Source: Bacteroidetes bacterium 2013_40CM_41_45 (GTDB lineage: Bacteria; Bacteroidota; Bacteroidia; AKYH767-A; 2013-40CM-41-45). From it: a stretch of 64,000 nucleotides of DNA. The stretch spans positions 547,501 through 611,500 of the forward strand of contig NGFH01000009.1 in the NCBI GenBank assembly GCA_002215675.1, written 5' to 3'. This document shows, in pieces, positions 1-64,000 of the stretch (positions within the stretch are counted from its first letter, which is position 1; every line of letters begins with the position of its first letter). Below the pieces are notes generated by a model. It saw only the letters and a list, made by a program, of their open reading frames with translations. It did no database searches and was not told where the DNA came from. The translations under genes were made by a program, and so were the position numbers.

Positions 1-25
1 TCGAAAAGGTCCATCTAATTTTTAT

Positions 26-305
26 TTAATTTCCTTTGAAGAATGGTGAATTCTTAAAACAACTATTAACTCGTTTGAATATACTTTATAGAATATTCTG
101 TAATTTCCTTCAATTAATTCTCTGATGGTCACATCTTCTTTTTCCGGAACCATCCTGCCTACCCTTGGATAACGAGCTAATATGTCAACTCTATCGTACA
201 GAACTGCATTAAATGGTCTGCATAATAAACTGAATCCGATGAAATAAATTGATGCATATCACGGAGGTCTTTAAGTGCAGAGCGAGTCCAGATTATTTCC
301 GCCAT
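26..305 (-). pseudogene. RelE/ParE-family toxin, frameshifted
   Basis: Read on the minus strand, the gene starts MAEIIWTRSALKDLRDMHQF and then runs into a stop at 177-179 after 42 codons. One frame over, the protein continues as VDILARYPRVGRMVPE and RELIEGNYRIFYKV and ends at a stop at 26-28. Together these are the start, middle and end of a ParE/RelE-type ribonuclease or gyrase toxin of about 92 residues. The span is one base longer than a multiple of three, so a single extra base near the YYAD codons explains the break. The start overlaps the end of the upstream antitoxin gene by 13 bases, the usual coupling in type II toxin-antitoxin operons. It is either a decayed toxin or a sequencing error. 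Confidence 0.75.
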
Positions 306-472
306 TTCGCAAGTTCCCGCTTCACTTTTGCGTGACTCACTGTTCGCTTTTCTTTCACATCCTGAAGCCCTTTATCTATTTTTTCAATAACAACCAAACG
401 TTCCATCAGGTCGTCAAGAGGAAACTCACCCGGTAGTTCCTTCAAAGCATTTATTACAATTTGTCTTTTCAT
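293..472 (-). CDS. Type II antitoxin, ParD-like small protein
   Basis: This 59-residue protein begins MKRQIVINALKELPGEFPLD and ends KVKRELAKWRK. It is rich in acidic and basic helical segments, with a central MERLVVIEKIDKGL stretch. The pattern matches small Bacteroidota antitoxins encoded directly upstream of ParE/RelE toxins: a short N-terminal strand, an amphipathic helix and a C-terminal tail that binds toxin. Here it overlaps the toxin start by 13 bases on the same strand, so the two would be co-transcribed and translationally coupled. Such antitoxins normally repress their own promoter, which would lie just above 472. The family assignment rests on remembered similarity and context rather than a diagnostic motif. 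Confidence 0.7.
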   Translation of the reverse strand: MKRQIVINALKELPGEFPLDDLMERLVVIEKIDKGLQDVKEKRTVSHAKVKRELAKWRK

Positions 473-608
473 TTTGAATTTTATGTGGCAAAAATAGGGA
501 AAATGTTGGAGAGGGCAGATGGCCTGATTTTATTCATTAACAGTAAATGAACAAAAAGAAAGACAGTTTAAATTATTCTCTATTGAAATGCATCCTTGTT
601 TCAAATCG

Positions 609-616
609 TATTTTTG
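609..616 (+). promoter_or_regulatory. Bacteroidota -7 box for the sensor kinase
   Basis: TATTTTTG fits the TAnnTTTG consensus of Bacteroidota housekeeping promoters. It lies six bases before ATG 623, so transcription should start about at the start codon. It also lies inside the longer reading frame that opens at 596, which argues that 623 is the true start. A TTG lies about 23 bases upstream as a weak -33 candidate. Confidence 0.5.
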
Positions 617-622
617 CGGCAA

Positions 623-2059
623 ATGAATACCGGACCAAACTTTCCCCCTGCCACTATCGAGGAACTGAAAAAAGTAATAGCTCTTACGGGCCTGCCTGAT
701 GAACACCTGCAGTGGATATTGGACCATACAGAATTATGGGAATACGAAGACGGTGCCGTGCTTTTCAGAACGGGCGACCCGGTAGATGTAATGTGGATTC
801 TTCTTGCAGGAAGGGTTTCTTTTTACCTCGATGTCAATGGAAAGCTGGTGTACTATTTCAATTTCGAAAACGATACTCAAACCGGCGGCGTTGGCGGCCT
901 TCTTCCCTACTCCCGCATGAAGACTGCCCCCGGATTTTCTTATGCCGTAGGGAAAGTGCGCGGGCTTGCGCTTCACAAAAAATATTTCCAGGAACTGGAG
1001 CATCTCAACCCCGATTTCATTCAGCGGCTGGTGGGGTATATGACAGAACGGGCAAGGCACTTTGCAACGCAGCAGCTTCAGCAGGAAAAAGTAAATGCTC
1101 TCGGCCAGCTTGCTGCCGGCATTGCGCATGAGCTTAACAACCCCGCTTCTGCCATCAACCGAATCTCTGCGGAGCTTATAAAGCGAATCAAACAAAATTA
1201 TGAGCTTACAGAAAAACTTCTTCAGCACAGCATTAGCCCGCTGCAGATAAAAGGAATACATAACGCAGTTCAAAAAAAAGAATCAGAAAAGAAAGCGAGG
1301 ATGAGCGCACTGGAGCGAATTGAAAAAGAAGACTCCTTATCAGATTGGCTGGAGAAAAATAATTTCAACACAAGCAAAGGAATCAGCGAAACATTTACCG
1401 AGGTAGGGTTTTCAACAGCCGACTTAGAAGCTATCCGCATTCATGCAGGCAATGATGCATTCGTTCACATCCTGAACTGGCTCGATAACTTATTAGGCAG
1501 CCAGCGAATTATTAAAGACCTTGATGATGCTTCGTGCCGCATCTCTAACCTGGTAGGAGCTATCAAAAGCCATGTTCACATGGACCGTACCAACGAGATG
1601 CAGGCAACTAATGTGCATAAAGATTTGGAGAACACGCTTACGCTGCTCGGTTACAAACTACGCGAGAAAAATATTACGGTGAAAAAGAAATACTGCGACA
1701 ACCTTCCTGATGTTCCGGCTTATGTAGGAGAACTGAACCAGGTGTGGACGAACCTTATTGACAATTCCATTTTTGCCGTACCAAAAAACGGGGAGATTTC
1801 GATTGCAACAGAGTGCGACAGTAAAAATCTTACCGTGCGCATTATTGATAACGGTCACGGAATTCCCAAAGAAATTATGTCGCGCATCTTCGACCCGTTT
1901 TTTACTACCAAGAAAGTTGGACAAGGAACCGGCATCGGGTTAGACCTTGTCAACAGGATTGTGAAACGTCACAACGGAGAAATAAAAGTAAACTCCGTTC
2001 CCGGAAGAACAGAGTTCGCCATCTGTATTCCACTTATACCTGTAAAGCAGGAGCACTAA
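623..2059 (+). CDS. Sensor histidine kinase with N-terminal cyclic-nucleotide-binding-like domain
   Basis: About 478 residues. Residues ~30-130 have a Crp-like cyclic-nucleotide-binding fold (VMWILLAGRVSFYL strand region, GGVGGLLPYSRMKT cassette). The usual Glu of the phosphate-binding cassette is not evident, so nucleotide binding is uncertain. The dimerisation/phosphoacceptor helix carries QLAAGIAHELNNP with His169. The ATPase domain shows an N box (NLIDNSI), G1 (DNGHGIP), F box (FDPFFTT) and G2 (GQGTGIGLDLV). There is no transmembrane segment or signal peptide, so it is a cytoplasmic kinase. ATG 623 is preferred over 596 because a -7 promoter box lies between them. About 100 bases downstream on the same strand is a receiver-reductase fusion, its likely phosphotransfer partner. 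The input signal is unknown; a redox or nucleotide cue is inference. Confidence 0.88.
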   Translation: MNTGPNFPPATIEELKKVIALTGLPDEHLQWILDHTELWEYEDGAVLFRTGDPVDVMWILLAGRVSFYLDVNGKLVYYFNFENDTQTGGVGGLLPYSRMKTAPGFSYAVGKVRGLALHKKYFQELEHLNPDFIQRLVGYMTERARHFATQQLQQEKVNALGQLAAGIAHELNNPASAINRISAELIKRIKQNYELTEKLLQHSISPLQIKGIHNAVQKKESEKKARMSALERIEKEDSLSDWLEKNNFNTSKGISETFTEVGFSTADLEAIRIHAGNDAFVHILNWLDNLLGSQRIIKDLDDASCRISNLVGAIKSHVHMDRTNEMQATNVHKDLENTLTLLGYKLREKNITVKKKYCDNLPDVPAYVGELNQVWTNLIDNSIFAVPKNGEISIATECDSKNLTVRIIDNGHGIPKEIMSRIFDPFFTTKKVGQGTGIGLDLVNRIVKRHNGEIKVNSVPGRTEFAICIPLIPVKQEH

Positions 2060-2086
2060 TATGAAACTACAGTGCAGAAACAAATT

Positions 2087-2147
2087 ACCGCAGAGACGCG
2101 GGGACACAGAGTTAAAATATTTCTCTGTGCCTTTGTGCCTCTGTGGT
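2087..2147. repeat. Imperfect intergenic palindrome (REP-like)
   Basis: The arms at 2087-2111 and 2123-2147 are near reverse complements of 25 bases, beginning ACCGCAGAGACGC and ending CTCTGTGGT, separated by an A/T-rich loop. It lies between the kinase and the receiver-reductase gene. It resembles a widely scattered intergenic palindrome seen in many environmental bacterial genomes (from memory). It codes for nothing and could form an mRNA hairpin between the two genes. Confidence 0.7.
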
Positions 2148-2163
2148 GAAATTTTTATATGAA

Positions 2164-3825
2164 ATGAAGTTACCGTTTATAGTTATCGTGGATGACGACA
2201 CGCAAGTGCTCCGTTCCATTCAGCGCGATATAAGGAGCCACTATCGTGAGGACTATCGCATCGCTGCAACAGAGTCGGCAAAGGAAGCGCTTGAGCTGTT
2301 GGGAGAATTAAAGCTGAAGAATGAAGCCGTGGCGTTAATTATCTCTGACCAGCGCATGCCCGAGATGGAAGGCGTTGAGTTTTTGGAAGAAGCGAATAAA
2401 ATTTATGACGATTGTAAAAAAGTTTTGCTCACAGCTTACTCAGACATTGACGCTGCTATCAAAGCCATCAATACGGTAAGGCTAGATTATTATTTGCTCA
2501 AACCCTGGAATCCTCCCGAAGAAAAACTTTATCCCGTGCTGAATGAATTGCTTGACGATTGGCACGCTATTTATAAACCTGACCACGAGGGAATCAGAAT
2601 AATTGGTTTCCAATGGTCGCCTAAATCGCACCGGCTAAAAGAATTTCTTTCAGGTAATCTTGTTCCGTTTATGTGGCTCGATGCCGAAAGCCATGAGGAT
2701 GCAGAAAAATATATCACCAGCTCGGGAGTTCCGAAATCAGATTTGCCACTTGTAGTTTTGAAAGACGGAGCATTTCTTGCCGACCCATCGCTACCGGCAC
2801 TTGCCTCGCGTGTAGGATTACGCCAGAAGGCGGCAGAAAAAATGTATGACGTACTTATTATAGGTGCAGGACCGGCAGGCCTTGCTGCCTCGGTATATGG
2901 TTCATGCGAAGGGCTAAAAACATTACTCGTAGAGAAAAAAAATCCGGGCGGTCAGGCCAGCAGTAGCGCGCGCATTGATAATTATCTTGGCTTTCCGGCA
3001 GGGTTATCAGGAGCAGAGTTAACGCGCAGAGCTATTACACAAGCGCTTCGGCTGGGAACAGAAATTCTTACGCCACAGGAAGTGAAAAGCATTGGGCTGC
3101 AGGATGGATATAAAATGATAGAGTTTACCGATGGCTCGCACGTGTATGGAAAGAGTATTGTGGTTGCAACAGGTGTGGCGTACGCAAAGCTACTGGTTCC
3201 CGGTATAGAAAATTTTACAGGAGCGGGAGTGTATTACGGTTCTGCTGCTATTGAAGCCAGCGCCTGCCGCAACGAAGTAATTTATATTGTTGGCGGAGGA
3301 AATTCGGCCTGCCAGGCAGCTATGTATATGTGCAACTTTGCAAGCGAAGTAAACATTTTAATCAGGCGAGACGTGCTGAAACAAACCGCGGCAAATTATC
3401 TTGTGGAGCAAATCAGCAAGACACCCAATATTCACATTCACGGCAACACCGAGGTAATTGCTGTATCGGGAGAAAAAGTCCTGGAAACAATGACATTAAA
3501 AAATATGACTACGGGCGAAGAACGGACTGTTCCTTCAAAAGCACTTTTCATTTACATTGGCGCTAAGCCCGGTACGGAGTGGCTCGATGATGTTTTACTG
3601 AAAGATGATAAAGGATTTATCATTACAGGAAGGGAACTGCTTAAAGAAAAATCATTCCTCACACATTGGAAACTGGAAAGAGAACCCTTCTTATCAGAAG
3701 CAAGCATACCCGGAATTTTTGCATCGGGCGATGTAAGATACGGAGCGCTGGCAGGTATTTCTTCGGCAGTAGGTGAAGGCGCAATGGCAATCAGGTTTGT
3801 AAGAAAATATCTGCAGGAAATGTAG
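2164..3825 (+). CDS. Receiver domain fused to thioredoxin-reductase-like flavoprotein
   Basis: About 553 residues. Residues 1-125 are a complete response-regulator receiver: acidic DDD near the N-terminus, phosphoacceptor Asp62 in ISDQRMP, and a conserved Lys in LLKPW. Residues ~145-220 look like a thioredoxin-fold linker without cysteines (FLSGNLVPFMWLD). From ~230 on it is a pyridine-nucleotide flavoprotein: FAD motif GAGPAGLAAS, GGQASS, NAD(P)H motif VGGGNSACQAA and the FAD-tail motif ASGDVRYGALAG. The CxxC redox pair of genuine thioredoxin reductase is missing at its usual place (YYGSAAIEASAC). Known receiver/TrxR fusions share this loss, so the hydride acceptor is unknown. ATG 2164 is chosen over GTG 2143, which falls in a palindromic repeat. 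Phosphorylation by the upstream kinase is inferred to control the flavoenzyme. Confidence 0.88.
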   Translation: MKLPFIVIVDDDTQVLRSIQRDIRSHYREDYRIAATESAKEALELLGELKLKNEAVALIISDQRMPEMEGVEFLEEANKIYDDCKKVLLTAYSDIDAAIKAINTVRLDYYLLKPWNPPEEKLYPVLNELLDDWHAIYKPDHEGIRIIGFQWSPKSHRLKEFLSGNLVPFMWLDAESHEDAEKYITSSGVPKSDLPLVVLKDGAFLADPSLPALASRVGLRQKAAEKMYDVLIIGAGPAGLAASVYGSCEGLKTLLVEKKNPGGQASSSARIDNYLGFPAGLSGAELTRRAITQALRLGTEILTPQEVKSIGLQDGYKMIEFTDGSHVYGKSIVVATGVAYAKLLVPGIENFTGAGVYYGSAAIEASACRNEVIYIVGGGNSACQAAMYMCNFASEVNILIRRDVLKQTAANYLVEQISKTPNIHIHGNTEVIAVSGEKVLETMTLKNMTTGEERTVPSKALFIYIGAKPGTEWLDDVLLKDDKGFIITGRELLKEKSFLTHWKLEREPFLSEASIPGIFASGDVRYGALAGISSAVGEGAMAIRFVRKYLQEM

Positions 3826-3835
3826 GTAAAATAGA

Positions 3836-3860
3836 AATTGACAATTATCAATTGTCAATT
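3836..3860. repeat. Perfect 11-bp inverted repeat
   Basis: AATTGACAATT and AATTGTCAATT flank a three-base loop (ATC), eight bases beyond the stop of the receiver-reductase gene and ten bases before the next start codon. No T-tract follows, so it is not a normal intrinsic terminator. It may be a repeated intergenic element or an mRNA-stabilising hairpin. Confidence 0.65.
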
Positions 3861-3870
3861 ATTAATTAAT

Positions 3871-4077
3871 ATGCGCAATAGCACGAAATTAAAAACACTG
3901 CTTCTTAAATACACAATCCTGCTCGATATAACGCAGGAAGGCATGTTCAAACTTATCCTTACAGACAAGCAAACCGGCAAGGAAGAATTGTTTGAAGGAG
4001 AGTCGTACGGAAAAGTGCTCAGTAAAGCATACAGTTATCTTTTAAAAGAATTGAAAACTCCTTCATATTATGCGTAG
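3871..4077 (+). CDS. Small hypothetical protein (68 aa)
   Basis: Starts MRNSTKLKTLLLKYTILLDI, with ATG 3871 chosen because the longer frame from 3838 runs through a perfect inverted repeat. It is soluble, lysine-rich and mixed helical, with a central segment MFKLILTDKQTGKEELF resembling a small alpha/beta protein. It has no signal peptide, membrane segment or recognised motif. It lies 45 bases after the receiver-reductase gene on the same strand and may be co-transcribed with it. I do not recognise the family, and function is unknown. The protein composition is normal, so it is probably a real gene. Confidence 0.55.
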   Translation: MRNSTKLKTLLLKYTILLDITQEGMFKLILTDKQTGKEELFEGESYGKVLSKAYSYLLKELKTPSYYA

Positions 4078-4108
4078 CGTGCCGCACCGTCGTCATTAAA
4101 ATTGAATT

Positions 4109-4201
4109 ATATGCTGACGATGCCGATTCGTAGAATCGTCCATATCAGCATATACTGATGAAATCCATTAAAAAATTCGTAGAATGGATTTCCGTCAGTA
4201 T
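4109..4201 (+). promoter_or_regulatory. Two tandem hairpins upstream of kup
   Basis: Hairpin 1 (4109-4153) has outer arms ATATGCTGA/TCAGCATAT and an inner CGATTC-GTA-GAATCG stem. Hairpin 2 (4152-4201) has outer arms ATACTGA/TCAGTAT and inner arms AAATCCATT/AATGGATTT. Both contain the same palindromic word ATTCGTAGAAT (4126-4136 and 4175-4185). They end 26 bases before the kup start codon, so they would lie in its 5' leader. They do not match a riboswitch I know, and could instead be repetitive intergenic elements. Confidence 0.5.
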
Positions 4202-4227
4202 ACTTGCACCTGCTTTTCGATTGACAG

Positions 4228-6183
4228 ATGTCCAACCTTCATAAGAAACTCTCCGCTGCGGGAGTTTTGATTACCCTCGGAATTGTTTTTGGTGACATCG
4301 GTACTTCTCCGCTGTATGTAATGAAAGCCATTATTGGCGATAATGAAATTACAGAGCAATTAGTATTGGGAGGATTATCATGCGTCTTTTGGACGCTTAC
4401 GCTGCAAACCACTTTTAAGTATATTTTACTAACCATCCAGGCAGACAACCACGGTGAAGGTGGAATTTTTTCTTTGTATGCCTTGGTTCGCAGATATAGC
4501 AAGTGGCTTTACTTTCCGGCGTTTGTGGGAGCAGGAACCATGCTATCCGATGGTATCATCACGCCCCCCATTTCCATATCATCTGCTATTGAAGGATTAA
4601 CCATTCTGAATCCTAAAATTCCCGTTATTCCTATCGTGCTTATTATTCTTACCCTGCTGTTTATATACCAACGTCTCGGGACTAAAATAGTCGGCAGCTC
4701 ATTCGGCCCAATGATGATTGTGTGGTTTTCGATGATTGCCATTTTAGGAGTAAGCAAGCTGATAATTTACCCCAATGTTTTTAAAGCTTTTAACCCTGCG
4801 TATGGTATTGACCTGCTTGTGAATTATCCGAGAGGTTTCTGGTTATTGGGTGCAGTGTTTCTTGCTACTACAGGTGCTGAAGCGCTCTATTCCGATCTGG
4901 GCCACTGCGGAAGAAAAAATATACAGGTGGCATGGATTTTTGTTAAAATTGCTTTGATACTTAATTATTTCGGCCAGGGCGCATGGCTTTTAACGAGAGG
5001 AAATAAATACCTGCAGGGTCTGAATCCATTTTATGAAATAATGCCTCAATGGTTTGTATTGTTCGGAATTATAATAGCTACCGTGGCAGCCGTTATCGCC
5101 AGCCAGGCATTAATCAGCGGTTCATTTACGCTCATCAGCGAAGCGGTGAGTTTAAACTTCTGGCCACGCGTTACTATTAAGTTTCCAACGGTTGTTAAGG
5201 GGCAGTTATTTATTCCAAGCGTTAACTGGATTCTTTACGCAGGGTGCGTTGCCACCGTTTTATATTTTGGACAATCCAGTAATATGGAAGCTGCCTATGG
5301 ATTTTCCATCACCATTGCCATGTTCATGACCACATTGCTGATGAGTTATTTTCTTCTCTACATTAAAAAATTTCCCGTATGGCTGGTGGTTTTGATTCTT
5401 ATGGTTTTTGTAACGGTCGAAGGTTCTTTCTTCGTTGCCAACATGGCAAAGATTAAACAGCGCTGGATGTTTTTGATTTTTGAATTCGGAATTATTTTCA
5501 CCATGTATGTATGGTACCGTGCAAGAAAAATCACCAACCGCTTTATTGAATTTATCTCTCTCGATAACTACACACAAAAACTCATCGGGCTCAGCAACGA
5601 CCAGAGTATTCCTAAATATGCTTCGCACCTTATTTACCTTACCAAGGCTAATTTTCGTCATGAAATTGAACAGCGAATTATGTATTCCATTTTCAGCCGT
5701 AATCCCAAACGCGCAGACATTTACTGGTTTGTTCACATTGACCGTACCGATGAACCGTACACGATGGAATATACCGTTGAGGAACTTGTGAACGACAAAG
5801 TAATTCGGATAGATTTTAAATTAGGATTCCGCATTCAGCCAAGAGTAAATGTTTTTTTCAGAAAAGTGGTAGAAGAGCTTGTAGCAAGCAGAGAACTGGA
5901 CATCACCAGCCGCTACGAATCGCTGGGCAGGTATAAGCTGCAGGCGGATTTCAAGTTTGTAATTCTTGAAACTTTTCTTTCTGTCGAAAATGAATTTGCA
6001 GCGAAGGAAGGCATCGTGCTCAATACGTACTTTTTCATCAAGCAGCTTGCACAGCCCGACACCCGCGCTTTCGGCTTAGACACCAGCGATGTGGTAATAG
6101 AAAAAATACCCATTGTAATTTCTCCGGCTACCAATATCCAGCTCAAGCGAAGAGCTTTGAAAAATATAAAACCCACGCCTTAA
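4228..6183 (+). CDS. kup: Kup-family potassium transporter
   Basis: At 651 residues it has the usual length of Kup/HAK low-affinity proton-coupled K+ uptake proteins. The N-terminus has the family signature GIVFGDIGTSPLYV in the first membrane helix, followed by GEGGIFSLYALV and LSDGIITPPISISSAIEG. About twelve hydrophobic segments fill residues 10-440, and a hydrophilic cytoplasmic C-terminal domain fills ~450-651. The ATG at 4228 places the first helix correctly. It acts in the inner membrane in potassium supply and osmotic adjustment. Two tandem hairpins occupy the leader, so RNA-level control is possible. The stop overlaps the convergent TerC-family gene by four bases. Confidence 0.95.
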   Translation: MSNLHKKLSAAGVLITLGIVFGDIGTSPLYVMKAIIGDNEITEQLVLGGLSCVFWTLTLQTTFKYILLTIQADNHGEGGIFSLYALVRRYSKWLYFPAFVGAGTMLSDGIITPPISISSAIEGLTILNPKIPVIPIVLIILTLLFIYQRLGTKIVGSSFGPMMIVWFSMIAILGVSKLIIYPNVFKAFNPAYGIDLLVNYPRGFWLLGAVFLATTGAEALYSDLGHCGRKNIQVAWIFVKIALILNYFGQGAWLLTRGNKYLQGLNPFYEIMPQWFVLFGIIIATVAAVIASQALISGSFTLISEAVSLNFWPRVTIKFPTVVKGQLFIPSVNWILYAGCVATVLYFGQSSNMEAAYGFSITIAMFMTTLLMSYFLLYIKKFPVWLVVLILMVFVTVEGSFFVANMAKIKQRWMFLIFEFGIIFTMYVWYRARKITNRFIEFISLDNYTQKLIGLSNDQSIPKYASHLIYLTKANFRHEIEQRIMYSIFSRNPKRADIYWFVHIDRTDEPYTMEYTVEELVNDKVIRIDFKLGFRIQPRVNVFFRKVVEELVASRELDITSRYESLGRYKLQADFKFVILETFLSVENEFAAKEGIVLNTYFFIKQLAQPDTRAFGLDTSDVVIEKIPIVISPATNIQLKRRALKNIKPTP

Positions 6184-7130
6184 GATTTATTTTCTTTCTG
6201 GCGAACGGTTACAGACGCAATAATCGTTACAGTTAATATCATTGCAATAACGATGAGCGAATACTTTGAGGATAATTTTATGTCTGCAATTTCCAAAAGC
6301 ATTTTCACTCCTATAAAAGCAAGAATAAAAGCAAGCCCCGTCTGAAGAAAATGAATGCGCTTCATGACATCACTCAAAAGAAAATACAATGCTCTTAATC
6401 CCATCACTGCAAAAATATTAGACGTGTAAACTACAAACGGGTCCTGCGAAATAGCAAACACTGCGGGAATGGAATCGACTGCAAAAATTATGTCTGTTGT
6501 TTCTACCAGGCAGACCACGAGAAACAACGTTGTGAAATAAATTTTCTTCCCTTTAAAAATCCAAAATTTATCTTCGGGAGCCAAGGGAGTGAACCGCAGG
6601 TTTTTCGTCAGGAAATTGTAAACAAGATTTTCTTTCGGCTCAAACTTCATGTCCTCTTTGGTAAGGAATAATTTTACTCCGGTAAAAACCAGTATGGCTC
6701 CAAACACATAGAGTATCCAATGAAACTGCGCGATAAGCAAACTACCTGCGGAAATAAAAATCCCCCTGAAGATTATGGCTCCCAGCACTCCGTAAAAAAG
6801 AACCTTGTGATGCAGATGTTCCGAAATTCTGAAGTAACGGAAAATGAGAATGAAAAGAAACATGTTATCTACCGAGAGTGATTCTTCAGTAATGTAGGCG
6901 GCTACAAACTGGTACGCCATTTCTTTTCCTTTATACAAGGCGATGAGAAATGCAAACGATGCCGCCATAAAAATCCAGAACAAAACCTGCAGCAGCGCCC
7001 TTTGAGGTCCGACTTTATGAGCGCGTTTTTGAAATATTCCTAAGTCAATGAATAGAAAGACGATGATGAAAACACCGAAGCCAACGAGAAGCCATTGCTC
7101 TGCTGAAAGAGAATGAAAAAAGTCAGACAT
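6180..7130 (-). CDS. TerC/Alx-family integral membrane protein
   Basis: 316 residues, with seven to nine membrane helices. Family hallmarks are FVAAYITEESLSVDNMF in the third helix region and VVCLVETTDIIFAVDSIPAV, which carry the paired acidic residues of TerC-type proteins. Loops contain FLTKEDMKFEPKEN, as in Alx. Characterised members export manganese or help metal and alkaline homeostasis; the tellurite-resistance name is historical. The gene converges on kup with a four-base stop overlap, so the two are not co-transcribed. A TAnnTTTG box at 7135-7142 sits four bases before the ATG, implying an almost leaderless message. Confidence 0.93.
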   Translation of the reverse strand: MSDFFHSLSAEQWLLVGFGVFIIVFLFIDLGIFQKRAHKVGPQRALLQVLFWIFMAASFAFLIALYKGKEMAYQFVAAYITEESLSVDNMFLFILIFRYFRISEHLHHKVLFYGVLGAIIFRGIFISAGSLLIAQFHWILYVFGAILVFTGVKLFLTKEDMKFEPKENLVYNFLTKNLRFTPLAPEDKFWIFKGKKIYFTTLFLVVCLVETTDIIFAVDSIPAVFAISQDPFVVYTSNIFAVMGLRALYFLLSDVMKRIHFLQTGLAFILAFIGVKMLLEIADIKLSSKYSLIVIAMILTVTIIASVTVRQKENKS

Positions 7131-7134
7131 AAAG

Positions 7135-7142
7135 CAAAAGTA
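7135..7142 (-). promoter_or_regulatory. -7 box for the TerC-family gene
   Basis: On the minus strand it reads TACTTTTG, a full match to TAnnTTTG, ending four bases before the ATG at 7130. No clear -33 TTG was found at the expected distance. If used, the transcript would start at or just inside the start codon. Confidence 0.4.
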
Positions 7143-7212
7143 TCCGATAATTCATCGTGCTGTTTAAATAACGCTATGAATTAAATGAACAATACTCCCG
7201 AAAATTTACCTG

Positions 7213-10200
7213 CTATTTTCTTTTAACCGTTACTGTACCGCCACGGTTTACTTTTTTTCCCTTAATGATATAAAAGTAAACACCATCGGGAACGTCTTTT
7301 CCCTTATAGGTTCCATCCCATGAATCAAGTATGTTTGTTGATTCAAACATAAGCTCTCCCCAGCGGTTATAAACCTGCACCATAAAATCATCGCAGAAGT
7401 CTAATCCTCTTAGTGTGAAACGAGCATTGTAAGAATCTCCGTTCGGAGTGAAAATATTGGGGATAAAATAATCTGCAAAATTATGTTCATCAAGAATAAC
7501 ATCCTTTGCAATGGTATCAGCACATGCAGTTCCCGGATTCACAATTAATGTTGCAGTGTAATTTCCTCTTCCCGGATAGTTATGAACCGGGCTCACAATG
7601 GTTGAAAAATTGTTATCTCCAAAATCCCAGCTATCGGATAATGCATTAGCAGATTGATTATTAAAAATAACCAGTAATGAACACGTGTCTATGGTGAATG
7701 CAAATTGCGCCTGCGAAGATGCAAAAGGAGAAACCGTTTGAACCGTTGTATCGGTACATCCATTTCCGTCAGTAACAATCAAGGTTACTGTATAGCTTTT
7801 CTCTTGTGAATATGTATGCGAGATACTTTGCCCGGCGCCTAAAGTAGTGTCACCAAAATCCCAATTGTATGTTGCTCCGGGGATAGCATTTCCCAAAAAA
7901 GAAACGTCAAGCTCACAGGCGTTAAAAGAATATACGAATGAAGCATTCGGTTCAGGAAATATTATAACATTCTTAGTGGTCGTATCGCTGCAGCCAACTG
8001 TATCTATCACAATAAGTGATACCGTGTAATTTCCCTGTGAAGAATATATATGCGATGGGCTGATTGCCGTTGATGAATCCCCATCACCAAACCGCCACAG
8101 GATTGAATCAGCATTGACAGAAGTGTTATTGAACTGAACATTATTATCCGCTGCGCAATACAAACCGCTGTGTGTAAAATCGGCAACAGGAGGGATATAA
8201 ACGTTTATGGTATCGTAGGCGGTATCAATTCCACAGAAAGGAGAACTTGCGACCAAACTTACAATATATGTTCCGCCGGTATTGTATGAATGGGTTGCAT
8301 TAACCGAATTGCTGATGGGAGAACCATCTCCGAAATCCCAATAAAAATTATACCCTGCAATACTTTGGTTCGTAAACGTTACATCTATATGCGGGCACGC
8401 TTTTTTTGGGAAAGATGTAAATTTAGCTTTGGTGTTTTGAACATTCATATTCATTTTAATAACTCCATTGTTGCACAAACTGCAGTTATTGGTATTAGAC
8501 CATGCTCCGGACGTAGTAGGAAAATCAGAATTCCCCCAGCACCCTGCACATACTGATTGATAAAGAATTCCTTGAGGGTCAAAACGGCTTGTCCCTCCAT
8601 CTACATGTTCGGGGCTTAACGGACCGCCAAAGTATGTTGCGTATTCAAACAATTGCAAGTAAGGGCTATAAACAGCAAAATAAAAATTGTGCCCATCTAT
8701 ATTCGCCGCTTCCGGTTGAAAAGCATCGGATGTTACGGGCATGTTGAACATTGTATTAGTTATACCTCCTATCCTCCCACCCCACCCGGAAATATATATA
8801 TTTCCACAACGGTCAACAAGAAAAGCGGCTGGAGACAACCGTATAGTATTTGTTCCATTGCCGATGACCGTAGAATAAAGCATGGTATCCAATCCATTGC
8901 TCAGTATTGCAATAAATTGTTTACTGCCCGGATTGGAATAAACATTTCCTGTGACCGGAAAATTCCCAAAGGATTGTCCAAAAATATAAATATGCTCAAG
9001 GGTATCTGCCTGGATAAAATAGCTTTGGTCAAACGAAGTTGTTCCAACAAAAGTTGAACGAAGTATTGTTGTTCCATCGGCTTTAATCTTTGTTACATAC
9101 CCATCGGCTGTACCGCCAATAAATGCAGTATGAATTGCTGATGGAGTTGAGGGAAAACCTGCCCCCCTTGTTCCACCTGTTACATATATATTTTGATTTT
9201 TATCAAGTATTAAAGCGAAAGCGGCATCATCGCTGGCGCCTCCAAGATAAGAGCACCAGAGCATTTGCGATAAATCGGGCGACATTTTAAAAACGCAACC
9301 GTCACTTACGCCACCCCCGGGCGTTGTTTGAAAAGCTCCTGCTGTAACAGGGAAATCGATAGATTTAGTAGTGCTTGCAACATAAAAGTTACCGGCCGCA
9401 TCCGTCTGTATTTCGCCTCTGTAATAATCCCCATAATTGACCTGAAGTGTCGAAGCGCTATCGATTACCCCGTCATTTTTTGTTCCTCCAACAAATGTGG
9501 AAGCAAGCAGTTGTGTTCCATCTGAACTGAATTTAGCAACATAAATATCCGTTCCGTAATTGTAATACGTTCCATTGTAATAAAGTGTAAAAGCAGTTCC
9601 ACCTTTGAAAACTGTATCAAAGGCATTAGGTGTGACAGGAAAATCAGCCGAGCCCGTCATTCCGAAAAGCATCAGCTCGTTATTTGAATTTACAATTAAG
9701 CTTGTGACAATTTCTGTGCTGGAATCTCCTCCCAAATAAGTTGAATACACAAGGTTGCTGCCAGAGGAATCATACTTCGAAATGACAACATCCGTCCGCC
9801 CAAACTGAACAACACCATTATACGTTGTATCAAAAGCCGCAGGAGTAGTAGGGTATCCCTGAGAAAATGCTGTTCCACCGGCATATAAATGACCGAGGTT
9901 GTCAAATGTTGCAGTCATTCCGAAATTATTAGCAAATGAGCCTGAGTAACTTGAGAAAATAAGTGTTGGGTCAATAATCAAAGGCACATCTGTACGATAA
10001 TTTTCGGGAAGTGAAAAAGTAATTTCATTTCCATCAACCACAAATGAACACGGAACAGCAACTTGTGTTCCGTTTATTTCCTGGTAAGCGTAGGGTTTTG
10101 ATTCGATAATGGTAGTAAGAGGTGTTTCAATTCTAAGGGAACCGTTTTCATCCGTAATTTTTTTTATGCCTTCATAGCTTAAACAGATTTTTGATGCGTC

Positions 10201-10701
10201 TGCCCCGGGGTAAACAATGAAATTATACTTCATTGAATTTTCTTTACCGTTTACTTCCAGGTCAATTCCGGCATAAATATTTTTATAATAAACCTTTTGG
10301 TAATCGTACGCATGCGATTTCCATTTTGAAGGATTATTACCGATAAAAAAATTTGAATAATTGGCGCTGCGCTTTTGAGGTAGAACAGATTGTGGTGTCA
10401 GCGCATTTTTTAATGTTACCCTAAAGGCGTGACTTTTTATTTCAAGCTCTTCTTTGGTTAGTTCGGAATCAGAAGAGCGTATATGGTTTTTTCTTAGCTT
10501 GTCCTTCTCATAAAAATTGTACGTGAAACAATTTTTTTCGAGGAACAAAGCCCCTCCATCTAACTCGGCGCGAAATAAAATTTTAGAATCCCACTGTCCT
10601 TTATTCTCGGTGAACTTAATAAATGCGTTGTCGCCCGAAGCAAAAACCAAAAAGCAACCGCAAAGCAAGCATACCGCCAATAAAAATATTTGCTTTAACA
10701 T
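7213..10701 (-). CDS. Secreted SBBP-propeller and PKD protein with CHU_C type IX sorting domain
   Basis: About 1162 residues from ATG 10701, chosen because it opens a clean signal peptide (MLKQIFLLAVCLLCGCFLVF); the longer frame adds a charged stretch in front. Mature residues begin with a domain typical of SBBP-repeat proteins (FTENKGQWDSKILF). Residues ~260-740 hold repeated DxxGNxYVxGxT-like strands (DAAGNFYVAS, DKNQNIYVTG, DRCGNIYISG) of a beta-propeller. Four PKD modules follow, marked FYWDFGDGS, LWRFGDGD, YNWDFGDTT and SWDFGDNN. The C-terminus is the gliding-associated CHU_C domain (PNIFTPNGDSYN, VYNRWGELMFE, SWDGTYKG). It should be exported by Sec, then carried over the outer membrane by the type IX system and displayed. 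A role in adhesion or gliding is family inference. Confidence 0.9.
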   Translation of the reverse strand: MLKQIFLLAVCLLCGCFLVFASGDNAFIKFTENKGQWDSKILFRAELDGGALFLEKNCFTYNFYEKDKLRKNHIRSSDSELTKEELEIKSHAFRVTLKNALTPQSVLPQKRSANYSNFFIGNNPSKWKSHAYDYQKVYYKNIYAGIDLEVNGKENSMKYNFIVYPGADASKICLSYEGIKKITDENGSLRIETPLTTIIESKPYAYQEINGTQVAVPCSFVVDGNEITFSLPENYRTDVPLIIDPTLIFSSYSGSFANNFGMTATFDNLGHLYAGGTAFSQGYPTTPAAFDTTYNGVVQFGRTDVVISKYDSSGSNLVYSTYLGGDSSTEIVTSLIVNSNNELMLFGMTGSADFPVTPNAFDTVFKGGTAFTLYYNGTYYNYGTDIYVAKFSSDGTQLLASTFVGGTKNDGVIDSASTLQVNYGDYYRGEIQTDAAGNFYVASTTKSIDFPVTAGAFQTTPGGGVSDGCVFKMSPDLSQMLWCSYLGGASDDAAFALILDKNQNIYVTGGTRGAGFPSTPSAIHTAFIGGTADGYVTKIKADGTTILRSTFVGTTSFDQSYFIQADTLEHIYIFGQSFGNFPVTGNVYSNPGSKQFIAILSNGLDTMLYSTVIGNGTNTIRLSPAAFLVDRCGNIYISGWGGRIGGITNTMFNMPVTSDAFQPEAANIDGHNFYFAVYSPYLQLFEYATYFGGPLSPEHVDGGTSRFDPQGILYQSVCAGCWGNSDFPTTSGAWSNTNNCSLCNNGVIKMNMNVQNTKAKFTSFPKKACPHIDVTFTNQSIAGYNFYWDFGDGSPISNSVNATHSYNTGGTYIVSLVASSPFCGIDTAYDTINVYIPPVADFTHSGLYCAADNNVQFNNTSVNADSILWRFGDGDSSTAISPSHIYSSQGNYTVSLIVIDTVGCSDTTTKNVIIFPEPNASFVYSFNACELDVSFLGNAIPGATYNWDFGDTTLGAGQSISHTYSQEKSYTVTLIVTDGNGCTDTTVQTVSPFASSQAQFAFTIDTCSLLVIFNNQSANALSDSWDFGDNNFSTIVSPVHNYPGRGNYTATLIVNPGTACADTIAKDVILDEHNFADYFIPNIFTPNGDSYNARFTLRGLDFCDDFMVQVYNRWGELMFESTNILDSWDGTYKGKDVPDGVYFYIIKGKKVNRGGTVTVKRK

Positions 10702-10875
10702 TACTTGCAATGTTAAAAATTTTCGATGATACAATCCTGAAATCTCCCTCGAATAAATAAAAAATATTAACCGAGCCTTGTGACATATTGAAGACGGGAT
10801 AATGAAAGAATTGGTTGCAGCTAATGATGAATATTACGCTATAGTACTATTGCATCATACCAATAATTGCAAAAG

Positions 10876-13800
10876 TTACCGGATTACGGTAATAGTTCCC
10901 TTCTGATAGAAATATGTTCCTTGCAGAATATAAACATAGACCTCAAGTTTCACCCTGTTGCGGATATAATTTCCATCCCAGGTTATGTGTTTTCCTGATG
11001 CCTTATAAATCATTTCGCCCCAACGGTCGAAAATGTACAGCGTTAAATCCTCACACGGATAGTAACCCACAATTTCAAAAATGTCGTTCTTTCCATCGCT
11101 GTTCGGAGTAAATGCATTGGGCACATAAATATTTCCGATGCCGAGAAGCGAGAAATCGACTGTGTACTTCGCCGTGTCAGCACATACAGTTCCCGGATTG
11201 GTAATAAGCAACACAGGGTAATTGCCATCCGATGGATAATGGTGCGACTGTGAAACTTCCGAGCTTGTTTGCCCGTCACCAAAATCCCAGAGATAAGAGA
11301 AAGCAAAATCAGATTGGTTAAAAAAGTTTACTTGTTGTGCGCAGGTGTCAATAGAATATGTGTAATCTGCCTTGGAGGAAATGAAAGGGTTCAACGTTTT
11401 TGTCATGGTATCCCTGCATCCGTTATTGTCTTCAACAACAAGCATCACATTGTAAGAACCTGTGGCAGGATACGTGTGCGCGGGCGGATTTCCCGAGACA
11501 GATGTTGTGCTGTCTCCAAAATTCCAATAGTAGTTTGCAGCGTTCTGTGAATTATTCATAAACTGTGCTACAAGTGAGCACGTATCAATCTGCGAAGTGA
11601 ACGAAGCTACCGGTACGGGGGCCACTCCAACATTGTTTGCCGTTGAATCAATACATCCTGCAGTAGTGGATACAACAAGTGTAATGTTATAGCTGCCGGA
11701 ATTCTGATAGGCGTGTGTTGGGTTTGCCAAATATGAAGTTGTATTGTCTCCGAAATTCCATGCGTATGTCGATGCATTGACAGATAGGTTCGTAAAGTTC
11801 ACGTCAAAACTGCAAACATCAGGTGCGGGTGTAAACGCAGCAACAGGAAGTGAAATGGTTATAGGAACCGGGATAACCATGGTGTCTGCACAGCCTGACG
11901 AAGATGTTGCAACCAGCGATACATTATAATTTCCGTTCGTGCTATACGTATGCGCGGGATTCATTTGCGATGAAGTGCCGGCGTCTCCGAAGTTCCAGTA
12001 ATATGAGTTTCCGTTTATTGAACTGTTGGTGAAAGAAACCAGCCGTGTGCAGGAATCGGTGACGAAAGAAAACGATGCTTGTGCAGGAACAGGCAGGGAA
12101 ATATTCTGTGATGAACTATCACTGCAGCCGTTAGCATCAGTACTGACAAGAGTTATGGTATAATTTCCACCAGATGAATAGTAATGATTGGGATTAAGCT
12201 GGCTTGAAAAATAATTATCTCCAAAGCTCCAGTAATAACTTGCTCCACCCGTAGATTGATTGGCGAACGAAACATAAAATGTGCAAGGAATATTGACTAA
12301 ATTAAATGCCGCAATCACCGGAACATAATTAACCGATACCGGGATTGTGAGAGTGTCACTACAGCCGCTGGCAGAAGTTGCTATCAGTGTTACGTTGTAA
12401 TTACCGTTAGCTGCATACAAGTGTGTCGGGCTTTGAACCGAAGAGTTAGTCGCATCTCCGAAATTCCATATATACGAAACTGCATTAACCGAATTATTAG
12501 CAAACGTTGCAAGGCGCGAGCATAAATCAACCTGGTGACTGAACGCTGAAACCGGAAGCGCAGGGAAAGAGAAGGATTGAATGGCTGTGGCAGTACATCC
12601 GTTTACATCGGTTACGGTCAGTGTCACTGTGTAATTGCCGGAAGAGGAATAGGTGTGTACGGGGGTTTGCTGAGTTGAGGTTGTGGCATCGCCAAAGTTC
12701 CATGAATACAAAATTCCGTTTAGTGAATTATTATTGAACGAAGCAGTGAGTGAGCAAACATCAAGGATGGAATTAAATGCTGCTGACGGGAGAGGATTTA
12801 CAATAATGCTCTGGCTCACCGTATCCGCGCAACTTGCAACGCCTGAAGTGATAAGGGCAATAGTGTAATTACCAGGCAATGCGTATGTGTGTGAAGGATT
12901 CTGCAGCGTGGAGGTTGTGTTATCACCAAAATCCCAGTGGTACGTATTTGCTCCGGCCGACTGATTATTCAAACTAATACTGAATGAACACGGTGACTGA
13001 TTGACGAGAAATGCAGCAACCGGAAGCGGAGAAAATGCAAATGACTGTGTTGCAGCAGCTGTGCATCCGTTTACATCCGTCACAGTTAAAGTTACTGTAT
13101 AATTGCCCGCAGCGGAATATGTATGGGAAGGATTGGCCTGGGTTGATGTGGATGCATCTCCAAAATTCCAGGAATACAATATTGCATTTTGTGATGTATT
13201 ATTAAACGTTGCACTTAATGTACAGGTGTCAAGCAACTGTGTGAACGATGCTGCAGGTAACGGGTCAATGGTTACACTATGTGTTATTGAGTCCGCACAG
13301 CTTGCAACTCCTGCAATGCTGAGTGTTACGGTATAATTTCCCGGCTGTAAATATGTGTGCGAAGGATTTTGCGCGGTTGAAGTTGTATTATCTCCAAAAT
13401 TCCAGCTGTAATTATTTGCGCCTGTCGACTGGTTATTCAAGCTGATGTTGAATGAACAGGGAGATGGGTTAATCGTAAACGCCGCGGCAGGTAAAACAAA
13501 TGACAACGGAACCGCAACCGCAACCGTATCGTTGCATCCCGCCGCCGTGGTTGCAATAAGGGTAACATTATAATTTCCGGTTGAGGAATACGTGTGTACA
13601 GGATTCTGCTGCGAAGAAGTAGTAGCATCACCAAAGTTCCAAGAGTAAGCACTTGCGTTAGCAGAATTATTTGCAAACGTAACCGTAAGAGAGCATGTGT
13701 CAGTCTGGTAATTAAAATTTGCTTGTGCCAGCGGCTGCATAGAAACATTTTGTGAAGTTGTATCCGCGCATCCGTTCACATTATTTGCAATAAGAGTTAC

Positions 13801-16800
13801 AGTATAGTTGCCGGATGCCGCATACGTATGCGATGGGCTCGTTTGTGTCGAAGTGTTTGCATCTCCGAAGTTCCAGTTATAACTGCTTGCTCCTGTCGAT
13901 TGATTTGTGAAATTGAAATCGTAAGAGCACAATGTATTTGCAGGGTTAAATGCTGCAACAACAGGAACATAATTTATCACTACCGGATTAACGATAGTGT
14001 CTGTACATCCATAAGATGAAGTGACAATCAATGTTACATTATAGTTTCCATTTACAGAATATGTGTGTGAAGGATTTGCAAGGTTTGATATAGATGCGTC
14101 TCCAAAATTCCATGAAGAGCTTACCGTGTTTGAAGATGTGTTTGTAAACGTTACAAGGCGGGAACACGTAGCAACCTGGAAAGTAAATGATGGTTGCGGA
14201 AGAGGGTTTACTGTAACCGTAACCTGTGCTGATGCTGTGCATCCATTGTTATCTGTTCCTGTCACAGTATATGTTATCGTTGAAGCCGGTGTTGCTGTAA
14301 CGGAAGAACCTGTTGTCGCGCTTAGCGCAGTTGCAGGCGTCCAGGAATACGTTGAAGCGCCATTGGCTGTCAGTGTTGCGCTCTGTTGACCAACACAAAT
14401 TGCCGGGGGCGGAGCTACCGCAATTACGGGAAGTGGATTCACCGTAACTGTAACCTGTGTCGATGCTGTGCATCCGTTATTGTCCGTTCCTGTAACCGTG
14501 TAGGTTGTTGTCGAAATCGGAGTGGCTGTAACCGTTGAACCGGTTGTAGCACTCAATGCAGTTGCAGGAGTCCATGAATAAGTCGAAGCGCCATTTGCAG
14601 TTATGGTTGCATTTTGTTGACCAACACAAATTGCCGGAGGCGGGGTAACTGCCACAAGAGGTAAAGGGTTTACCGTCACTGTTACTTGCGCGGTACCCGA
14701 ACATCCGTTTGAAGTTCCGGTCACCGTGTAAGTCGTTGTCGTAGCCGGATTAGCTGTAACGGATGCGCCCGTAGAGCTGCTCAACGTGTTTGATGGGCTC
14801 CAGGAATAATTAGTAGCTCCGTTCACAGTTAATGTAGTTGATTGGCCCTGGCATATTGTTGCAGGTGAAACCGCGAGTATAATTCCATTCACAGTTATAG
14901 TTACCTGGGCGGAAGCCGTGCATCCATTTGTAGTTCCAATTACGGTATAGGTGGTGGTTGCATTCGGATTTGCTGAAACACTTGAACCTATTGAACTGCT
15001 TAGTGAAGCTGCCGGCGACCATGAATACGTTGTCGCACCATTTGCTGAAAGCGTAGTTGGGAAACCGTTACATATGGCAGTGTTGGGTGAAACAGTAACT
15101 GCAACAGTTGTAACTGAAACGGTTCCCTGCCCGGTTGAAGTACAGCCATTATTATCTATACCGGTCACCGTGTATGTAATAGTTGAAGCAGGATTTGCCG
15201 TAACGGTCGAACCGGTTGTGGCGCTGAGTGAAGTTGCCGGACTCCATGAATATGTATTCGCTCCGTTTGCGGAAAGAGTTGTTGATTGTCCATTACAGAT
15301 TGATGCTGAAGAAACGGTGACCACCGGTAGTGGATTGACATTCACTGTAACTTGTGTTGATGCCGTGCATCCGTTAATGTCTGTGCCGGTTACTGTATAG
15401 GTTGTTGTTGAAGTCGGATTCGCAGTAACGGAAGACCCTGTTGTCGCGCTCAATGCAGTTGCCGGAGTCCATGAATACGTTGACGCGCCATTGGCCGTAA
15501 GCGTTGCGCTCTGCTGTCCGACACAAATTGCAGGAGGCGGAGCGACAGCAATTACAGGAAGTGGATTGACTGTAACCGTAACCTGTGTTGATGCTGTACA
15601 TCCATTATTATCTGTTCCGGTTACTGTGTAAGTAATAGTTGAAGTTGGATTTGCGGTAACGGCAGAACCTGTTGTAGCACTGAGTGCAGTTGCCGGAGTC
15701 CACGAATACGTTGATGCGCCATTGGCTACCAGTGTCGCGCTCTGCTGTCCGACACAAATTGCAGGAGGCGGAGTCGCAGCAATTACAGGAAGTGGATTGA
15801 CTGTAACTGTAACTTGTGTTGATGCTATACATCCATTATTATCTGTTCCGGTTACTGTATAGGAAGTTGTTGATGTTGGATTCGCTGTAACGGTTGAACC
15901 GGTTGTTGCGCTCAATGCAGTTGCCGGAGTCCACGAATACGTTGATGCGCCATTAGCCGTCAGTGTTGCGCTTTGCTGACCGACACAAATTGCCGGGGGC
16001 GGAGTTACAGCAATTACAAGAAGCGGATTCACCGTAACTGTAACCTGAGTTGATGCCGTACATCCGTTATTATCTGTGCCGGTTACTGTATAGGAAGTTG
16101 TTGATGTTGGATTCGCTGTAACGGTTGACCCGGTTGTTGCGCTCAATGCAGTTGCCGGAGTCCACGAATACGTTGATGCGCCATTAGCCGTCAGTGTCGC
16201 GTTCTGCTGACCGACACAAATTGCTGGAGGCGGAGTTACAGCAATTACAGGAAGCGGATTGACTGTAACCGTAACCTGTGTTGATGCTGTACATCCATTA
16301 TTATCTGTACCCGTAACCGTGTACGTGGCTGTTGATGACGGATTCGCTGTAACGGTTGAACCGGTTGTTGCGCTCAATGCAGTTGCCGGAGTCCAGGAAT
16401 AAGTTGATGCGCCATTGGCTGTCAGTGTTGCGCTCTGCTGACCGATACAAATTGCAGGAGGCGGAGTCACAGCAATTACAGGAAGTGGATTAACGGTCAC
16501 GGTTACCTGCGCAGATGCAGTGCATCCGTTTAAAGTTCCGGTAACAGTATAAGTGGTTGTCGATGCCGGACTTGCAGTTACCGATGAGCCGGTCGTATTG
16601 CTTAATCCGGTAGAAGGACTCCATGTATATGACGTTGACGTTCCACTCGCAGTAATTAAAGCGGATTGTTGCCCGATACAAATCGGAGGAGGTGAGGTTA
16701 CTGTAACAACAGGAAGAGGACGGACGTGAACATTAGCGTGACTCGTATCATTACATGCCGTGTTCACCGATGAGTATGCAATCAGCGTTACGTTGTACCA

Positions 16801-17928
16801 CCCGGTATCAGGATACGTGTATGACGGAGAAAATAAATTGGATGTGTCAGCGTTCGTTGAGAGGTCACCGAAATCCCAATGATACGTGGAAGCACCTGTA
16901 CTGTTATTTGTAAATGTTGCCGTATGACTCCCGCACGCAACTGTTGAAGCTAAAAGAGATGCAACCGTTATGTTTGCACACGCCACAATGTTAACCTGGA
17001 AATCCCTTCGCGTCTCCCCTATCGGAACTCCGTTCCGGTATTCGATGACACAAACTGCATACACAAACTGGCCAATTGAATTTGGTGTTGCTGTAAGCAA
17101 CCCGGTTTGCGGGTTAATGGTTAAAGGAACTCCTCCAAAAATATTGGCAAGCGAGTAAGGTGGCTGCCAGGTTATAGTAGCATAAGGAGGGTTATTGGGA
17201 GGCTGCGGCACAGAGTTAGCGTTGGTGGCGCCTTGCAAAGGGTCGCAAAGCTGGTAGACCAGCGAATCCCCTTCATAGTCAGTTGCAGAGTGGTCGAAAA
17301 CAAAAGGATTATTAACACAAATGTATGTGGCAGGCAGATAGGTGAAAACAGGATTGCTGTCAAAGTTATTAGGAGAAGCAGGTATCCATGCGTCATACGT
17401 TGAGCCGGTGTTCAGCGGGTTAACAATATTAGCTATGCTGAAATTCCTGCAGCACCTCTGGTAAGCGAGATGATATCCCCCCGCAATCGGAGGAAGGGTT
17501 ATGGTGTCGATATAATGACACACACGGTAACAAATATTTGCCGGTGGAATTTCACACGGAGAAGATATCGTGTTGGGAACCGTTGCAGAATCGTGCGGAA
17601 GAATCAGGAAACCGTATGTCTGGTTATTGAACGTTGCATTGTTATAGTATGGCGGGCTTACGTTATAGTATGGGTCAGGATAAAACCCGGTGTAGCTGTA
17701 GTTTATATTTACAAGGTTATTTGCCGAATTAAAAATTCCTATTGAAGCCGGGTTATCAAAAGGCGGGACTCCGTTTATACAGTCGCGGAAAACGGTCAGC
17801 CGGATTTCATAATTGTTCCCGCCAATCCAACGGTAATTCAACTCACCTCCAACAACGTGAGTCGCCGAACTCTGAAAAGAATTCAGCAGCAAAAAAGAAA
17901 ATAAAATGAGGCGAGGTAGTTTCTTCAT
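10876..17928 (-). CDS. Giant PKD/Ig-like surface adhesin with CHU_C domain
   Basis: 2350 residues from ATG 17928, which opens a signal peptide (MKKLPRLILFSFLLLNSF, cleavage near SSA). The order is: an N-terminal domain of ~300 residues beginning THVVGGELNYRW and shared with the 20562-22907 protein; one PKD module (YHWDFGD); eleven Ig-like modules of ~77 residues (PPPAICVGQQSATL, YSWTPATALSATTGS, TYTVTGTDNNGC); thirteen PKD modules (WNFGD/WDFGD); and the CHU_C sorting domain (VPNAFTPNSDGKND, FDRWGEMIY, TWDGNY). It should be a rod-like surface protein exported by the type IX system, used in adhesion or gliding. The Ig-like block is nearly identical at DNA level in places. A perfect hairpin lies in the 5' leader. 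Confidence 0.92.
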   Translation of the reverse strand: MKKLPRLILFSFLLLNSFQSSATHVVGGELNYRWIGGNNYEIRLTVFRDCINGVPPFDNPASIGIFNSANNLVNINYSYTGFYPDPYYNVSPPYYNNATFNNQTYGFLILPHDSATVPNTISSPCEIPPANICYRVCHYIDTITLPPIAGGYHLAYQRCCRNFSIANIVNPLNTGSTYDAWIPASPNNFDSNPVFTYLPATYICVNNPFVFDHSATDYEGDSLVYQLCDPLQGATNANSVPQPPNNPPYATITWQPPYSLANIFGGVPLTINPQTGLLTATPNSIGQFVYAVCVIEYRNGVPIGETRRDFQVNIVACANITVASLLASTVACGSHTATFTNNSTGASTYHWDFGDLSTNADTSNLFSPSYTYPDTGWYNVTLIAYSSVNTACNDTSHANVHVRPLPVVTVTSPPPICIGQQSALITASGTSTSYTWSPSTGLSNTTGSSVTASPASTTTYTVTGTLNGCTASAQVTVTVNPLPVIAVTPPPAICIGQQSATLTANGASTYSWTPATALSATTGSTVTANPSSTATYTVTGTDNNGCTASTQVTVTVNPLPVIAVTPPPAICVGQQNATLTANGASTYSWTPATALSATTGSTVTANPTSTTSYTVTGTDNNGCTASTQVTVTVNPLLVIAVTPPPAICVGQQSATLTANGASTYSWTPATALSATTGSTVTANPTSTTSYTVTGTDNNGCIASTQVTVTVNPLPVIAATPPPAICVGQQSATLVANGASTYSWTPATALSATTGSAVTANPTSTITYTVTGTDNNGCTASTQVTVTVNPLPVIAVAPPPAICVGQQSATLTANGASTYSWTPATALSATTGSSVTANPTSTTTYTVTGTDINGCTASTQVTVNVNPLPVVTVSSASICNGQSTTLSANGANTYSWSPATSLSATTGSTVTANPASTITYTVTGIDNNGCTSTGQGTVSVTTVAVTVSPNTAICNGFPTTLSANGATTYSWSPAASLSSSIGSSVSANPNATTTYTVIGTTNGCTASAQVTITVNGIILAVSPATICQGQSTTLTVNGATNYSWSPSNTLSSSTGASVTANPATTTTYTVTGTSNGCSGTAQVTVTVNPLPLVAVTPPPAICVGQQNATITANGASTYSWTPATALSATTGSTVTATPISTTTYTVTGTDNNGCTASTQVTVTVNPLPVIAVAPPPAICVGQQSATLTANGASTYSWTPATALSATTGSSVTATPASTITYTVTGTDNNGCTASAQVTVTVNPLPQPSFTFQVATCSRLVTFTNTSSNTVSSSWNFGDASISNLANPSHTYSVNGNYNVTLIVTSSYGCTDTIVNPVVINYVPVVAAFNPANTLCSYDFNFTNQSTGASSYNWNFGDANTSTQTSPSHTYAASGNYTVTLIANNVNGCADTTSQNVSMQPLAQANFNYQTDTCSLTVTFANNSANASAYSWNFGDATTSSQQNPVHTYSSTGNYNVTLIATTAAGCNDTVAVAVPLSFVLPAAAFTINPSPCSFNISLNNQSTGANNYSWNFGDNTTSTAQNPSHTYLQPGNYTVTLSIAGVASCADSITHSVTIDPLPAASFTQLLDTCTLSATFNNTSQNAILYSWNFGDASTSTQANPSHTYSAAGNYTVTLTVTDVNGCTAAATQSFAFSPLPVAAFLVNQSPCSFSISLNNQSAGANTYHWDFGDNTTSTLQNPSHTYALPGNYTIALITSGVASCADTVSQSIIVNPLPSAAFNSILDVCSLTASFNNNSLNGILYSWNFGDATTSTQQTPVHTYSSSGNYTVTLTVTDVNGCTATAIQSFSFPALPVSAFSHQVDLCSRLATFANNSVNAVSYIWNFGDATNSSVQSPTHLYAANGNYNVTLIATSASGCSDTLTIPVSVNYVPVIAAFNLVNIPCTFYVSFANQSTGGASYYWSFGDNYFSSQLNPNHYYSSGGNYTITLVSTDANGCSDSSSQNISLPVPAQASFSFVTDSCTRLVSFTNSSINGNSYYWNFGDAGTSSQMNPAHTYSTNGNYNVSLVATSSSGCADTMVIPVPITISLPVAAFTPAPDVCSFDVNFTNLSVNASTYAWNFGDNTTSYLANPTHAYQNSGSYNITLVVSTTAGCIDSTANNVGVAPVPVASFTSQIDTCSLVAQFMNNSQNAANYYWNFGDSTTSVSGNPPAHTYPATGSYNVMLVVEDNNGCRDTMTKTLNPFISSKADYTYSIDTCAQQVNFFNQSDFAFSYLWDFGDGQTSSEVSQSHHYPSDGNYPVLLITNPGTVCADTAKYTVDFSLLGIGNIYVPNAFTPNSDGKNDIFEIVGYYPCEDLTLYIFDRWGEMIYKASGKHITWDGNYIRNRVKLEVYVYILQGTYFYQKGTITVIR
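14190..16710 (-). repeat. Eleven Ig-like coding repeats of about 234 bp
   Basis: The eleven modules run from the unit with CIGQQSALI near 16680 to the last near 14200. Units 2-6 and 10-11 are almost the same in protein sequence, and long stretches of DNA recur (for example the CACGAATACGTTGATGCGCC word near 15700, 15930 and 16165). Units 7-9 are more diverged (CNGQSTTL, CNGFPTTL, CQGQSTTL). This implies recent internal duplication or gene conversion of the flanking units. Confidence 0.9.
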
Positions 17929-17950
17929 GTGAGGCGCCCTATTTTAAATT

Positions 17951-17974
17951 CTGAACTTTAGGGATAAAGTTCAG
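17951..17974 (-). promoter_or_regulatory. Perfect hairpin in the giant adhesin leader
   Basis: CTGAACTTTA and TAAAGTTCAG form perfect ten-base arms around GGGA, 22 bases upstream of ATG 17928. It could be an operator dyad or a 5' leader stem controlling translation or mRNA decay. No T-tract follows, so it is not a terminator. Confidence 0.55.
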
Positions 17975-18223
17975 AGCAGCAATATACTAAATAGATGCAA
18001 TATGGCATTATTACGTTGCCTGCGAGGTATATGTTTTCCCTATAAAATTCAATTTAAATCCCATTAATCCTGACGGATGAAAGGTTTGCAACAGGAATTA
18101 TGATTGGAAAGTAATAAGGCCAGGAAACAATAGCTGAAAAAAATCAGCTCGCCATATTTAAAATCCCAAGTTCAGGAAGGCCCAAACTCCCGAAAAGTTT
18201 ATTAAATGAAATACGTTTATGTT

Positions 18224-18484
18224 TTATTGAAGAACCATGCGTACGCGCGAACGGTTATGCCAGGCGCGCAAAATAAAATCAAACAGCTTCCTGAAGTGGT
18301 TGTGTCCGCGCAGTTGTACATGAACTTTAAATTTATCAAGGTCAAGTTCAGGTTGGTTTAACTGTGGGTCTATCAATACCTCTCCGTCATAATCAATGAC
18401 GATGTCATGCACAGGCAAATCATTTTGAGTTTTCACAAGCAACTTTCTGAATTCGCTTATCGAAGGATTGAAGAACAGGTTCAT
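18224..18484 (-). CDS. Hypothetical protein (86 aa)
   Basis: Starts MNLFFNPSISEFRKLLVKTQ and ends HNRSRVRMVLQ. It is a small, soluble, mixed alpha/beta protein with an acidic centre (VIDYDGEVLIDPQLNQPELD) and a basic C-terminus. There is no signal peptide, membrane segment or known motif. It stands alone between the giant adhesin gene, about 300 bases away on the same strand, and a divergent NTF2-like gene. I do not recognise the family. The ordered composition and lack of an overlapping better frame support it as a gene. Confidence 0.5.
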   Translation of the reverse strand: MNLFFNPSISEFRKLLVKTQNDLPVHDIVIDYDGEVLIDPQLNQPELDLDKFKVHVQLRGHNHFRKLFDFILRAWHNRSRVRMVLQ

Positions 18485-18814
18485 AACATTAGTTTTTAAA
18501 AGTTAGTAATTCATATTGATTTGATGTTCATTATGAAAATTCCGTGCCAATGTTTTTTTAGCGGCTTTTTAATAGTTTTTTTAAAAAAAATGAGAAAATA
18601 TTTCCACTTGTTGCACCAGGATGATTTGTAATACGAATATGTATTGTGGCTAACAAAATAATTCCTGAACAAGGGAATATTTTACGGCTTCATTTAAAAT
18701 CGGTTGATAATTAATTATGCCGAATTGCTTTTGAATCAATTTTTTTTATATAACCTTTACATCATTAAAATTTTTTATTCACTAATTAATTAACTTTTAA
18801 AAAAGGAGGTCAAC
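18485..18814. other. Intergenic region between divergent genes
   Basis: About 330 very A/T-rich bases between the hypothetical gene and the divergent NTF2-like gene. It should hold both promoters, but no exact TAnnTTTG box with a matching -33 was found. The last fifteen bases hold an unusually strong Shine-Dalgarno site. No reading frame or stable hairpin is evident. Confidence 0.5.
18801..18810 (+). promoter_or_regulatory. Strong Shine-Dalgarno site
   Basis: AAAAGGAGGT lies four bases before ATG 18815. Perfect Shine-Dalgarno sites are rare in Bacteroidota, where initiation relies on an A-rich leader; no other gene in this window has one this strong. It supports ATG 18815 as the start. Confidence 0.7.
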
Positions 18815-19258
18815 ATGACAACCCAGGAAGTAATCAACCTGAACAAAGCCGTGATAGATTCATGGAACAGCCATGACACGGAAAAATTCTTGTCTCTCTG
18901 CGACAAGAATATTGTATGGAAAGACACTGCAAGCCCTGAACCATTCCGGGGATTGGAAGGTGCGAAACAGTTTTTTGAAATGTGGGATAATGGTTTTCCT
19001 GATTTCAAATTAACGCTGCGCAACACCATTGCCAACGAAACCAGTATCGCCTGCGAATTGGAATTTTCAGGAACCAACACAGGTCCTCTGACTATGCCCG
19101 GCCAGCAGCAGATTCCTGCCACCAACAGGAAGGTAAGTGCCAACAAAGGCAGTTACTTTGCCAGGTTCAGTAACGGAAAGGTTACCGAGGTAAGTTCCTA
19201 CCCCGATTTAGCCGGGATGATGGCTCAGCTTGGACTGATGCAGGAACAACATGCCTGA
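18815..19258 (+). CDS. SnoaL/ester-cyclase-like NTF2-fold protein
   Basis: 147 residues, the size of SnoaL-like polyketide cyclases and related NTF2-fold proteins. The N-terminal helix (VINLNKAVIDSWNSHDTEKF) is followed by IVWKDTASPEPFRGLEGAKQ and a strand with FARFSNGKVTEVSSYPD, the characteristic order of the fold. It has no signal peptide, so it is cytoplasmic. Members bind small hydrophobic ligands and some are enzymes, but most genomic copies have no known substrate, and none can be named here. The start has a near-perfect Shine-Dalgarno site, and an intrinsic terminator follows at 19278. It therefore appears to be a single-gene transcript with strong translation. Confidence 0.85.
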   Translation: MTTQEVINLNKAVIDSWNSHDTEKFLSLCDKNIVWKDTASPEPFRGLEGAKQFFEMWDNGFPDFKLTLRNTIANETSIACELEFSGTNTGPLTMPGQQQIPATNRKVSANKGSYFARFSNGKVTEVSSYPDLAGMMAQLGLMQEQHA

Positions 19259-19277
19259 TGAGATTCGGGTAATTTTT

Positions 19278-19331
19278 AACGCTGTAAACGTTTTACGTCT
19301 ATTTAGTAAAGTTTTTACAGCGTTTTTTTAT
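19278..19331 (+). terminator. Intrinsic terminator after the NTF2-like gene
   Basis: Arms AACGCTGTAAA (19278-19288) and TTTACAGCGTT (19314-19324) pair perfectly, with a partly paired inner loop (GTTTTAC/GTAAAG), and are followed by a run of T. It lies 20 bases beyond the stop codon at 19258. Confidence 0.85.
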
Positions 19332-19514
19332 TTCTTTTCTTCAAGGACTCCCAGGCAGCGGAATTTTATCACTGCTTAAGCCGTCAGTGCCCTACCTGCT
19401 GTACGCCCCTGTTTTCAGGCGTTTCACCAAATAAACATTTCCTTCCGGGCTGCTTCCTCCTATTTTGCACCCCGTTAAACTACCACAGGAAGCATCAAGT
19501 CATAGCATCATAAC

Positions 19515-20513
19515 ATGAAAAGAATCATCGGTTTATTTTTTATTTATTCAGTATCAATTTGTTTCAGCATAAATACGCTGGCAGCGAGCGGCAATTCAAA
19601 TGCAACCGGTAATTGGGGCAACCCTTCAACTTGGTTGTTTGCCGGGATACCACGCGTGCCTACGTGCGGAGATACGGTCACTGTCGACACGCTTGTAACC
19701 GTTACTGTAAACAGCCAGGAAAACCTTACCGCCTGCACACAGCCACTCGTTATTTATATACGGGGCACACTGCAGTTTACCAATGGAAATAAATTAGCCC
19801 TGCCTTGTGGTTCTGTGGTTTACATAATGCCGGGCGGATTGGTAAAGAAGGCAACTTCAGGAGGAGGCAACTCTACTTTCATAGAAATTTGTTCGGAGGT
19901 TTTGTGGAATGCCGGCATGGGAGATTTGTATGGCCCCGACACACTGCAGGCAGGCAACCCTCTGCCTATCTCGCTGCTGTACTTTAATGCAGAACCAAAT
20001 GGAAATAAAGTTGATGTTTCATGGGCTACTGCTTCAGAGATTAATAACGACTTCTTTACCGTTGAAAAATCTGCCGATGCAACGGACTTCACTCCTATTG
20101 CTGAGGTTGACGGAGCGGGAAATTCTTCTTCTACTTTTGATTATTTTTATCCCGATTATAACCCGGTTCATGGTGTTTCATATTACCGCCTCAAGCAAAC
20201 CGACTTTGACGGGCAGTTTTCTTATTCTCCCGTTGTGACGGTAATTTATTCAGGAGAATATTCGTTCAACATAATCAGTGCGTTTACCGGTGTAAATTCT
20301 TCGCTGAATTTGCTCTTCACAGATGATACATATGAAAAGTGCAGCGTGGAGCTATACGATGTTCCGGGCAGAATAATTTATAAGGAAGATATCACAGCTG
20401 TGCGGGGAATGAACAAAAAAGAAATTCAAATTCCTGAATTAAACCAGGGAATTTATTTTGTTACCCTATCCAACGGTAAACAATTGCAGTCGGCAAAGTT
20501 TGCGCAGCATTAA
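19515..20513 (+). CDS. Secreted protein with type A type IX sorting domain
   Basis: 332 residues with a signal peptide (IGLFFIYSVSICFSI, cleavage near LAA). The N-terminal part (WGNPSTWLFAGIPRVPTCGD) resembles the 'GxWxxxxTW' start of Bacteroidota cell-surface proteins with a right-handed beta-solenoid (TVTVDTLVTVTVNSQENLT). Residues ~155-245 form a fibronectin-like module common before sorting tails (LPISLLYFNAEPNGNKVDVS, VEKSADATDFTPI, YYRLKQTDFDGQ). The last ~70 residues are a type A sorting domain (VELYDVPGRIIYKE, GIYFVTLSNGKQ). It should be released or anchored at the surface by the type IX system. Its molecular role is unknown. It converges with the PKD gene at 20562. Confidence 0.88.
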   Translation: MKRIIGLFFIYSVSICFSINTLAASGNSNATGNWGNPSTWLFAGIPRVPTCGDTVTVDTLVTVTVNSQENLTACTQPLVIYIRGTLQFTNGNKLALPCGSVVYIMPGGLVKKATSGGGNSTFIEICSEVLWNAGMGDLYGPDTLQAGNPLPISLLYFNAEPNGNKVDVSWATASEINNDFFTVEKSADATDFTPIAEVDGAGNSSSTFDYFYPDYNPVHGVSYYRLKQTDFDGQFSYSPVVTVIYSGEYSFNIISAFTGVNSSLNLLFTDDTYEKCSVELYDVPGRIIYKEDITAVRGMNKKEIQIPELNQGIYFVTLSNGKQLQSAKFAQH

Positions 20514-20561
20514 TTATCTTTTTTACTGAATAAAAGTTGTGGAGTTGAGGAAAAAATATCC

Positions 20562-22907
20562 TCACTTTATTACGGCAACGCTTCCAATCTTATCGGTATA
20601 CGTGCCTTTCAGCAGGTACACATAAATTCCTGGTTCCACAGGCCTGCCATCAAAAAATCCGTCCCATGTAATGCTGCTGCCTTTGGTCTCATAAATTTTT
20701 TGTCCCCACCGGTTAAAAATAACCAGCGTTAGTTCATCACAAGGATAATAGGCGTACACTTTAAACACGTCATTTTTTCCATCTGTGTTAGGAGTAAATG
20801 CATTAGGCACCCACACATTTCCTACGGCGGCCAAATCATAATTAAGCTCTGTTTGCATGGTATCGGCACAACTGCTGCCCGGGTTGGTGATTAAAACTAC
20901 AGGATACATTCCGCTTTGGGAATAAGCATGCAAGGGAGGTAAAAAATCCCGGCTCGTATTGCCATCGCCAAAATTCCATAGCACGGTTTCGGCATTCACC
21001 GAACCGTTTGTAAACATCACCTGCGCAGCGCATGTATCAATGGTAAAAGCAAATTCGGCATGAGAAAATATAAAGGGTGAAACGGATTGCGTTGTAGTAT
21101 CTACACATCCGTTATTATCCGTCACAATTAAAGTAACGTTGTATGTTCCCGATAGCTGATAGGTGTGCGTAGGGTTCTGAACTGCCGAAGAATCACCATC
21201 TCCAAAATCCCACTTGTAAGCAGTAATACCGGCCGTAGATGTATTTGCAAATGTCCCGGCGAGAGAACACGGTGGAACATTAGAAGTAAAGGAAGCCGCA
21301 GGAGGAAACACGATGTTCACATTTTGCGAAACGGTATCTGCGCATCCATTGCTGTCGTATGCAATCATATGGACAATGTATGTACCCGGTTGCTGGTATG
21401 TATGCGATGGATTTGCGGCAGTGGATGAAGTGTTATCGCCAAAATTCCAGCTGAAATTTGTGGACCACTGTGACAGGTTATTGAAAACACATTCGCCCGT
21501 GCATATAATATTGCTGTCGTTGAATGTTGCCACCGGCTGCACATTCACTACAATCACATTCATGCTCACCGTATCCACGCATCCTGCATTGGTGTGTACA
21601 ATAAGGGTAACGACATAGGTTCCCGGTAAGTTGTATGTATGTGATGGGTTCTGCAGATTTGAAGTAGCGTTATCTCCGAAATTCCAGTGCCAGGCGGTTG
21701 GAGCACCGCTGGTAGATGGTGACGCATCGGTAAACATGACGGTATTGGAGCACGGCACACCCTGGTAATTGAAAGTTGCCGTGAGCGGTGGATACACAAT
21801 CACTGTTCCCCAATTGGTATCGTTACAGGCGGGATTTATCGATGAATATGCAACAAGCATGGCAGTATATGTTCCGGTATCGGGATACATATAACTGGGA
21901 TTGGCGAGATCAGATGTATCATTTGATAAACTGGAAACTCCAAAATCCCAATAGTAAGATGCAGCGCCAAAACTGTTATTGGTAAACGTGGCATTTAGTG
22001 TTCCGCAGGCAAGCGTAGGGGAAAGAATAGATGCAACTACAATCTGCGGGCAGTTCACTACGTTCATTTGGTAATCGCGCCTTGTTTGTCCAAGTAAATT
22101 CCCGTTGCGATACTCCTGCACACAAACTCCGTAAACAAACTGCCCTGTTATACTGGGCGTTGCCGTAATCCATCCAGTATGCGCGTCAATGGTAAGAGGA
22201 ACTCCCCCGAAAAGATTTGACGGCCCGTAAGGCGGCTGCCAGGTAACAGGAACATACGGCGGATTGAATGGCGGCTGGGGCATAGGGTTCAAGGTTGATG
22301 CACCATCAAGAGGGTCGCATAAAACATATACCAGCGAGTCGCCATCAATATCAGTAGCTGAATGGTCGAAGGTGAACGGCTCATTGGCGCAAATGAATGT
22401 TGGCGGCCAGTTGTTGAAGACGGGGTTGCTATTTGTGGTGGTAAGCGAAGGGTCGGGAATAGTTGCAATATACGTTGCCCCTGCATTAAGCGGGGCTACA
22501 ATATTTATTATAGTTGTATTCCGGCAGCATCTTTGGTACACAAGCTGGTAACCACCCGCAATGGGTGGAAGGTTTGTGGTAGTTATATAGGTTGTTCTCT
22601 CATAGCAAATATTGATTGGAGGAATAAGGCAGGGACTGAGGATACTTGGCGGCATTGTATCAGAAAAAGTAAAAGGAACATACAATGTGTTTACCAGGTT
22701 GTTATTGACATCAAAGATTCCTATAGCAGCCGGGTTATCGAAAGGAGGAATACCATTGAAACAGTCGCGGTAAACCGTCAGGCGGATTTCATAATCATTA
22801 TTTCCCAGGTACCTGTAATTCATTTCTCCGCCTACAATATGCGTTGCACCGGCAGAGAATACCTGCAGTTGAAATGCCAGGTAAGCTATCGGGAAAATCC
22901 ACTTCAT
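20562..22907 (-). CDS. PKD-repeat surface protein with CHU_C domain
   Basis: About 781 residues from ATG 22907, which aligns with the start of its giant paralogue and opens the signal peptide (MKWIFPIAYLAFQLQVF, cleavage near SAGA). The N-terminal ~300 residues (THIVGGEMNYRYLGNNDYEI, TVYRDCFNGIPPFDNPA, VYQRCCRNT) match the 2350-residue protein closely. Five PKD-type modules follow (YYWDFGV, WHWNFGDNAT, FSWNFGDNT, YKWDFGDGD, LWNFGDGNT). The last ~85 residues are CHU_C (VPNAFTPNTDGKND, FNRWGQKIYE, TWDGFFDG). It has the same architecture without the Ig-like block. Type IX surface display is expected. Confidence 0.92.
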   Translation of the reverse strand: MKWIFPIAYLAFQLQVFSAGATHIVGGEMNYRYLGNNDYEIRLTVYRDCFNGIPPFDNPAAIGIFDVNNNLVNTLYVPFTFSDTMPPSILSPCLIPPINICYERTTYITTTNLPPIAGGYQLVYQRCCRNTTIINIVAPLNAGATYIATIPDPSLTTTNSNPVFNNWPPTFICANEPFTFDHSATDIDGDSLVYVLCDPLDGASTLNPMPQPPFNPPYVPVTWQPPYGPSNLFGGVPLTIDAHTGWITATPSITGQFVYGVCVQEYRNGNLLGQTRRDYQMNVVNCPQIVVASILSPTLACGTLNATFTNNSFGAASYYWDFGVSSLSNDTSDLANPSYMYPDTGTYTAMLVAYSSINPACNDTNWGTVIVYPPLTATFNYQGVPCSNTVMFTDASPSTSGAPTAWHWNFGDNATSNLQNPSHTYNLPGTYVVTLIVHTNAGCVDTVSMNVIVVNVQPVATFNDSNIICTGECVFNNLSQWSTNFSWNFGDNTSSTAANPSHTYQQPGTYIVHMIAYDSNGCADTVSQNVNIVFPPAASFTSNVPPCSLAGTFANTSTAGITAYKWDFGDGDSSAVQNPTHTYQLSGTYNVTLIVTDNNGCVDTTTQSVSPFIFSHAEFAFTIDTCAAQVMFTNGSVNAETVLWNFGDGNTSRDFLPPLHAYSQSGMYPVVLITNPGSSCADTMQTELNYDLAAVGNVWVPNAFTPNTDGKNDVFKVYAYYPCDELTLVIFNRWGQKIYETKGSSITWDGFFDGRPVEPGIYVYLLKGTYTDKIGSVAVIK

Positions 22908-23152
22908 GTGAGTAGTCTGCATCATCAGGCATAAAATGATTTAAGAGCCCCTAATATAGAAACTTTTTTTCAACTGATTGCATAATATCCGCCTGTTTCA
23001 TTAAATCGTTCAGTACCTGATGTATTAGATGCAGTTTCAGGTAAAAAGGTTGACTGAATAATGACTTTTCTGCATGCATTTTTTTACAGCAATAGTTCTT
23101 TTACTTTTGAATGTTGATACCGGGAAACCAACCAACTTTAAAAAAAACATAT

Positions 23153-23653
23153 ATGTCAACATCCGAAATCATCACCTTCACCGCTAACCTTGCGCTTACT
23201 TTATCTTTTATAGTGGCGCTTATATTTGGTATTGCGCAAGTGAGAGCAGCCGAGCGCGACCGTAAAGAGCGTTTCACCCTCGAGACACTTCGCAGATTTC
23301 AGACCCGCGACTTTGCAGAGCTCATTTATTTTGCCACCACAAAGGATATTCCGCCCACTTTTGAAGGATGGCAGAAAATGCCGGCTCAAGACCGCATCAT
23401 GTTCATACACTTCTCACAGGAAATGGAATCGCTCGGCCTTCTTGTTGCAGAGAAATTCATAGACCTTGACCTGGTGGATAAAACACTTGGTGCATTTGTA
23501 GTCACTTCATGGGAAAGGTTCACTAAAGTGGTTGTGGATAGTCGCAAAAAGGTGTCAGATCCTTTTCTCAATGAGTATTTTGAATGGCTTGCCGAGCGGC
23601 TCAATGAGGAAATGAAAATGAATCCGCGCAAACCGTTCGGTGAACTAAACTGA
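23153..23653 (+). CDS. DUF4760-like membrane-anchored protein
   Basis: 166 residues from ATG 23153; an upstream ATG at 23111 lies one base after a TAnnTTTG box and so would probably not be transcribed. One N-terminal membrane helix (ANLALTLSFIVALIFGI) is followed by a charged helix (QVRAAERDRKERFTLETLRR) and a soluble domain with a tryptophan-containing SWERFTKVVVDSRKK segment. This topology resembles DUF4760 proteins, whose function is unknown. The soluble part should face the cytoplasm. The next gene (GrpB family) begins about 40 bases downstream and could share its transcript. Confidence 0.65.
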   Translation: MSTSEIITFTANLALTLSFIVALIFGIAQVRAAERDRKERFTLETLRRFQTRDFAELIYFATTKDIPPTFEGWQKMPAQDRIMFIHFSQEMESLGLLVAEKFIDLDLVDKTLGAFVVTSWERFTKVVVDSRKKVSDPFLNEYFEWLAERLNEEMKMNPRKPFGELN

Positions 23654-23673
23654 GCTTTCAGCAATTACAAATT

Positions 23674-24270
23674 GTGAAGAAAGAAATAAACGATATGACC
23701 AAGGAAGAGATTGGATTACTCTTCCCTATCGAGATTCTTCCATCGGATGAAAAATGGCTTGAGCTTTTTGAAAATGAAAAAATTCTGCTGGCAGAAACAT
23801 TAAGTAACAAAGTTGCATTGCGAATTGAACATTTCGGCAGCACTGCAATTCCAGGTCTTGCCGCTAAACCTACTATTGACATTTTAATGGAGATTGATTC
23901 TACTGAAAAACAAAAAGCTTTCATGATTGAAAAAATGAAAACTATACGGTATGATTTCATCTGGCGAACCGACACACCTCCACCCTATATGATGTTTGCA
24001 AAAGGATACCGTGCGGATGGAAAAAAAGAACAAACGTATCATATTCACGCTGCGCCTAAAGACCATCCTCTTTGGGACAGGTTATATTTCCGTGATTACC
24101 TGAAGCAAAATCACGAAGTGGCAAAAGAATATGAGCAACTTAAAATTAAGCTGGCGACAAAGCACAAATATGATAGGGAAGATTACACCAATGCAAAAAC
24201 AGAATTTGTTACCCGGATAACTGAGCTAGCAAAAAACCTTTACAGCAATCCTGATGACGGAAGAAATTAA
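23674..24270 (+). CDS. GrpB/UPF0157 nucleotidyltransferase-like protein
   Basis: 198 residues from GTG 23674; ATG 23695 (MTKEEIGLLFPIEI) is an equally good start. The family signature IEHFGSTAIPGLAAKPTIDI is intact: a GST segment followed by the KPxxD acidic pair of the polymerase-beta-like nucleotidyltransferase fold. Later motifs include TYHIHAAPKDHPLWDRLYFR. Members are cytoplasmic and usually without a proven substrate. The 3' end overlaps the CPBP protease gene by 17 bases, indicating co-transcription. Confidence 0.88.
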   Translation: MKKEINDMTKEEIGLLFPIEILPSDEKWLELFENEKILLAETLSNKVALRIEHFGSTAIPGLAAKPTIDILMEIDSTEKQKAFMIEKMKTIRYDFIWRTDTPPPYMMFAKGYRADGKKEQTYHIHAAPKDHPLWDRLYFRDYLKQNHEVAKEYEQLKIKLATKHKYDREDYTNAKTEFVTRITELAKNLYSNPDDGRN

Positions 24271-24817
24271 ACATGCACTTTTAAGAGTAGTCCCGTTTTT
24301 GATAATCCCATTGGTAATGGGAATTGCCATAAGGCGGAAACGATTTACAGCGCAAGACATGGGTATTGCTTCTCCTATCTCGTATCAAAAATTTTTTCTT
24401 TGGTGGGGCCTTTTTTTGTTGTTTACCATTCTCACCGAAGTCGCACTTTTCAGATTAGGAGTGCTGGAAGTATCTCCCTGGAATCATGGCCTGCCTTCAT
24501 CTGTAATCCGGTTGCTTGGCATTATAGTTCTGGCTCCGGTAGCAGAAGAATTATTATTCCGCGGTTTGTTTCTCCATAAATTAATTCAATGGAAACTAAA
24601 CAAACATTGGGCAGTTCTAATCCAGGCGCTGGTTTTTGTTCTCCTTCATTCATTTACGTATCAAAACACACTTTCATCAAACATAGGTATTGCACAAGGT
24701 TTTATTGATGCTTGCATTTATGCGTATGCACGGCTCAACACGAAATCCATTTACACTTCAATGGCAATGCACTCAACCGGCAATTTCATTGCTGTGCTTG
24801 AACAGTTTATCCTTTAG
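24254..24817 (+). CDS. CPBP-family intramembrane metalloprotease
   Basis: 187 residues with five or six membrane helices. The CPBP/Abi signature is present: APVAEELLFRGLF carries the EExxxR motif, and LVFVLLHSFTY supplies the second histidine. CPBP (CAAX protease and bacteriocin-processing) proteins cleave substrates inside the membrane; bacterial members act in processing, bacteriocin self-immunity or regulation, but no substrate can be named. It starts inside the GrpB gene (17-base overlap). No bacteriocin gene is visible nearby. Confidence 0.88.
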   Translation: MTEEIKHALLRVVPFLIIPLVMGIAIRRKRFTAQDMGIASPISYQKFFLWWGLFLLFTILTEVALFRLGVLEVSPWNHGLPSSVIRLLGIIVLAPVAEELLFRGLFLHKLIQWKLNKHWAVLIQALVFVLLHSFTYQNTLSSNIGIAQGFIDACIYAYARLNTKSIYTSMAMHSTGNFIAVLEQFIL

Positions 24818-24869
24818 CAAAATGAAAACACGAAGTATTTTATGCAGCAAGTTTTTATCTTTGAAGGAC

Positions 24870-24877
24870 TAAATTTG
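24870..24877 (+). promoter_or_regulatory. -7 box before the ChrA fusion gene
   Basis: TAAATTTG matches TAnnTTTG and lies 16 bases before ATG 24894, in the 76-base gap after the protease gene. No -33 TTG at a good distance was found, so support is modest. Confidence 0.35.
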
Positions 24878-24893
24878 TTTTTGAGCGACACGC

Positions 24894-27062
24894 ATGGAAT
24901 CCCGTCCTGAAAGCATAAGCCCCAAAGAGGATTTGACCATTCATCAAACCAAAGCGCAGATTTTTTTGCGCTTTCTTAAATTTGGTTTGCTTGCCTGGGG
25001 TGGACCCGTTGCGCAAATAGCAATGATAAAACAGGAACTTGTCGAGGAAGAAAAATGGATTTCAACGGAACGCTTCAACAGGGCACTTTCAGTTTACCAG
25101 GTGTTACCGGGACCTGAAGCCCACGAGCTCTGTGTTTATTTCGGAATGCTTGCAGGCGGCAGATGGGGCGGATTTCTTGCAGGACTTGGTTTTATGCTGC
25201 CCGGTTTTCTTTTCATGCTTTTGTTCACATGGATTTATCTTCAGTTCGGAATTAAGTCGCCCGCATTGCAAGCCGTTTTCACCGGCTTCCAGGTTGCCGT
25301 TATCGCCCTCATTTTTACAGCAGTTTACCGAATAGGCAAACACGCTCTCATTAATAAAAAATTATTCATTATCGGTATAAGTTCTTTCATTGCATATTTT
25401 TTCGGGATAACTTTTTTTATTGCCCTTCCCCTCGCAGGGCTTGCTTATGTTTTATGGATGAAAGGCAAAACAGTTTTAACTGCGCTCATCGGCATTGCGT
25501 TAGTAGTTTCCTGTGTCATTTTATTCACGCCGGAAATTTTCAAACTGCAAACTATCGTTTCGACAAGTATTTCAACCGGAACTGCCAGCCAAACTTCGCT
25601 CATTGTAGTTTTCTTTACAGGTCTCAAAGGTGGATTACTCACTTTCGGAGGTGCATATACAGTTATACCTTTCATTCAGCAGGATGCTGTAGCGCATTAT
25701 GGATGGATGTCCAACCAGCAATTTCTTGATGGCATTGCTCTGTCAGGAATACTTCCCGCACCACTTATTATCTTTTCAACCTTTGTTGGGTATTTTGGAG
25801 GCGGATGGTTAGGAGCAATCATTATGACAGTTGCTATATTTCTTCCGGCTTTTGCATTTACCTTAATCGGTCATAACCTGATGGAAAAAATAATTCACAA
25901 CACTGCGCTCCATAATTTTCTTGATGGTGTCACCGCTGGTGTTATCGGGTTAATTGCACTCACAGCCATGCAGCTTTTCAGAACCACTGTTACTGATTTA
26001 CTTACTGTCGTCATTTTTGCTGTGTCGCTTTTTGTACTATACAGGTTCAAGGCAAAGCTCACTCCTGTATTCGTAATTCTTGGTGCGGGGCTAATCAGCT
26101 TTCTCTGTCTCAATGTTGTCAACGCGCAACCAACCACTCAATATAATTCTTTGAAATTAATTGAAACTATTCCTTTGCCTAACGTAAGCGGACGGATTGA
26201 CCATTTCAGTTTCGATAGCAAGCATCAAATAATTTTTATTGCGGCATTGGGCAACAACACAGTTGAAGCTGTTGACCTGAAAAACAAAAAAATAATCCAC
26301 TCAATAAAAGATTTGCACGACCCGCAGGGAGTTGCTTTTATTCCGGAAAGCAATTCTCTTTTTGTCACAAATGGCGATAATGGTGAGTGTGATGTTTTCA
26401 ATACAGGTTCATTTAAAAAAATCGGTTCGATAAAATTATCGGGCGATGCGGATAATGTTCGTTACGATGCAACGAAGAAAAAAATTTATGTCGGTTACGG
26501 TGATGGTGGCATTGCAATCATTGATGCAACAAATTTCAAGCTGATTAACGAAATAAAACTTTCAGGACATCCTGAATCATTTCAGTTGGATAAGGCAGCA
26601 GATAAAATTTATGTCAATGTTCCGGATGAAAAGCAAATTGAAGTTATTGACTTGGGAAAAAACATCGTAGCGGGCAAGTGGAAAATGACAGAAGCAACAT
26701 CAAATTTCCCGATGTGCTTAGACGAAGCAACCCACCATTTATTCATTGGTTGCCGTCACTCCGCGAAACTTCTGGTGATAGACAGCCAAACCGGAAAAAC
26801 AATTTCATCTTTCGAAATTGACAGCGATGTGGACGACATTTTTTACAACAGCATCGCCAAAGAAATTTATTTAAGTTGTGGCGAAGGATATATTGATGTG
26901 TTCAAGCAAGCAGATTCGGATACATACACAGCGAGTGGAAAAATTTCCACTCATCCTGGAGCAAGAACTTCTCTTTTCATTCCTGAATTGAATCAATTAA
27001 TCGTAGCTTCGCCTTCGGGTTTCAACGGCAATGCTTCACTGTTGATTTTTGAAGTAAAATAA
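24894..27062 (+). CDS. chrA: ChrA-type transporter fused to a YncE-like beta-propeller
   Basis: 722 residues in one uninterrupted frame. Residues ~15-400 form a full two-half ChrA (CHR) anion transporter: first half with FGLLAWGGPVAQIAMI, EKWISTERF and YQVLPGPEA; second half with KGGLLTFGGAYTVIPFIQQD and ALSGILPAPLIIFSTF. ChrA proteins move chromate or related oxyanions across the inner membrane. The last hydrophobic helix ends SFLCLNVVNAQ, a typical Bacteroidota signal-peptide end. Residues ~415-722 follow as a propeller of the YncE/YVTN kind (VSGRIDHFSFDSKHQ, IYVGYGDGGIAIIDA, DEATHHLFIGC). The simplest view is fusion of chrA to a gene for an exported propeller, whose signal helix became the final membrane helix, placing the propeller outside. 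The substrate is unproven. Confidence 0.88.
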   Translation: MESRPESISPKEDLTIHQTKAQIFLRFLKFGLLAWGGPVAQIAMIKQELVEEEKWISTERFNRALSVYQVLPGPEAHELCVYFGMLAGGRWGGFLAGLGFMLPGFLFMLLFTWIYLQFGIKSPALQAVFTGFQVAVIALIFTAVYRIGKHALINKKLFIIGISSFIAYFFGITFFIALPLAGLAYVLWMKGKTVLTALIGIALVVSCVILFTPEIFKLQTIVSTSISTGTASQTSLIVVFFTGLKGGLLTFGGAYTVIPFIQQDAVAHYGWMSNQQFLDGIALSGILPAPLIIFSTFVGYFGGGWLGAIIMTVAIFLPAFAFTLIGHNLMEKIIHNTALHNFLDGVTAGVIGLIALTAMQLFRTTVTDLLTVVIFAVSLFVLYRFKAKLTPVFVILGAGLISFLCLNVVNAQPTTQYNSLKLIETIPLPNVSGRIDHFSFDSKHQIIFIAALGNNTVEAVDLKNKKIIHSIKDLHDPQGVAFIPESNSLFVTNGDNGECDVFNTGSFKKIGSIKLSGDADNVRYDATKKKIYVGYGDGGIAIIDATNFKLINEIKLSGHPESFQLDKAADKIYVNVPDEKQIEVIDLGKNIVAGKWKMTEATSNFPMCLDEATHHLFIGCRHSAKLLVIDSQTGKTISSFEIDSDVDDIFYNSIAKEIYLSCGEGYIDVFKQADSDTYTASGKISTHPGARTSLFIPELNQLIVASPSGFNGNASLLIFEVK

Positions 27063-27122
27063 AAAATCACAATGGAAAGAAAGCAATTTTAACCTTTCAC
27101 CAATAAAATAAAACAAGAGACA

Positions 27123-27332
27123 ATGAAAACAGATAAAAAAGATAAAATTGTTACACTTAAAACATATGATGATTTAGCCACTGCCACTGTCGTAAAAAGC
27201 GAGTTGAAAGCAAATGGCATAGAATCATTTTTAGAAAACGAAAATGCCGTTGGCCTGGACCCATTGGGTGGCGTGGAATTGAAAGTTTTTTCCAATGATT
27301 TAGAACGGGCTAAAGAAATAATAGAAAAATAA
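27123..27332 (+). CDS. DUF2007-family small protein
   Basis: 69 residues. KIVTLKTYDDLATATVVKSE followed by LKANGIESFLENEN and VELKVFSNDLERAKEII is the typical DUF2007 pattern: a ferredoxin-like fold whose two helices and two strands match the C-terminal 'DLERAKEIL' end. Members are described only as putative signal-transducing proteins; no ligand is known. It lies 60 bases after the ChrA fusion and 16 bases before the DUF1259 gene, so it probably belongs to one transcript with them. Confidence 0.85.
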   Translation: MKTDKKDKIVTLKTYDDLATATVVKSELKANGIESFLENENAVGLDPLGGVELKVFSNDLERAKEIIEK

Positions 27333-27348
27333 ATTCCTTATTCTCCCT

Positions 27349-28206
27349 ATGAAAAAGTTTCTTTCATTCACGGTAATAATATTATTTGCCGCCAATGCCT
27401 TTTCGCAGGACTGGTCAGCGGTTGAAAAAGTTTTTGGCAAAAAAGGGAATGTGCAGGGCGATGTTTTCAAAATCACATTTCCCCGTTCTGATATAAAAGC
27501 AAAAATCGGTGACTTCCCCATTGCCCCGGGACTTGCGCTCACCTCGTGGATTGGCATGATGAAAATGGGTGGCGCCACAATGATGATGGGCGACCTTGTT
27601 CTGCTCGACAAAGAAGTTGCTGCCGTAATTTCAAAATTACTTTCGGAAAATCTCCAGGTTACCGCACTGCATAATCATCTCGTTAACGAAACTCCGGCAA
27701 TAAAATACATTCATTTTTCAGGTACTGGCGATGCGGTGAAACTTGCACTAGAAATAAAATCAGTGATTGCCATTACAGCAACACCGCTGAGACAACCTCA
27801 ATCTCAAACACCACCCCTAAATCCTGATTGGTCAAAAGTGGAAGCCATTCTTGGCACGTCAGGAAAACACAACGGCAATCTTCTTCAATACAGTTTTCCT
27901 CGTAACGAAAAGTTAACTGAAAGCGGAATGGAAATGCCCGCTTACATGGGAATGGCAACCGGGATTAACTTTCAAATGGACAGCGCCAGGGCAGCCATCA
28001 CAGGCGATTTTGTTTTACTGGCCGATGAAGTGAATCCGGTTGTGAAAGCGCTTACAGAAAATGGAATTACAGTGACAGCAATTCACAACCACATGCTCTT
28101 TGACAACCCGCGATTGTTCATGCTTCACTTTTGGGCGGTTGATGTTCCCGAAAAATTAGCCGCGGGTTTAAAAACAGCATTAGATAAAACCAATTCTAAA
28201 AAATAA
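27349..28206 (+). CDS. Exported protein with two DUF1259 repeats
   Basis: 285 residues with a signal peptide (FLSFTVIILFAANAFS, cleavage before QDWS). The mature protein is an internal duplication: residues ~21-145 (DWSAVEKVFGKKGNVQGDVF, VTALHNHLVNETP) and ~160-280 (DWSKVEAILGTSGKHNGNLL, VTAIHNHMLFDNP) repeat the same DUF1259 (LppY/LpqO) domain, each with an HNH triad that could bind metal. The function of this family is not established. It acts in the periplasm or outside. It follows the DUF2007 gene by 16 bases. Confidence 0.88.
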   Translation: MKKFLSFTVIILFAANAFSQDWSAVEKVFGKKGNVQGDVFKITFPRSDIKAKIGDFPIAPGLALTSWIGMMKMGGATMMMGDLVLLDKEVAAVISKLLSENLQVTALHNHLVNETPAIKYIHFSGTGDAVKLALEIKSVIAITATPLRQPQSQTPPLNPDWSKVEAILGTSGKHNGNLLQYSFPRNEKLTESGMEMPAYMGMATGINFQMDSARAAITGDFVLLADEVNPVVKALTENGITVTAIHNHMLFDNPRLFMLHFWAVDVPEKLAAGLKTALDKTNSKK

Positions 28207-28250
28207 AACCTGATAAATATCGTCTTTAACTTCGTCAAACCCTATCCGAT

Positions 28251-28409
28251 ATGAAAATGCAATGTGAAGTTACAGGCAGCGGAAGGCCTATTGTGCTTGT
28301 GCCGGGCGGCTTAACCGGCTGGGTAAGCTGGGAACCATTTGTAAAAAGTTTTTCTGAAAACAGAACGGTTATCCGCGTATCTGCAAGTGTAAAATCAAAC
28401 GCTGAATGA
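28251..28409 (+). pseudogene. Alpha/beta-hydrolase N-terminal remnant
   Basis: An ATG-started frame of 52 codons reads MKMQCEVTGSGRPIVLVPGG, then LTGWVSWEPFVKSFSE and NRTVIRVSASVKSNAE. This is the opening strand, the oxyanion-loop 'LVPGG' turn and the first helix of an alpha/beta hydrolase, which would normally continue for 200 more residues with the Ser-His-Asp triad. The rest is absent: after VIRV the sequence changes and stops. The stop overlaps the next start (ATGA), so translation may couple to the thioredoxin gene. It is best seen as a deletion relic, though it could serve as a short leader frame. Confidence 0.65.
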
Positions 28410-29407
28410 AACGATCATTTTTTCTCCTGACTCTTACTTTTTATACATTTCAAATTGCCAATGCTCAGAGGACCCTTGCAGTAAGACAGGTAGGATTAAA
28501 TACAGACACGGTGCCTGCCTTAACACTGATGGATGACCCAAATCAAATACCTGAAAGGTTGAACGATTCAACCATACAATTCAATGTTCCACCCACCGGA
28601 AAAGAATGCCTTTTTATTGTGATTGACGCTGGAACAAGATGGTTTACCCGGGTATGGATTGATTCTACAATTTTACACAAGGAATTAATTATAAATTATT
28701 CGAAAGGCACTGCCACTGTAAAAGACGGAAATGAAACAGATAAGGTTTTGGAAAAATTGCTCTTAGTTAATGGTGAAGAAGATGGAACTGAATCAGACAG
28801 TGTTTCGACCGCCTATATTGCAAGGCATCCCGATTCATTTTTTTCACTGTGGTTGGTTTCACATGGGTTGAACAGAAACCATCCAAAGAAAAATCTGCCT
28901 ATTTTAGAAAGCTTAAGTTCAAGGTTAAAAACATATCCGGAATACCGCCAGATGAAAGCTGATATCACCGGGCGTAAATATCCGAACATTGGAGATACCT
29001 TTAAAGAATTTGCACTGCCCGAAAAAAATGATTCTCTTTTTGATTCGAACACAATCAAAAATAAATGGATCCTGCTTGATTTTTGGGCTACCACCTGCGG
29101 GCCCTGTATAAAATCAATGGATGCTTATGTAAGTCTGTACAAAGCGGTGGACACTTCGAAAATTGAATTTATTTCAGTCTCATTGGATCAGAAAAAAGAC
29201 AAGTGGAAGAATTCTGAAACAACGAATAAAATCATTTGGCATTCGGTATGGGAAGAGGATAATTTCTATGGGAACTTATGCCTTAATTATAATGTATATT
29301 CAATACCTTTTTTTATCCTCTTCGACAACGAAAAAAAAATAGTCTTTATAAAAGACGGAGCAGATGAAATTGAAAATATTAAAAAGACTCTGCTATCAAT
29401 CAAATAG
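28406..29407 (+). CDS. TlpA-like thioredoxin-family protein
   Basis: 333 residues with a signal peptide (SFFLLTLTFYTFQIANA). The N-terminal ~200 residues are a helical and strand-rich region like those preceding TlpA/ResA domains in Bacteroidota. Residues ~205-333 are the thioredoxin domain, with DFWATTCGPCIKSMDAYV holding the CGPC redox pair. A cis-proline-type loop is in YNVYSIPFFILFDNE. It should be periplasmic or lipid-anchored and reduce disulfides, for example in cytochrome maturation. The start overlaps the hydrolase remnant by four bases. No cytochrome genes lie near, so the target is unknown. Confidence 0.87.
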   Translation: MKRSFFLLTLTFYTFQIANAQRTLAVRQVGLNTDTVPALTLMDDPNQIPERLNDSTIQFNVPPTGKECLFIVIDAGTRWFTRVWIDSTILHKELIINYSKGTATVKDGNETDKVLEKLLLVNGEEDGTESDSVSTAYIARHPDSFFSLWLVSHGLNRNHPKKNLPILESLSSRLKTYPEYRQMKADITGRKYPNIGDTFKEFALPEKNDSLFDSNTIKNKWILLDFWATTCGPCIKSMDAYVSLYKAVDTSKIEFISVSLDQKKDKWKNSETTNKIIWHSVWEEDNFYGNLCLNYNVYSIPFFILFDNEKKIVFIKDGADEIENIKKTLLSIK

Positions 29408-29724
29408 AAAACGAATTTATGGAGCAATCAAGAAAAGGAAAAGAGAACTGTGACGCCTTATAACATCCTTTTAAAACTTTGTTAAGCTTTTATCTGTCCC
29501 CATCGGTGCAACCAAAATCGGCATAATAGCGTCTTATCAAAAGGCAGTGGTGGCGGTAATTACAGCGGATGTGCCGGATAATTTTCCGGTTTAAGAATTT
29601 CTTGTATCACATATTTGGTGTTTCACCCTTCAATACATGGTGTTCACCAAAATCCGGGAAAGTATTTTTGACTTACTATATACAAATATTCTATTTTTGA
29701 ACTATCAAATCTAACCCGCAAACC
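29408..29724. other. Intergenic region before the first tandem surface gene
   Basis: About 317 bases with no credible gene. It contains only a 14-codon frame starting near 29419 (MEQSRKGKENCDAL). The 3' part carries the promoter for the gene at 29725. No stable terminator hairpin was found after 29407. Confidence 0.55.
29667..29699 (+). promoter_or_regulatory. Promoter of the 29725 surface protein
   Basis: TTTG (29667-29670), 21 bases, then TATTTTTG (29692-29699) gives a full Bacteroidota -33/-7 promoter, 25 bases before the start codon. A second TATTTTTG overlaps the -33 at 29663-29670. Confidence 0.65.
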
Positions 29725-32700
29725 ATGAAAACACTACGTACTCTTTTGGGATGTTTTTTTATCATTTCGACAATTTCTGCTCAAACTGTAAATCCGTTAC
29801 CTGCTTCGGGATGCCACGAAGGAAAATGCCTGAACGTAATGTCGAAGGCGCACGACGCCTCGCGCGATGGCGATGGCGTACTGGGGCAGATATACAACCA
29901 AACTTTATGCGGATTGAATTATACCGCTGCATCGACTATGGTAACGCAGCGTTACACGCCTGCACCGGGCGTAGGGCTTCCGGCAACATTGCCTATTACG
30001 CTTCCTCCCTGTGTTGGCCCCAACGGAATGAATATTCTGCAAGCATATGTTTGGTGGATTGTAAGCTACGATGCAGCTTCGTCTCTTACTCCTACCCTTT
30101 CCATTACAAATCCTAATTCACAAACCAATACATACAACGCAACTCTTGCCGGAACAGCCGGCCCAAAATGCTGGGGCGAAATAGGCACGCGCATTTTCAG
30201 AGCCGATGTAACTACCAACATCAGCGGCAGCGGTAATTATGTGCTTAACATTACCGGCAACACAGTTTACGAAACTGATGGTATTACGCTTCTGATTATT
30301 TACCGCGACCCGTTTGCAATCTACCAGGGCAACCTGATTATTCATGACGGGTTAATTACTGGCATAGGAAACGCTGTTACTCAAACCATAAATAATTTTA
30401 CTGCCTGTGCAAACTCATCGTATGGAAATGGATTTACAATTACGTCAGACAATCAGGACAATGTTATTCCTCCCACACATGATATTACGGTTAACAGCAT
30501 AGCTACAACTTTCCCGAATCTCTTTTGGAATTTTGACACGGCATCAGCGAGTATTCTTGCTGCCCAGACAACTTCCGATTTCGGAATTGCCCCTAACACC
30601 GGTGATTGCTATTCGTGGGGAGTAATGGGATTGTATTACCAGACAACTACTTGTGTTACCTGCACTCCTGCTAATCCTCTTAGCTTAAGCTTCCAGCACC
30701 AGAATGCAAACTGCGGACAGAATAACGGCTCGGCCACTGTAACTGCTACGGGAGGAATTCCTCCGTATACGTATTCGTGGAGCACAGTGCCTCCTCAAAC
30801 CACGGCTACAGCCACAAATCTTGGAGCGGGAACCTACTACGTTACCGTAACCGATTCATCGGGTTGCTTCTCTGCTACGGACTCCGTTGTAATAACCGAC
30901 CCGGGCAATATGGTGCTGAGCACTACAAGTACCAACGTTCTTTGCCACGGCCTTTCAACAGGAAATGCATCCGTTACCATTGTCAGCGGTGGCGCACCCG
31001 GCTTTACATATTCATGGAACACTTCCCCGGTACAAACTTCTGCTTCAGCTTCAAACATGCCGGCTGGAAATTACGTGGTGGTAGTTACTGATGCTAACAA
31101 TTGCACGGCTACTGCATCTGTTCAAATTACCGAGCCGCCACAAATCACCATAACATTCAATAATTTCTCTCACACCTCATGCGGAAATGATAACGGGTCC
31201 ATTTCACCTGACTATGCAGGAGGCGTTGGTCCTTATAACTATTCATGGAATACGGTACCCGTTCAGACCACTGCGTCTATAAGCAATCTTGCTGCAGGAA
31301 CGTATACGGTTGCTGTGACTGATGCAAATGGCTGTACGGTTTCGGCAAGCTTCACTATAAACTCTTCAGCGCCTCCCACAGTGCTGACGTCAGCAACTCC
31401 CCCTGACATTTGCGTTGGACAGTCGACAACAATTTCTGCTATAGGTGCAAATACATACGCGTGGTCGCCGGCTGCAACGTTGAGCTCATCTACGGGAAGT
31501 TCTGTTACTGCCAATCCTGTTGTTACTACTACATACCAGGTTATAGGAACAGACCTTGCAGGCTGCACGGATACTGCTTTCATAACGGTAACGGTAAACC
31601 CGCTTCCGCTGGTTGCTTCACCTCCCTCACCGGAAATTTGTGCGGGCGGAACGGTGACGATAACCATGTCAGGGGCAGATTATTACCGCTGGTCCCCTCA
31701 AACAGGACTTAGCAATCCCAATGGCCCTGACAGTACTTCTGTTGATGCTACATTAAATACTACCACAACCTATACCGTTACTGGATTTTCGCTTGAGGGC
31801 TGTTCTGCAACGACAACCGTAACCGTAACTGTTAACCCTATTCCCGTTCCGGTCATCACACCCGATGGCCCTACTTCATTCTGTGCCGGTGGTTCTGTTA
31901 ATCTCACCGCAAGCGGTGGAACAAGTTTCCTCTGGTCAAATAATTCAACCGGAGCGACTATCGCGGTCAATGCCTCGGGAACGTATACCGTTACCGTTAC
32001 TGCAAATAACTGTACCGCATCCACGTCACAAATTGTAACGGTTAATCCATTGCCTTCCGCAGTAATTTCTCCTGCAGGCCCTGTTTTGATTTGTTCAAAC
32101 AATACCGCTACACTTACTGCTAACAGCGGCCCGGGTTATACATATCAATGGTATATGAATAATACTGTTCTTACCGGTGAAATCAACCAGCAGTTAAGCG
32201 TTTCCACAATAGGATTGTATTCTGTTATTGTTACTGATGCCAATAACTGTTCTGCAAGTTCATCGCAGGTGCAGGTTCTGCAGGGAACGGGACCAGTGGT
32301 TACCATCCTGGGACCGCCCCAGGTAGGCTGTTTGCAGAATACCATTTACATTGGTTATGGCCCGCAGAGTGCAACGCTCACTGCAGTAAGCTCTACTGCT
32401 GTATCGTATCTCTGGTCAACCGGAGCTACAACGCAATCTATCTCTGTAACAACTTCAGGCACCTACAGTGTAACGGCTTATGATGTTAACGGCTGCCCGT
32501 CAGATTCAACCCCGGATTCGCAAATCACTATTACCGTAATTGACATCCGCTGCGGGCATGGCTTGAAGAAAATTTTATTCTGTCACGTTCCGGAAGGGAA
32601 TCCCGGTAATCCTCAAACCATTTGCATTCCTGCAACTGCCGTAGCTATGCACCTGGCATTGCACCAGTATGATTGCATCGGCCCTTGCTCACTATACTAT

Positions 32701-32967
32701 AGAATGGCAGATATGAATGAGGACGATTTGAACGGTTTGGTTTCGATTTATCCGAATCCATCTAACAACACGTTTACCATAACCACCAATATGCATTCCG
32801 GTGAAGCGGTTCAATTGAAAGTGTTTGACGTGACAGGGCGAATGGTTTACTCAGAAAATATTCTCTCGGAAAAAACAGAAATTGGCGCTGACTTAGGTAA
32901 AGGTGTCTACCATGTTGAAATTATTTCGGGTGAAACATCTGCTGTATATAAGATTGTAAAATTATAA
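29725..32967 (+). CDS. Secreted Ig/SprB-repeat protein with type A type IX tail
   Basis: 1080 residues with a signal peptide (LRTLLGCFFIISTISAQ). An unrecognised N-terminal domain of ~290 residues (CHEGKCLNVMSKAHDASRDG, AYVWWIVSYDAAS) is followed by SprB-like repeats (GGIPPYTYSW, GTYYVTVTDSSGC, GNYVVVVTDANNC, GTYTVAVTDANGC) and Ig-like repeats (CVGQSTTISAIGANTYAWSP). A Cys/His-rich stretch (RCGHGLKKILFCHVPEGNPG, HLALHQYDCIGPC) precedes the type A sorting domain (VSIYPNPSNNTF, VFDVTGRMVYSE). It should be carried outside by the type IX system. SprB repeats occur in gliding adhesins, but a gliding role here is inference. The C-terminal ~300 residues recur in the next gene. Confidence 0.9.
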   Translation: MKTLRTLLGCFFIISTISAQTVNPLPASGCHEGKCLNVMSKAHDASRDGDGVLGQIYNQTLCGLNYTAASTMVTQRYTPAPGVGLPATLPITLPPCVGPNGMNILQAYVWWIVSYDAASSLTPTLSITNPNSQTNTYNATLAGTAGPKCWGEIGTRIFRADVTTNISGSGNYVLNITGNTVYETDGITLLIIYRDPFAIYQGNLIIHDGLITGIGNAVTQTINNFTACANSSYGNGFTITSDNQDNVIPPTHDITVNSIATTFPNLFWNFDTASASILAAQTTSDFGIAPNTGDCYSWGVMGLYYQTTTCVTCTPANPLSLSFQHQNANCGQNNGSATVTATGGIPPYTYSWSTVPPQTTATATNLGAGTYYVTVTDSSGCFSATDSVVITDPGNMVLSTTSTNVLCHGLSTGNASVTIVSGGAPGFTYSWNTSPVQTSASASNMPAGNYVVVVTDANNCTATASVQITEPPQITITFNNFSHTSCGNDNGSISPDYAGGVGPYNYSWNTVPVQTTASISNLAAGTYTVAVTDANGCTVSASFTINSSAPPTVLTSATPPDICVGQSTTISAIGANTYAWSPAATLSSSTGSSVTANPVVTTTYQVIGTDLAGCTDTAFITVTVNPLPLVASPPSPEICAGGTVTITMSGADYYRWSPQTGLSNPNGPDSTSVDATLNTTTTYTVTGFSLEGCSATTTVTVTVNPIPVPVITPDGPTSFCAGGSVNLTASGGTSFLWSNNSTGATIAVNASGTYTVTVTANNCTASTSQIVTVNPLPSAVISPAGPVLICSNNTATLTANSGPGYTYQWYMNNTVLTGEINQQLSVSTIGLYSVIVTDANNCSASSSQVQVLQGTGPVVTILGPPQVGCLQNTIYIGYGPQSATLTAVSSTAVSYLWSTGATTQSISVTTSGTYSVTAYDVNGCPSDSTPDSQITITVIDIRCGHGLKKILFCHVPEGNPGNPQTICIPATAVAMHLALHQYDCIGPCSLYYRMADMNEDDLNGLVSIYPNPSNNTFTITTNMHSGEAVQLKVFDVTGRMVYSENILSEKTEIGADLGKGVYHVEIISGETSAVYKIVKL
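32062..32964 (+). repeat. C-terminal cassette, copy 1
   Basis: Codes for about 300 residues, from VISPAGPVLICSNN to the end of the sorting domain, that recur in the next gene (35395-36294). The most conserved block, GCLQNTIYIGYGPQS to HVPEGNPGNPQT, is nearly identical in protein and similar in DNA, showing tandem gene duplication. Confidence 0.85.
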
Positions 32968-32972
32968 CGATG

Positions 32973-33005
32973 AAAAACTCCTCTCCTGGTGAGAGGAGTT
33001 TTTTT
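32973..33005 (+). terminator. Intrinsic terminator between the two surface genes
   Basis: AACTCCTCTC (32976-32985) and GAGAGGAGTT (32991-33000) pair perfectly around a five-base loop, followed by seven T in all. It is the strongest terminator in the window and separates the two paralogous genes into independent transcripts. Confidence 0.92.
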
Positions 33006-33075
33006 GTATATTTAACTTCTCATCAACCTTAAATTCTAAACTTCAAACAACAAATTTCAAACCCCGTATCGCTCC

Positions 33076-36000
33076 ATGAAAAATTTACTCGCAACAATTT
33101 TGATTTTGATTTTCCCATTTCATGTTTTACTTGCACAGCCTGGTTGCCCTAATGTAACTGTTGCGCCGACCAACGTTTCAATCTGCAGCGGCTGCACTAT
33201 GCTTTCGGCCACCGTGCAAGGAACCGTTGCTACAACTTCGTATGCTGTAGATAGCATTCCGTATACACCGTTTTCATTCAATTCGGGGACCCCGCTTCTT
33301 ATTGGCATTGACGACCACTGGTCTGACACTATTCCGCTTCCTTTCTGTTTTGATTTTTTCGGAACCACTTACACGAAGTGCATTGTCGGCTCCAATGGAT
33401 GCATCGGGTTTAATATTATTAATGCAAACACCTATAATACCTGGCCCATAAATGCTGCTATCCCATCCATCACTCCTGCCGACATGCTTAATACGATTAT
33501 GGGCCCCTGGCACGATGTCGACCCAAGTGTTACTACGGATACCGTACAATTTTATGAGCTGCAGGGAACGGCTCCATGCAGGCGGCTTGTGGTTTCATGG
33601 TATCACGTTCCAATGTTTCAATGCAATAACCTTATCGCTACTCACCAGATTGTATTGTATGAAACAACCAATATCATAGAAATTTATATTCAGGATAAAC
33701 CCATTTGTATTACGTGGAACGCTGCCGCAGCCATTGAAGGAATCCAGGATAATACAGGCACCCAGGCCTATGTGGTTCCCGGAAGAAATTATCCCTCCGT
33801 TTGGACTGCAACAAATGATGCATGGCGTTTTACTCCTTCCGGTACGCCTCAATATTCATTTGGATGGTACCAGGGAAGTAATCTTATAAGCAGTAATGAT
33901 ACTGTTACCGTGTGTCCCAGCGCCACCACTACGTATACTGCTCAGTTGGTAAACAATGCCTGTGGCGGACCGGTTACCGTAAGTGCTCAAGCAACCGTTA
34001 CTGTAAATCCTGCATTTTCCCTCGCAACAACTTCCACACCCACGATTTGCAATGGAAACAACGGAACAGCATCTGTGACCATCACGGGTGGAGCGCCACA
34101 GTTTTCTTTTGCATGGAGCACCACTCCGATTCAAACCACGCAAACTGCTACGGGACTTGCTGCGGGTTCATATACGGTTACTGTTACTGATGCTAACGGC
34201 TGCACAGGAACTTCTACGGTTGTTGTCAACTCAACAAGTTCACTTAATGTAAGTGCATCGGTTACCGGGCCAAACCCGATTTGTATGGGTCAAAACACTA
34301 CTATCACTTCAAACATAACAGGAGGAACTCCTCCATATAATTATTCATGGACTCCTTCGGCAACGCTGAGTTCATCCACATCACAATCGGCAATCGCTAC
34401 ACCAACTGCAACAACCACATATACAATCAGCATAACAGATTCAAACAATTGTGTGTCTGTTGCAACGGTTGCTGTTACTGTAAATCCTCTGCCGACTGTA
34501 ACTCCCTGCAGCAATACTTCTATTTGCGTTGGTGATTCTTCCTTGCTTTGTGTAACTGGAGCCGACAGCTATACGTGGTCTCCTGCAACAGGATTGAGCG
34601 CAACCACCGGCAGCAGCGTAATGGCAAGTCCTGCGGTAACGACAACCTATACGATTATCGGGCAGAATAATAATACACTCTGTTCAGACACGGCTTCCAT
34701 CACCGTTACAGTAAATCCGCTTCCGCTCGTTGCTACGCCTCCTGCCCCAGTCATCTGCTCCGGCAGCTCAGTGCAAATATGCATGTCAGGTGCACTGACC
34801 TATCATTGGCAACCACAAAGCGGAATCACCAGCGCTTCCGGGCCTGACAGTTCTTGCGTTACAGTTACTCTGACTTCAACCGCCACATATACGGTAACAG
34901 GATTTTCAGCAGAAGGATGTTCTGCAAGCATTACCGTTACAGTTACTGTTAACCCGAACCCGGTTCCTGTAATTATTCCGCAAGGGCCCCTGGTTTTCTG
35001 CTCAGGAGGTTCAGTTAACCTGCAGGCAACTCCGACCGGAACGTATGTATGGAACAATTCTGCTTCTACACAAATCATTAATGTAACCGCAAGCGGAACA
35101 TTTACGGTTACCGTTACCGATGCCAATGGATGTTCAGGAATTTCTGCTCCGGTCAGTGTAACAGTTAACCCGTTGCCAACGCCAACCATTTCGCCTGCAA
35201 TTCCGATATTCTGCCAGGGCGATTCTGCTATTCTCACTGCTGGCGGCGGAACAAGTTTCTTGTGGTCAAACAACAGTTCATCACAAAACATAATTGTATA
35301 TACCAGCGGAACGTACACTGTAACAGTAACCGATAGCAACGGATGTATCAGTTCAACTTCAGTAAATGTTACAGCCAGTCCTCCGCCTCCTGCAGTTATT
35401 TCTCCTGCCGGGCCTATTTTGATTTGTTCAAATAATCCTGCAACTCTTACTGCTAACAGCGGCCCCGGGTATACTTACCAGTGGTACTTAGATGGTAATC
35501 CAATAGCCGGCGCTGTTAATGCGCAATATTCTACTTCAACTACAGGAATGTATTCTGTACGCGTTACAGATGCAGCCGGCTGCACATCGCTGTCACAGGA
35601 AGTGCAGGTTATGCAAGGCTTAGGTCCTGATGTAGTTATTGTAGGCCCTCCGGCTTTTGGATGTCTGCAAAACACCATCTATATTGGTTACGGTCCTCAA
35701 AGCATTACGCTTACTGCTGTTAGCAGCACTGCCGTATCATATTTATGGTCTACAGGCGCAACAACACAATCTATTTCTGTTACAACCTCTGGCACGTACA
35801 GTGTTACTGCTTATGATGTTAACGGTTGCCCGTCTCCGCAAACACCAGAGTCCCAAATAACAATTAACGTTATTGATATCCGTTGCGGGCATGGTTTGAA
35901 GAAAATTATTCTCTGCCACGTTCCGGAAGGAAACCCCGGTAACCCGCAGACATTATGCCTTGCACCTTCGGCAATTCCTCATCACCTGGAGCATCATCAA

Positions 36001-36297
36001 TACGATTGTCTCGGGCCTTGTTCACTATACTATCAGCGTACAAGCTCCCCAATGGATGATGAGCTAAAAGTTACGCTCTATCCTAATCCATTCAGCAATA
36101 CATTTATAGTAAGCATTGACAATCCGGACGGGGAAAATATTATAATGAATATGTATGACGTAACGGGAAGAGCAATTATTTCGGGAATGAAGCTTACCGA
36201 CAACATTGAACTTGGCGCTGACCTTAGCAAGGGTGTTTACAATGTTGAAATCATTGTGGGAGAAAAACGAGACTTCTACAAAATTGTAAAGCTCTGA
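33076..36297 (+). CDS. Secreted Ig/SprB-repeat protein with type A type IX tail, paralogue
   Basis: 1073 residues with a signal peptide (LATILILIFPFHVLLAQ). The N-terminal ~260 residues have the 'IPLPFCFDFFGTTYTKCIVG' and SNGCIGFN pattern of nidogen-like or glycan-recognition modules at the head of Bacteroidota surface proteins. SprB-like repeats (GGAPQFSFAW, GSYTVTVTDANGC, GTFTVTVTDANGC) and Ig-like modules follow, then the Cys/His-rich segment (RCGHGLKKIILCHVPEGNPG, HHLEHHQYDC) and a type A sorting tail (VTLYPNPFSNTF, MYDVTGRAI). It differs from its neighbour at the head and matches it at the tail, so the pair has a shared export or anchoring end and divergent binding ends. The stop is seven bases from the convergent asnB stop. 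Confidence 0.9.
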   Translation: MKNLLATILILIFPFHVLLAQPGCPNVTVAPTNVSICSGCTMLSATVQGTVATTSYAVDSIPYTPFSFNSGTPLLIGIDDHWSDTIPLPFCFDFFGTTYTKCIVGSNGCIGFNIINANTYNTWPINAAIPSITPADMLNTIMGPWHDVDPSVTTDTVQFYELQGTAPCRRLVVSWYHVPMFQCNNLIATHQIVLYETTNIIEIYIQDKPICITWNAAAAIEGIQDNTGTQAYVVPGRNYPSVWTATNDAWRFTPSGTPQYSFGWYQGSNLISSNDTVTVCPSATTTYTAQLVNNACGGPVTVSAQATVTVNPAFSLATTSTPTICNGNNGTASVTITGGAPQFSFAWSTTPIQTTQTATGLAAGSYTVTVTDANGCTGTSTVVVNSTSSLNVSASVTGPNPICMGQNTTITSNITGGTPPYNYSWTPSATLSSSTSQSAIATPTATTTYTISITDSNNCVSVATVAVTVNPLPTVTPCSNTSICVGDSSLLCVTGADSYTWSPATGLSATTGSSVMASPAVTTTYTIIGQNNNTLCSDTASITVTVNPLPLVATPPAPVICSGSSVQICMSGALTYHWQPQSGITSASGPDSSCVTVTLTSTATYTVTGFSAEGCSASITVTVTVNPNPVPVIIPQGPLVFCSGGSVNLQATPTGTYVWNNSASTQIINVTASGTFTVTVTDANGCSGISAPVSVTVNPLPTPTISPAIPIFCQGDSAILTAGGGTSFLWSNNSSSQNIIVYTSGTYTVTVTDSNGCISSTSVNVTASPPPPAVISPAGPILICSNNPATLTANSGPGYTYQWYLDGNPIAGAVNAQYSTSTTGMYSVRVTDAAGCTSLSQEVQVMQGLGPDVVIVGPPAFGCLQNTIYIGYGPQSITLTAVSSTAVSYLWSTGATTQSISVTTSGTYSVTAYDVNGCPSPQTPESQITINVIDIRCGHGLKKIILCHVPEGNPGNPQTLCLAPSAIPHHLEHHQYDCLGPCSLYYQRTSSPMDDELKVTLYPNPFSNTFIVSIDNPDGENIIMNMYDVTGRAIISGMKLTDNIELGADLSKGVYNVEIIVGEKRDFYKIVKL
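35395..36294 (+). repeat. C-terminal cassette, copy 2
   Basis: Second copy of the ~300-residue end shared with the upstream gene (32062-32964), including GCLQNTIYIGYGPQS, RCGHGLKKI and HVPEGNPGNPQT. Spacing and order of modules are the same in both copies. Confidence 0.85.
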
Positions 36298-36304
36298 TTT
36301 AAGC

Positions 36305-38143
36305 TCACCGGTTCTGACTGAGCCAGTAATTCAAGACAGCCAGCCTCCAAACGAGGTTGGCTGTTTTGTTTTCACCGTTTTTGAAATTGGAAATTATTTT
36401 TTCTGCTTTCGAACCATCAAGAACATCATTCACTGCTCCGAAATCAGCATCGAGCAAATGCTTCAGCGGCCCGCGAAGCCATTTCATTTCTCCGGGAGTT
36501 ACAAAACCTTTCTTGTCTTTACGCCATGTAATTTCTGAAGGCAAAATTCCTGAAAGCGATTTCCGTAAAATATACTTTGTCCATCCGTACGAAATTTTAT
36601 CTCCATCATCCAGGGAAAAAACAAATTCAACCAGGCGATGGTCAAGAAACGGCACCCGCGATTCGATGGAAAATGCCATGGAGTTTCGGTCTTCGTATTG
36701 AAGAAGCGTGGGCAGGCTGGTGGTGAATATGAGATGGTACAGGAATTTATTCAGCCTGCTACCGTCAACACTGTCCAGTGAAAAATTAATGGAATTATCC
36801 TTTGAAAGAAACGGGTAATAATTTTTGTATTCCAGCTCGTAAAGTTTTTGCTCTGAAAGAAAAATGGTAAGCAGCGATTTCAGTTTTACATTCGCAATTT
36901 TCAGCAGATTATATTTTTGCCTGAAGGAAAGCGATAAAATTTCCCTCGCATATTTCAGCACCCTGAACGAGGAAATATAGCTTCCCAGCAAGCGGTAGAA
37001 CGAATGCATGTAGCCCGCCATCATTTCATCACTTCCCTGCCCGTCAAGCAAAACTTTTATTTTCTCGCTTGCCGCAAGCTGCATCAGGAAATACTGTGAG
37101 AAAGGTGAAGAGCCCGGCACAGGAACATCAGCATGGTAAATAAACCGGGCAAATGATTCTCTGATCTGCTCATCGGTTGGAGTGAAATAATACGGAGTCA
37201 GTGATGGATATTTTTTCAACACGTGGCTTACCCACGGCCTCTCGTCCACCTCATCTTTTCCCTGGTAATAAACGGTAAATGTTTTGAACCTTGCCTCGGA
37301 AAATAAGGTCGAAACACCTGACGCGATAGCGGAGCTGTCAAGCCCGCCACTAAGACAGCCCCCCACTTCAACATCGCTGCGCATGTGAAATTTAATGCTG
37401 TCAGCAAACAGTTGATAAAATTTTTCTTTTTTTTCTTCAGCGCTCCCGCTATATTTTTTTGTCAAATCAATATTCCAATATTTTTCTATTTCAAGCTTTG
37501 AGTTTGAGGGATTGAATTTCAGATTATATGCAGCAGGAAGCGCCGTTATCTTTTTAAAATATGTTTCATCCCTGTAACAAACCCAACCCAACTGAAGTCC
37601 GCGGTTTACCTGCGCAAGATTCAATTCATTACTGAAGAGAGGCGTTTTTTTTAACGCTTTAAATTCGGAGCCAAAATAAAAGCGGTCGCCATCGTGTATA
37701 TAATAAAATGGCTTGATACCAAACCTGTCACGCGAGCAAAAAAGAATTTTCTCTTTCTTATCCCACAATGCAAATGCCCACATGCCCACAAAACGCTGAA
37801 CACAATTTTCTCCATACTCACGGTATGCAGCAAGAATAACTTCAGTATCTGATTGTGTTTTGAAAATATATCCCTTCGCCTTTAACTCATTCCTTACTTC
37901 TATATAATTATAAATCTCACCGTTGTAAATAATCACCGAATCAAAATATTCCATCGGCTGGTTGCCTTCTGCAGAAAGGTCAATGATGGAAAGGCGATTA
38001 TGACCGAACACAACGGGCATTTCATTCCAAAGTCCCCGCGCATCAGGTCCGCGGTGTGCAATACTTTCAAGCATTGCTGTAACCATATGCTGCGATTCTT
38101 CTTTAGAGAGCTTCGGGTCGATGAATCCTGCTATGCCGCACAT
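36305..38143 (-). CDS. asnB: Asparagine synthetase (glutamine-hydrolysing)
   Basis: 612 residues, full length for AsnB-type amidotransferases. Cys2 of MCGIAGFID is the N-terminal nucleophile of the glutaminase domain; NRLSIIDLSAEGNQPM and IYNGEIYNY follow. The synthetase domain has the pyrophosphate loop GGLDSSAIAS and LLDGQGSDEMMAGY. It makes asparagine from aspartate, ATP and glutamine. In surface-glycan clusters such enzymes often transfer an amide to an uronic acid or another carboxylate, and the position as last gene of a seven-gene glycosylation operon suits that. The start follows the GT4 stop directly, so translation is coupled. Sequence alone cannot decide between the two substrates. 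Confidence 0.93.
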   Translation of the reverse strand: MCGIAGFIDPKLSKEESQHMVTAMLESIAHRGPDARGLWNEMPVVFGHNRLSIIDLSAEGNQPMEYFDSVIIYNGEIYNYIEVRNELKAKGYIFKTQSDTEVILAAYREYGENCVQRFVGMWAFALWDKKEKILFCSRDRFGIKPFYYIHDGDRFYFGSEFKALKKTPLFSNELNLAQVNRGLQLGWVCYRDETYFKKITALPAAYNLKFNPSNSKLEIEKYWNIDLTKKYSGSAEEKKEKFYQLFADSIKFHMRSDVEVGGCLSGGLDSSAIASGVSTLFSEARFKTFTVYYQGKDEVDERPWVSHVLKKYPSLTPYYFTPTDEQIRESFARFIYHADVPVPGSSPFSQYFLMQLAASEKIKVLLDGQGSDEMMAGYMHSFYRLLGSYISSFRVLKYAREILSLSFRQKYNLLKIANVKLKSLLTIFLSEQKLYELEYKNYYPFLSKDNSINFSLDSVDGSRLNKFLYHLIFTTSLPTLLQYEDRNSMAFSIESRVPFLDHRLVEFVFSLDDGDKISYGWTKYILRKSLSGILPSEITWRKDKKGFVTPGEMKWLRGPLKHLLDADFGAVNDVLDGSKAEKIISNFKNGENKTANLVWRLAVLNYWLSQNR

Positions 38144-39466
38144 TCAGAGTTTATGGTTTAGAGTTAACCGGTTCAGCACCTCAGATAATTTTTGTGCCAG
38201 GTTTTTTCTTGAATATTTTTCGATGCCTTTGCTGTTGCAGCCAAGAGTGCCTGATACATACGAATTATAATATTCAAGAATAGTTTTTCGCATCTTTATT
38301 TCATCGTTGAAATCTACAACGGTTCCTGAATTAGTTTCTTTCAAAATACCTGCTGCATCTCCATCTTCGGGGCCGATACACAAAATCGGTCTTCGCACGG
38401 CGAGGTATTCAAATAATTTTCCGGTAACAATTCCTTTGGCATTAGGGGTATTGTTCAGGGGAAGCAATAATACCTGCGCTGCCTGAAGAAAAGATATAAT
38501 TTTCTCATGCGGTAAATAATCCATATGATTTACAAACTGTTCCAGGCCATGGCGGGCGATGGCTTCTTTTACCACATAATCTGTTTTACCAATAAGTTTT
38601 ACCTCGAGATTTTCTGCAAATTTTTTATTCTCATTGATGATATCAGCTAACGTTTTCCATAAAATTTCCGGGTTGCGCGTTTTAACAAGCGCGCCAATGC
38701 TTACCATGCTGAACTTTTTATCCGGGTCGGTTCGCGCAGGAGGCAAATCCTCCTCATCATAACCATTCGTAATCACAGAAATTTTTTCCTTGGATAATAA
38801 ACTTGCGTCATGCCCTTCAAATTCCTTCTTCATTTCATTTCCTATTACAACAATCTTATCGGAATGTTTCAATACCGATACTTCCATTTTCTTATGAATT
38901 CTTTTTGCAAGAGAAGTAAGCATCAACTCACCCGCAAAATCAATGTTGGTCCAGGGGTCTCTGAAATCGGCAAGCCAGGGAATGCCTGTTTTTTCTTTGA
39001 CTCTTTTTGCAATCAGGTGCATGCTGTGAGGCGGGCCTGTAGAGACTATAACATCGATATGGTTATTTCTCAGCCAGCCGCTCAAAAAATTAACCGAAGG
39101 CTTAATCCAGAATTTTCTTGCATCCGGAATAAATAAATTTCCGCGTATCCATACAGAAATTTTTTCCGGCAGTGAAACAACTTTTTTCTCCTTCAGGAAA
39201 GCGGTGTTAATAGTAGCTCCTGCAGGTTGACCGGTAAATTTTTTATAGAAAGAATGCGGCTCCCAAATCGGTTTTTTAATCACCTGCAAACCCTCGGCAT
39301 CTTTCAGAAGTGATTCGTCATAAGATATAAGCTCGGGGTTTTGGGGAGTGTAAATGACCGGCTCCCAGCCAAACTCCTTCAAATATTTCGCAAACTTTAA
39401 CCACCGCTGAACACCGCTGCTTCCATTGGGAGCCCAGTAGTACGTGATTACCAGAACTTTTTTCAC
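38144..39466 (-). CDS. GT4-type glycosyltransferase
   Basis: 440 residues, starting at GTG 39466 one base after the mtaB stop; the frame opens MKKVLVITYYWAPNGSSGVQ, the usual beginning of a GT-B glycosyltransferase with a glycine-rich loop. The N-terminal half has VSTGPPHSMHLIAKRVK and WLADFRDPWT; the C-terminal half has a nucleotide-sugar site with LPHEKIISFLQAAQVLLLP and GIVTGKLFEYLAVRRPIL. The pattern is that of the GT4 family, which transfers sugars with retention of configuration to lipid or polysaccharide acceptors. It is cytoplasmic or membrane-associated. Donor and acceptor cannot be named. Confidence 0.9.
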   Translation of the reverse strand: MKKVLVITYYWAPNGSSGVQRWLKFAKYLKEFGWEPVIYTPQNPELISYDESLLKDAEGLQVIKKPIWEPHSFYKKFTGQPAGATINTAFLKEKKVVSLPEKISVWIRGNLFIPDARKFWIKPSVNFLSGWLRNNHIDVIVSTGPPHSMHLIAKRVKEKTGIPWLADFRDPWTNIDFAGELMLTSLAKRIHKKMEVSVLKHSDKIVVIGNEMKKEFEGHDASLLSKEKISVITNGYDEEDLPPARTDPDKKFSMVSIGALVKTRNPEILWKTLADIINENKKFAENLEVKLIGKTDYVVKEAIARHGLEQFVNHMDYLPHEKIISFLQAAQVLLLPLNNTPNAKGIVTGKLFEYLAVRRPILCIGPEDGDAAGILKETNSGTVVDFNDEIKMRKTILEYYNSYVSGTLGCNSKGIEKYSRKNLAQKLSEVLNRLTLNHKL

Positions 39467-39467
39467 A

Positions 39468-40799
39468 TCAGGATAATACCATTTTCAGGTTTGGATATTG
39501 CGGAATTGAAATCGAATAAATTCCATCCTGAAAATTTTCAAGTTTTAATTCAGTAACTGTATTCGCCAATTCAGAATCATATTCTGCTTTAACACGCACG
39601 TAGTTCTCACTGTACCCTTCCATCATTCCATCTCTGTTTTCATGCTCCCACAAAACATGAACAACTCTTCCCTCATTCATTTTGTAAAACGCATGTTGCT
39701 TTTTTTCTGAAAGAATGCGAAGCATTTTATTTCTCCTTTTTCTTTCTGATACCGGCACTGCGCCTTCAAGATGAATAGCAGGAGTATCAGGGCGCTCGGA
39801 ATAAGTGAAGACATGCAGATACGAAATGTCAAGTTCATTTATGAACCGGTATGTTTCCAGAAAATCATTTTCCGTTTCACCCGGAAAACCTACAATAACA
39901 TCGCAGCCGATGCAGGCATAAGGCATCAGTTCTTTTATCCTTGACACACGCGATTCGTATAGTGATTTCCGGTATCGCCTGCGCATCAACCCTAAAATTT
40001 TATCCGAGCCGGATTGCAAAGGAATATGAAAGTGCGGAACAAATTTTTCAGAGCCCGCGACGAAAGAAATTATTTCGTCCGTTAAAAGATTGGGCTCGAT
40101 TGAAGATATTCTAAAGCGAATATCAGCATTGATTTTATCTAACTCTTTAATTAAGCCAAAAAATGTTTCTGAATTATTTTTTCCAAAGTCACCTGTGTTA
40201 ACTCCTGTCAATACAATTTCTCTGATTCCCTGCTCTGAGAGAGATACTGCTTGTTTCAGCATCTCAGAAATTTCTGCACTCCTGCTTCCTCCTCTTGCCA
40301 TGGGGATGGTGCAGTAGGTACAGGTATAATCGCATCCATCCTGAATTTTCAGGAATGCCCTTGTTCTGTCACCATAAGACCACGAACTGTTAAACGCATT
40401 TAACTCGTTGACTTCACATGAATGAATTTCTGCTCTCTCCTTTTTTTGAATGTTGTGGAGATATTTTGAAATATTAAACTTCTCCCCTGCTCCCAAAACC
40501 AAATCCACTCCCTCGATGGATGCAATTTCATCCGGTCGCAATTGTGCGTAACAACCCGTGACCGCAATAAACGCATCAGGCGAATGATGCAACGCCCTGC
40601 GAATAATTTGCCTGCACTCTTTGTCTGCGTTATCCGTAACCGAGCACGTATTAATTACATAAACATCTGCCCGCTCATCGAAAGAAACTTTTGTGAACCC
40701 CTCGTTGATGAGCTGACGTGCAATAGTCGAGGTCTCGGCAAAATTCAGCTTGCAACCCAGTGTATGAAAGGCAACTCTCTTTTTATTTTCCTTCTTCAT
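39468..40799 (-). CDS. mtaB: tRNA threonylcarbamoyladenosine methylthiotransferase MtaB
   Basis: 443 residues from ATG 40799 (a GTG one codon earlier is possible). The N-terminal UPF0004 domain has FHTLGCKLNFAET and cysteines in INTCSVTDNADKECR and VTGCYAQLRP, which bind the auxiliary cluster. The radical SAM domain has CDYTCTYCTIPMARGGSRS with the CxxxCxxC motif, and the C-terminal TRAM-like domain follows. MtaB converts t6A to ms2t6A at position 37 of tRNAs that read ANN codons. LGAGEKFN and PHFHIPLQSGSDK are typical of the family. A housekeeping function in the middle of a glycosylation operon is likely a matter of co-expression. Confidence 0.93.
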   Translation of the reverse strand: MKKENKKRVAFHTLGCKLNFAETSTIARQLINEGFTKVSFDERADVYVINTCSVTDNADKECRQIIRRALHHSPDAFIAVTGCYAQLRPDEIASIEGVDLVLGAGEKFNISKYLHNIQKKERAEIHSCEVNELNAFNSSWSYGDRTRAFLKIQDGCDYTCTYCTIPMARGGSRSAEISEMLKQAVSLSEQGIREIVLTGVNTGDFGKNNSETFFGLIKELDKINADIRFRISSIEPNLLTDEIISFVAGSEKFVPHFHIPLQSGSDKILGLMRRRYRKSLYESRVSRIKELMPYACIGCDVIVGFPGETENDFLETYRFINELDISYLHVFTYSERPDTPAIHLEGAVPVSERKRRNKMLRILSEKKQHAFYKMNEGRVVHVLWEHENRDGMMEGYSENYVRVKAEYDSELANTVTELKLENFQDGIYSISIPQYPNLKMVLS

Positions 40800-40811
40800 C
40801 ACAAATTTTCT

Positions 40812-42224
40812 TCAGATAAATTTTATTTTCCTCGCTGCAAAGATGCACATCTTTAACAAAATGGCTCCATGCCTGAAACGGGAAATATTAGTAGAACCAT
40901 ACTGTCGCTCGCGGTATCGAATGGGGATTTCAACAATGCGCAGGTTTAGTTTGTATGCTCCGAAAAGTAAATCATAATCGCCAAAGGGGTCAAAGTCGCC
41001 AAAAAATTTCCGGTTACCTTCAAGGTTTTCATAATCTTTCCTGAAAATAACTTTGGTACCGCATAAGGTATCTTTCAGCGGCTGGCTAAGAAGAAACGTA
41101 AACATCATAGAGAAAAACTGGTTGCCAAGCAGGTTGAGAGTGCGCATGGCTTGTTTCTCCATCTGGTAAACCAGCCGCGAGCCATTGATGAAATCGCCCT
41201 GATGCGAAGCTATTGCGTTGTAAAACTTAGGTAAATCTTCCGGGGGAACAGTAAGGTCAGCATCCAGTATCATTAAAATATCTCCGCTCGCTATGCTGAA
41301 TCCTTTTCTTACTGCATCATTTTTTCCTTTCTTATCCTGCCGGCCAATTTTAATATCATGCGTTGCAGAATATTTTTCTTTTACCTGCTGAATGGTTTCC
41401 CAGGTATTATCGGTAGAATTTCCCTCAATAAAAATTATTTCCTGGTGCTTGCCGAATTGCGGAAGGCGCAGAACGGCATTTTCGATATTACCCGCTTCAT
41501 TGCGCGCCGGAATTACAATAGAAACAGAATATTTTTTTGAAACACTCTCATGAGGAACCGGCTTTAGCGTGGCGAATGAAAACATATTTAATCCGAGCAG
41601 CCTTAAAAGCGGCAAACGTACAAGATAGCGGTTAAGTATTGTTGAAAGCAGCGGAACATAAAAGGGAAACATGAGCGTATTCATTCTGCGGTAAACATCA
41701 AAACCTGCCAGGGACAATAAATTCTTAATATCGTTTTGTGAAAGCCAGTTGAGGTTGGGCGCTTTCTTTTTTAACCCTGTCCACTCGGCAAACTTTATAA
41801 GCGGCTCCCATAAAAAATTATAATATGTAACTATGATTTTTGTCCGCTCGTGGCACACTTTTTCAAGCTGTTCAAAAACCATCTGCACATCATCCACATA
41901 CCCGATAAGGTTGGAGACAATGATTAAGTCGAATTTTTCATTGAGGGAAATTTCTTCGGCTGCCATTACGTGGAATTCAAGAGAGGGAAACTGCTCTCTT
42001 GCACGCTCAATAATTTTTTCGCTGAAGTCAATTCCTACTTTTCTTTTTCCTTTTATTTCGTTCAGCAGTTCACCGGTGCCGACCCCGATTTCAAGAATGG
42101 AATATTCAGGGTGAGAAAAATAATTGCAGTAATGCGTTATGTCGTTCCAATAGTACTTATGGCGCTTTCGCGACTTAATCCTGTCCTCTACGTTATTGAA
42201 AAAGTATTTTTCTCTACTTACCAT
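40812..42224 (-). CDS. Methyltransferase fused to GT2 (DPM1-like) glycosyltransferase
   Basis: 470 residues in one frame. Residues ~1-200 are a class I SAM-dependent methyltransferase (SILEIGVGTGELLNEI, KVGIDFSEKIIERA, FDLIIVSNLIGYV). Residues ~230-470 are a GT2 transferase of the dolichol/polyprenyl-phosphate mannosyltransferase kind: VSIVIPARNEAGNIENAV, FIEGNSTDNTWE, DILMILDADLTVPPEDL, NGSRLV and the C-terminal RYGSTNISRFRHG-like segment (YRERQYGSTNI). The GT2 half should transfer a sugar to a lipid phosphate at the membrane. The methyltransferase half could methylate the glycan, the lipid or a capping residue. The neighbours are another methyltransferase and GT39 and GT4 proteins. The fusion is visible in sequence; the joint reaction is inference. 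Confidence 0.9.
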   Translation of the reverse strand: MVSREKYFFNNVEDRIKSRKRHKYYWNDITHYCNYFSHPEYSILEIGVGTGELLNEIKGKRKVGIDFSEKIIERAREQFPSLEFHVMAAEEISLNEKFDLIIVSNLIGYVDDVQMVFEQLEKVCHERTKIIVTYYNFLWEPLIKFAEWTGLKKKAPNLNWLSQNDIKNLLSLAGFDVYRRMNTLMFPFYVPLLSTILNRYLVRLPLLRLLGLNMFSFATLKPVPHESVSKKYSVSIVIPARNEAGNIENAVLRLPQFGKHQEIIFIEGNSTDNTWETIQQVKEKYSATHDIKIGRQDKKGKNDAVRKGFSIASGDILMILDADLTVPPEDLPKFYNAIASHQGDFINGSRLVYQMEKQAMRTLNLLGNQFFSMMFTFLLSQPLKDTLCGTKVIFRKDYENLEGNRKFFGDFDPFGDYDLLFGAYKLNLRIVEIPIRYRERQYGSTNISRFRHGAILLKMCIFAARKIKFI

Positions 42225-42241
42225 TTCTCAAATTTATGAGT

Positions 42242-42964
42242 CTATTTCTCTCCGTAGATAATTACAGACCCGGCGATTTCATTCAGCACAGGAATTTTTT
42301 CAACCACTTTGCCGGTTCCCTGCACCAAGGGAATTAAAAATTCAGGAGTGGATGGGTGAAGAAAATCATAAGGAAATATTTTAACAGCAGTGAATCCCTG
42401 CTTTTCCATTTTTCTTCGAAAGCTCCAGCGCACAATCGCTGTTTCATCCGGCGAATCGCCAAGCCATTTTTTTATGAATGGAATATTTTTCTGAACAAAA
42501 ATCTGAGGGTTCAGCATGTTGGGTTCCGCAAAAATCATTCTGCCCCCTTTTTTCATAACTCTGAAAATTTCTTTTAGCGCCGGCTCAAAGTCAAGATGAT
42601 GCAGAATGGAACTGCCAAATACCACATCAAATGTTTCGTCTGCAAAACTCAAATTCATGGCATCATCTTTTTTAAAATTTACCTGCGGAAGATTTTTTTT
42701 TGCTTCGTCCAGTAAATCCTGTGAAATGTCGATAGCCGTTATTTCAGCTTGGGTTGCATCAAAAAATTTTTGAGTAAACAAACCGGTTCCGCATCCTATT
42801 TCCAGCACTTTATTTCCTTGCTTCACTTTTGCAAGCTCTATAAAATAGTTCGCCCTGCGGTCGGCCCGCTTCTGCCCCGCCGGGCTTGACCAGTTCCAGA
42901 TTTCTTCCGCTCCCCCGGATGCCAGCTTTTTTCCATGAGCTATTTCATTATCAATACGGCTCAT
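42242..42964 (-). CDS. Class I SAM-dependent methyltransferase
   Basis: About 240 residues from ATG 42964, which lies five bases after the GT39-like stop; an upstream TTG would overlap that stop. The SAM-binding fold shows VLEIGCGTGLFTQKF (motif I), EITAIDISQDLL, FKKDDAMNLSFADETFDVV and SSILHHLDF (motif IV region), with MIFAEPNMLNP after it. This pattern is common to small-molecule and sugar-lipid methyltransferases. The substrate cannot be deduced; the operon suggests a glycan or lipid carrier. It is cytoplasmic and soluble. Its methyltransferase neighbour, fused to GT2, is distinct in sequence. Confidence 0.88.
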   Translation of the reverse strand: MSRIDNEIAHGKKLASGGAEEIWNWSSPAGQKRADRRANYFIELAKVKQGNKVLEIGCGTGLFTQKFFDATQAEITAIDISQDLLDEAKKNLPQVNFKKDDAMNLSFADETFDVVFGSSILHHLDFEPALKEIFRVMKKGGRMIFAEPNMLNPQIFVQKNIPFIKKWLGDSPDETAIVRWSFRRKMEKQGFTAVKIFPYDFLHPSTPEFLIPLVQGTGKVVEKIPVLNEIAGSVIIYGEK

Positions 42965-42969
42965 GGCGT

Positions 42970-44661
42970 TCAATAATTAATTTTATAAAGATAGGCCGGC
43001 TCTGACTCACCTATTTGTTTGACCAACGTCAGCTTTTGAGGATACTTCTGAATTACAGGATATAAAAGCCGTTGAAGGGTATTGATTACATATCCGTCGT
43101 TGCGCTTAGGGTTTCTGCGCAAGCTCGCCACCAGGATATGAGTAACATTATTCTGTTTAAAAGTTGTGAGGATGGTATCGGCATTGTCTGAAAATGCAGT
43201 GGCTATTCCGTAAAATTCCTTCCCTCTGCCGTAAATAAAAGACATAGGAGCTTTACGGGCTCCAACCAGTGAATTAGCAGGCAAGCTGTCTGCACAATAC
43301 ACACTCATTTTAAGATAATTAATCCAGTCGGGTGTGTAGCCGTAATAAATATCGCCCGACAGATTCCTTTGCAGTATCGGAAAATTATCTGACGCTTTAC
43401 CAAGAGTTGCCGCAGTTCCTGCGCCGAGTATTATAAATGCGATTGCTGCCAGAAAGAATTGCCCTGTGCTGCTTTTTCTAAACATATAATACCAGCCCGA
43501 ATAAATTACAAGCAAAATAAAAGGAACGTACACCATCACAAATCGGGGCTGGTCCCACTGCACCTGCAGCGCTGTGAACGTGCCCACAAGCATAACGGCA
43601 GAGTAAACGCTGATGAAAAGTAAAATTTTATTTCTGTTCCGAATAACGAATATAAGCGCTATAATAAAAATCAATACAAGGAAAGCCGAGACCGCTCCGT
43701 TAACTTTATTGGAGTCTTCCGACTGAAAACCGAGGATTTGAAAAAACCTTCTTGATAAGTAAAGTGCACTGTTCCTGAAAAATCTTCCCACGAATCCATC
43801 GAATGTCTCCATTCCTTTTGACGGATTGTACGGGTCGATTTGCATGATAATGCTCGACTGCGATGTGTATTGGCTTTTACCGGCAAGTGCGTTACCAATA
43901 AGCTGAAATGGAATCCGGAAAATCAAAAATGAAACCGCAGCGTAAACGGCCTGCAAAAATTTTCTGTCGATAAGTAAGAATAAAACGATGGCTGCAATGG
44001 CAAGTAAAGCTATATTCTTAGAGATAGAAAGAAGAAATACAAGGAACCCAATGAGAAGCCATCCTTTCCAGGTTTGCTTAATCGATGTAGTTGCAGCGAG
44101 CGAATCGTAATTCTTAGCAATGAAATAAATAAGTATTGCTTGGAGAAAAAGAAAGAAAGCCTCATTAAAAGTTTGGCTGGCAAAATAGAGGAAGTACGAA
44201 TTAACGGATACGGTAAGCATCATAAGAAAAAGTACCGAATCGTTCACACGATTTCTGAACGCCAGGTAAAGAAGCACGATATTCAACAGGATAAGAATTA
44301 CACTGATGCTTTTAAGAAGAATTATCTTTAATCCGAAGATACCGATGGGAATGCTAAGAAACATAGGATAAAGCGGTGCATTGGCCGCGTAAATATTATG
44401 CATGTCGTGCGCAATCTTATAACCGGCCTGGACATACATAGAGTCATCGTAAGCGTTGCTCATCTTTACATCGAACAATAAAACGGAAAAGAAAAGACAC
44501 AGCGCGCAACAAACCAGGAACCAGAAATTTCTCTTGCTGAAAAAATATTTATCAAGCCGGGTAAGCAATCCCTGTTCTTGTTTAACAGGCGGCGGCGGAG
44601 ACTTTGGCGTAGCCTTCTTTTGCGGGGCGTTTTTCCTGCCTTGCTTATTATCCTGTTTCAT
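42970..44661 (-). CDS. GT39/ArnT-like membrane glycosyltransferase
   Basis: 563 residues. A basic, proline- and lysine-rich cytoplasmic N-terminus (KKATPKSPPPPVKQEQGLL) precedes the first membrane helix (FWFLVCCALCLFFSVLLFDV). The acidic pair typical of ArnT/PMT-type enzymes is in SNAYDDSMYVQAG, in the first extracytoplasmic loop, followed by APLYPMFLSIPIGIF. About eleven further helices end in a soluble C-terminal domain of ~120 residues (~445-563). Such enzymes take sugar from a polyprenyl-phosphate carrier and add it to lipid or protein on the periplasmic side, matching the GT2 fusion gene that could make such a carrier. The exact acceptor is unknown. The talC stop lies 18 bases upstream. 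Confidence 0.82.
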   Translation of the reverse strand: MKQDNKQGRKNAPQKKATPKSPPPPVKQEQGLLTRLDKYFFSKRNFWFLVCCALCLFFSVLLFDVKMSNAYDDSMYVQAGYKIAHDMHNIYAANAPLYPMFLSIPIGIFGLKIILLKSISVILILLNIVLLYLAFRNRVNDSVLFLMMLTVSVNSYFLYFASQTFNEAFFLFLQAILIYFIAKNYDSLAATTSIKQTWKGWLLIGFLVFLLSISKNIALLAIAAIVLFLLIDRKFLQAVYAAVSFLIFRIPFQLIGNALAGKSQYTSQSSIIMQIDPYNPSKGMETFDGFVGRFFRNSALYLSRRFFQILGFQSEDSNKVNGAVSAFLVLIFIIALIFVIRNRNKILLFISVYSAVMLVGTFTALQVQWDQPRFVMVYVPFILLVIYSGWYYMFRKSSTGQFFLAAIAFIILGAGTAATLGKASDNFPILQRNLSGDIYYGYTPDWINYLKMSVYCADSLPANSLVGARKAPMSFIYGRGKEFYGIATAFSDNADTILTTFKQNNVTHILVASLRRNPKRNDGYVINTLQRLLYPVIQKYPQKLTLVKQIGESEPAYLYKINY

Positions 44662-44679
44662 CTGGGAAAATGCGGAGAA

Positions 44680-45327
44680 TTATTTTTTAGCGTCAGCCAA
44701 AAATTTTGCAAGGCCGCTATCGGTGAGCGGATGCTTCAGTAAATCAAGAATCACCTGGTGCGGGCAGGTTACTACATCGGCTCCTGCTTCTGCACATTTA
44801 GTAATGTGCAGCGTGTGGCGGATTGATGCTGCAAGCACCTGCGTCCTGAAATTATAATTGTGATAAATTTTTACAATCTGGTGTATGAGCGCTATTCCAT
44901 CCTCGTTGATATCATCGAGTCTTCCGATGAACGGGGAAACATAAGCGGCTCCGGCTTTGGCGGCAAGTATTGCCTGCCCGGCAGAGAATACGAGCGTGCA
45001 ATTAGTGCGGATTCCTTTTTCCGTAAAATACCGGATTGCTTTTACTCCTTCTTTAATCATGGGAACCTTAACCACTATTTGCGGGTGCAGCTTAGCAAGC
45101 GCTTCGCCTTCGCGCACGATTCCGTCAAAGTCAACAGAAATTACTTCTGCGCTCACATCGCCTTTTACAATGTTGCAGATGTCAACATAATGCTTCATTA
45201 TATTTTCCTGTCCCTTAATTCCCTCTTTTGCCATAAGGGAAGGGTTAGTGGTAACTCCGTCAAGAACACCCAGGTCGTGGGCTTCTTTTATTTGGGAGAG
45301 ATTGGCAGTATCGATAAAGAATTTCAT
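44680..45327 (-). CDS. Fructose-6-phosphate aldolase/transaldolase (TalC type)
   Basis: 215 residues, the length of the short TalC/FSA class. FIDTANLSQIKEAHDLG, DGVTTNPSLMAKEG and IVVKVPMIKEGVKAI (Schiff-base lysine in KVP) are diagnostic; NCTLVFSAGQAILAAKAG and YVSPFIGRLDDI follow. It works either as transaldolase in the pentose-phosphate pathway or as a fructose-6-phosphate aldolase; the sequence alone leaves this open. A TAnnTTTG box (45395-45402) precedes it on the minus strand. It is the first gene of a seven-gene transcript, which suggests that sugar-phosphate supply and glycosylation share a promoter. Confidence 0.92.
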   Translation of the reverse strand: MKFFIDTANLSQIKEAHDLGVLDGVTTNPSLMAKEGIKGQENIMKHYVDICNIVKGDVSAEVISVDFDGIVREGEALAKLHPQIVVKVPMIKEGVKAIRYFTEKGIRTNCTLVFSAGQAILAAKAGAAYVSPFIGRLDDINEDGIALIHQIVKIYHNYNFRTQVLAASIRHTLHITKCAEAGADVVTCPHQVILDLLKHPLTDSGLAKFLADAKK

Positions 45328-45339
45328 GTGGGTACGAAT

Positions 45340-45375
45340 AACGAATCCGTCAGTTGACGGACGAATTTACGAATA
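45340..45375. repeat. Palindrome flanked by ACGAAT words
   Basis: CCGTCAGTTGACGG, two 6-base arms with GT between, is flanked on both sides by repeated ACGAAT words (TACGAATAACGAAT and GGACGAATTTACGAAT). It sits 13 bases upstream of the talC start and could be an operator or leader hairpin for the glycan operon. A similar ATTCGT word occurs in the kup leader. Confidence 0.5.
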
Positions 45376-45394
45376 GAAGGAATTTTTCTTTTGG

Positions 45395-45402
45395 CAAAAA
45401 TA
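45395..45402 (-). promoter_or_regulatory. -7 box for the talC-glycan operon
   Basis: On the minus strand it reads TATTTTTG, a full TAnnTTTG match, 67 bases upstream of the talC ATG. The ACGAAT-palindrome element lies between it and the start codon, that is, in the leader. No -33 was seen at the expected spacing. Confidence 0.45.
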
Positions 45403-45461
45403 TCCGAAATCCATTATGAAATTAAGAGATTATGAAATAGTGGTTTTCATTCGAAATTTTT

Positions 45462-47000
<1,539 letters not shown>

Positions 47001-47059
47001 TGGATAAGCCTAAGTATCCATTATTTTTTATCTTTGTTAAGACTTTAATACCTGACAGT

Positions 47060-48634
47060 ATGAGAAAAATATTCTTATGTCTTTGGTCTTTGTTCTTAAT
47101 TCTTGATGTCTCATTCGCACAACCCGCTATTCAATGGCAGAAATGCCTTGGCGGAACAGATGAAGATAATGCGACTTCTCTTCAGCAAACAGCAGATGGA
47201 GGATATATTGTTGCTGGCTCTACGACCTCCAATGATGGGGATGTGACAAGCAATCATGGTGGTAAAGATTATTGGTTAGTAAAGTTGGATGTGAGTGGAA
47301 ATATTCAATGGCAGAAATGTTTTGGCGGAACAAATAATGATGAGGCACAAGCTGTTCAACAAACCTCTGATGGAGGTTATGTTATTGCGGGTTTTACTAA
47401 CTCCAATGACGGTGATGTTACGGGCAATCATGGCAGCATTGATTGTTGGATAGTCAAGTTGGACGGCAGCGGAAATATTCAATGGCAGAAATGTTTTGGT
47501 GGAACTGGTTGGGATGATGCATATTCTGTTCAGCAAACTACTGACGGAGGTTATATAGTAGTGGGTTCTACAAGTTCTAACGATGGCGATGTAACGGGTA
47601 ATCATGGTGGTTTTGATTTTTGGATAGTGAGACTGAATAATAGCGGAACCATTCAGTGGCACAAATGCTTGGGTGGAACGTTGAATGACGGGGCCACTTC
47701 AGTTCAGCAAACCTCTGACGGAGGTTATATTGTTGAAGGGTATACTGGCTCCAATGACGGAGATGTTACGGGCAATCATGATACTACGGGTTATTCTGAT
47801 TATTGGCTAGTAAAGCTCGACGGCAGCGGAATCATTCAGTGGCAGAAATGCCTTGGCGGAACAGATGAAGATCAGTCATATTCTGTTCAGCAAACCTCTG
47901 ACGGAGGTTATATTGTTGCGGGTTATGCTGGCTCCAATGACGGGGATGTAACAGGCAATCATTACGCTGGCATTGGAGATTATTGGATAGTAAAATTGGA
48001 TGGCAGCGGAAATATTCAATGGCAGAAATGCCTTGGCGGAACGGATTGGGATGTGGCATATTCTGTCCAGCAAACTATTGACGGAGGTTATATTGTGGCG
48101 GGTTCTACTCTTTCTAATAATGGAAATGTTGTAGGCAATCACGATACAACTGGCTCCTACAATGATTATTGGATTGTTAAGCTTAACAGTGCGGGAAATC
48201 TTCAATGGCAAAAATGTCTTGGAGGAACAGGTTATGAAGAAGCATATTATATTCGACAAACCGCTGATGAAGGTTTTATTATTGCAGGTTATGCAGAATA
48301 TACTGACGGAGACGTAACTGGCTCTCATGGCAATGTTGATTTTTGGGTAGTAAAACTTTCCTCGTTTGTGGGTATAGAAGAAGAAAGCAATAATTCTACT
48401 TATAACATTTCTCCCAATCCATTCACGTCAAGCGCAGTAATTAGCTTTAGCGGCTTAGCATACAATGCAACGTTCTCACTTTACAATTTACTTGGAGAAA
48501 AAGTAACGGAAGCAACAGGCATCAACGGAGAACGCTTTGAATTTAACCGAAGCAATCTGCCAAGCGGTGTCTATGTTTTTGAGGTGAGAGAAAAGGACAA
48601 AAGCATTGCTCGCGGTAAAGCCGTGGTGTATTAA
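47060..48634 (+). CDS. Secreted seven-bladed propeller with type A type IX tail
   Basis: 524 residues from ATG 47060, chosen because it opens a signal peptide (IFLCLWSLFLILDVSFAQ); an in-frame ATG at the guaB stop would add a 20-residue tail to it. Seven repeats of 58-62 residues follow: IQWQKCLGGTDEDN, QQTADGGYIVAGST, SNDGDVTSNHGG and DYWLVKLDVSG, repeated with small changes. Seven copies suit one seven-bladed beta-propeller; acidic GDV loops may bind calcium. The last ~85 residues are a type A sorting domain (NISPNPFTSSAVI, YNLLGEKVTE, PSGVYVFEV). Type IX export to the surface is expected; the ligand is unknown. Confidence 0.9.
   Translation: MRKIFLCLWSLFLILDVSFAQPAIQWQKCLGGTDEDNATSLQQTADGGYIVAGSTTSNDGDVTSNHGGKDYWLVKLDVSGNIQWQKCFGGTNNDEAQAVQQTSDGGYVIAGFTNSNDGDVTGNHGSIDCWIVKLDGSGNIQWQKCFGGTGWDDAYSVQQTTDGGYIVVGSTSSNDGDVTGNHGGFDFWIVRLNNSGTIQWHKCLGGTLNDGATSVQQTSDGGYIVEGYTGSNDGDVTGNHDTTGYSDYWLVKLDGSGIIQWQKCLGGTDEDQSYSVQQTSDGGYIVAGYAGSNDGDVTGNHYAGIGDYWIVKLDGSGNIQWQKCLGGTDWDVAYSVQQTIDGGYIVAGSTLSNNGNVVGNHDTTGSYNDYWIVKLNSAGNLQWQKCLGGTGYEEAYYIRQTADEGFIIAGYAEYTDGDVTGSHGNVDFWVVKLSSFVGIEEESNNSTYNISPNPFTSSAVISFSGLAYNATFSLYNLLGEKVTEATGINGERFEFNRSNLPSGVYVFEVREKDKSIARGKAVVY
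47129..48369 (+). repeat. Seven tandem coding repeats, about 175 bp each
   Basis: Repeats begin at ATTCAATGGCAGAAATG-like words at 47129, 47303, 47477, 47651, 47831, 48014 and 48200. DNA words such as TTCAATGGCAGAAATG, CAATGACGG and GACGGAGGTTATATTGT recur in most of them. The high DNA identity implies recent expansion or homogenisation by gene conversion. Confidence 0.85.
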
Positions 48635-48639
48635 ATTAT

Positions 48640-48672
48640 TTCCATCATTCCGCTATTCCGTCATTCCATTCT
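48640..48672. repeat. ATTCC word repeat after the propeller gene
   Basis: The words CATTCCGC, TATTCCGT, CATTCCATT recur four times in about 30 bases, just after the stop at 48634. It is not a hairpin. It resembles other word-repeat intergenic elements in this window. Confidence 0.35.
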
Positions 48673-48692
48673 TCTTATTTCAATCAACCCCT

Positions 48693-48700
48693 TATATTTG
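48693..48700 (+). promoter_or_regulatory. -7 box for the THX gene
   Basis: TATATTTG fits TAnnTTTG, 14 bases before ATG 48715. No TTG occurs at a good -33 distance. Confidence 0.5.
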
Positions 48701-48714
48701 GCAAAAATTTTTTT

Positions 48715-48903
48715 ATGGGCAAAGGCGACCGCAAATCAAGAAAAGGAAAAATATTTATGGGCTCCTACGGGAAAACCCGTCCGCGCAAGCGCAAAAAATC
48801 CACACCGGCAGCAGTTACTACTGCATCAGCACCTGCTGTAGAACAGAAAGTTGCCAGGAAGAAGCCGGCAGCAACTGCAAAAAAGAAAAAGAAAGAAGAG
48901 TAA
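48715..48903 (+). CDS. Ribosomal protein THX (bTHX) family
   Basis: 62 residues. MGKGDRKSRKGKIFMGSYGK followed by TRPRKRKKS is the bTHX pattern: a very basic, glycine-rich peptide that fits in the head of the small ribosomal subunit. An unusual C-terminal extension of about 32 residues (Ala-Pro rich, then a Lys-rich end) follows the core of about 30 residues. Such tails are common in Bacteroidota members. It has its own promoter box and a strong terminator, so it is a one-gene transcript. Confidence 0.9.
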   Translation: MGKGDRKSRKGKIFMGSYGKTRPRKRKKSTPAAVTTASAPAVEQKVARKKPAATAKKKKKEE

Positions 48904-48924
48904 TTTTCTTAAAGTACTCTTTTG

Positions 48925-48960
48925 CAGCCCACCACTTTAATGGTGGGCTGTGTATTTCTT
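48925..48960 (+). terminator. Intrinsic terminator after the THX gene
   Basis: CAGCCCACCA (48925-48934) and TGGTGGGCTG (48941-48950) pair perfectly over a six-base loop, followed by a T-rich stretch (TGTATTTCTT). The T-tract is broken but the stem is strong. Confidence 0.8.
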
Positions 48961-49045
48961 GTTTATTAAACTCACATGGATTTTTTGTTGATAAAAAACC
49001 ATGAAGTCGTCTTCTCATCAGGCATTTCCTAAAAACGAAATACGC

Positions 49046-49053
49046 TACATTTG
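49046..49053 (+). promoter_or_regulatory. -7 box for transketolase N-terminal gene
   Basis: TACATTTG matches TAnnTTTG, 22 bases before ATG 49076. A clear -33 TTG was not found. Confidence 0.45.
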
Positions 49054-49075
49054 AACACAAAGTTTTTATGTAGAA

Positions 49076-49930
49076 ATGAGCGGAATCAGCGATATTACAG
49101 AGCTTAAAAGGATTTGTTCACAGGTAAGGCGCGATATTATCCGCATGACGCATGGCGCGCAGTCAGGGCATCCCGGAGGTTCTTTGGGCTGTACTGAATT
49201 TTTTGTTGCGCTCTATTTTAACCTCCTTCAGCATAATCCGAGAAAATTTTCAATTGATGGAATTAATGAGGATATATTCATTCTTTCCAACGGGCACATT
49301 TCACCGGTTTGGTACAGCGTGCTTTCGCGCTCGGGATATTTCAATACCAAAGAAATGTCAACTTTTAGAAAAATCAATTCACGTTTGCAGGGACATCCGG
49401 CTACACACGAAGGCCTGCCCGGTATAAGAGTAGCCACCGGCTCATTAGGGCAGGGATTATCGGTTGCGATGGGAGCTGCGCTTTCAAAAAAATTAAATCA
49501 CGATGACAAGCTGGTTTATTGCCTTTGCGGTGACGGTGAAATGGAAGAAGGACAAATCTGGGAAGCGGTAATGTTTGGCGGAGCAAAAAAAGTTGACAAT
49601 ATCATTGTTACTGTAGATGTAAACGGGCAGCAGATTGACGGCAAGATTGAGGATGTAATGCCGTACGGAGAGTTGAAACCTAAGTTTGAAAGTTTCGGAT
49701 GGAAGGTATTGGAGATGAACGGAAACGATATTGCCGAAGTTCTTGAGACTCTTGACAAAGCAAAATCCCTAACCGGGAAAAAGCAGGCGATAGCCATCAT
49801 GATGAAAACAGAAATGGGGCATGGCGTTGATTTTATGAGGAACAATTTCAAATGGCATGGCGTAGCTCCCAACGATGAACAGGCAAAAACTGCATTGTCG
49901 CAGCTTGAAGAGACGTTGGGGGATTACTGA
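49076..49930 (+). CDS. tkt: Transketolase, N-terminal (pyrophosphate-binding) subunit
   Basis: 284 residues, the standard length of the N-terminal half in split transketolases. GAQSGHPGGSLGCTEFFVAL, ILSNGHISPVWYSVL, RVATGSLGQGLSVAMGAALS and the thiamine-diphosphate motif GDGEMEEGQIWEA with the asparagine in VNGQQIDG are all present. It combines with the C-terminal subunit at 51477 to exchange two-carbon units between sugar phosphates in the pentose-phosphate pathway. A VWA-domain gene separates the two halves, whereas they usually adjoin. Confidence 0.94.
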   Translation: MSGISDITELKRICSQVRRDIIRMTHGAQSGHPGGSLGCTEFFVALYFNLLQHNPRKFSIDGINEDIFILSNGHISPVWYSVLSRSGYFNTKEMSTFRKINSRLQGHPATHEGLPGIRVATGSLGQGLSVAMGAALSKKLNHDDKLVYCLCGDGEMEEGQIWEAVMFGGAKKVDNIIVTVDVNGQQIDGKIEDVMPYGELKPKFESFGWKVLEMNGNDIAEVLETLDKAKSLTGKKQAIAIMMKTEMGHGVDFMRNNFKWHGVAPNDEQAKTALSQLEETLGDY

Positions 49931-49972
49931 TAATTAATGAAGCAACTTTACGTTTGATAGTAAAAAGTAATT

Positions 49973-51370
49973 GTGCCGGTAAATTCTAAATACAAATCAC
50001 TTTTCCTTGCGGGATTCGCTTCCCTTTTCCTTCATATTTCTTCTCTTGCACAACGTCCGCAGCCACCAATAAAGCCCCCTCTTACCCGGATTGAATTTTT
50101 ATTTGACGCCTCGCAAAGCATGTTTGGCAAATGGCAGAGCGGCACTAAAATGGATGTTGCCAAAAAGCTTATGACCGAGCTCACGGACAGTTTAAAAGAC
50201 GTTCCGGATGTACAAATGGCGCTACGGGTTTTCGGGCATCTCAAAAAATTTCCACCGCAGGATTGTGATGATACACAACTGGAAGTCCCATTTGAACCGG
50301 ATAATTTCAGTAAGCTGAAAGCAAAAATAAAAAGCCTGATTCCCAAAGGAACAACACCTATCGCGCGTTCCCTGCAAGCATGCGCGAATGACTTCCCTTT
50401 ATCAGACACTACGCGTAATATTATCATACTTATCACCGATGGTATTGAAGAGTGCCAGGGCGACCCATGCGCGGTTTCGCTGGCATTGCAGAAGAAAGGG
50501 ATTGTACTAAAGCCATTCATCATTGGACTGGGGCTTACCGATGAAATGAAAAAAACTTTTGACTGCGTAGGAAGTTTCTTCGATGCCACTAACGAAGTAC
50601 AATTCAAAAATGCATTGCGGATTGTCATATCACAGGCATTGAATTCTACAACACTCCAGGTGAACTTGCTTGATATTTATAGCAGGCCCACCGAGACCAA
50701 TGTGGCTATGACCTTTTATGATCGGCTTACGGGGGCCATGAAATATCATTTCACACATACGCTTAACTCGCGCGGTGTGCCCGATACACTTCGCGTTGAC
50801 CCGCTAAGCGCTTATAATATTGTGGTGCATACTATCCCCTCTGTCAGGAAGGATTCTGTTTTTCTAACTCCGGGCAAACACAATACGGTTGGCATTGATG
50901 TTCCCCAGGGGTTTCTCAATCTTAAAATTGAAGGGAACAATGAATACAAAAAACTGGAATGCATTGTCCGCAAAAAAAATGAGATGGCCACATTGAATGT
51001 GCAGGAATTCGGTTCTGTAGAGAAATATATTATAGGTAAATACGATTTGGAAATTTTCACCACTCCCAGAATTTATCTCGATGACATAGACATATCGCAA
51101 AGCAAAACCACAACGGTACAGATTCCGCAGCCGGGGCTGGTTACGTTGCTTACCAACGGGCCGGGATATGGTTCCATTATGCTGGAAGAAAATAATATCT
51201 TGTCGCTTGTTTATACCATGAACGAATACGCGACCAAAGAAACCGTTGTGCTGCAGCCCGGAAATTACAGGGTTGTTTACCGCCCTAAAAATTCCCGTGG
51301 TTCAGAGTTTACACTGAACAAACCATTTCGGATTACTTCAGGAACATCTATTACATTGACTATTAATTAA
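49973..51370 (+). CDS. Exported VWA-domain protein
   Basis: 465 residues from GTG 49973. A signal peptide (KSLFLAGFASLFLHISSLAQ) leads to a von Willebrand A domain at ~35-210: the MIDAS metal site has FDASQSM (DxSxS), the threonine in GTTPIARSL and the aspartate in LITDGIEECQ. The remaining ~250 residues are beta-rich repeats of an unrecognised kind (HNTVGIDVPQGFLNLKIEG, VTLLTNGPGYGSIMLEENN). A periplasmic or surface protein that binds a partner through a metal ion is likely. It sits between the two transketolase genes on the same strand; a functional link is not evident. No type IX tail was recognised. Confidence 0.85.
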   Translation: MPVNSKYKSLFLAGFASLFLHISSLAQRPQPPIKPPLTRIEFLFDASQSMFGKWQSGTKMDVAKKLMTELTDSLKDVPDVQMALRVFGHLKKFPPQDCDDTQLEVPFEPDNFSKLKAKIKSLIPKGTTPIARSLQACANDFPLSDTTRNIIILITDGIEECQGDPCAVSLALQKKGIVLKPFIIGLGLTDEMKKTFDCVGSFFDATNEVQFKNALRIVISQALNSTTLQVNLLDIYSRPTETNVAMTFYDRLTGAMKYHFTHTLNSRGVPDTLRVDPLSAYNIVVHTIPSVRKDSVFLTPGKHNTVGIDVPQGFLNLKIEGNNEYKKLECIVRKKNEMATLNVQEFGSVEKYIIGKYDLEIFTTPRIYLDDIDISQSKTTTVQIPQPGLVTLLTNGPGYGSIMLEENNILSLVYTMNEYATKETVVLQPGNYRVVYRPKNSRGSEFTLNKPFRITSGTSITLTIN

Positions 51371-51377
51371 TCGGAAA

Positions 51378-51467
51378 CAATATGTTACATGTTATAAGTT
51401 ATACGTTATACGGATTCTTGGTAAACTTCATTTTATCGTATAACATATAGCTAGTAACGTATAACTT
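51378..51467. repeat. Palindromic word repeat before transketolase C
   Basis: The words AAGTTATACGTTATACG (51396-51412) and, reversed, CGTATAAC and AACGTATAACTT (51437-51466) form an imperfect inverted repeat with further copies of ATGTTA/TAACAT inside. It fills the gap between the VWA and transketolase C genes and does not end in a T-tract. It looks like a repeated intergenic element. Confidence 0.5.
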
Positions 51468-51476
51468 CACACACAG

Positions 51477-52454
51477 ATGGCAAAGAAATTTACAGTCATA
51501 GATAAAAAAGACACCCGTTCCGGTTTTGGCGCGGGGCTGCTCGAGTTAGGGAAAACAAACCCAAACGTTGTTGCGCTTTGTGCTGACTTAGGCGGCTCAC
51601 TGAAAATGGATGCCTTTCAAAAAGAATTTCCTGAAAGATTTATTCAGTGCGGTGTTGCCGAAGCAAACATGATGGGAATTGCTGCGGGGCTTACCATAGG
51701 AGGAAAAATTCCTTACACGGGAACGTTTGCAAATTTTTCTACCGGAAGAGTTTATGACCAGATTCGACAGTCGATAGCATATTCACATAAGAATGTAAAA
51801 ATCTGTGCATCGCATGCAGGAATTACACTTGGAGAAGATGGCGCCACGCACCAGATATTGGAAGACATCGGCTTGATGCGGATGCTGCCGGGAATGGTTG
51901 TGATTAATCCGTGCGATTTTAACCAGACGAAAGCTGCAACCATTGCTATTGCAAAACATGTTGGCCCGGTTTACCTGCGTTTTGGAAGGCCTGTGGTTCC
52001 AAACTTTACTTCACCCGAACAAACTTTTGAGATTGGAAAATCAATTATGTTTAACGAGGGGAAAGACGTTACTATTTTTTGCACCGGGCACCTGGTTTGG
52101 AAATCGCTGGAAGCATGCGAGGCACTTGCAGAAAAAGGAATTGAAGCCGAAGTAATCAACATTCATACTATTAAGCCGATTGATGAGACTGCCATTATCC
52201 GTTCTGCACGGAAAACAGGATGCATTGTAACAGCCGAGGAACACCAGGTGAATGGCGGGTTGGGCGATGCTGTTGCGCATGTGCTTTCTAAAAATTTTCC
52301 GGTTCCTATTGAATTTGTCGGGGTGAAAGACAGCTTTGGAGAAAGCGGCAAGCCGGAAGAGCTTATGAAAAAATACGGACTCGATTCTCCCGATATTATT
52401 TCGGCTGTAGAGCTTGTAATGGCTCGGAAACGCACAGAATTGGCAGCGTTTTAA
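51477..52454 (+). CDS. tkt: Transketolase, C-terminal subunit
   Basis: 325 residues, the usual size of the C-terminal half. It has pyrimidine-binding and transketolase-C domains: [36 protein letters not shown] with the catalytic Glu, [37 protein letters not shown] and [20 protein letters not shown]. It should assemble with the N-terminal subunit at 49076. Spacing from the VWA gene is 106 bases, filled by a palindromic element. The gene runs in the same direction as the N half. Confidence 0.94.
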
Positions 52455-52499
52455 ACCTATAGCATGGTTGCCCGTCAAAGATTTCAAATAATAAAAATT

Positions 52500-52991
52500 A
52501 TGAAGGCAAAAACGTTCTTGTTATTCACCCTATCTCTCCTGCTAAGCGGAGCAATTTCTGAATTGAATGCGCAGGCGCGGATGCGTTTCAAAGCTAATAA
52601 GGTAATCCGCAAAACGGCTGTAGTCATTCACTTCGCACATCAGCAATTAAAGATTAATAAACATTTCACCGGTAATTTTGCGAGGGCGGTTGCTCATCAG
52701 CGCTTTGCAAAAAGACAATACATACGCGGTAATTTCCGCAGCGCAATTCATCATTCCCGCAGAGCAAGAATGCTTGCGCTCATGGTAATCAAGGATAATA
52801 AAGGAACGCCCAAAAACGAATGGGAATTTTCGGCTGATGAAAATACGCCTCCGGGAAAAGATAATCCCACGGATGCACAGCTTGACAGCGAGTTGACGAA
52901 AGACAATCCCAATATGACTTTCAAGGACGAGGAATTAATGGACAAAGCTTTGGATGATATTGATGTGGACGAAATAGTAAATGATAAATAA
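52500..52991 (+). CDS. Hypothetical exported protein
   Basis: 163 residues from ATG 52500, chosen because it opens a signal peptide (TFLLFTLSLLLSGAISELNA). The mature part is strikingly bipolar: residues ~24-95 are very basic and rich in His, Arg and Lys (HFAHQQLKINKHFTGNFARA, IHHSRRARM), and ~100-163 are acidic (DEELMDKALDDIDVDEIVND). I do not recognise the family. The charge split suggests self-association or binding to a polyanion, but this is inference. It lies 45 bases after transketolase C, just upstream of the ECF sigma gene. Confidence 0.6.
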   Translation: MKAKTFLLFTLSLLLSGAISELNAQARMRFKANKVIRKTAVVIHFAHQQLKINKHFTGNFARAVAHQRFAKRQYIRGNFRSAIHHSRRARMLALMVIKDNKGTPKNEWEFSADENTPPGKDNPTDAQLDSELTKDNPNMTFKDEELMDKALDDIDVDEIVNDK

Positions 52992-53052
52992 AACCGTTGC
53001 CGGTTGCGTGCAGATTATACAATGTATAACCTGTTACAGATAACTTTTCTTC

Positions 53053-53601
53053 ATGACAGACTTTTCGGACAGTGAGCTTTTAGAAAAGTTTCGAAATCCT
53101 GATACATGTCATTATGCTTTTAACCTGCTGGTAAAAAAATACCAGCAGCGTGTTTATTGGCACGTCCGCAGAATTGTAATTGACCATGACGATGCCAATG
53201 ATGTGGTGCAGAATATTTTTATAAAAGTCTGGAAAAATCTTTCGGGCTTCAGGGAACATTCACAGTTGTACACCTGGCTATACCGGATTGCAACCAATGA
53301 ATCTATCAGCTTCTTAAACAGCAAGCGCACAAAATTTTTTCTTCCATTGGTGGATGTAGAAAATGAGCTTTCCACACGGCTTAGCAATGACCCGCTTTTT
53401 AGCGGAGATACAATACAGCGAAAACTTCAGCAGGCTGTTTTGAAGCTGCCGCAACAGCAGCGCATTATTTTCAACATGAAATATTTCGACCACATGAAAT
53501 ATGAAGAAATATCAGAGGTGCTTGGCGTAACGGTTGGCGCATTAAAAGCTTCATACCATCATGCGGTGAAAAAAATTGAAAAGTATCTTACAGGAAATTA
53601 A
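53053..53601 (+). CDS. ECF-type RNA polymerase sigma factor
   Basis: 182 residues, the size of ECF sigma factors. Region 2 (FNLLVKKYQQRVYWHVRRIV, DDANDVVQNIFIKVWKNL, LYTWLYRIATNESISFL) and region 4 (LPQQQRIIFNMKYFDHMKYE, EISEVLGVTVGALKASYHHA) are complete and in order. It should direct polymerase to its own regulon. It is followed closely by a membrane protein (34 bases) and a Spy-like protein (4-base overlap), likely co-transcribed. A cell-envelope stress role is suggested by the neighbours. Confidence 0.94.
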   Translation: MTDFSDSELLEKFRNPDTCHYAFNLLVKKYQQRVYWHVRRIVIDHDDANDVVQNIFIKVWKNLSGFREHSQLYTWLYRIATNESISFLNSKRTKFFLPLVDVENELSTRLSNDPLFSGDTIQRKLQQAVLKLPQQQRIIFNMKYFDHMKYEEISEVLGVTVGALKASYHHAVKKIEKYLTGN

Positions 53602-53634
53602 ACCATTACAGGCGGCTTATATCTAAACATTACA

Positions 53635-54177
53635 ATGAAAACCGAGGAAAATAACAAAGAATTGAACAGCTTTCTTCCTGCCGAAACAGCAGCTAATAAT
53701 GGAGGATTTTCAACCCCTGAAAATTATTTCCAAATACTGGAAAATAATATACAGGAAAAAGTAAGCCGCATTCCTGTCCTGTATACAACCAAGAGTGAAA
53801 ATCCATTTGCCGTTCCCGGGCAATATTTCACAGAGCTTGAAAATTCGGTCCGTGAAAAAATTTCACTGACGATAGAGCGAGAGGCTTCTTCCCCACTCTA
53901 TCTGCGTCCGAGTTTCGTTAGGGTTTTTGTAATGCTGTTTGTTATAGCCGCTTGCACCGTTACATTTATTGTACTGAACCGCAAAGGTCATTCCGTTTCT
54001 GAAAAAGATATTTCGTTCAACGACATTTACCACTCCACTTACGTTACGGACCTTGACGAAAATGAGCTGGCCGGATTAATAGAAGACTCGACAGCATTGA
54101 ATTCAAACACTTCGCAATTTGAAAATTATCTTATAGAAGAAAACACAGACATTTATACACTAACCGAAGAGCTATGA
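53635..54177 (+). CDS. Single-pass membrane protein, putative anti-sigma partner
   Basis: 180 residues with one membrane helix (FVRVFVMLFVIAACTVTFIV, ~100-120), an N-terminal cytoplasmic part of ~100 residues and a C-terminal acidic tail. The N-terminal part repeats an NPFAVPGQYFTELENSVREK/STPENYFQILENNIQEKVSR motif, seen in small Bacteroidota membrane proteins encoded next to ECF sigma genes. It has no zinc-binding motif of the ZAS type. Location directly downstream of the ECF gene suggests an anti-sigma or signalling function, which is inference. It overlaps the next gene by four bases. Confidence 0.65.
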   Translation: MKTEENNKELNSFLPAETAANNGGFSTPENYFQILENNIQEKVSRIPVLYTTKSENPFAVPGQYFTELENSVREKISLTIEREASSPLYLRPSFVRVFVMLFVIAACTVTFIVLNRKGHSVSEKDISFNDIYHSTYVTDLDENELAGLIEDSTALNSNTSQFENYLIEENTDIYTLTEEL

Positions 54178-54614
54178 AAAAACTAATTGTTGTATGTATC
54201 GCATTGCTTCCATTCTTTTTATTTGCGCAGCCGCCCCGCGAAAAAGTGGAAGCATTTAAAATCGGGTTCCTTACTAAGCGCCTGAATTTAACTCCCGACG
54301 AAGCGAAAAACTTTTGGCCGGTCTACAACAAATTCCAGGATGAGTTGGAAAAAGTGCGGAAGCAGAGGCGCGAAACATTCCGTAACCCGCAAGAAAATTT
54401 TGACGACATGAGTGACAACGAAGTTGAAAAAATGGTTGACACAGAAATTATACAGCGCCAGAATGAACTGGATATATTTAAAAAGTATCACCCGCAATTT
54501 AAACAGGTTTTACCCATTCGTAAAGTGGCACTGCTTTATAAAACCGAGGAAGATTTTAAGCGCAAACTTCTTGAAATGATTCGTGAGCGAAAAGGCGAAA
54601 AGGAAAGGTTTTAA
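54174..54614 (+). CDS. Periplasmic Spy/CpxP-like protein
   Basis: 146 residues with a signal peptide (KLIVVCIALLPFFLFAQ). The mature protein is highly charged and helical, with FLTKRLNLTPDEAKNFWPVY, an LTxxQ/E-type repeat that recalls Spy/CpxP proteins and is common in Bacteroidota genes annotated as 'sensor of ECF-type sigma factor'. Residues ~60-110 form a long amphipathic helix (EKVRKQRRETFRN). It overlaps the stop of the membrane protein by four bases, in an operon with the ECF sigma. An envelope-stress sensor or chaperone function is inferred. Confidence 0.7.
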   Translation: MKKLIVVCIALLPFFLFAQPPREKVEAFKIGFLTKRLNLTPDEAKNFWPVYNKFQDELEKVRKQRRETFRNPQENFDDMSDNEVEKMVDTEIIQRQNELDIFKKYHPQFKQVLPIRKVALLYKTEEDFKRKLLEMIRERKGEKERF

Positions 54615-54654
54615 ACTATGACCAAAATAAATTCATGTAAAAGATTATTTACCC

Positions 54655-54684
54655 TTGCTCAACTGATTTAAATTCATATATTTG
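54655..54684 (+). promoter_or_regulatory. Promoter of the 99-residue hypothetical gene
   Basis: TTG (54655-54657), 19 bases, then TATATTTG (54677-54684) is a textbook Bacteroidota -33/-7 promoter, 22 bases before ATG 54707. Confidence 0.75.
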
Positions 54685-54706
54685 AGTTCAAGTTTTTACA
54701 ACTCAA

Positions 54707-55006
54707 ATGCAATCCATCGTTTTCCAATATTCATACGACCATGTTTACAAGGGTGCAAAAATGGTTTTGCATAACAAGGGTTTTTCTATAATTAAGAGCG
54801 ACCGTAGCAGCGGGTTCATCAAGTTCAGAAAGTATTTTTTGTTTTTTATTCCCAGCCAGGAAGCGATTTTGAACATCAACAAAATGGACGACAAAAATAT
54901 ACGTGTTACCGTTTCAGCTTCTGCAAAAGGTATTCTTTTCAGGAACAATAAAAAAGCTGCTCAAGCCGAAAACCGTATTGTTGAGGTGATGGCTTCCATT
55001 ATCTGA
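54707..55006 (+). CDS. Hypothetical protein (99 aa)
   Basis: Begins MQSIVFQYSYDHVYKGAKMV. Its order is a basic strand pair and helix (HNKGFSIIKSDRSSGFIKFR), hydrophobic strand KYFLFFIPSQEAILNINK, then DKNIRVTVSASAKGILF and a helix with ENRIVEVMASII. This reads as a small alpha/beta domain of about 95 residues without signal peptide or membrane segment. It resembles small proteins that follow stress operons but I do not recognise the family. It has its own strong promoter and is followed by a terminator, so it is a one-gene transcript. Confidence 0.6.
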   Translation: MQSIVFQYSYDHVYKGAKMVLHNKGFSIIKSDRSSGFIKFRKYFLFFIPSQEAILNINKMDDKNIRVTVSASAKGILFRNNKKAAQAENRIVEVMASII

Positions 55007-55036
55007 TTGCAAAATCTGCCTCCTGAAAATTAATTT

Positions 55037-55062
55037 GCCCTGCTTTGTTCAGGGCTTTTTTA
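55037..55062 (+). terminator. Intrinsic terminator after the hypothetical gene
   Basis: GCCCTG (55037-55042) and CAGGGC (55050-55055) pair over a seven-base loop and are followed by TTTTTT. The T-tract merges with the -7 box of the next gene. Confidence 0.82.
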
Positions 55063-55068
55063 TTTTTG
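55061..55068 (+). promoter_or_regulatory. -7 box fused to the terminator tract
   Basis: TATTTTTG lies at the end of the terminator T-run and seven bases before ATG 55076. It would give a leaderless or nearly leaderless aminotransferase message. Confidence 0.5.
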
Positions 55069-55075
55069 TTTCGAT

Positions 55076-56263
55076 ATGAGAACCCGGGATATCTTTTTTA
55101 ACCACATCGCGCAGACATCACTTGCTCCTGCCGCCCTTGAAATTATCAGCGCAAAAGGCAGCCGGTTGAAAGACGTGAACGGAAAAGAATATATCGATTT
55201 GATTTCCGGAATTTCGGTAAGTGCGCTGGGGCACAACCATCCTGAAATCAACAATGCCATAAAAAAGCAAGTCGACCAGGGGCTGCATTTTATGGTGTAC
55301 GGAGAATTTATACTTCAGCCGCAGGTAATGTTGGCAGAATTGCTGACAACTATTCTTCCTGAAAAATTAAACTGCACCTACTTCGTCAGCTCGGGCAGCG
55401 AGGCCGCTGAAGGCGCCCTTAAACTTGCAAAACGGTTTACCGGAAGAACAGAAATTATTTCGTTTCAGAATGCATATCATGGGAGCACGCATGGAGCGCT
55501 AAGCGTTGCCGGGAATGAAGCCCTGAAAAATTCCTTTCGTCCCCTGCTTCCTGATGTTACTATTCTTCCGTTTGACAGCATCAATTCACTTGAAAAAATA
55601 TCATCGCGCACGGCATGCGTAATTGCCGAAACCATACAGGGAGAAGCAGGAGCCATTGTTCCCAAAAAATCTTTTATACAAGAGCTTCGAAATCGCTGCA
55701 CCGAATCGGGTGCTTTGCTGGTGCTTGACGAAATCCAGGTTGGCTGCGGACGAACAGGCAAAATGTTCGCCTTTGAGCATTTCGGAATCGTGCCCGATAT
55801 TCTTCTTTTAGGAAAGTCATTTGGAGGCGGAATGCCCCTAAGCGCTTTTATTTCGTCAAAGGAAATTATGTCTTCATTAACCGTTAATCCTTCTCTTGGT
55901 CATATAACTACTTTTGGCGGACACCCCGTATCGTGCGCTGCCGGATTTGCAGCCCTCAATATTATGAGGAGAGAAAAATTATTAGATACTATTGCAGAAA
56001 AAGAAAATATTTTCAGGAAATACCTCGTTCATAAGCATATACAAAGCATTACGGGCAAAGGGTTGCTTCTTGGCATTGAATTTGAGAATGAAAACACGTG
56101 TAAATCAATTATTAATGACTGTATTAAAAGCGGGGTTGTAACGGATAATTTTCTTTTTGCCCCGAATAAAATGAGAATTGCGCCTCCGCTCAATATTTCG
56201 GCAGAAGATATTCGTTTATCTTCTGAAATAATTATGAATTCGATAGAACAAATAAAAAATTAA
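55076..56263 (+). CDS. Class III PLP aminotransferase (acetylornithine-type)
   Basis: 395 residues, full length for class III. The N-terminus (DIFFNHIAQTSLAPAALEII) is followed by GKEYIDLISGISVSALGHNH and YFVSSGSEAAEGALKLAKRF. The motif LDEIQVGCGRTGKMFAFEHF and the PLP lysine in DILLLGKSFGGGMPLSAF are intact. The closest known groups are acetylornithine, ornithine or succinylornithine transaminases. No arginine-pathway gene is nearby, so the substrate is open. The nine-base gap to the response regulator suggests that both share a message. Confidence 0.9.
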   Translation: MRTRDIFFNHIAQTSLAPAALEIISAKGSRLKDVNGKEYIDLISGISVSALGHNHPEINNAIKKQVDQGLHFMVYGEFILQPQVMLAELLTTILPEKLNCTYFVSSGSEAAEGALKLAKRFTGRTEIISFQNAYHGSTHGALSVAGNEALKNSFRPLLPDVTILPFDSINSLEKISSRTACVIAETIQGEAGAIVPKKSFIQELRNRCTESGALLVLDEIQVGCGRTGKMFAFEHFGIVPDILLLGKSFGGGMPLSAFISSKEIMSSLTVNPSLGHITTFGGHPVSCAAGFAALNIMRREKLLDTIAEKENIFRKYLVHKHIQSITGKGLLLGIEFENENTCKSIINDCIKSGVVTDNFLFAPNKMRIAPPLNISAEDIRLSSEIIMNSIEQIKN

Positions 56264-56272
56264 AATAAAACT

Positions 56273-56947
56273 ATGAACACACTTATAGTAGAAGATGAAA
56301 AAAGTTTATCGCACGAAATAGAGATTTTTCTGACCCGCGAAGGATTTAACTGCGATGTGGCCTTTACAGGAAAAAGCGCCTCTGAAAAAATCTACGTAAA
56401 TAATTATGACTTCATTCTGCTGGATATAGGCCTGCCCGACATGAACGGATTGGATATTTTAAGGGAAGCAAAAGAAGCAAACAGCGAATCTTCTTTTATT
56501 ATTCTTACGGCACGCGGCTCGGTGGAAGATAAAGTTGCCGGGCTTGGACTGGGCGCAGACGATTACCTGGCTAAACCGTTTTCACTGCTCGAACTGCAGG
56601 CGCGCATGCAGGCTGTGCTTCGCAGGAAACATGGGTTGCAGAAAAATACCATTAAGGTTCACGATTTTGAAATAGACATCCAGAACCGGACCATAACACA
56701 AAGCGGAAAAAACGTGCCGCTTACCAAAAAAGAATTCGATATTCTTAACTATCTTATCCTTCATAAGAACCGCGTGCTTACGCGCATGCAGCTTACCGAG
56801 CATATATGGGGCGACATTCTGGAGGATGATTATGAGTCGAATTATATTGATGTTCACATCAAGAATTTACGGAAAAAACTTTCCGCATTTACCAACGTAG
56901 ATTGGATTGAAACCGTGCGCGGCATCGGCTACAGGGTGAATGTTTGA
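56273..56947 (+). CDS. OmpR-family response regulator
   Basis: 224 residues. The receiver (1-118) opens MNTLIVEDEKSLSHEIEIFL, carries the phosphoacceptor Asp in DFILLDIGLPDMNG, Thr in IILTARGS and the Lys in DDYLAKPFS. The winged-helix output (~130-224) includes LTKKEFDILNYLILHKNRVL and RKKLSAFTNVDWIETVRGIG with YRVNV at the end. It should bind DNA as a dimer after phosphorylation by the kinase at 57028. The aminotransferase gene ends nine bases upstream. Regulated genes are not known; none show direct repeats obvious enough to call a site. Confidence 0.94.
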   Translation: MNTLIVEDEKSLSHEIEIFLTREGFNCDVAFTGKSASEKIYVNNYDFILLDIGLPDMNGLDILREAKEANSESSFIILTARGSVEDKVAGLGLGADDYLAKPFSLLELQARMQAVLRRKHGLQKNTIKVHDFEIDIQNRTITQSGKNVPLTKKEFDILNYLILHKNRVLTRMQLTEHIWGDILEDDYESNYIDVHIKNLRKKLSAFTNVDWIETVRGIGYRVNV

Positions 56948-57027
56948 TGCAGGCTGCCGTCAGCAAAGATTTTTCTGAATGGTTTGATTGTTTACTATTG
57001 AACCATAAAGCAATTTAACAATTACCC

Positions 57028-58350
57028 TTGAAACTCCAGCTAAAGTTTGTTTTATATAATGCAATTTCCAAGGCGGTAATTATACTTGCAATCGGGGCTT
57101 TTCTTCCCATTATTACCCAGCGGGTAGTATACAATCACATCGACAACCGGCTGCTTGCCCGCTCCGACAAAATTCTCAAGGTTATCCGCCTGGGCGGGCT
57201 TAATGAAATTATGCTGGATGAGGATTGCAGCTTTGGCAACTACAATATTTTCAAGGAAGAATTTGTTTCCATAGAGCCGCTGCACCAGATGGTGAATGAC
57301 ATAGGCACCATAAAAATAGAGAATACTGAACGTGATTTTGAAGGAGAAATCCTTAAGCACCGGGTGCTTTCGGAAGCATTTTTATTCGATAACCAGTTGT
57401 ACGCTTTGGAAATAGGAGAAGGCCTTATCGCTGTTGAGCAAATTAATAATACCCTCTGGTATTTTACGCTCTGGTCTTTAATTGCGGTGATTGGAATTTC
57501 GATTTTTCTCGACCTTGGATTCAGCCGTTTCCTGATGCGCCCGTTTTATTCTATTATCAACCGGAAATTGCGAACGATAAACCACCCTACTCTCTTTGAG
57601 CCATCGCAGGTAAAAACAAACACCTATGAATTCAGTTATCTCAACCAAAGCATCAACGAGATGATGCAAAAAGTTAAAGACGCTTTCCTGGTGGAAAAGG
57701 AATTTATCAACTCCGCCTCTCACGAATTGCTTACACCTGTAACGGTGTTGCAGACGCGTTTTGAAAACCTTATAGCCGAGCAAAACCTGCCCGATGATGT
57801 CGCAGATAAAATTGTTGAATCGCAGAAAACGCTGATGCGGTTGAGTAAAACGGTAAAGGCGCTTTTGCTGATTTCAAAAATTGAAAATGCCCAGTATCTT
57901 AAGAAGGAATCTGCCAATATCAGGGAGCTTTCGCAGGACGTGCTGATGGAAATTTCGGAGCGGCTTATCAGCAAGGGAATAGTGGTTGAAGAGGAATGGA
58001 ACTCTGAATACATTTTCCATAACTGCAACAAATCGCTGCTGCATACACTGATTCTGAATATTGTTAATAACGCCATTAAATATAACAAGCAGAATGGCAA
58101 GATAATGTTGCACGGCTCATTCAACGAGAATGGTAAATACGTGCTTAAAATTTCTGATACCGGCATGGGAATAGAAAAAGAAAACCTGAAAAACATCTTC
58201 GGGCGGTTTAAGCGTTTCCATGCCGATGATGGTGCCAGCTACGGATTAGGCCTTCCTATTGTGAAGACCATTGCCGATTTTCACGGTATCCTTGTAGAGG
58301 CAGAGTCCGTAAAAGGCGAGGGTAGCACGTTTTCGATTGTATTTCCGTAA
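57028..58350 (+). CDS. Two-component sensor histidine kinase
   Basis: 440 residues, starting at TTG 57028; there is no nearer ATG. Two membrane helices (ISKAVIILAIGAFLPIIT, and WSLIAVIGISIFLDLGF) enclose an extracytoplasmic sensor of ~110 residues (DEDCSFGNYNIFKEEFVSIE). HAMP-like and HisKA regions carry the phosphoacceptor His in NSASHELLTPVTVLQ (more usually HELRTPL). The ATPase domain has LNIVNNAIKYN, DTGMGIE and SYGLGLPIV. It lies 80 bases after the OmpR-type regulator in the same direction and is its likely partner. The signal is unknown. Confidence 0.9.
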   Translation: MKLQLKFVLYNAISKAVIILAIGAFLPIITQRVVYNHIDNRLLARSDKILKVIRLGGLNEIMLDEDCSFGNYNIFKEEFVSIEPLHQMVNDIGTIKIENTERDFEGEILKHRVLSEAFLFDNQLYALEIGEGLIAVEQINNTLWYFTLWSLIAVIGISIFLDLGFSRFLMRPFYSIINRKLRTINHPTLFEPSQVKTNTYEFSYLNQSINEMMQKVKDAFLVEKEFINSASHELLTPVTVLQTRFENLIAEQNLPDDVADKIVESQKTLMRLSKTVKALLLISKIENAQYLKKESANIRELSQDVLMEISERLISKGIVVEEEWNSEYIFHNCNKSLLHTLILNIVNNAIKYNKQNGKIMLHGSFNENGKYVLKISDTGMGIEKENLKNIFGRFKRFHADDGASYGLGLPIVKTIADFHGILVEAESVKGEGSTFSIVFP

Positions 58351-58420
58351 TATTTTTTTGCATTTTTACTTCACATTAATTTCACCGCCTTAGTAGGATT
58401 TTTGTTTCAAAATTTTGAGG

Positions 58421-58717
58421 ATGAAAAAACTAATACTTTCTATTTTATTCACGCTTCCTTTCTATGCATTGCTTGCGCAGGATGTTAAGGTGATTCCTGC
58501 TGCAATGAATCCATCGGCAAAGCAGGAGGCAACGGTTGACTACAATCCCCCGGCTCCGGCAGTAAAGACAGATGCCGAGCATTCAGGTGCCAATAAGAAG
58601 AATGTGAAGTGCGTTCCCGGCTGTTCGGGCAAAAAGCAGTGTGTTAAAAAGACTTCGTCTTCCCAGAGCCTTCCCATCCATTCTGAAGAGAAAACTTCAG
58701 AATCTTCTAAAAAATAA
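58421..58717 (+). CDS. Hypothetical exported protein (98 aa)
   Basis: From ATG 58421 (an upstream ATG at 58415 adds two residues). A signal peptide (LILSILFTLPFYALLAQ) is followed by a low-complexity, lysine- and serine-rich mature chain with two to three cysteines (VKCVPGCSGKKQCVKK), and a charged tail (EEKTSESSKK). The CVPGC-CVKK spacing might bind metal or form a disulfide. I do not recognise it. It follows the kinase by 70 bases and may be co-transcribed with it or stand alone. Confidence 0.5.
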   Translation: MKKLILSILFTLPFYALLAQDVKVIPAAMNPSAKQEATVDYNPPAPAVKTDAEHSGANKKNVKCVPGCSGKKQCVKKTSSSQSLPIHSEEKTSESSKK

Positions 58718-58779
58718 TTTTTCTGTTTATCAAGATATTAACACTTTACATTGTTAATAAACAGGTTTCGAAGATAAAA

Positions 58780-58808
58780 TTTGCAGTATAAATAAAATTT
58801 TATATTTG
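58780..58808 (+). promoter_or_regulatory. Promoter of the phytanoyl-CoA-dioxygenase-like gene
   Basis: TTTG (58780-58783), 17 bases, then TATATTTG (58801-58808) forms a -33/-7 pair. A second TATATTTG lies at 58827-58834, closer to the ATG at 58888. Either could start the transcript. Confidence 0.65.
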
Positions 58809-58887
58809 CGGGTTAATTAATGGATTTATATTTGCCAACACGAAACAGCATTTAACCCATCATTTAAGTCCGTTTAAACCCCAATAA

Positions 58888-59697
58888 ATGAGTAAGACGC
58901 AATACAAAAAGTTCACATTCGGAGAGCATCTGACTGATGAACAGATTGCTTTTTTTAATCGCAATGGATTTATTCATTTTCAGGGATTTACAACCCGCGA
59001 AAAAGTCGATGAAATCCTGCGTTCAACCGAAAATCTTCAGAAGGATTGGATTGAAAATAAGGTTGAAAAAATTAAAGGCGTTCCCATTAAATACGGAGTG
59101 GACGTAACAGGTCAAACCATTGTTCACCGGTTCCCTTTCACGTCACAATTCAGCGAACCGGTCAAGAGGTTCATCCAGGACTCCCATTTCCAGGAGTTGA
59201 AGAGACTCCTGCCGGAAGGAGCACGTATAGCCGAGAACGAAAAAGACGGTGTTATTTTCAACCATTATGTAAATACGGAAAGCAGCAATTTCCGCCAGAT
59301 GGGATGGCATACAGACAGTATGCGCGATATCTTCTACGGAAAGAAAATAATGCCCATGCTTAATGTTGGCCTCTACCTGGACGATTCGTCAGAAAGCAAT
59401 GGAGGATTAAGGATACTGCCAGGTACCCACCGCCAAAACATTATGAGCATGATGTTCCGCAAGGCATACTTCCTCAATAACGGCAGGGATAAGAACGAAA
59501 TGCTGGTAGATGCCAGGGCAGGCGACCTTGTGATTCACGATGGCCGTATCTGGCACCGTGTAGCTATGGCGCCAGTATTGGGAGAGGCAAGCCGCAGGCG
59601 GGTAATGTATGTGCCTATTATTGTTGGCGCCTATCAGCCCAAGAGTGAGCAAAGCCGCACACCGCTGTATCACCACTTTCAGAAACTTGTTAAATAA
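58888..59697 (+). CDS. Phytanoyl-CoA dioxygenase-family protein
   Basis: 269 residues, standard for the PhyH family of Fe(II)/2-oxoglutarate-dependent oxygenases. The N-terminal helix (DEQIAFFNRNGFIHFQGF) is the usual opening. The metal site has the HxD pair in MGWHTDSMRD and a distal His in DGRIWHRV; the arginine that binds 2-oxoglutarate is in SRRRVMYVP. It hydroxylates an unknown small molecule, lipid or chlorinated compound in the cytoplasm. It has a full -33/-7 promoter and a terminator, so it is a single-gene transcript. Confidence 0.88.
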   Translation: MSKTQYKKFTFGEHLTDEQIAFFNRNGFIHFQGFTTREKVDEILRSTENLQKDWIENKVEKIKGVPIKYGVDVTGQTIVHRFPFTSQFSEPVKRFIQDSHFQELKRLLPEGARIAENEKDGVIFNHYVNTESSNFRQMGWHTDSMRDIFYGKKIMPMLNVGLYLDDSSESNGGLRILPGTHRQNIMSMMFRKAYFLNNGRDKNEMLVDARAGDLVIHDGRIWHRVAMAPVLGEASRRRVMYVPIIVGAYQPKSEQSRTPLYHHFQKLVK

Positions 59698-59716
59698 TAT
59701 TTCTGTTTTCATAGTT

Positions 59717-59753
59717 AGCCGTCTTGCAAATTTGTGAGACGGCTTTTGTTTTT
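59717..59753 (+). terminator. Intrinsic terminator after the oxygenase gene
   Basis: AGCCGTCT (59717-59724) and AGACGGCT (59737-59744) pair perfectly over a 12-base loop, followed by TTTGTTTTT. It lies ten bases before the SDR gene start codon, so the SDR promoter must lie within or beyond it. Confidence 0.85.
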
Positions 59754-59763
59754 AAAGGGCGAC

Positions 59764-60540
59764 ATGAAAAATTTTGCAGTTGTAACAGGAGCTTCCAAAG
59801 GTATTGGCAAAGCCATTGCTCATGAGCTTGCAAAGCGCGGCTGCAATCTGCTGCTCACTGCCCGCAGCGAGAATCTTCTCAATGTGCTGGCTTCGGAGCT
59901 TACGTATAAGTACAAGAACGAAGTTCATATTTTCCCTGCAGATTTATCTGACAGCGCGACTCCCCAAAGACTTTATAGCTTCTGTATCGGGAAAAATTTA
60001 CCTGTAAATATTTTAATCAACAATGCCGGCTATGGCTTATGGGGAAAATTTAATGTGCTAAACCTGGATGACCAGTTAAATATGCTTCGCCTCAATAACG
60101 AAATCATTGTGCGGAACACCTATCTTTTTCTTGACTTGTTAAAAAAACATGAGCACTCGTATATTCTCAATGTTGCAAGTACAACAGCGTACCAGGCAAT
60201 ACCGGCAATGGCAGTTTATGCAGCCAGCAAAATCTTTGTCCTGAATTTCAGCAGAGCGTTGCGGCACGAACTAAAGGGAAGCAATGTTTCTGTAAGCTGC
60301 CTTAGTCCGGGAACTACTTCTACAGAGTTTATGGACCGTGCCGGCCAGCAGGCGCTGAAGAAAAAAGCAGAGAAAGTTGCTATGAAACCTGAAAGTGTTG
60401 CACGTATTGCTGTGCGCGGCATGTTCAAAAGGAAAGCAGAAATTATTCCCGGTTTTATAAACTGGTTTTCGGTTAAAGTAATTCCCTTTATGCCTAAGAA
60501 GCTGGTCGAAAATATTGCCGCTTCGATTTATAAGGTCTAA
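59764..60540 (+). CDS. Short-chain dehydrogenase/reductase
   Basis: 258 residues from ATG 59764 (an upstream ATG at 59734 lies in the terminator). The Rossmann nucleotide site GASKGIGKAIA, the NNAGYG motif, the catalytic serine in NVASTTAYQA and YAASK (Tyr-xxx-Lys) are intact. It is a classical SDR that oxidises or reduces an alcohol or ketone with NAD(P)(H). Family naming beyond this is not possible; sequence resembles 'DltE/YqjQ-like' short oxidoreductases. It is convergent with the LuxR-type gene. Confidence 0.9.
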   Translation: MKNFAVVTGASKGIGKAIAHELAKRGCNLLLTARSENLLNVLASELTYKYKNEVHIFPADLSDSATPQRLYSFCIGKNLPVNILINNAGYGLWGKFNVLNLDDQLNMLRLNNEIIVRNTYLFLDLLKKHEHSYILNVASTTAYQAIPAMAVYAASKIFVLNFSRALRHELKGSNVSVSCLSPGTTSTEFMDRAGQQALKKKAEKVAMKPESVARIAVRGMFKRKAEIIPGFINWFSVKVIPFMPKKLVENIAASIYKV

Positions 60541-60569
60541 CGAATTTTTTCGGGTTAAAATTTTATGAC

Positions 60570-61202
60570 TTAAATTACTCCAAACTCGCGGGCCTGGTAA
60601 ACCATTTGCAGCGTGTTGGAATAGCCCGAAATGCTTCGCATCTTTTTAATGTAGGTTTTAACAGTTTGATTTGATAAACCAAGCACATCGGCAATATGCT
60701 TTACAGACATACCGCTCTTGAGCATTTCCAGTATGCTGATGTAATTTTTGTTATCGGCAATCTTAAAAAACGGATTGTCTGCAAGCAGAAATATAGCCTT
60801 GGTTGTATCGGCCAAAACAGGTTTCTTGGGCTCGGTAAGATTATCGAGGAGGTCGGTAAGGCGGCTGAATCCTTCACTTATAAAATAAACTTTGGTCTTA
60901 AACCGCTCTGAAAATTCCCACTCGAGCTGTGTATTGCTTTCCAGGTTATAAAAAATAATATTTACCGAGTGCTTTTTTCTTTTCAGCTTGCCTAAAAATT
61001 CTTCTATTCCCTGCCTGTTTTTTTCTCCGTTAACTAAAACAATATCGGGCTGATGATAGTAGCAATTTTTAATCAGGTCGCTCACATCGGTGCACGAAAA
61101 CAAAATTTCGTAATGCTGCCTTTCAAGCAAATGATGCATCATTTCCTTTTGCAGGCGATTTTTATCTAATACCGCAATTCCCGGTTTGGGTTTGGTTTTC
61201 AT
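60570..61202 (-). CDS. LuxR-family regulator with degenerate receiver
   Basis: 210 residues. Residues 1-125 have the fold of a receiver but lack its chemistry: the position of the phosphoacceptor aspartate reads DIVLVNGEKN (Asn in place of Asp), and the conserved lysine is replaced in VYFISEGFS. Residues ~150-205 form a LuxR/GerE helix-turn-helix: LEMLKSGMSVKHIADVLGLS and NQTVKTYIKKMRSISGYSN. It should bind DNA without phosphorylation control, perhaps through a ligand or partner. It is divergent from the large PAS kinase at 61573, with which it may share a regulatory region. Confidence 0.8.
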   Translation of the reverse strand: MKTKPKPGIAVLDKNRLQKEMMHHLLERQHYEILFSCTDVSDLIKNCYYHQPDIVLVNGEKNRQGIEEFLGKLKRKKHSVNIIFYNLESNTQLEWEFSERFKTKVYFISEGFSRLTDLLDNLTEPKKPVLADTTKAIFLLADNPFFKIADNKNYISILEMLKSGMSVKHIADVLGLSNQTVKTYIKKMRSISGYSNTLQMVYQAREFGVI

Positions 61203-61572
61203 GTTGAGTTAGAACGGATACAAACCGTTGTTCCGTGGACGAATATAGTGAAATGTGCAGAAATACTAGTAGTTCAGAAGATTTTTATACCGCAATTGTC
61301 CATACAAATGTAATCCCCCTTTGGGGACTATTTTATCCCCCAAAGGGGATTGATGGTTTGAAAGCAAATGAAAAAATTTGCATACTAATTTAGAAACCTA
61401 TAAAAAGCATTATAAAAGCGTAGAAAGAAGTTTATGATTGAGTTTAAAACCCGGGCTTTCGCATATAATCAGGCCTTGTTCGCCCACATTCGCTTAGCAT
61501 TTGCCAATTTTATGCTTGCAGGTTTAAATTATTTTACTAACTTAGACATAATTTCTTCCAAACCCGTTTTTT
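61203..61572. other. Divergent intergenic region
   Basis: About 370 bases between the LuxR-type gene and the PAS kinase. It contains a dyad AACGG-ATACAAA-CCGTT (61213-61229), a strong 16-base hairpin (61312-61351) and long A/T-rich stretches. No TAnnTTTG box was seen close to either start. No reading frame is credible. Confidence 0.55.
61312..61351. repeat. 16-base inverted repeat of C- and G-rich words
   Basis: AATCCCCCTTTGGGGA (61312-61327) and TCCCCCAAAGGGGATT (61336-61351) are near-perfect arms (one slipped base) with an eight-base loop. No T-tract follows. Each arm is itself a partial palindrome, so the region can fold in several ways. It lies upstream of both divergent genes, hence not a terminator for either. 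Confidence 0.7.
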
Positions 61573-64000
61573 ATGCCAGATAATGGGATACAAGAAAATA
61601 CACGCTTTGTTGGCAGGAAAAAAAAAGAAAAACCAGGTGTAAAAAAGGTTCTTCAACCAAGGTTAGCAATCATTAATTCCTTCACTCTGATTGCGGTTGT
61701 TTATTGCATCTCCTCCTCCATTCTCTTCTTTTCCGTAGTAGGTAATTATTTCCTAAGCGCTGTTCATTTGCTGGCGCTGCTTAGCGTTGTTACCAACTAT
61801 TTTGTTCTGCTGCGCACAAAAAATTTTAAGCGTGCTACCAATGTAATTCTCACCACAGGAACTGTAGTTGTTGTTTCGCTATTTACAACAGGCGGCTGGG
61901 AAAATACCGGCTACCTGTGGCCTTTTGCTTATCTGCCCTACGCATTCTTCCTTACCGAAAGGCATACGGTAATGCACTGGGTAGTTGCTCTCTTCAGCGG
62001 ATGCATTTTAGCAGTTCTGCTGCATATAGCCGGAGCAATCACCATACCCTATTCACCAGTTGCTATTGCCAATTTCTTTGCCGCCCTGTTGGTATTCACC
62101 ATGTGCATACTTCTTTTTCAGAAGGCAACCGTTAAGCGCGAAGAGTTTCTTTCTTATACCGGCGCGTTGCTTGAAGCAGCGCCTGATGCAGTGATTGTAA
62201 TAAATGACCAGGGACAAATTCTCAAGTGGAATGATAAAGCCGAAATCCTCTTTGGATGGAAGGAACACGAAGTAGCGGGCCGGTTGCTGAGTTCTGTCAT
62301 CATTCCTCTTCGCTACCGTGAAGCACACAAAAAAGGGTTGAAGCGTTTTCTTGAAACGGGAGAAGGGCCTGTATTGAACAAGACTATAGAGATAAAAGGG
62401 TTGAATAAAAGTAATAAGGAGCTTGATGTTGCCCTTAGCATATCACCGGTTATTGTAAAGGAAAAATATCAGTTCATTGGCTTTGTACGAGACATAACAG
62501 AGCAAAAAAAAGCGGAAGAAAAAGTCAAGGAGAGTGAACACATGTTTTCAACGCTCTTTCACAGTAGCCCTGTTCTGAATGCTATTTCCGAAGCATCGAC
62601 AGGAAAATATATTGAAGTCAACGATGCATTCGCACGTTTTTTTGATTTCACGAAAGAAGAAATGCTCGGAAAATCATCTATCGAATTAAATATACTTTCT
62701 CGCCCCGAAGAACGGGAACTCATCATAAAAAAAATTCAACAGGATGGCTTTGTAAGAGATGCGGAAACACAAACGATTTCGAAAAACGGAAAAACCAGGT
62801 GGGTGTCGACAAACATTGATATCATTAACCTGAATGGCAAAGATTGTTTTCTTACGGCTGCAATAGATATTACAGCAAGAAAAGAAGCCGAAGAAGAAAT
62901 CAGGAAAATGAATATGGAACTGGAAAGAAGGGTGGAAGAAAAGCAAACATTGTATTCCTCCATTGTTAATTCTTCTGACGATGCCATCTTCAGTAGAACG
63001 CTGGATGGAATTATTACCAGCTGGAACCACGGGGCCGAAAAATCTTTCGGGTATTCAGCAAAGGAAATTACCGGCAAGCATATTTCCATTCTCATTCCGC
63101 CCCAGCTTATGAATGAAGAAAATGAAATAATGGAAAAAATACGTAAAGGGGAAGGTGTTGACCACTATGAAACAGAGAGAATAAGGAAGGATGGTAAAAT
63201 TATTTATGTATCGCTAACCATATCTCCGCTTAGAGATTCGCTGGGAAATATTACGGGGGCTTCTAAAATTTCGCGCGATATAACTGAACGCAAGATAGCG
63301 GAAGAAGAAAAAATAAAATACACCCACGACCTTGAGCGCTCTAACAAAGAGCTCGAGCAATTCGCTTACATCGCCTCGCACGATTTACAGGAACCCCTCC
63401 GCATGGTGGGAAGCTATGTGCAGTTGCTTGAGAAAAGATACAAAGGCAAATTAGATGCAGACGCAGATGAGTTCATTCACTTTGCCATTGACGGTGCAAA
63501 CCGTATGAAGCAACTCATCAGCGACCTGCTGAATTATTCGCGCACAAGCCGCGAAACGCAAATTACAGAAGTGGATATTGCTAAAGTACTTGGCGATGTA
63601 AAAAAGAATCTTACCACAAGCATCATGGAAAGCAATGCTAAAATAAATCACAACGGCATGCCTGTAATAAAAGCAGATCGCACACAAATGATGCAGCTCT
63701 TTCAGAATCTTATCGCTAATGCCATCAAGTTCAGGAAAGAGGATGAAGCGCCCGTTATAAATGTTAAAGCTATTAACGAAAATGGGCATTGGTTTTTTTC
63801 AGTCAGCGACAACGGCATCGGAATAGAGAAAGAATATTCTGATAAAATATTCGTCATCTTCAAACGGCTGAATGATAAGGCAAAATATGGCGGAACCGGG
63901 ATTGGCCTTGCCATCGCAAAAAAAATTGTAGAACGGCACAGAGGTAAAATATGGTTCGAATCGGAATTAGGAAAGGGAACAACATTTTTTTTCACTCTTA
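61573..64000 (+). CDS. Large PAS sensor histidine kinase, 3' end cut by the window
   Basis: 809 codons without a stop before the window ends. The cytoplasmic basic start (MPDNGIQENTRFVGRKKKEK) is followed by about five membrane helices (residues ~35-195: IINSFTLIAVVYCISSSILF, HLLALLSVVTNYFVLL, YLPYAFFLTERHTVMHWVV). Three PAS domains follow: first ~205-320 (ALLEAAPDAVIVINDQGQI, FGWKEHEVAGRLL), second ~330-440 (LFHSSPVLNAISEASTGKYI), third ~455-575 (VNSSDDAIFSRTLDGIITSW). His603 in YIASHDLQEPLRMV is the phosphoacceptor; NLIANAIKF, DNGIGIE and YGGTGIGLAIAKK are the ATPase boxes. Membrane and PAS sensing are likely; the signal is unknown. The final few residues lie outside. Confidence 0.92.
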   Translation, partial: MPDNGIQENTRFVGRKKKEKPGVKKVLQPRLAIINSFTLIAVVYCISSSILFFSVVGNYFLSAVHLLALLSVVTNYFVLLRTKNFKRATNVILTTGTVVVVSLFTTGGWENTGYLWPFAYLPYAFFLTERHTVMHWVVALFSGCILAVLLHIAGAITIPYSPVAIANFFAALLVFTMCILLFQKATVKREEFLSYTGALLEAAPDAVIVINDQGQILKWNDKAEILFGWKEHEVAGRLLSSVIIPLRYREAHKKGLKRFLETGEGPVLNKTIEIKGLNKSNKELDVALSISPVIVKEKYQFIGFVRDITEQKKAEEKVKESEHMFSTLFHSSPVLNAISEASTGKYIEVNDAFARFFDFTKEEMLGKSSIELNILSRPEERELIIKKIQQDGFVRDAETQTISKNGKTRWVSTNIDIINLNGKDCFLTAAIDITARKEAEEEIRKMNMELERRVEEKQTLYSSIVNSSDDAIFSRTLDGIITSWNHGAEKSFGYSAKEITGKHISILIPPQLMNEENEIMEKIRKGEGVDHYETERIRKDGKIIYVSLTISPLRDSLGNITGASKISRDITERKIAEEEKIKYTHDLERSNKELEQFAYIASHDLQEPLRMVGSYVQLLEKRYKGKLDADADEFIHFAIDGANRMKQLISDLLNYSRTSRETQITEVDIAKVLGDVKKNLTTSIMESNAKINHNGMPVIKADRTQMMQLFQNLIANAIKFRKEDEAPVINVKAINENGHWFFSVSDNGIGIEKEYSDKIFVIFKRLNDKAKYGGTGIGLAIAKKIVERHRGKIWFESELGKGTTFFFTL

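Follow-up and report, generated by a model that had tools for sequence, protein, structure and literature searches.

Proteins A and B, encoded by tandem genes in the window (the whole 64,000-nucleotide stretch of DNA analysed here), share a C-terminal cassette in which a Cys/His module follows an Ig-like domain. The reading we favour, with a probability of roughly 0.6, is that this module is a shuffled extracellular mini-domain with a disulfide clamp and a putative metal site, and that it caps an Ig stalk before the T9SS tail. Apparently, the module represents a widespread extracellular domain family that has gone undescribed, along with an Ig-plus-module cassette specific to Bacteroidota.

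Layout of the tandem genes

Protein A consists, in order, of a signal peptide, a unique head, SprB and Ig_7 repeats, an Ig-like 'GYGPQ' domain, the Cys/His module and a T9SS type A tail. Protein B has the same layout behind a different head. The features are as follows.

29725..32967, + strand: protein A, 1080 aa (ORF list; Pfam/NCBIfam)
29725..30636, + strand: head of protein A, 304 aa (BLASTP, Pfam)
32299..32538, + strand: Ig-like 'IYIGYGPQ' domain of A, aa 859-938, first half of the cassette
32539..32700, + strand: Cys/His module of A, aa 939-992
32746..32961, + strand: T9SS type A sorting domain of A, aa 1008-1079 (TIGR04183, 63.1 bits)
33076..36297, + strand: protein B, 1073 aa (ORF list; Pfam/NCBIfam)
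33076..33978, + strand: head of protein B, 301 aa (BLASTP, Pfam)
35632..35871, + strand: Ig-like 'IYIGYGPQ' domain of B, aa 853-932 (AF2; VIA-align)
35872..36033, + strand: Cys/His module of B, aa 933-986 (sequence; AF2)
36076..36291, + strand: T9SS type A sorting domain of B, aa 1001-1072 (TIGR04183, 39.4 bits)

Both proteins begin, as judged by eye, with a signal-peptide-like N-terminus, and Pfam and NCBIfam place SprB and Ig_7 repeats in each. The original prediction gave both proteins a type A sorting tail and unrelated N-terminal heads, and both points were borne out: the TIGR04183 scores of A and B exceed the cut-off of 23 bits, while BLASTP detected no relatedness between the heads (best E = 7.0) and no Pfam model matches either one. 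The genome also encodes the T9SS core protein SprA at full length (TIGR04189, 2761 bits). Given their tails and the presence of SprA, A and B are likely T9SS type A cargo, with export and tail cleavage predicted for both. The key module residues are C943, C953-H954, C967, H976, H980, D983, C984 and C988 in A, and C937, C947-H948, C961, H970, H973/H974, D977, C978 and C982 in B.

The gene lying 317 bases 5' of protein A on the same strand (28406-29407, +; Pfam) encodes a thioredoxin-like protein that has a signal-like start, carries a CGPC motif and might act on these Cys-rich proteins. A 722-aa ORF at 24894-27062 (+) combines, by eye, a ChrA-like transporter and a YVTN-type beta-propeller in a single frame, through either a natural fusion or a lost stop.

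Conservation and age of the shared cassette

A common C-terminal cassette of ~300 residues had been proposed for the two proteins. The shared end is real, but the similarity starts earlier, in the Ig-like arrays: the alignment of A and B already begins in the SprB/Ig_7 arrays, well upstream of the last 300 residues, and identity rises from ~50% to 97% around GCLQNTIYIGYGPQS. Identity is 89% in the Ig-like domain, 76% in the Cys/His module and 48% in the sorting tail; conservation between A and B peaks in the Ig-like 'GCLQNTIYIGYGPQS' domain together with the module, not in the tail.

Between the two cassettes dN is 0.11-0.15, and dS runs from 1.6 to saturation. Silent sites at or near saturation in a protein sequence that has been held mean that the cassette is old and under strong purifying selection. 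It is this old selection, not chance, that keeps the two cassettes alike. Recent gene conversion or copying between A and B is ruled out by the saturated silent sites.

A module family in exported proteins of Bacteria and Archaea

The family search was made with a generic profile, earlier patterns derived from the window having been too exact (0 matches in genomic and viral contigs). It returned 363 confirmed loci in Bacteria and Archaea, of which the best 80 were retained, and the module has the consensus 'CHxPPGNPxxxxTIxVxxxAVxAHLxHGDxxGxC'. Bacterial sources include Ignavibacteria, Planctomycetota, Myxococcales, Acidobacteria, Chloroflexi, Fibrobacteres, Gemmatimonadetes, Nitrospirae and Delta-, Zeta- and Gammaproteobacteria; archaeal sources are of the Nitrosopumilus type (Thaumarchaeota), Nanoarchaeota and Pacearchaeota, and the module is also found on haloarchaeal plasmids. 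The four plasmid carriers seen are annotated as hypothetical or named after a neighbouring repeat. A proposed relative, 'CHATGS..NPY', had no plasmid match, though one locus (L080) resembles it. Neither phages nor PHROGs gave a module match.

The spread across the sampled phyla is patchy. Within the window's phylum, at least 25 of 395 evenly sampled genomes carry the module; in the phyla to which a Kofleriaceae, a Nitrosopumilaceae and a Planctomycetota genome belong, at least 17 of 140, 8 of 151 and 8 of 149 do, respectively. The segment had been expected to recur in other Bacteroidota surface proteins; it does, and its range reaches far beyond Bacteroidota. The profile search, which had been named beforehand, shows that the module is not confined to the two copies and that its Cys and His residues are conserved in relatives.

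Most module proteins with a visible start region have a hydrophobic N-terminus (67/78); for several of the remaining 11, translation from a non-ATG start would apparently supply one. The Pfam domains found alongside the module are diverse, and most are extracellular. Some members are stand-alone secreted proteins of 72-100 aa, in which the module is flanked only by a signal peptide and a short tail. The module is probably an independent extracellular mini-domain, ~40-55 residues long, that shuffling has spread among the exported proteins of many phyla of Bacteria and Archaea.

In Ignavibacteria-type genomes (L094, L095, L099, L106, L117), the module occurs in pilin-like proteins of ~465 aa within a conserved pilin-like gene cluster; L071 appears to belong to that protein family, with its site dead. 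Outside these clusters, the gene neighbourhoods contained no functional-looking common partner. In two Myxococcota loci (L184, L186), the module stands immediately before a MopE-like 'YYxDxDGDGxGD' motif and its own last Cys is absent.

Position of the module and T9SS export

Within the genome the module is encoded nine times, each time in a different protein (E down to 1.5e-32). Eight directly precede a T9SS tail, every one behind a different head. The ninth (L046), of the plain form CHIPPGDPLDAHTICISPHAVPAHLAHGDHLGEC, is internal, and Ig-like sequence continues after it. Among the sampled Bacteroidota, several families repeat the complete arrangement of GYGPQ Ig-like domain, module and tail.

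In T9SS proteins the module usually lies ~90-110 residues from the C-terminus, immediately before the sorting tail, as might be expected of an anchoring or sorting element that aids T9SS export or surface attachment. The original prediction had likewise suggested that the segment may anchor the protein. We regard such a role as very improbable. Just 8 of the at least 150 type A tails in the genome directly follow a module, and L046 is internal. Across the family the module may be internal, near the N-terminus or stand-alone, and beyond Bacteroidota its place in the protein is unrestricted and its hosts include phyla for which no T9SS is known. Anchoring is an unlikely function for a module that is so freely placed and can occur where sorting signals are absent.

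For the capping mini-domain that we favour, the tail would do the sorting and any anchoring, the module would be the last folded domain of A and B ahead of it, and the Ig-plus-module cassette would cap the Ig stalk. In T9SS cargo generally the tail is cleaved off. The module would then become the last domain, which fits a capping role.

Predicted fold

AlphaFold2 models both the module of protein B (pLDDT 91-95 over most of its length) and a stand-alone module (pLDDT 88.8) as beta-beta-alpha. The elements follow in the order of a strand with CH, a strand with the TIC position, a helix with the first His, and then the second His and the Asp. A beta-beta-alpha fold is thus confidently predicted for the module. 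Searched alone, this fold had no significant match in the PDB (none at E <= 0.001) or BFVD; the best VIA Z was 3.2. Such a lack of matches is no proof that the fold is new. The Ig part of B is modelled as an Ig fold, with VIA-align Z of ~7-8 to Ig domains, including Aureispira GhpA, a likeness that may reflect only a common arrangement. Matches to the whole cassette were dominated by Ig domains.

Cysteines and a separate His-His-Asp set

The cysteines of CH and GxC are the most constant residues of the module, at 99%, although profile searches favour conserved members and module conservation is somewhat overstated as a result. All 39 loci that fit the N-half but not the C-half pattern have His-His-Gly-Asp and the last Cys, and CH is present in all 16 loci that fit the C-half pattern only. 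The CH and GxC cysteines probably form the disulfide of the clamp. The TIC Cys is always accompanied by an upstream Cys (31/31), which is found in only 15 of 126 modules without the TIC Cys; the two behave as a disulfide pair would. A second disulfide, between the RCG and TIC cysteines, is accordingly a candidate mainly in Bacteroidota. In modules of the window type, HxxxHxxD replaces HxxHGD and the Asp is followed by an additional Cys (D-C-x-G-x-C; D-C-x-G-P-C), as it is in order-level relatives (L077, L078, L045). They have five cysteines, an odd number, so two disulfides leave one unexplained, with no partner identified.

More than 90% of modules, in Bacteria and Archaea alike, retain the two His and the Asp. 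In seven modules all three are lost jointly (L081, L085, L087, L052, L067, L075, L065), and in three both His are lost and the Asp retained (L071, L084, L191). All ten modules without both His retain both main Cys, and eight of the ten keep the His of CH. Co-loss of His29 and His32 is strongly non-random (Fisher p = 1.5e-13; 9e-7 at 65% identity clustering), in tests where ancestry was handled by clustering only. The losses fall in at least four groups, namely families f1, f9 and f18 and the genome behind L191. In one protein, that of L191, a dead module stands in tandem with an intact one. Conversely, five modules without a nearby final Cys retain His-His-Asp. With joint loss while the cysteines are kept, and the converse, the simplest reading is that His-His-Asp forms a site separate from the cysteines.

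These patterns also bear on a purely structural, disulfide-knotted capping domain, in which the histidines pack or bind nothing. The near-invariance of the cysteines would suit such a domain, and the ten variants show that the scaffold tolerates loss of the His set. However, the wide retention of His-His-Asp, its loss jointly and not singly, and its persistence in the five modules that lack the final Cys make this alternative unlikely.

For the metal-binding mini-domain, the site would comprise the His at the helix end, the next His and the Asp (HxxHGD, or HxxxHxxD in the window), probably joined by the His beside the first Cys. From two His and an Asp in an exported domain, its ligand is most likely a divalent metal, e.g. 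zinc, a step that leans on general knowledge of metal sites; clusters of His may equally serve ligand binding or packing. The suggestion that the Cys/His segment may bind a metal therefore finds indirect support in the co-loss of His, His and Asp, although the roles of Cys and His seem to be distinct.

The conserved His-His-Asp and Cys-His set in an exported domain might instead mark a ligand-binding or catalytic micro-domain (e.g. for heme, copper or a glycan), and some Myxococcota copies do directly precede a MopE-like metal-binding repeat. This appears improbable, as the module is very small, its partner domains are highly varied, and the c-type heme motif CXXCH is absent from the consensus and from the 27 modules of alignment A2.

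Comparison with known domains and systems

With 57 diverse modules as queries, nothing convincing was found in Pfam (best E 0.081) or NCBIfam (best E 0.072). A sequence search of the PDB gave chance-level matches only; KPC beta-lactamase (E = 0.06) was considered as a relative and taken as chance. A literature text search for the module's motif strings, covering text outside closed access, found no paper. We put it at about even odds that the module defines an undescribed family of disulfide-clamped extracellular metal-binding mini-domains common to Bacteria and Archaea, which would have passed from one secreted architecture to another, also occur alone and include natural 'site-dead' members. 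Although the motif is so constant, is found in many bacterial and archaeal phyla and can stand by itself in proteins of 72-100 residues, two major domain libraries have no model for it. A module profile would allow many secreted proteins to be annotated at once, and the natural variants with Cys but without His-His-Asp are ready-made controls for metal-binding tests.

Among known systems, A and B share a signal peptide, a repeat stalk and a type A tail with T9SS type A cargo (TIGR04183 / PF18962; SprB, Ig_7), but the matched models do not cover their Ig plus Cys/His cassette before the tail. The module resembles C2H2 zinc fingers in size, in the beta-beta-alpha succession of its elements and in having Cys on the hairpin and His at or close to the end of the helix. 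It differs in being extracellular and in having no CxxC knuckle, cysteines that behave as disulfide pairs and no significant fold match: CH lies on strand 1, there is no CX2-4C on the hairpin, and the RCG Cys co-varies with the TIC Cys. The MopE-type motif (PF11617), which adjoins the module in Myxococcota, is likewise short, extracellular and metal-related, but is built of Asp-rich DxDGDG loops without the His-His-Asp set of the module.
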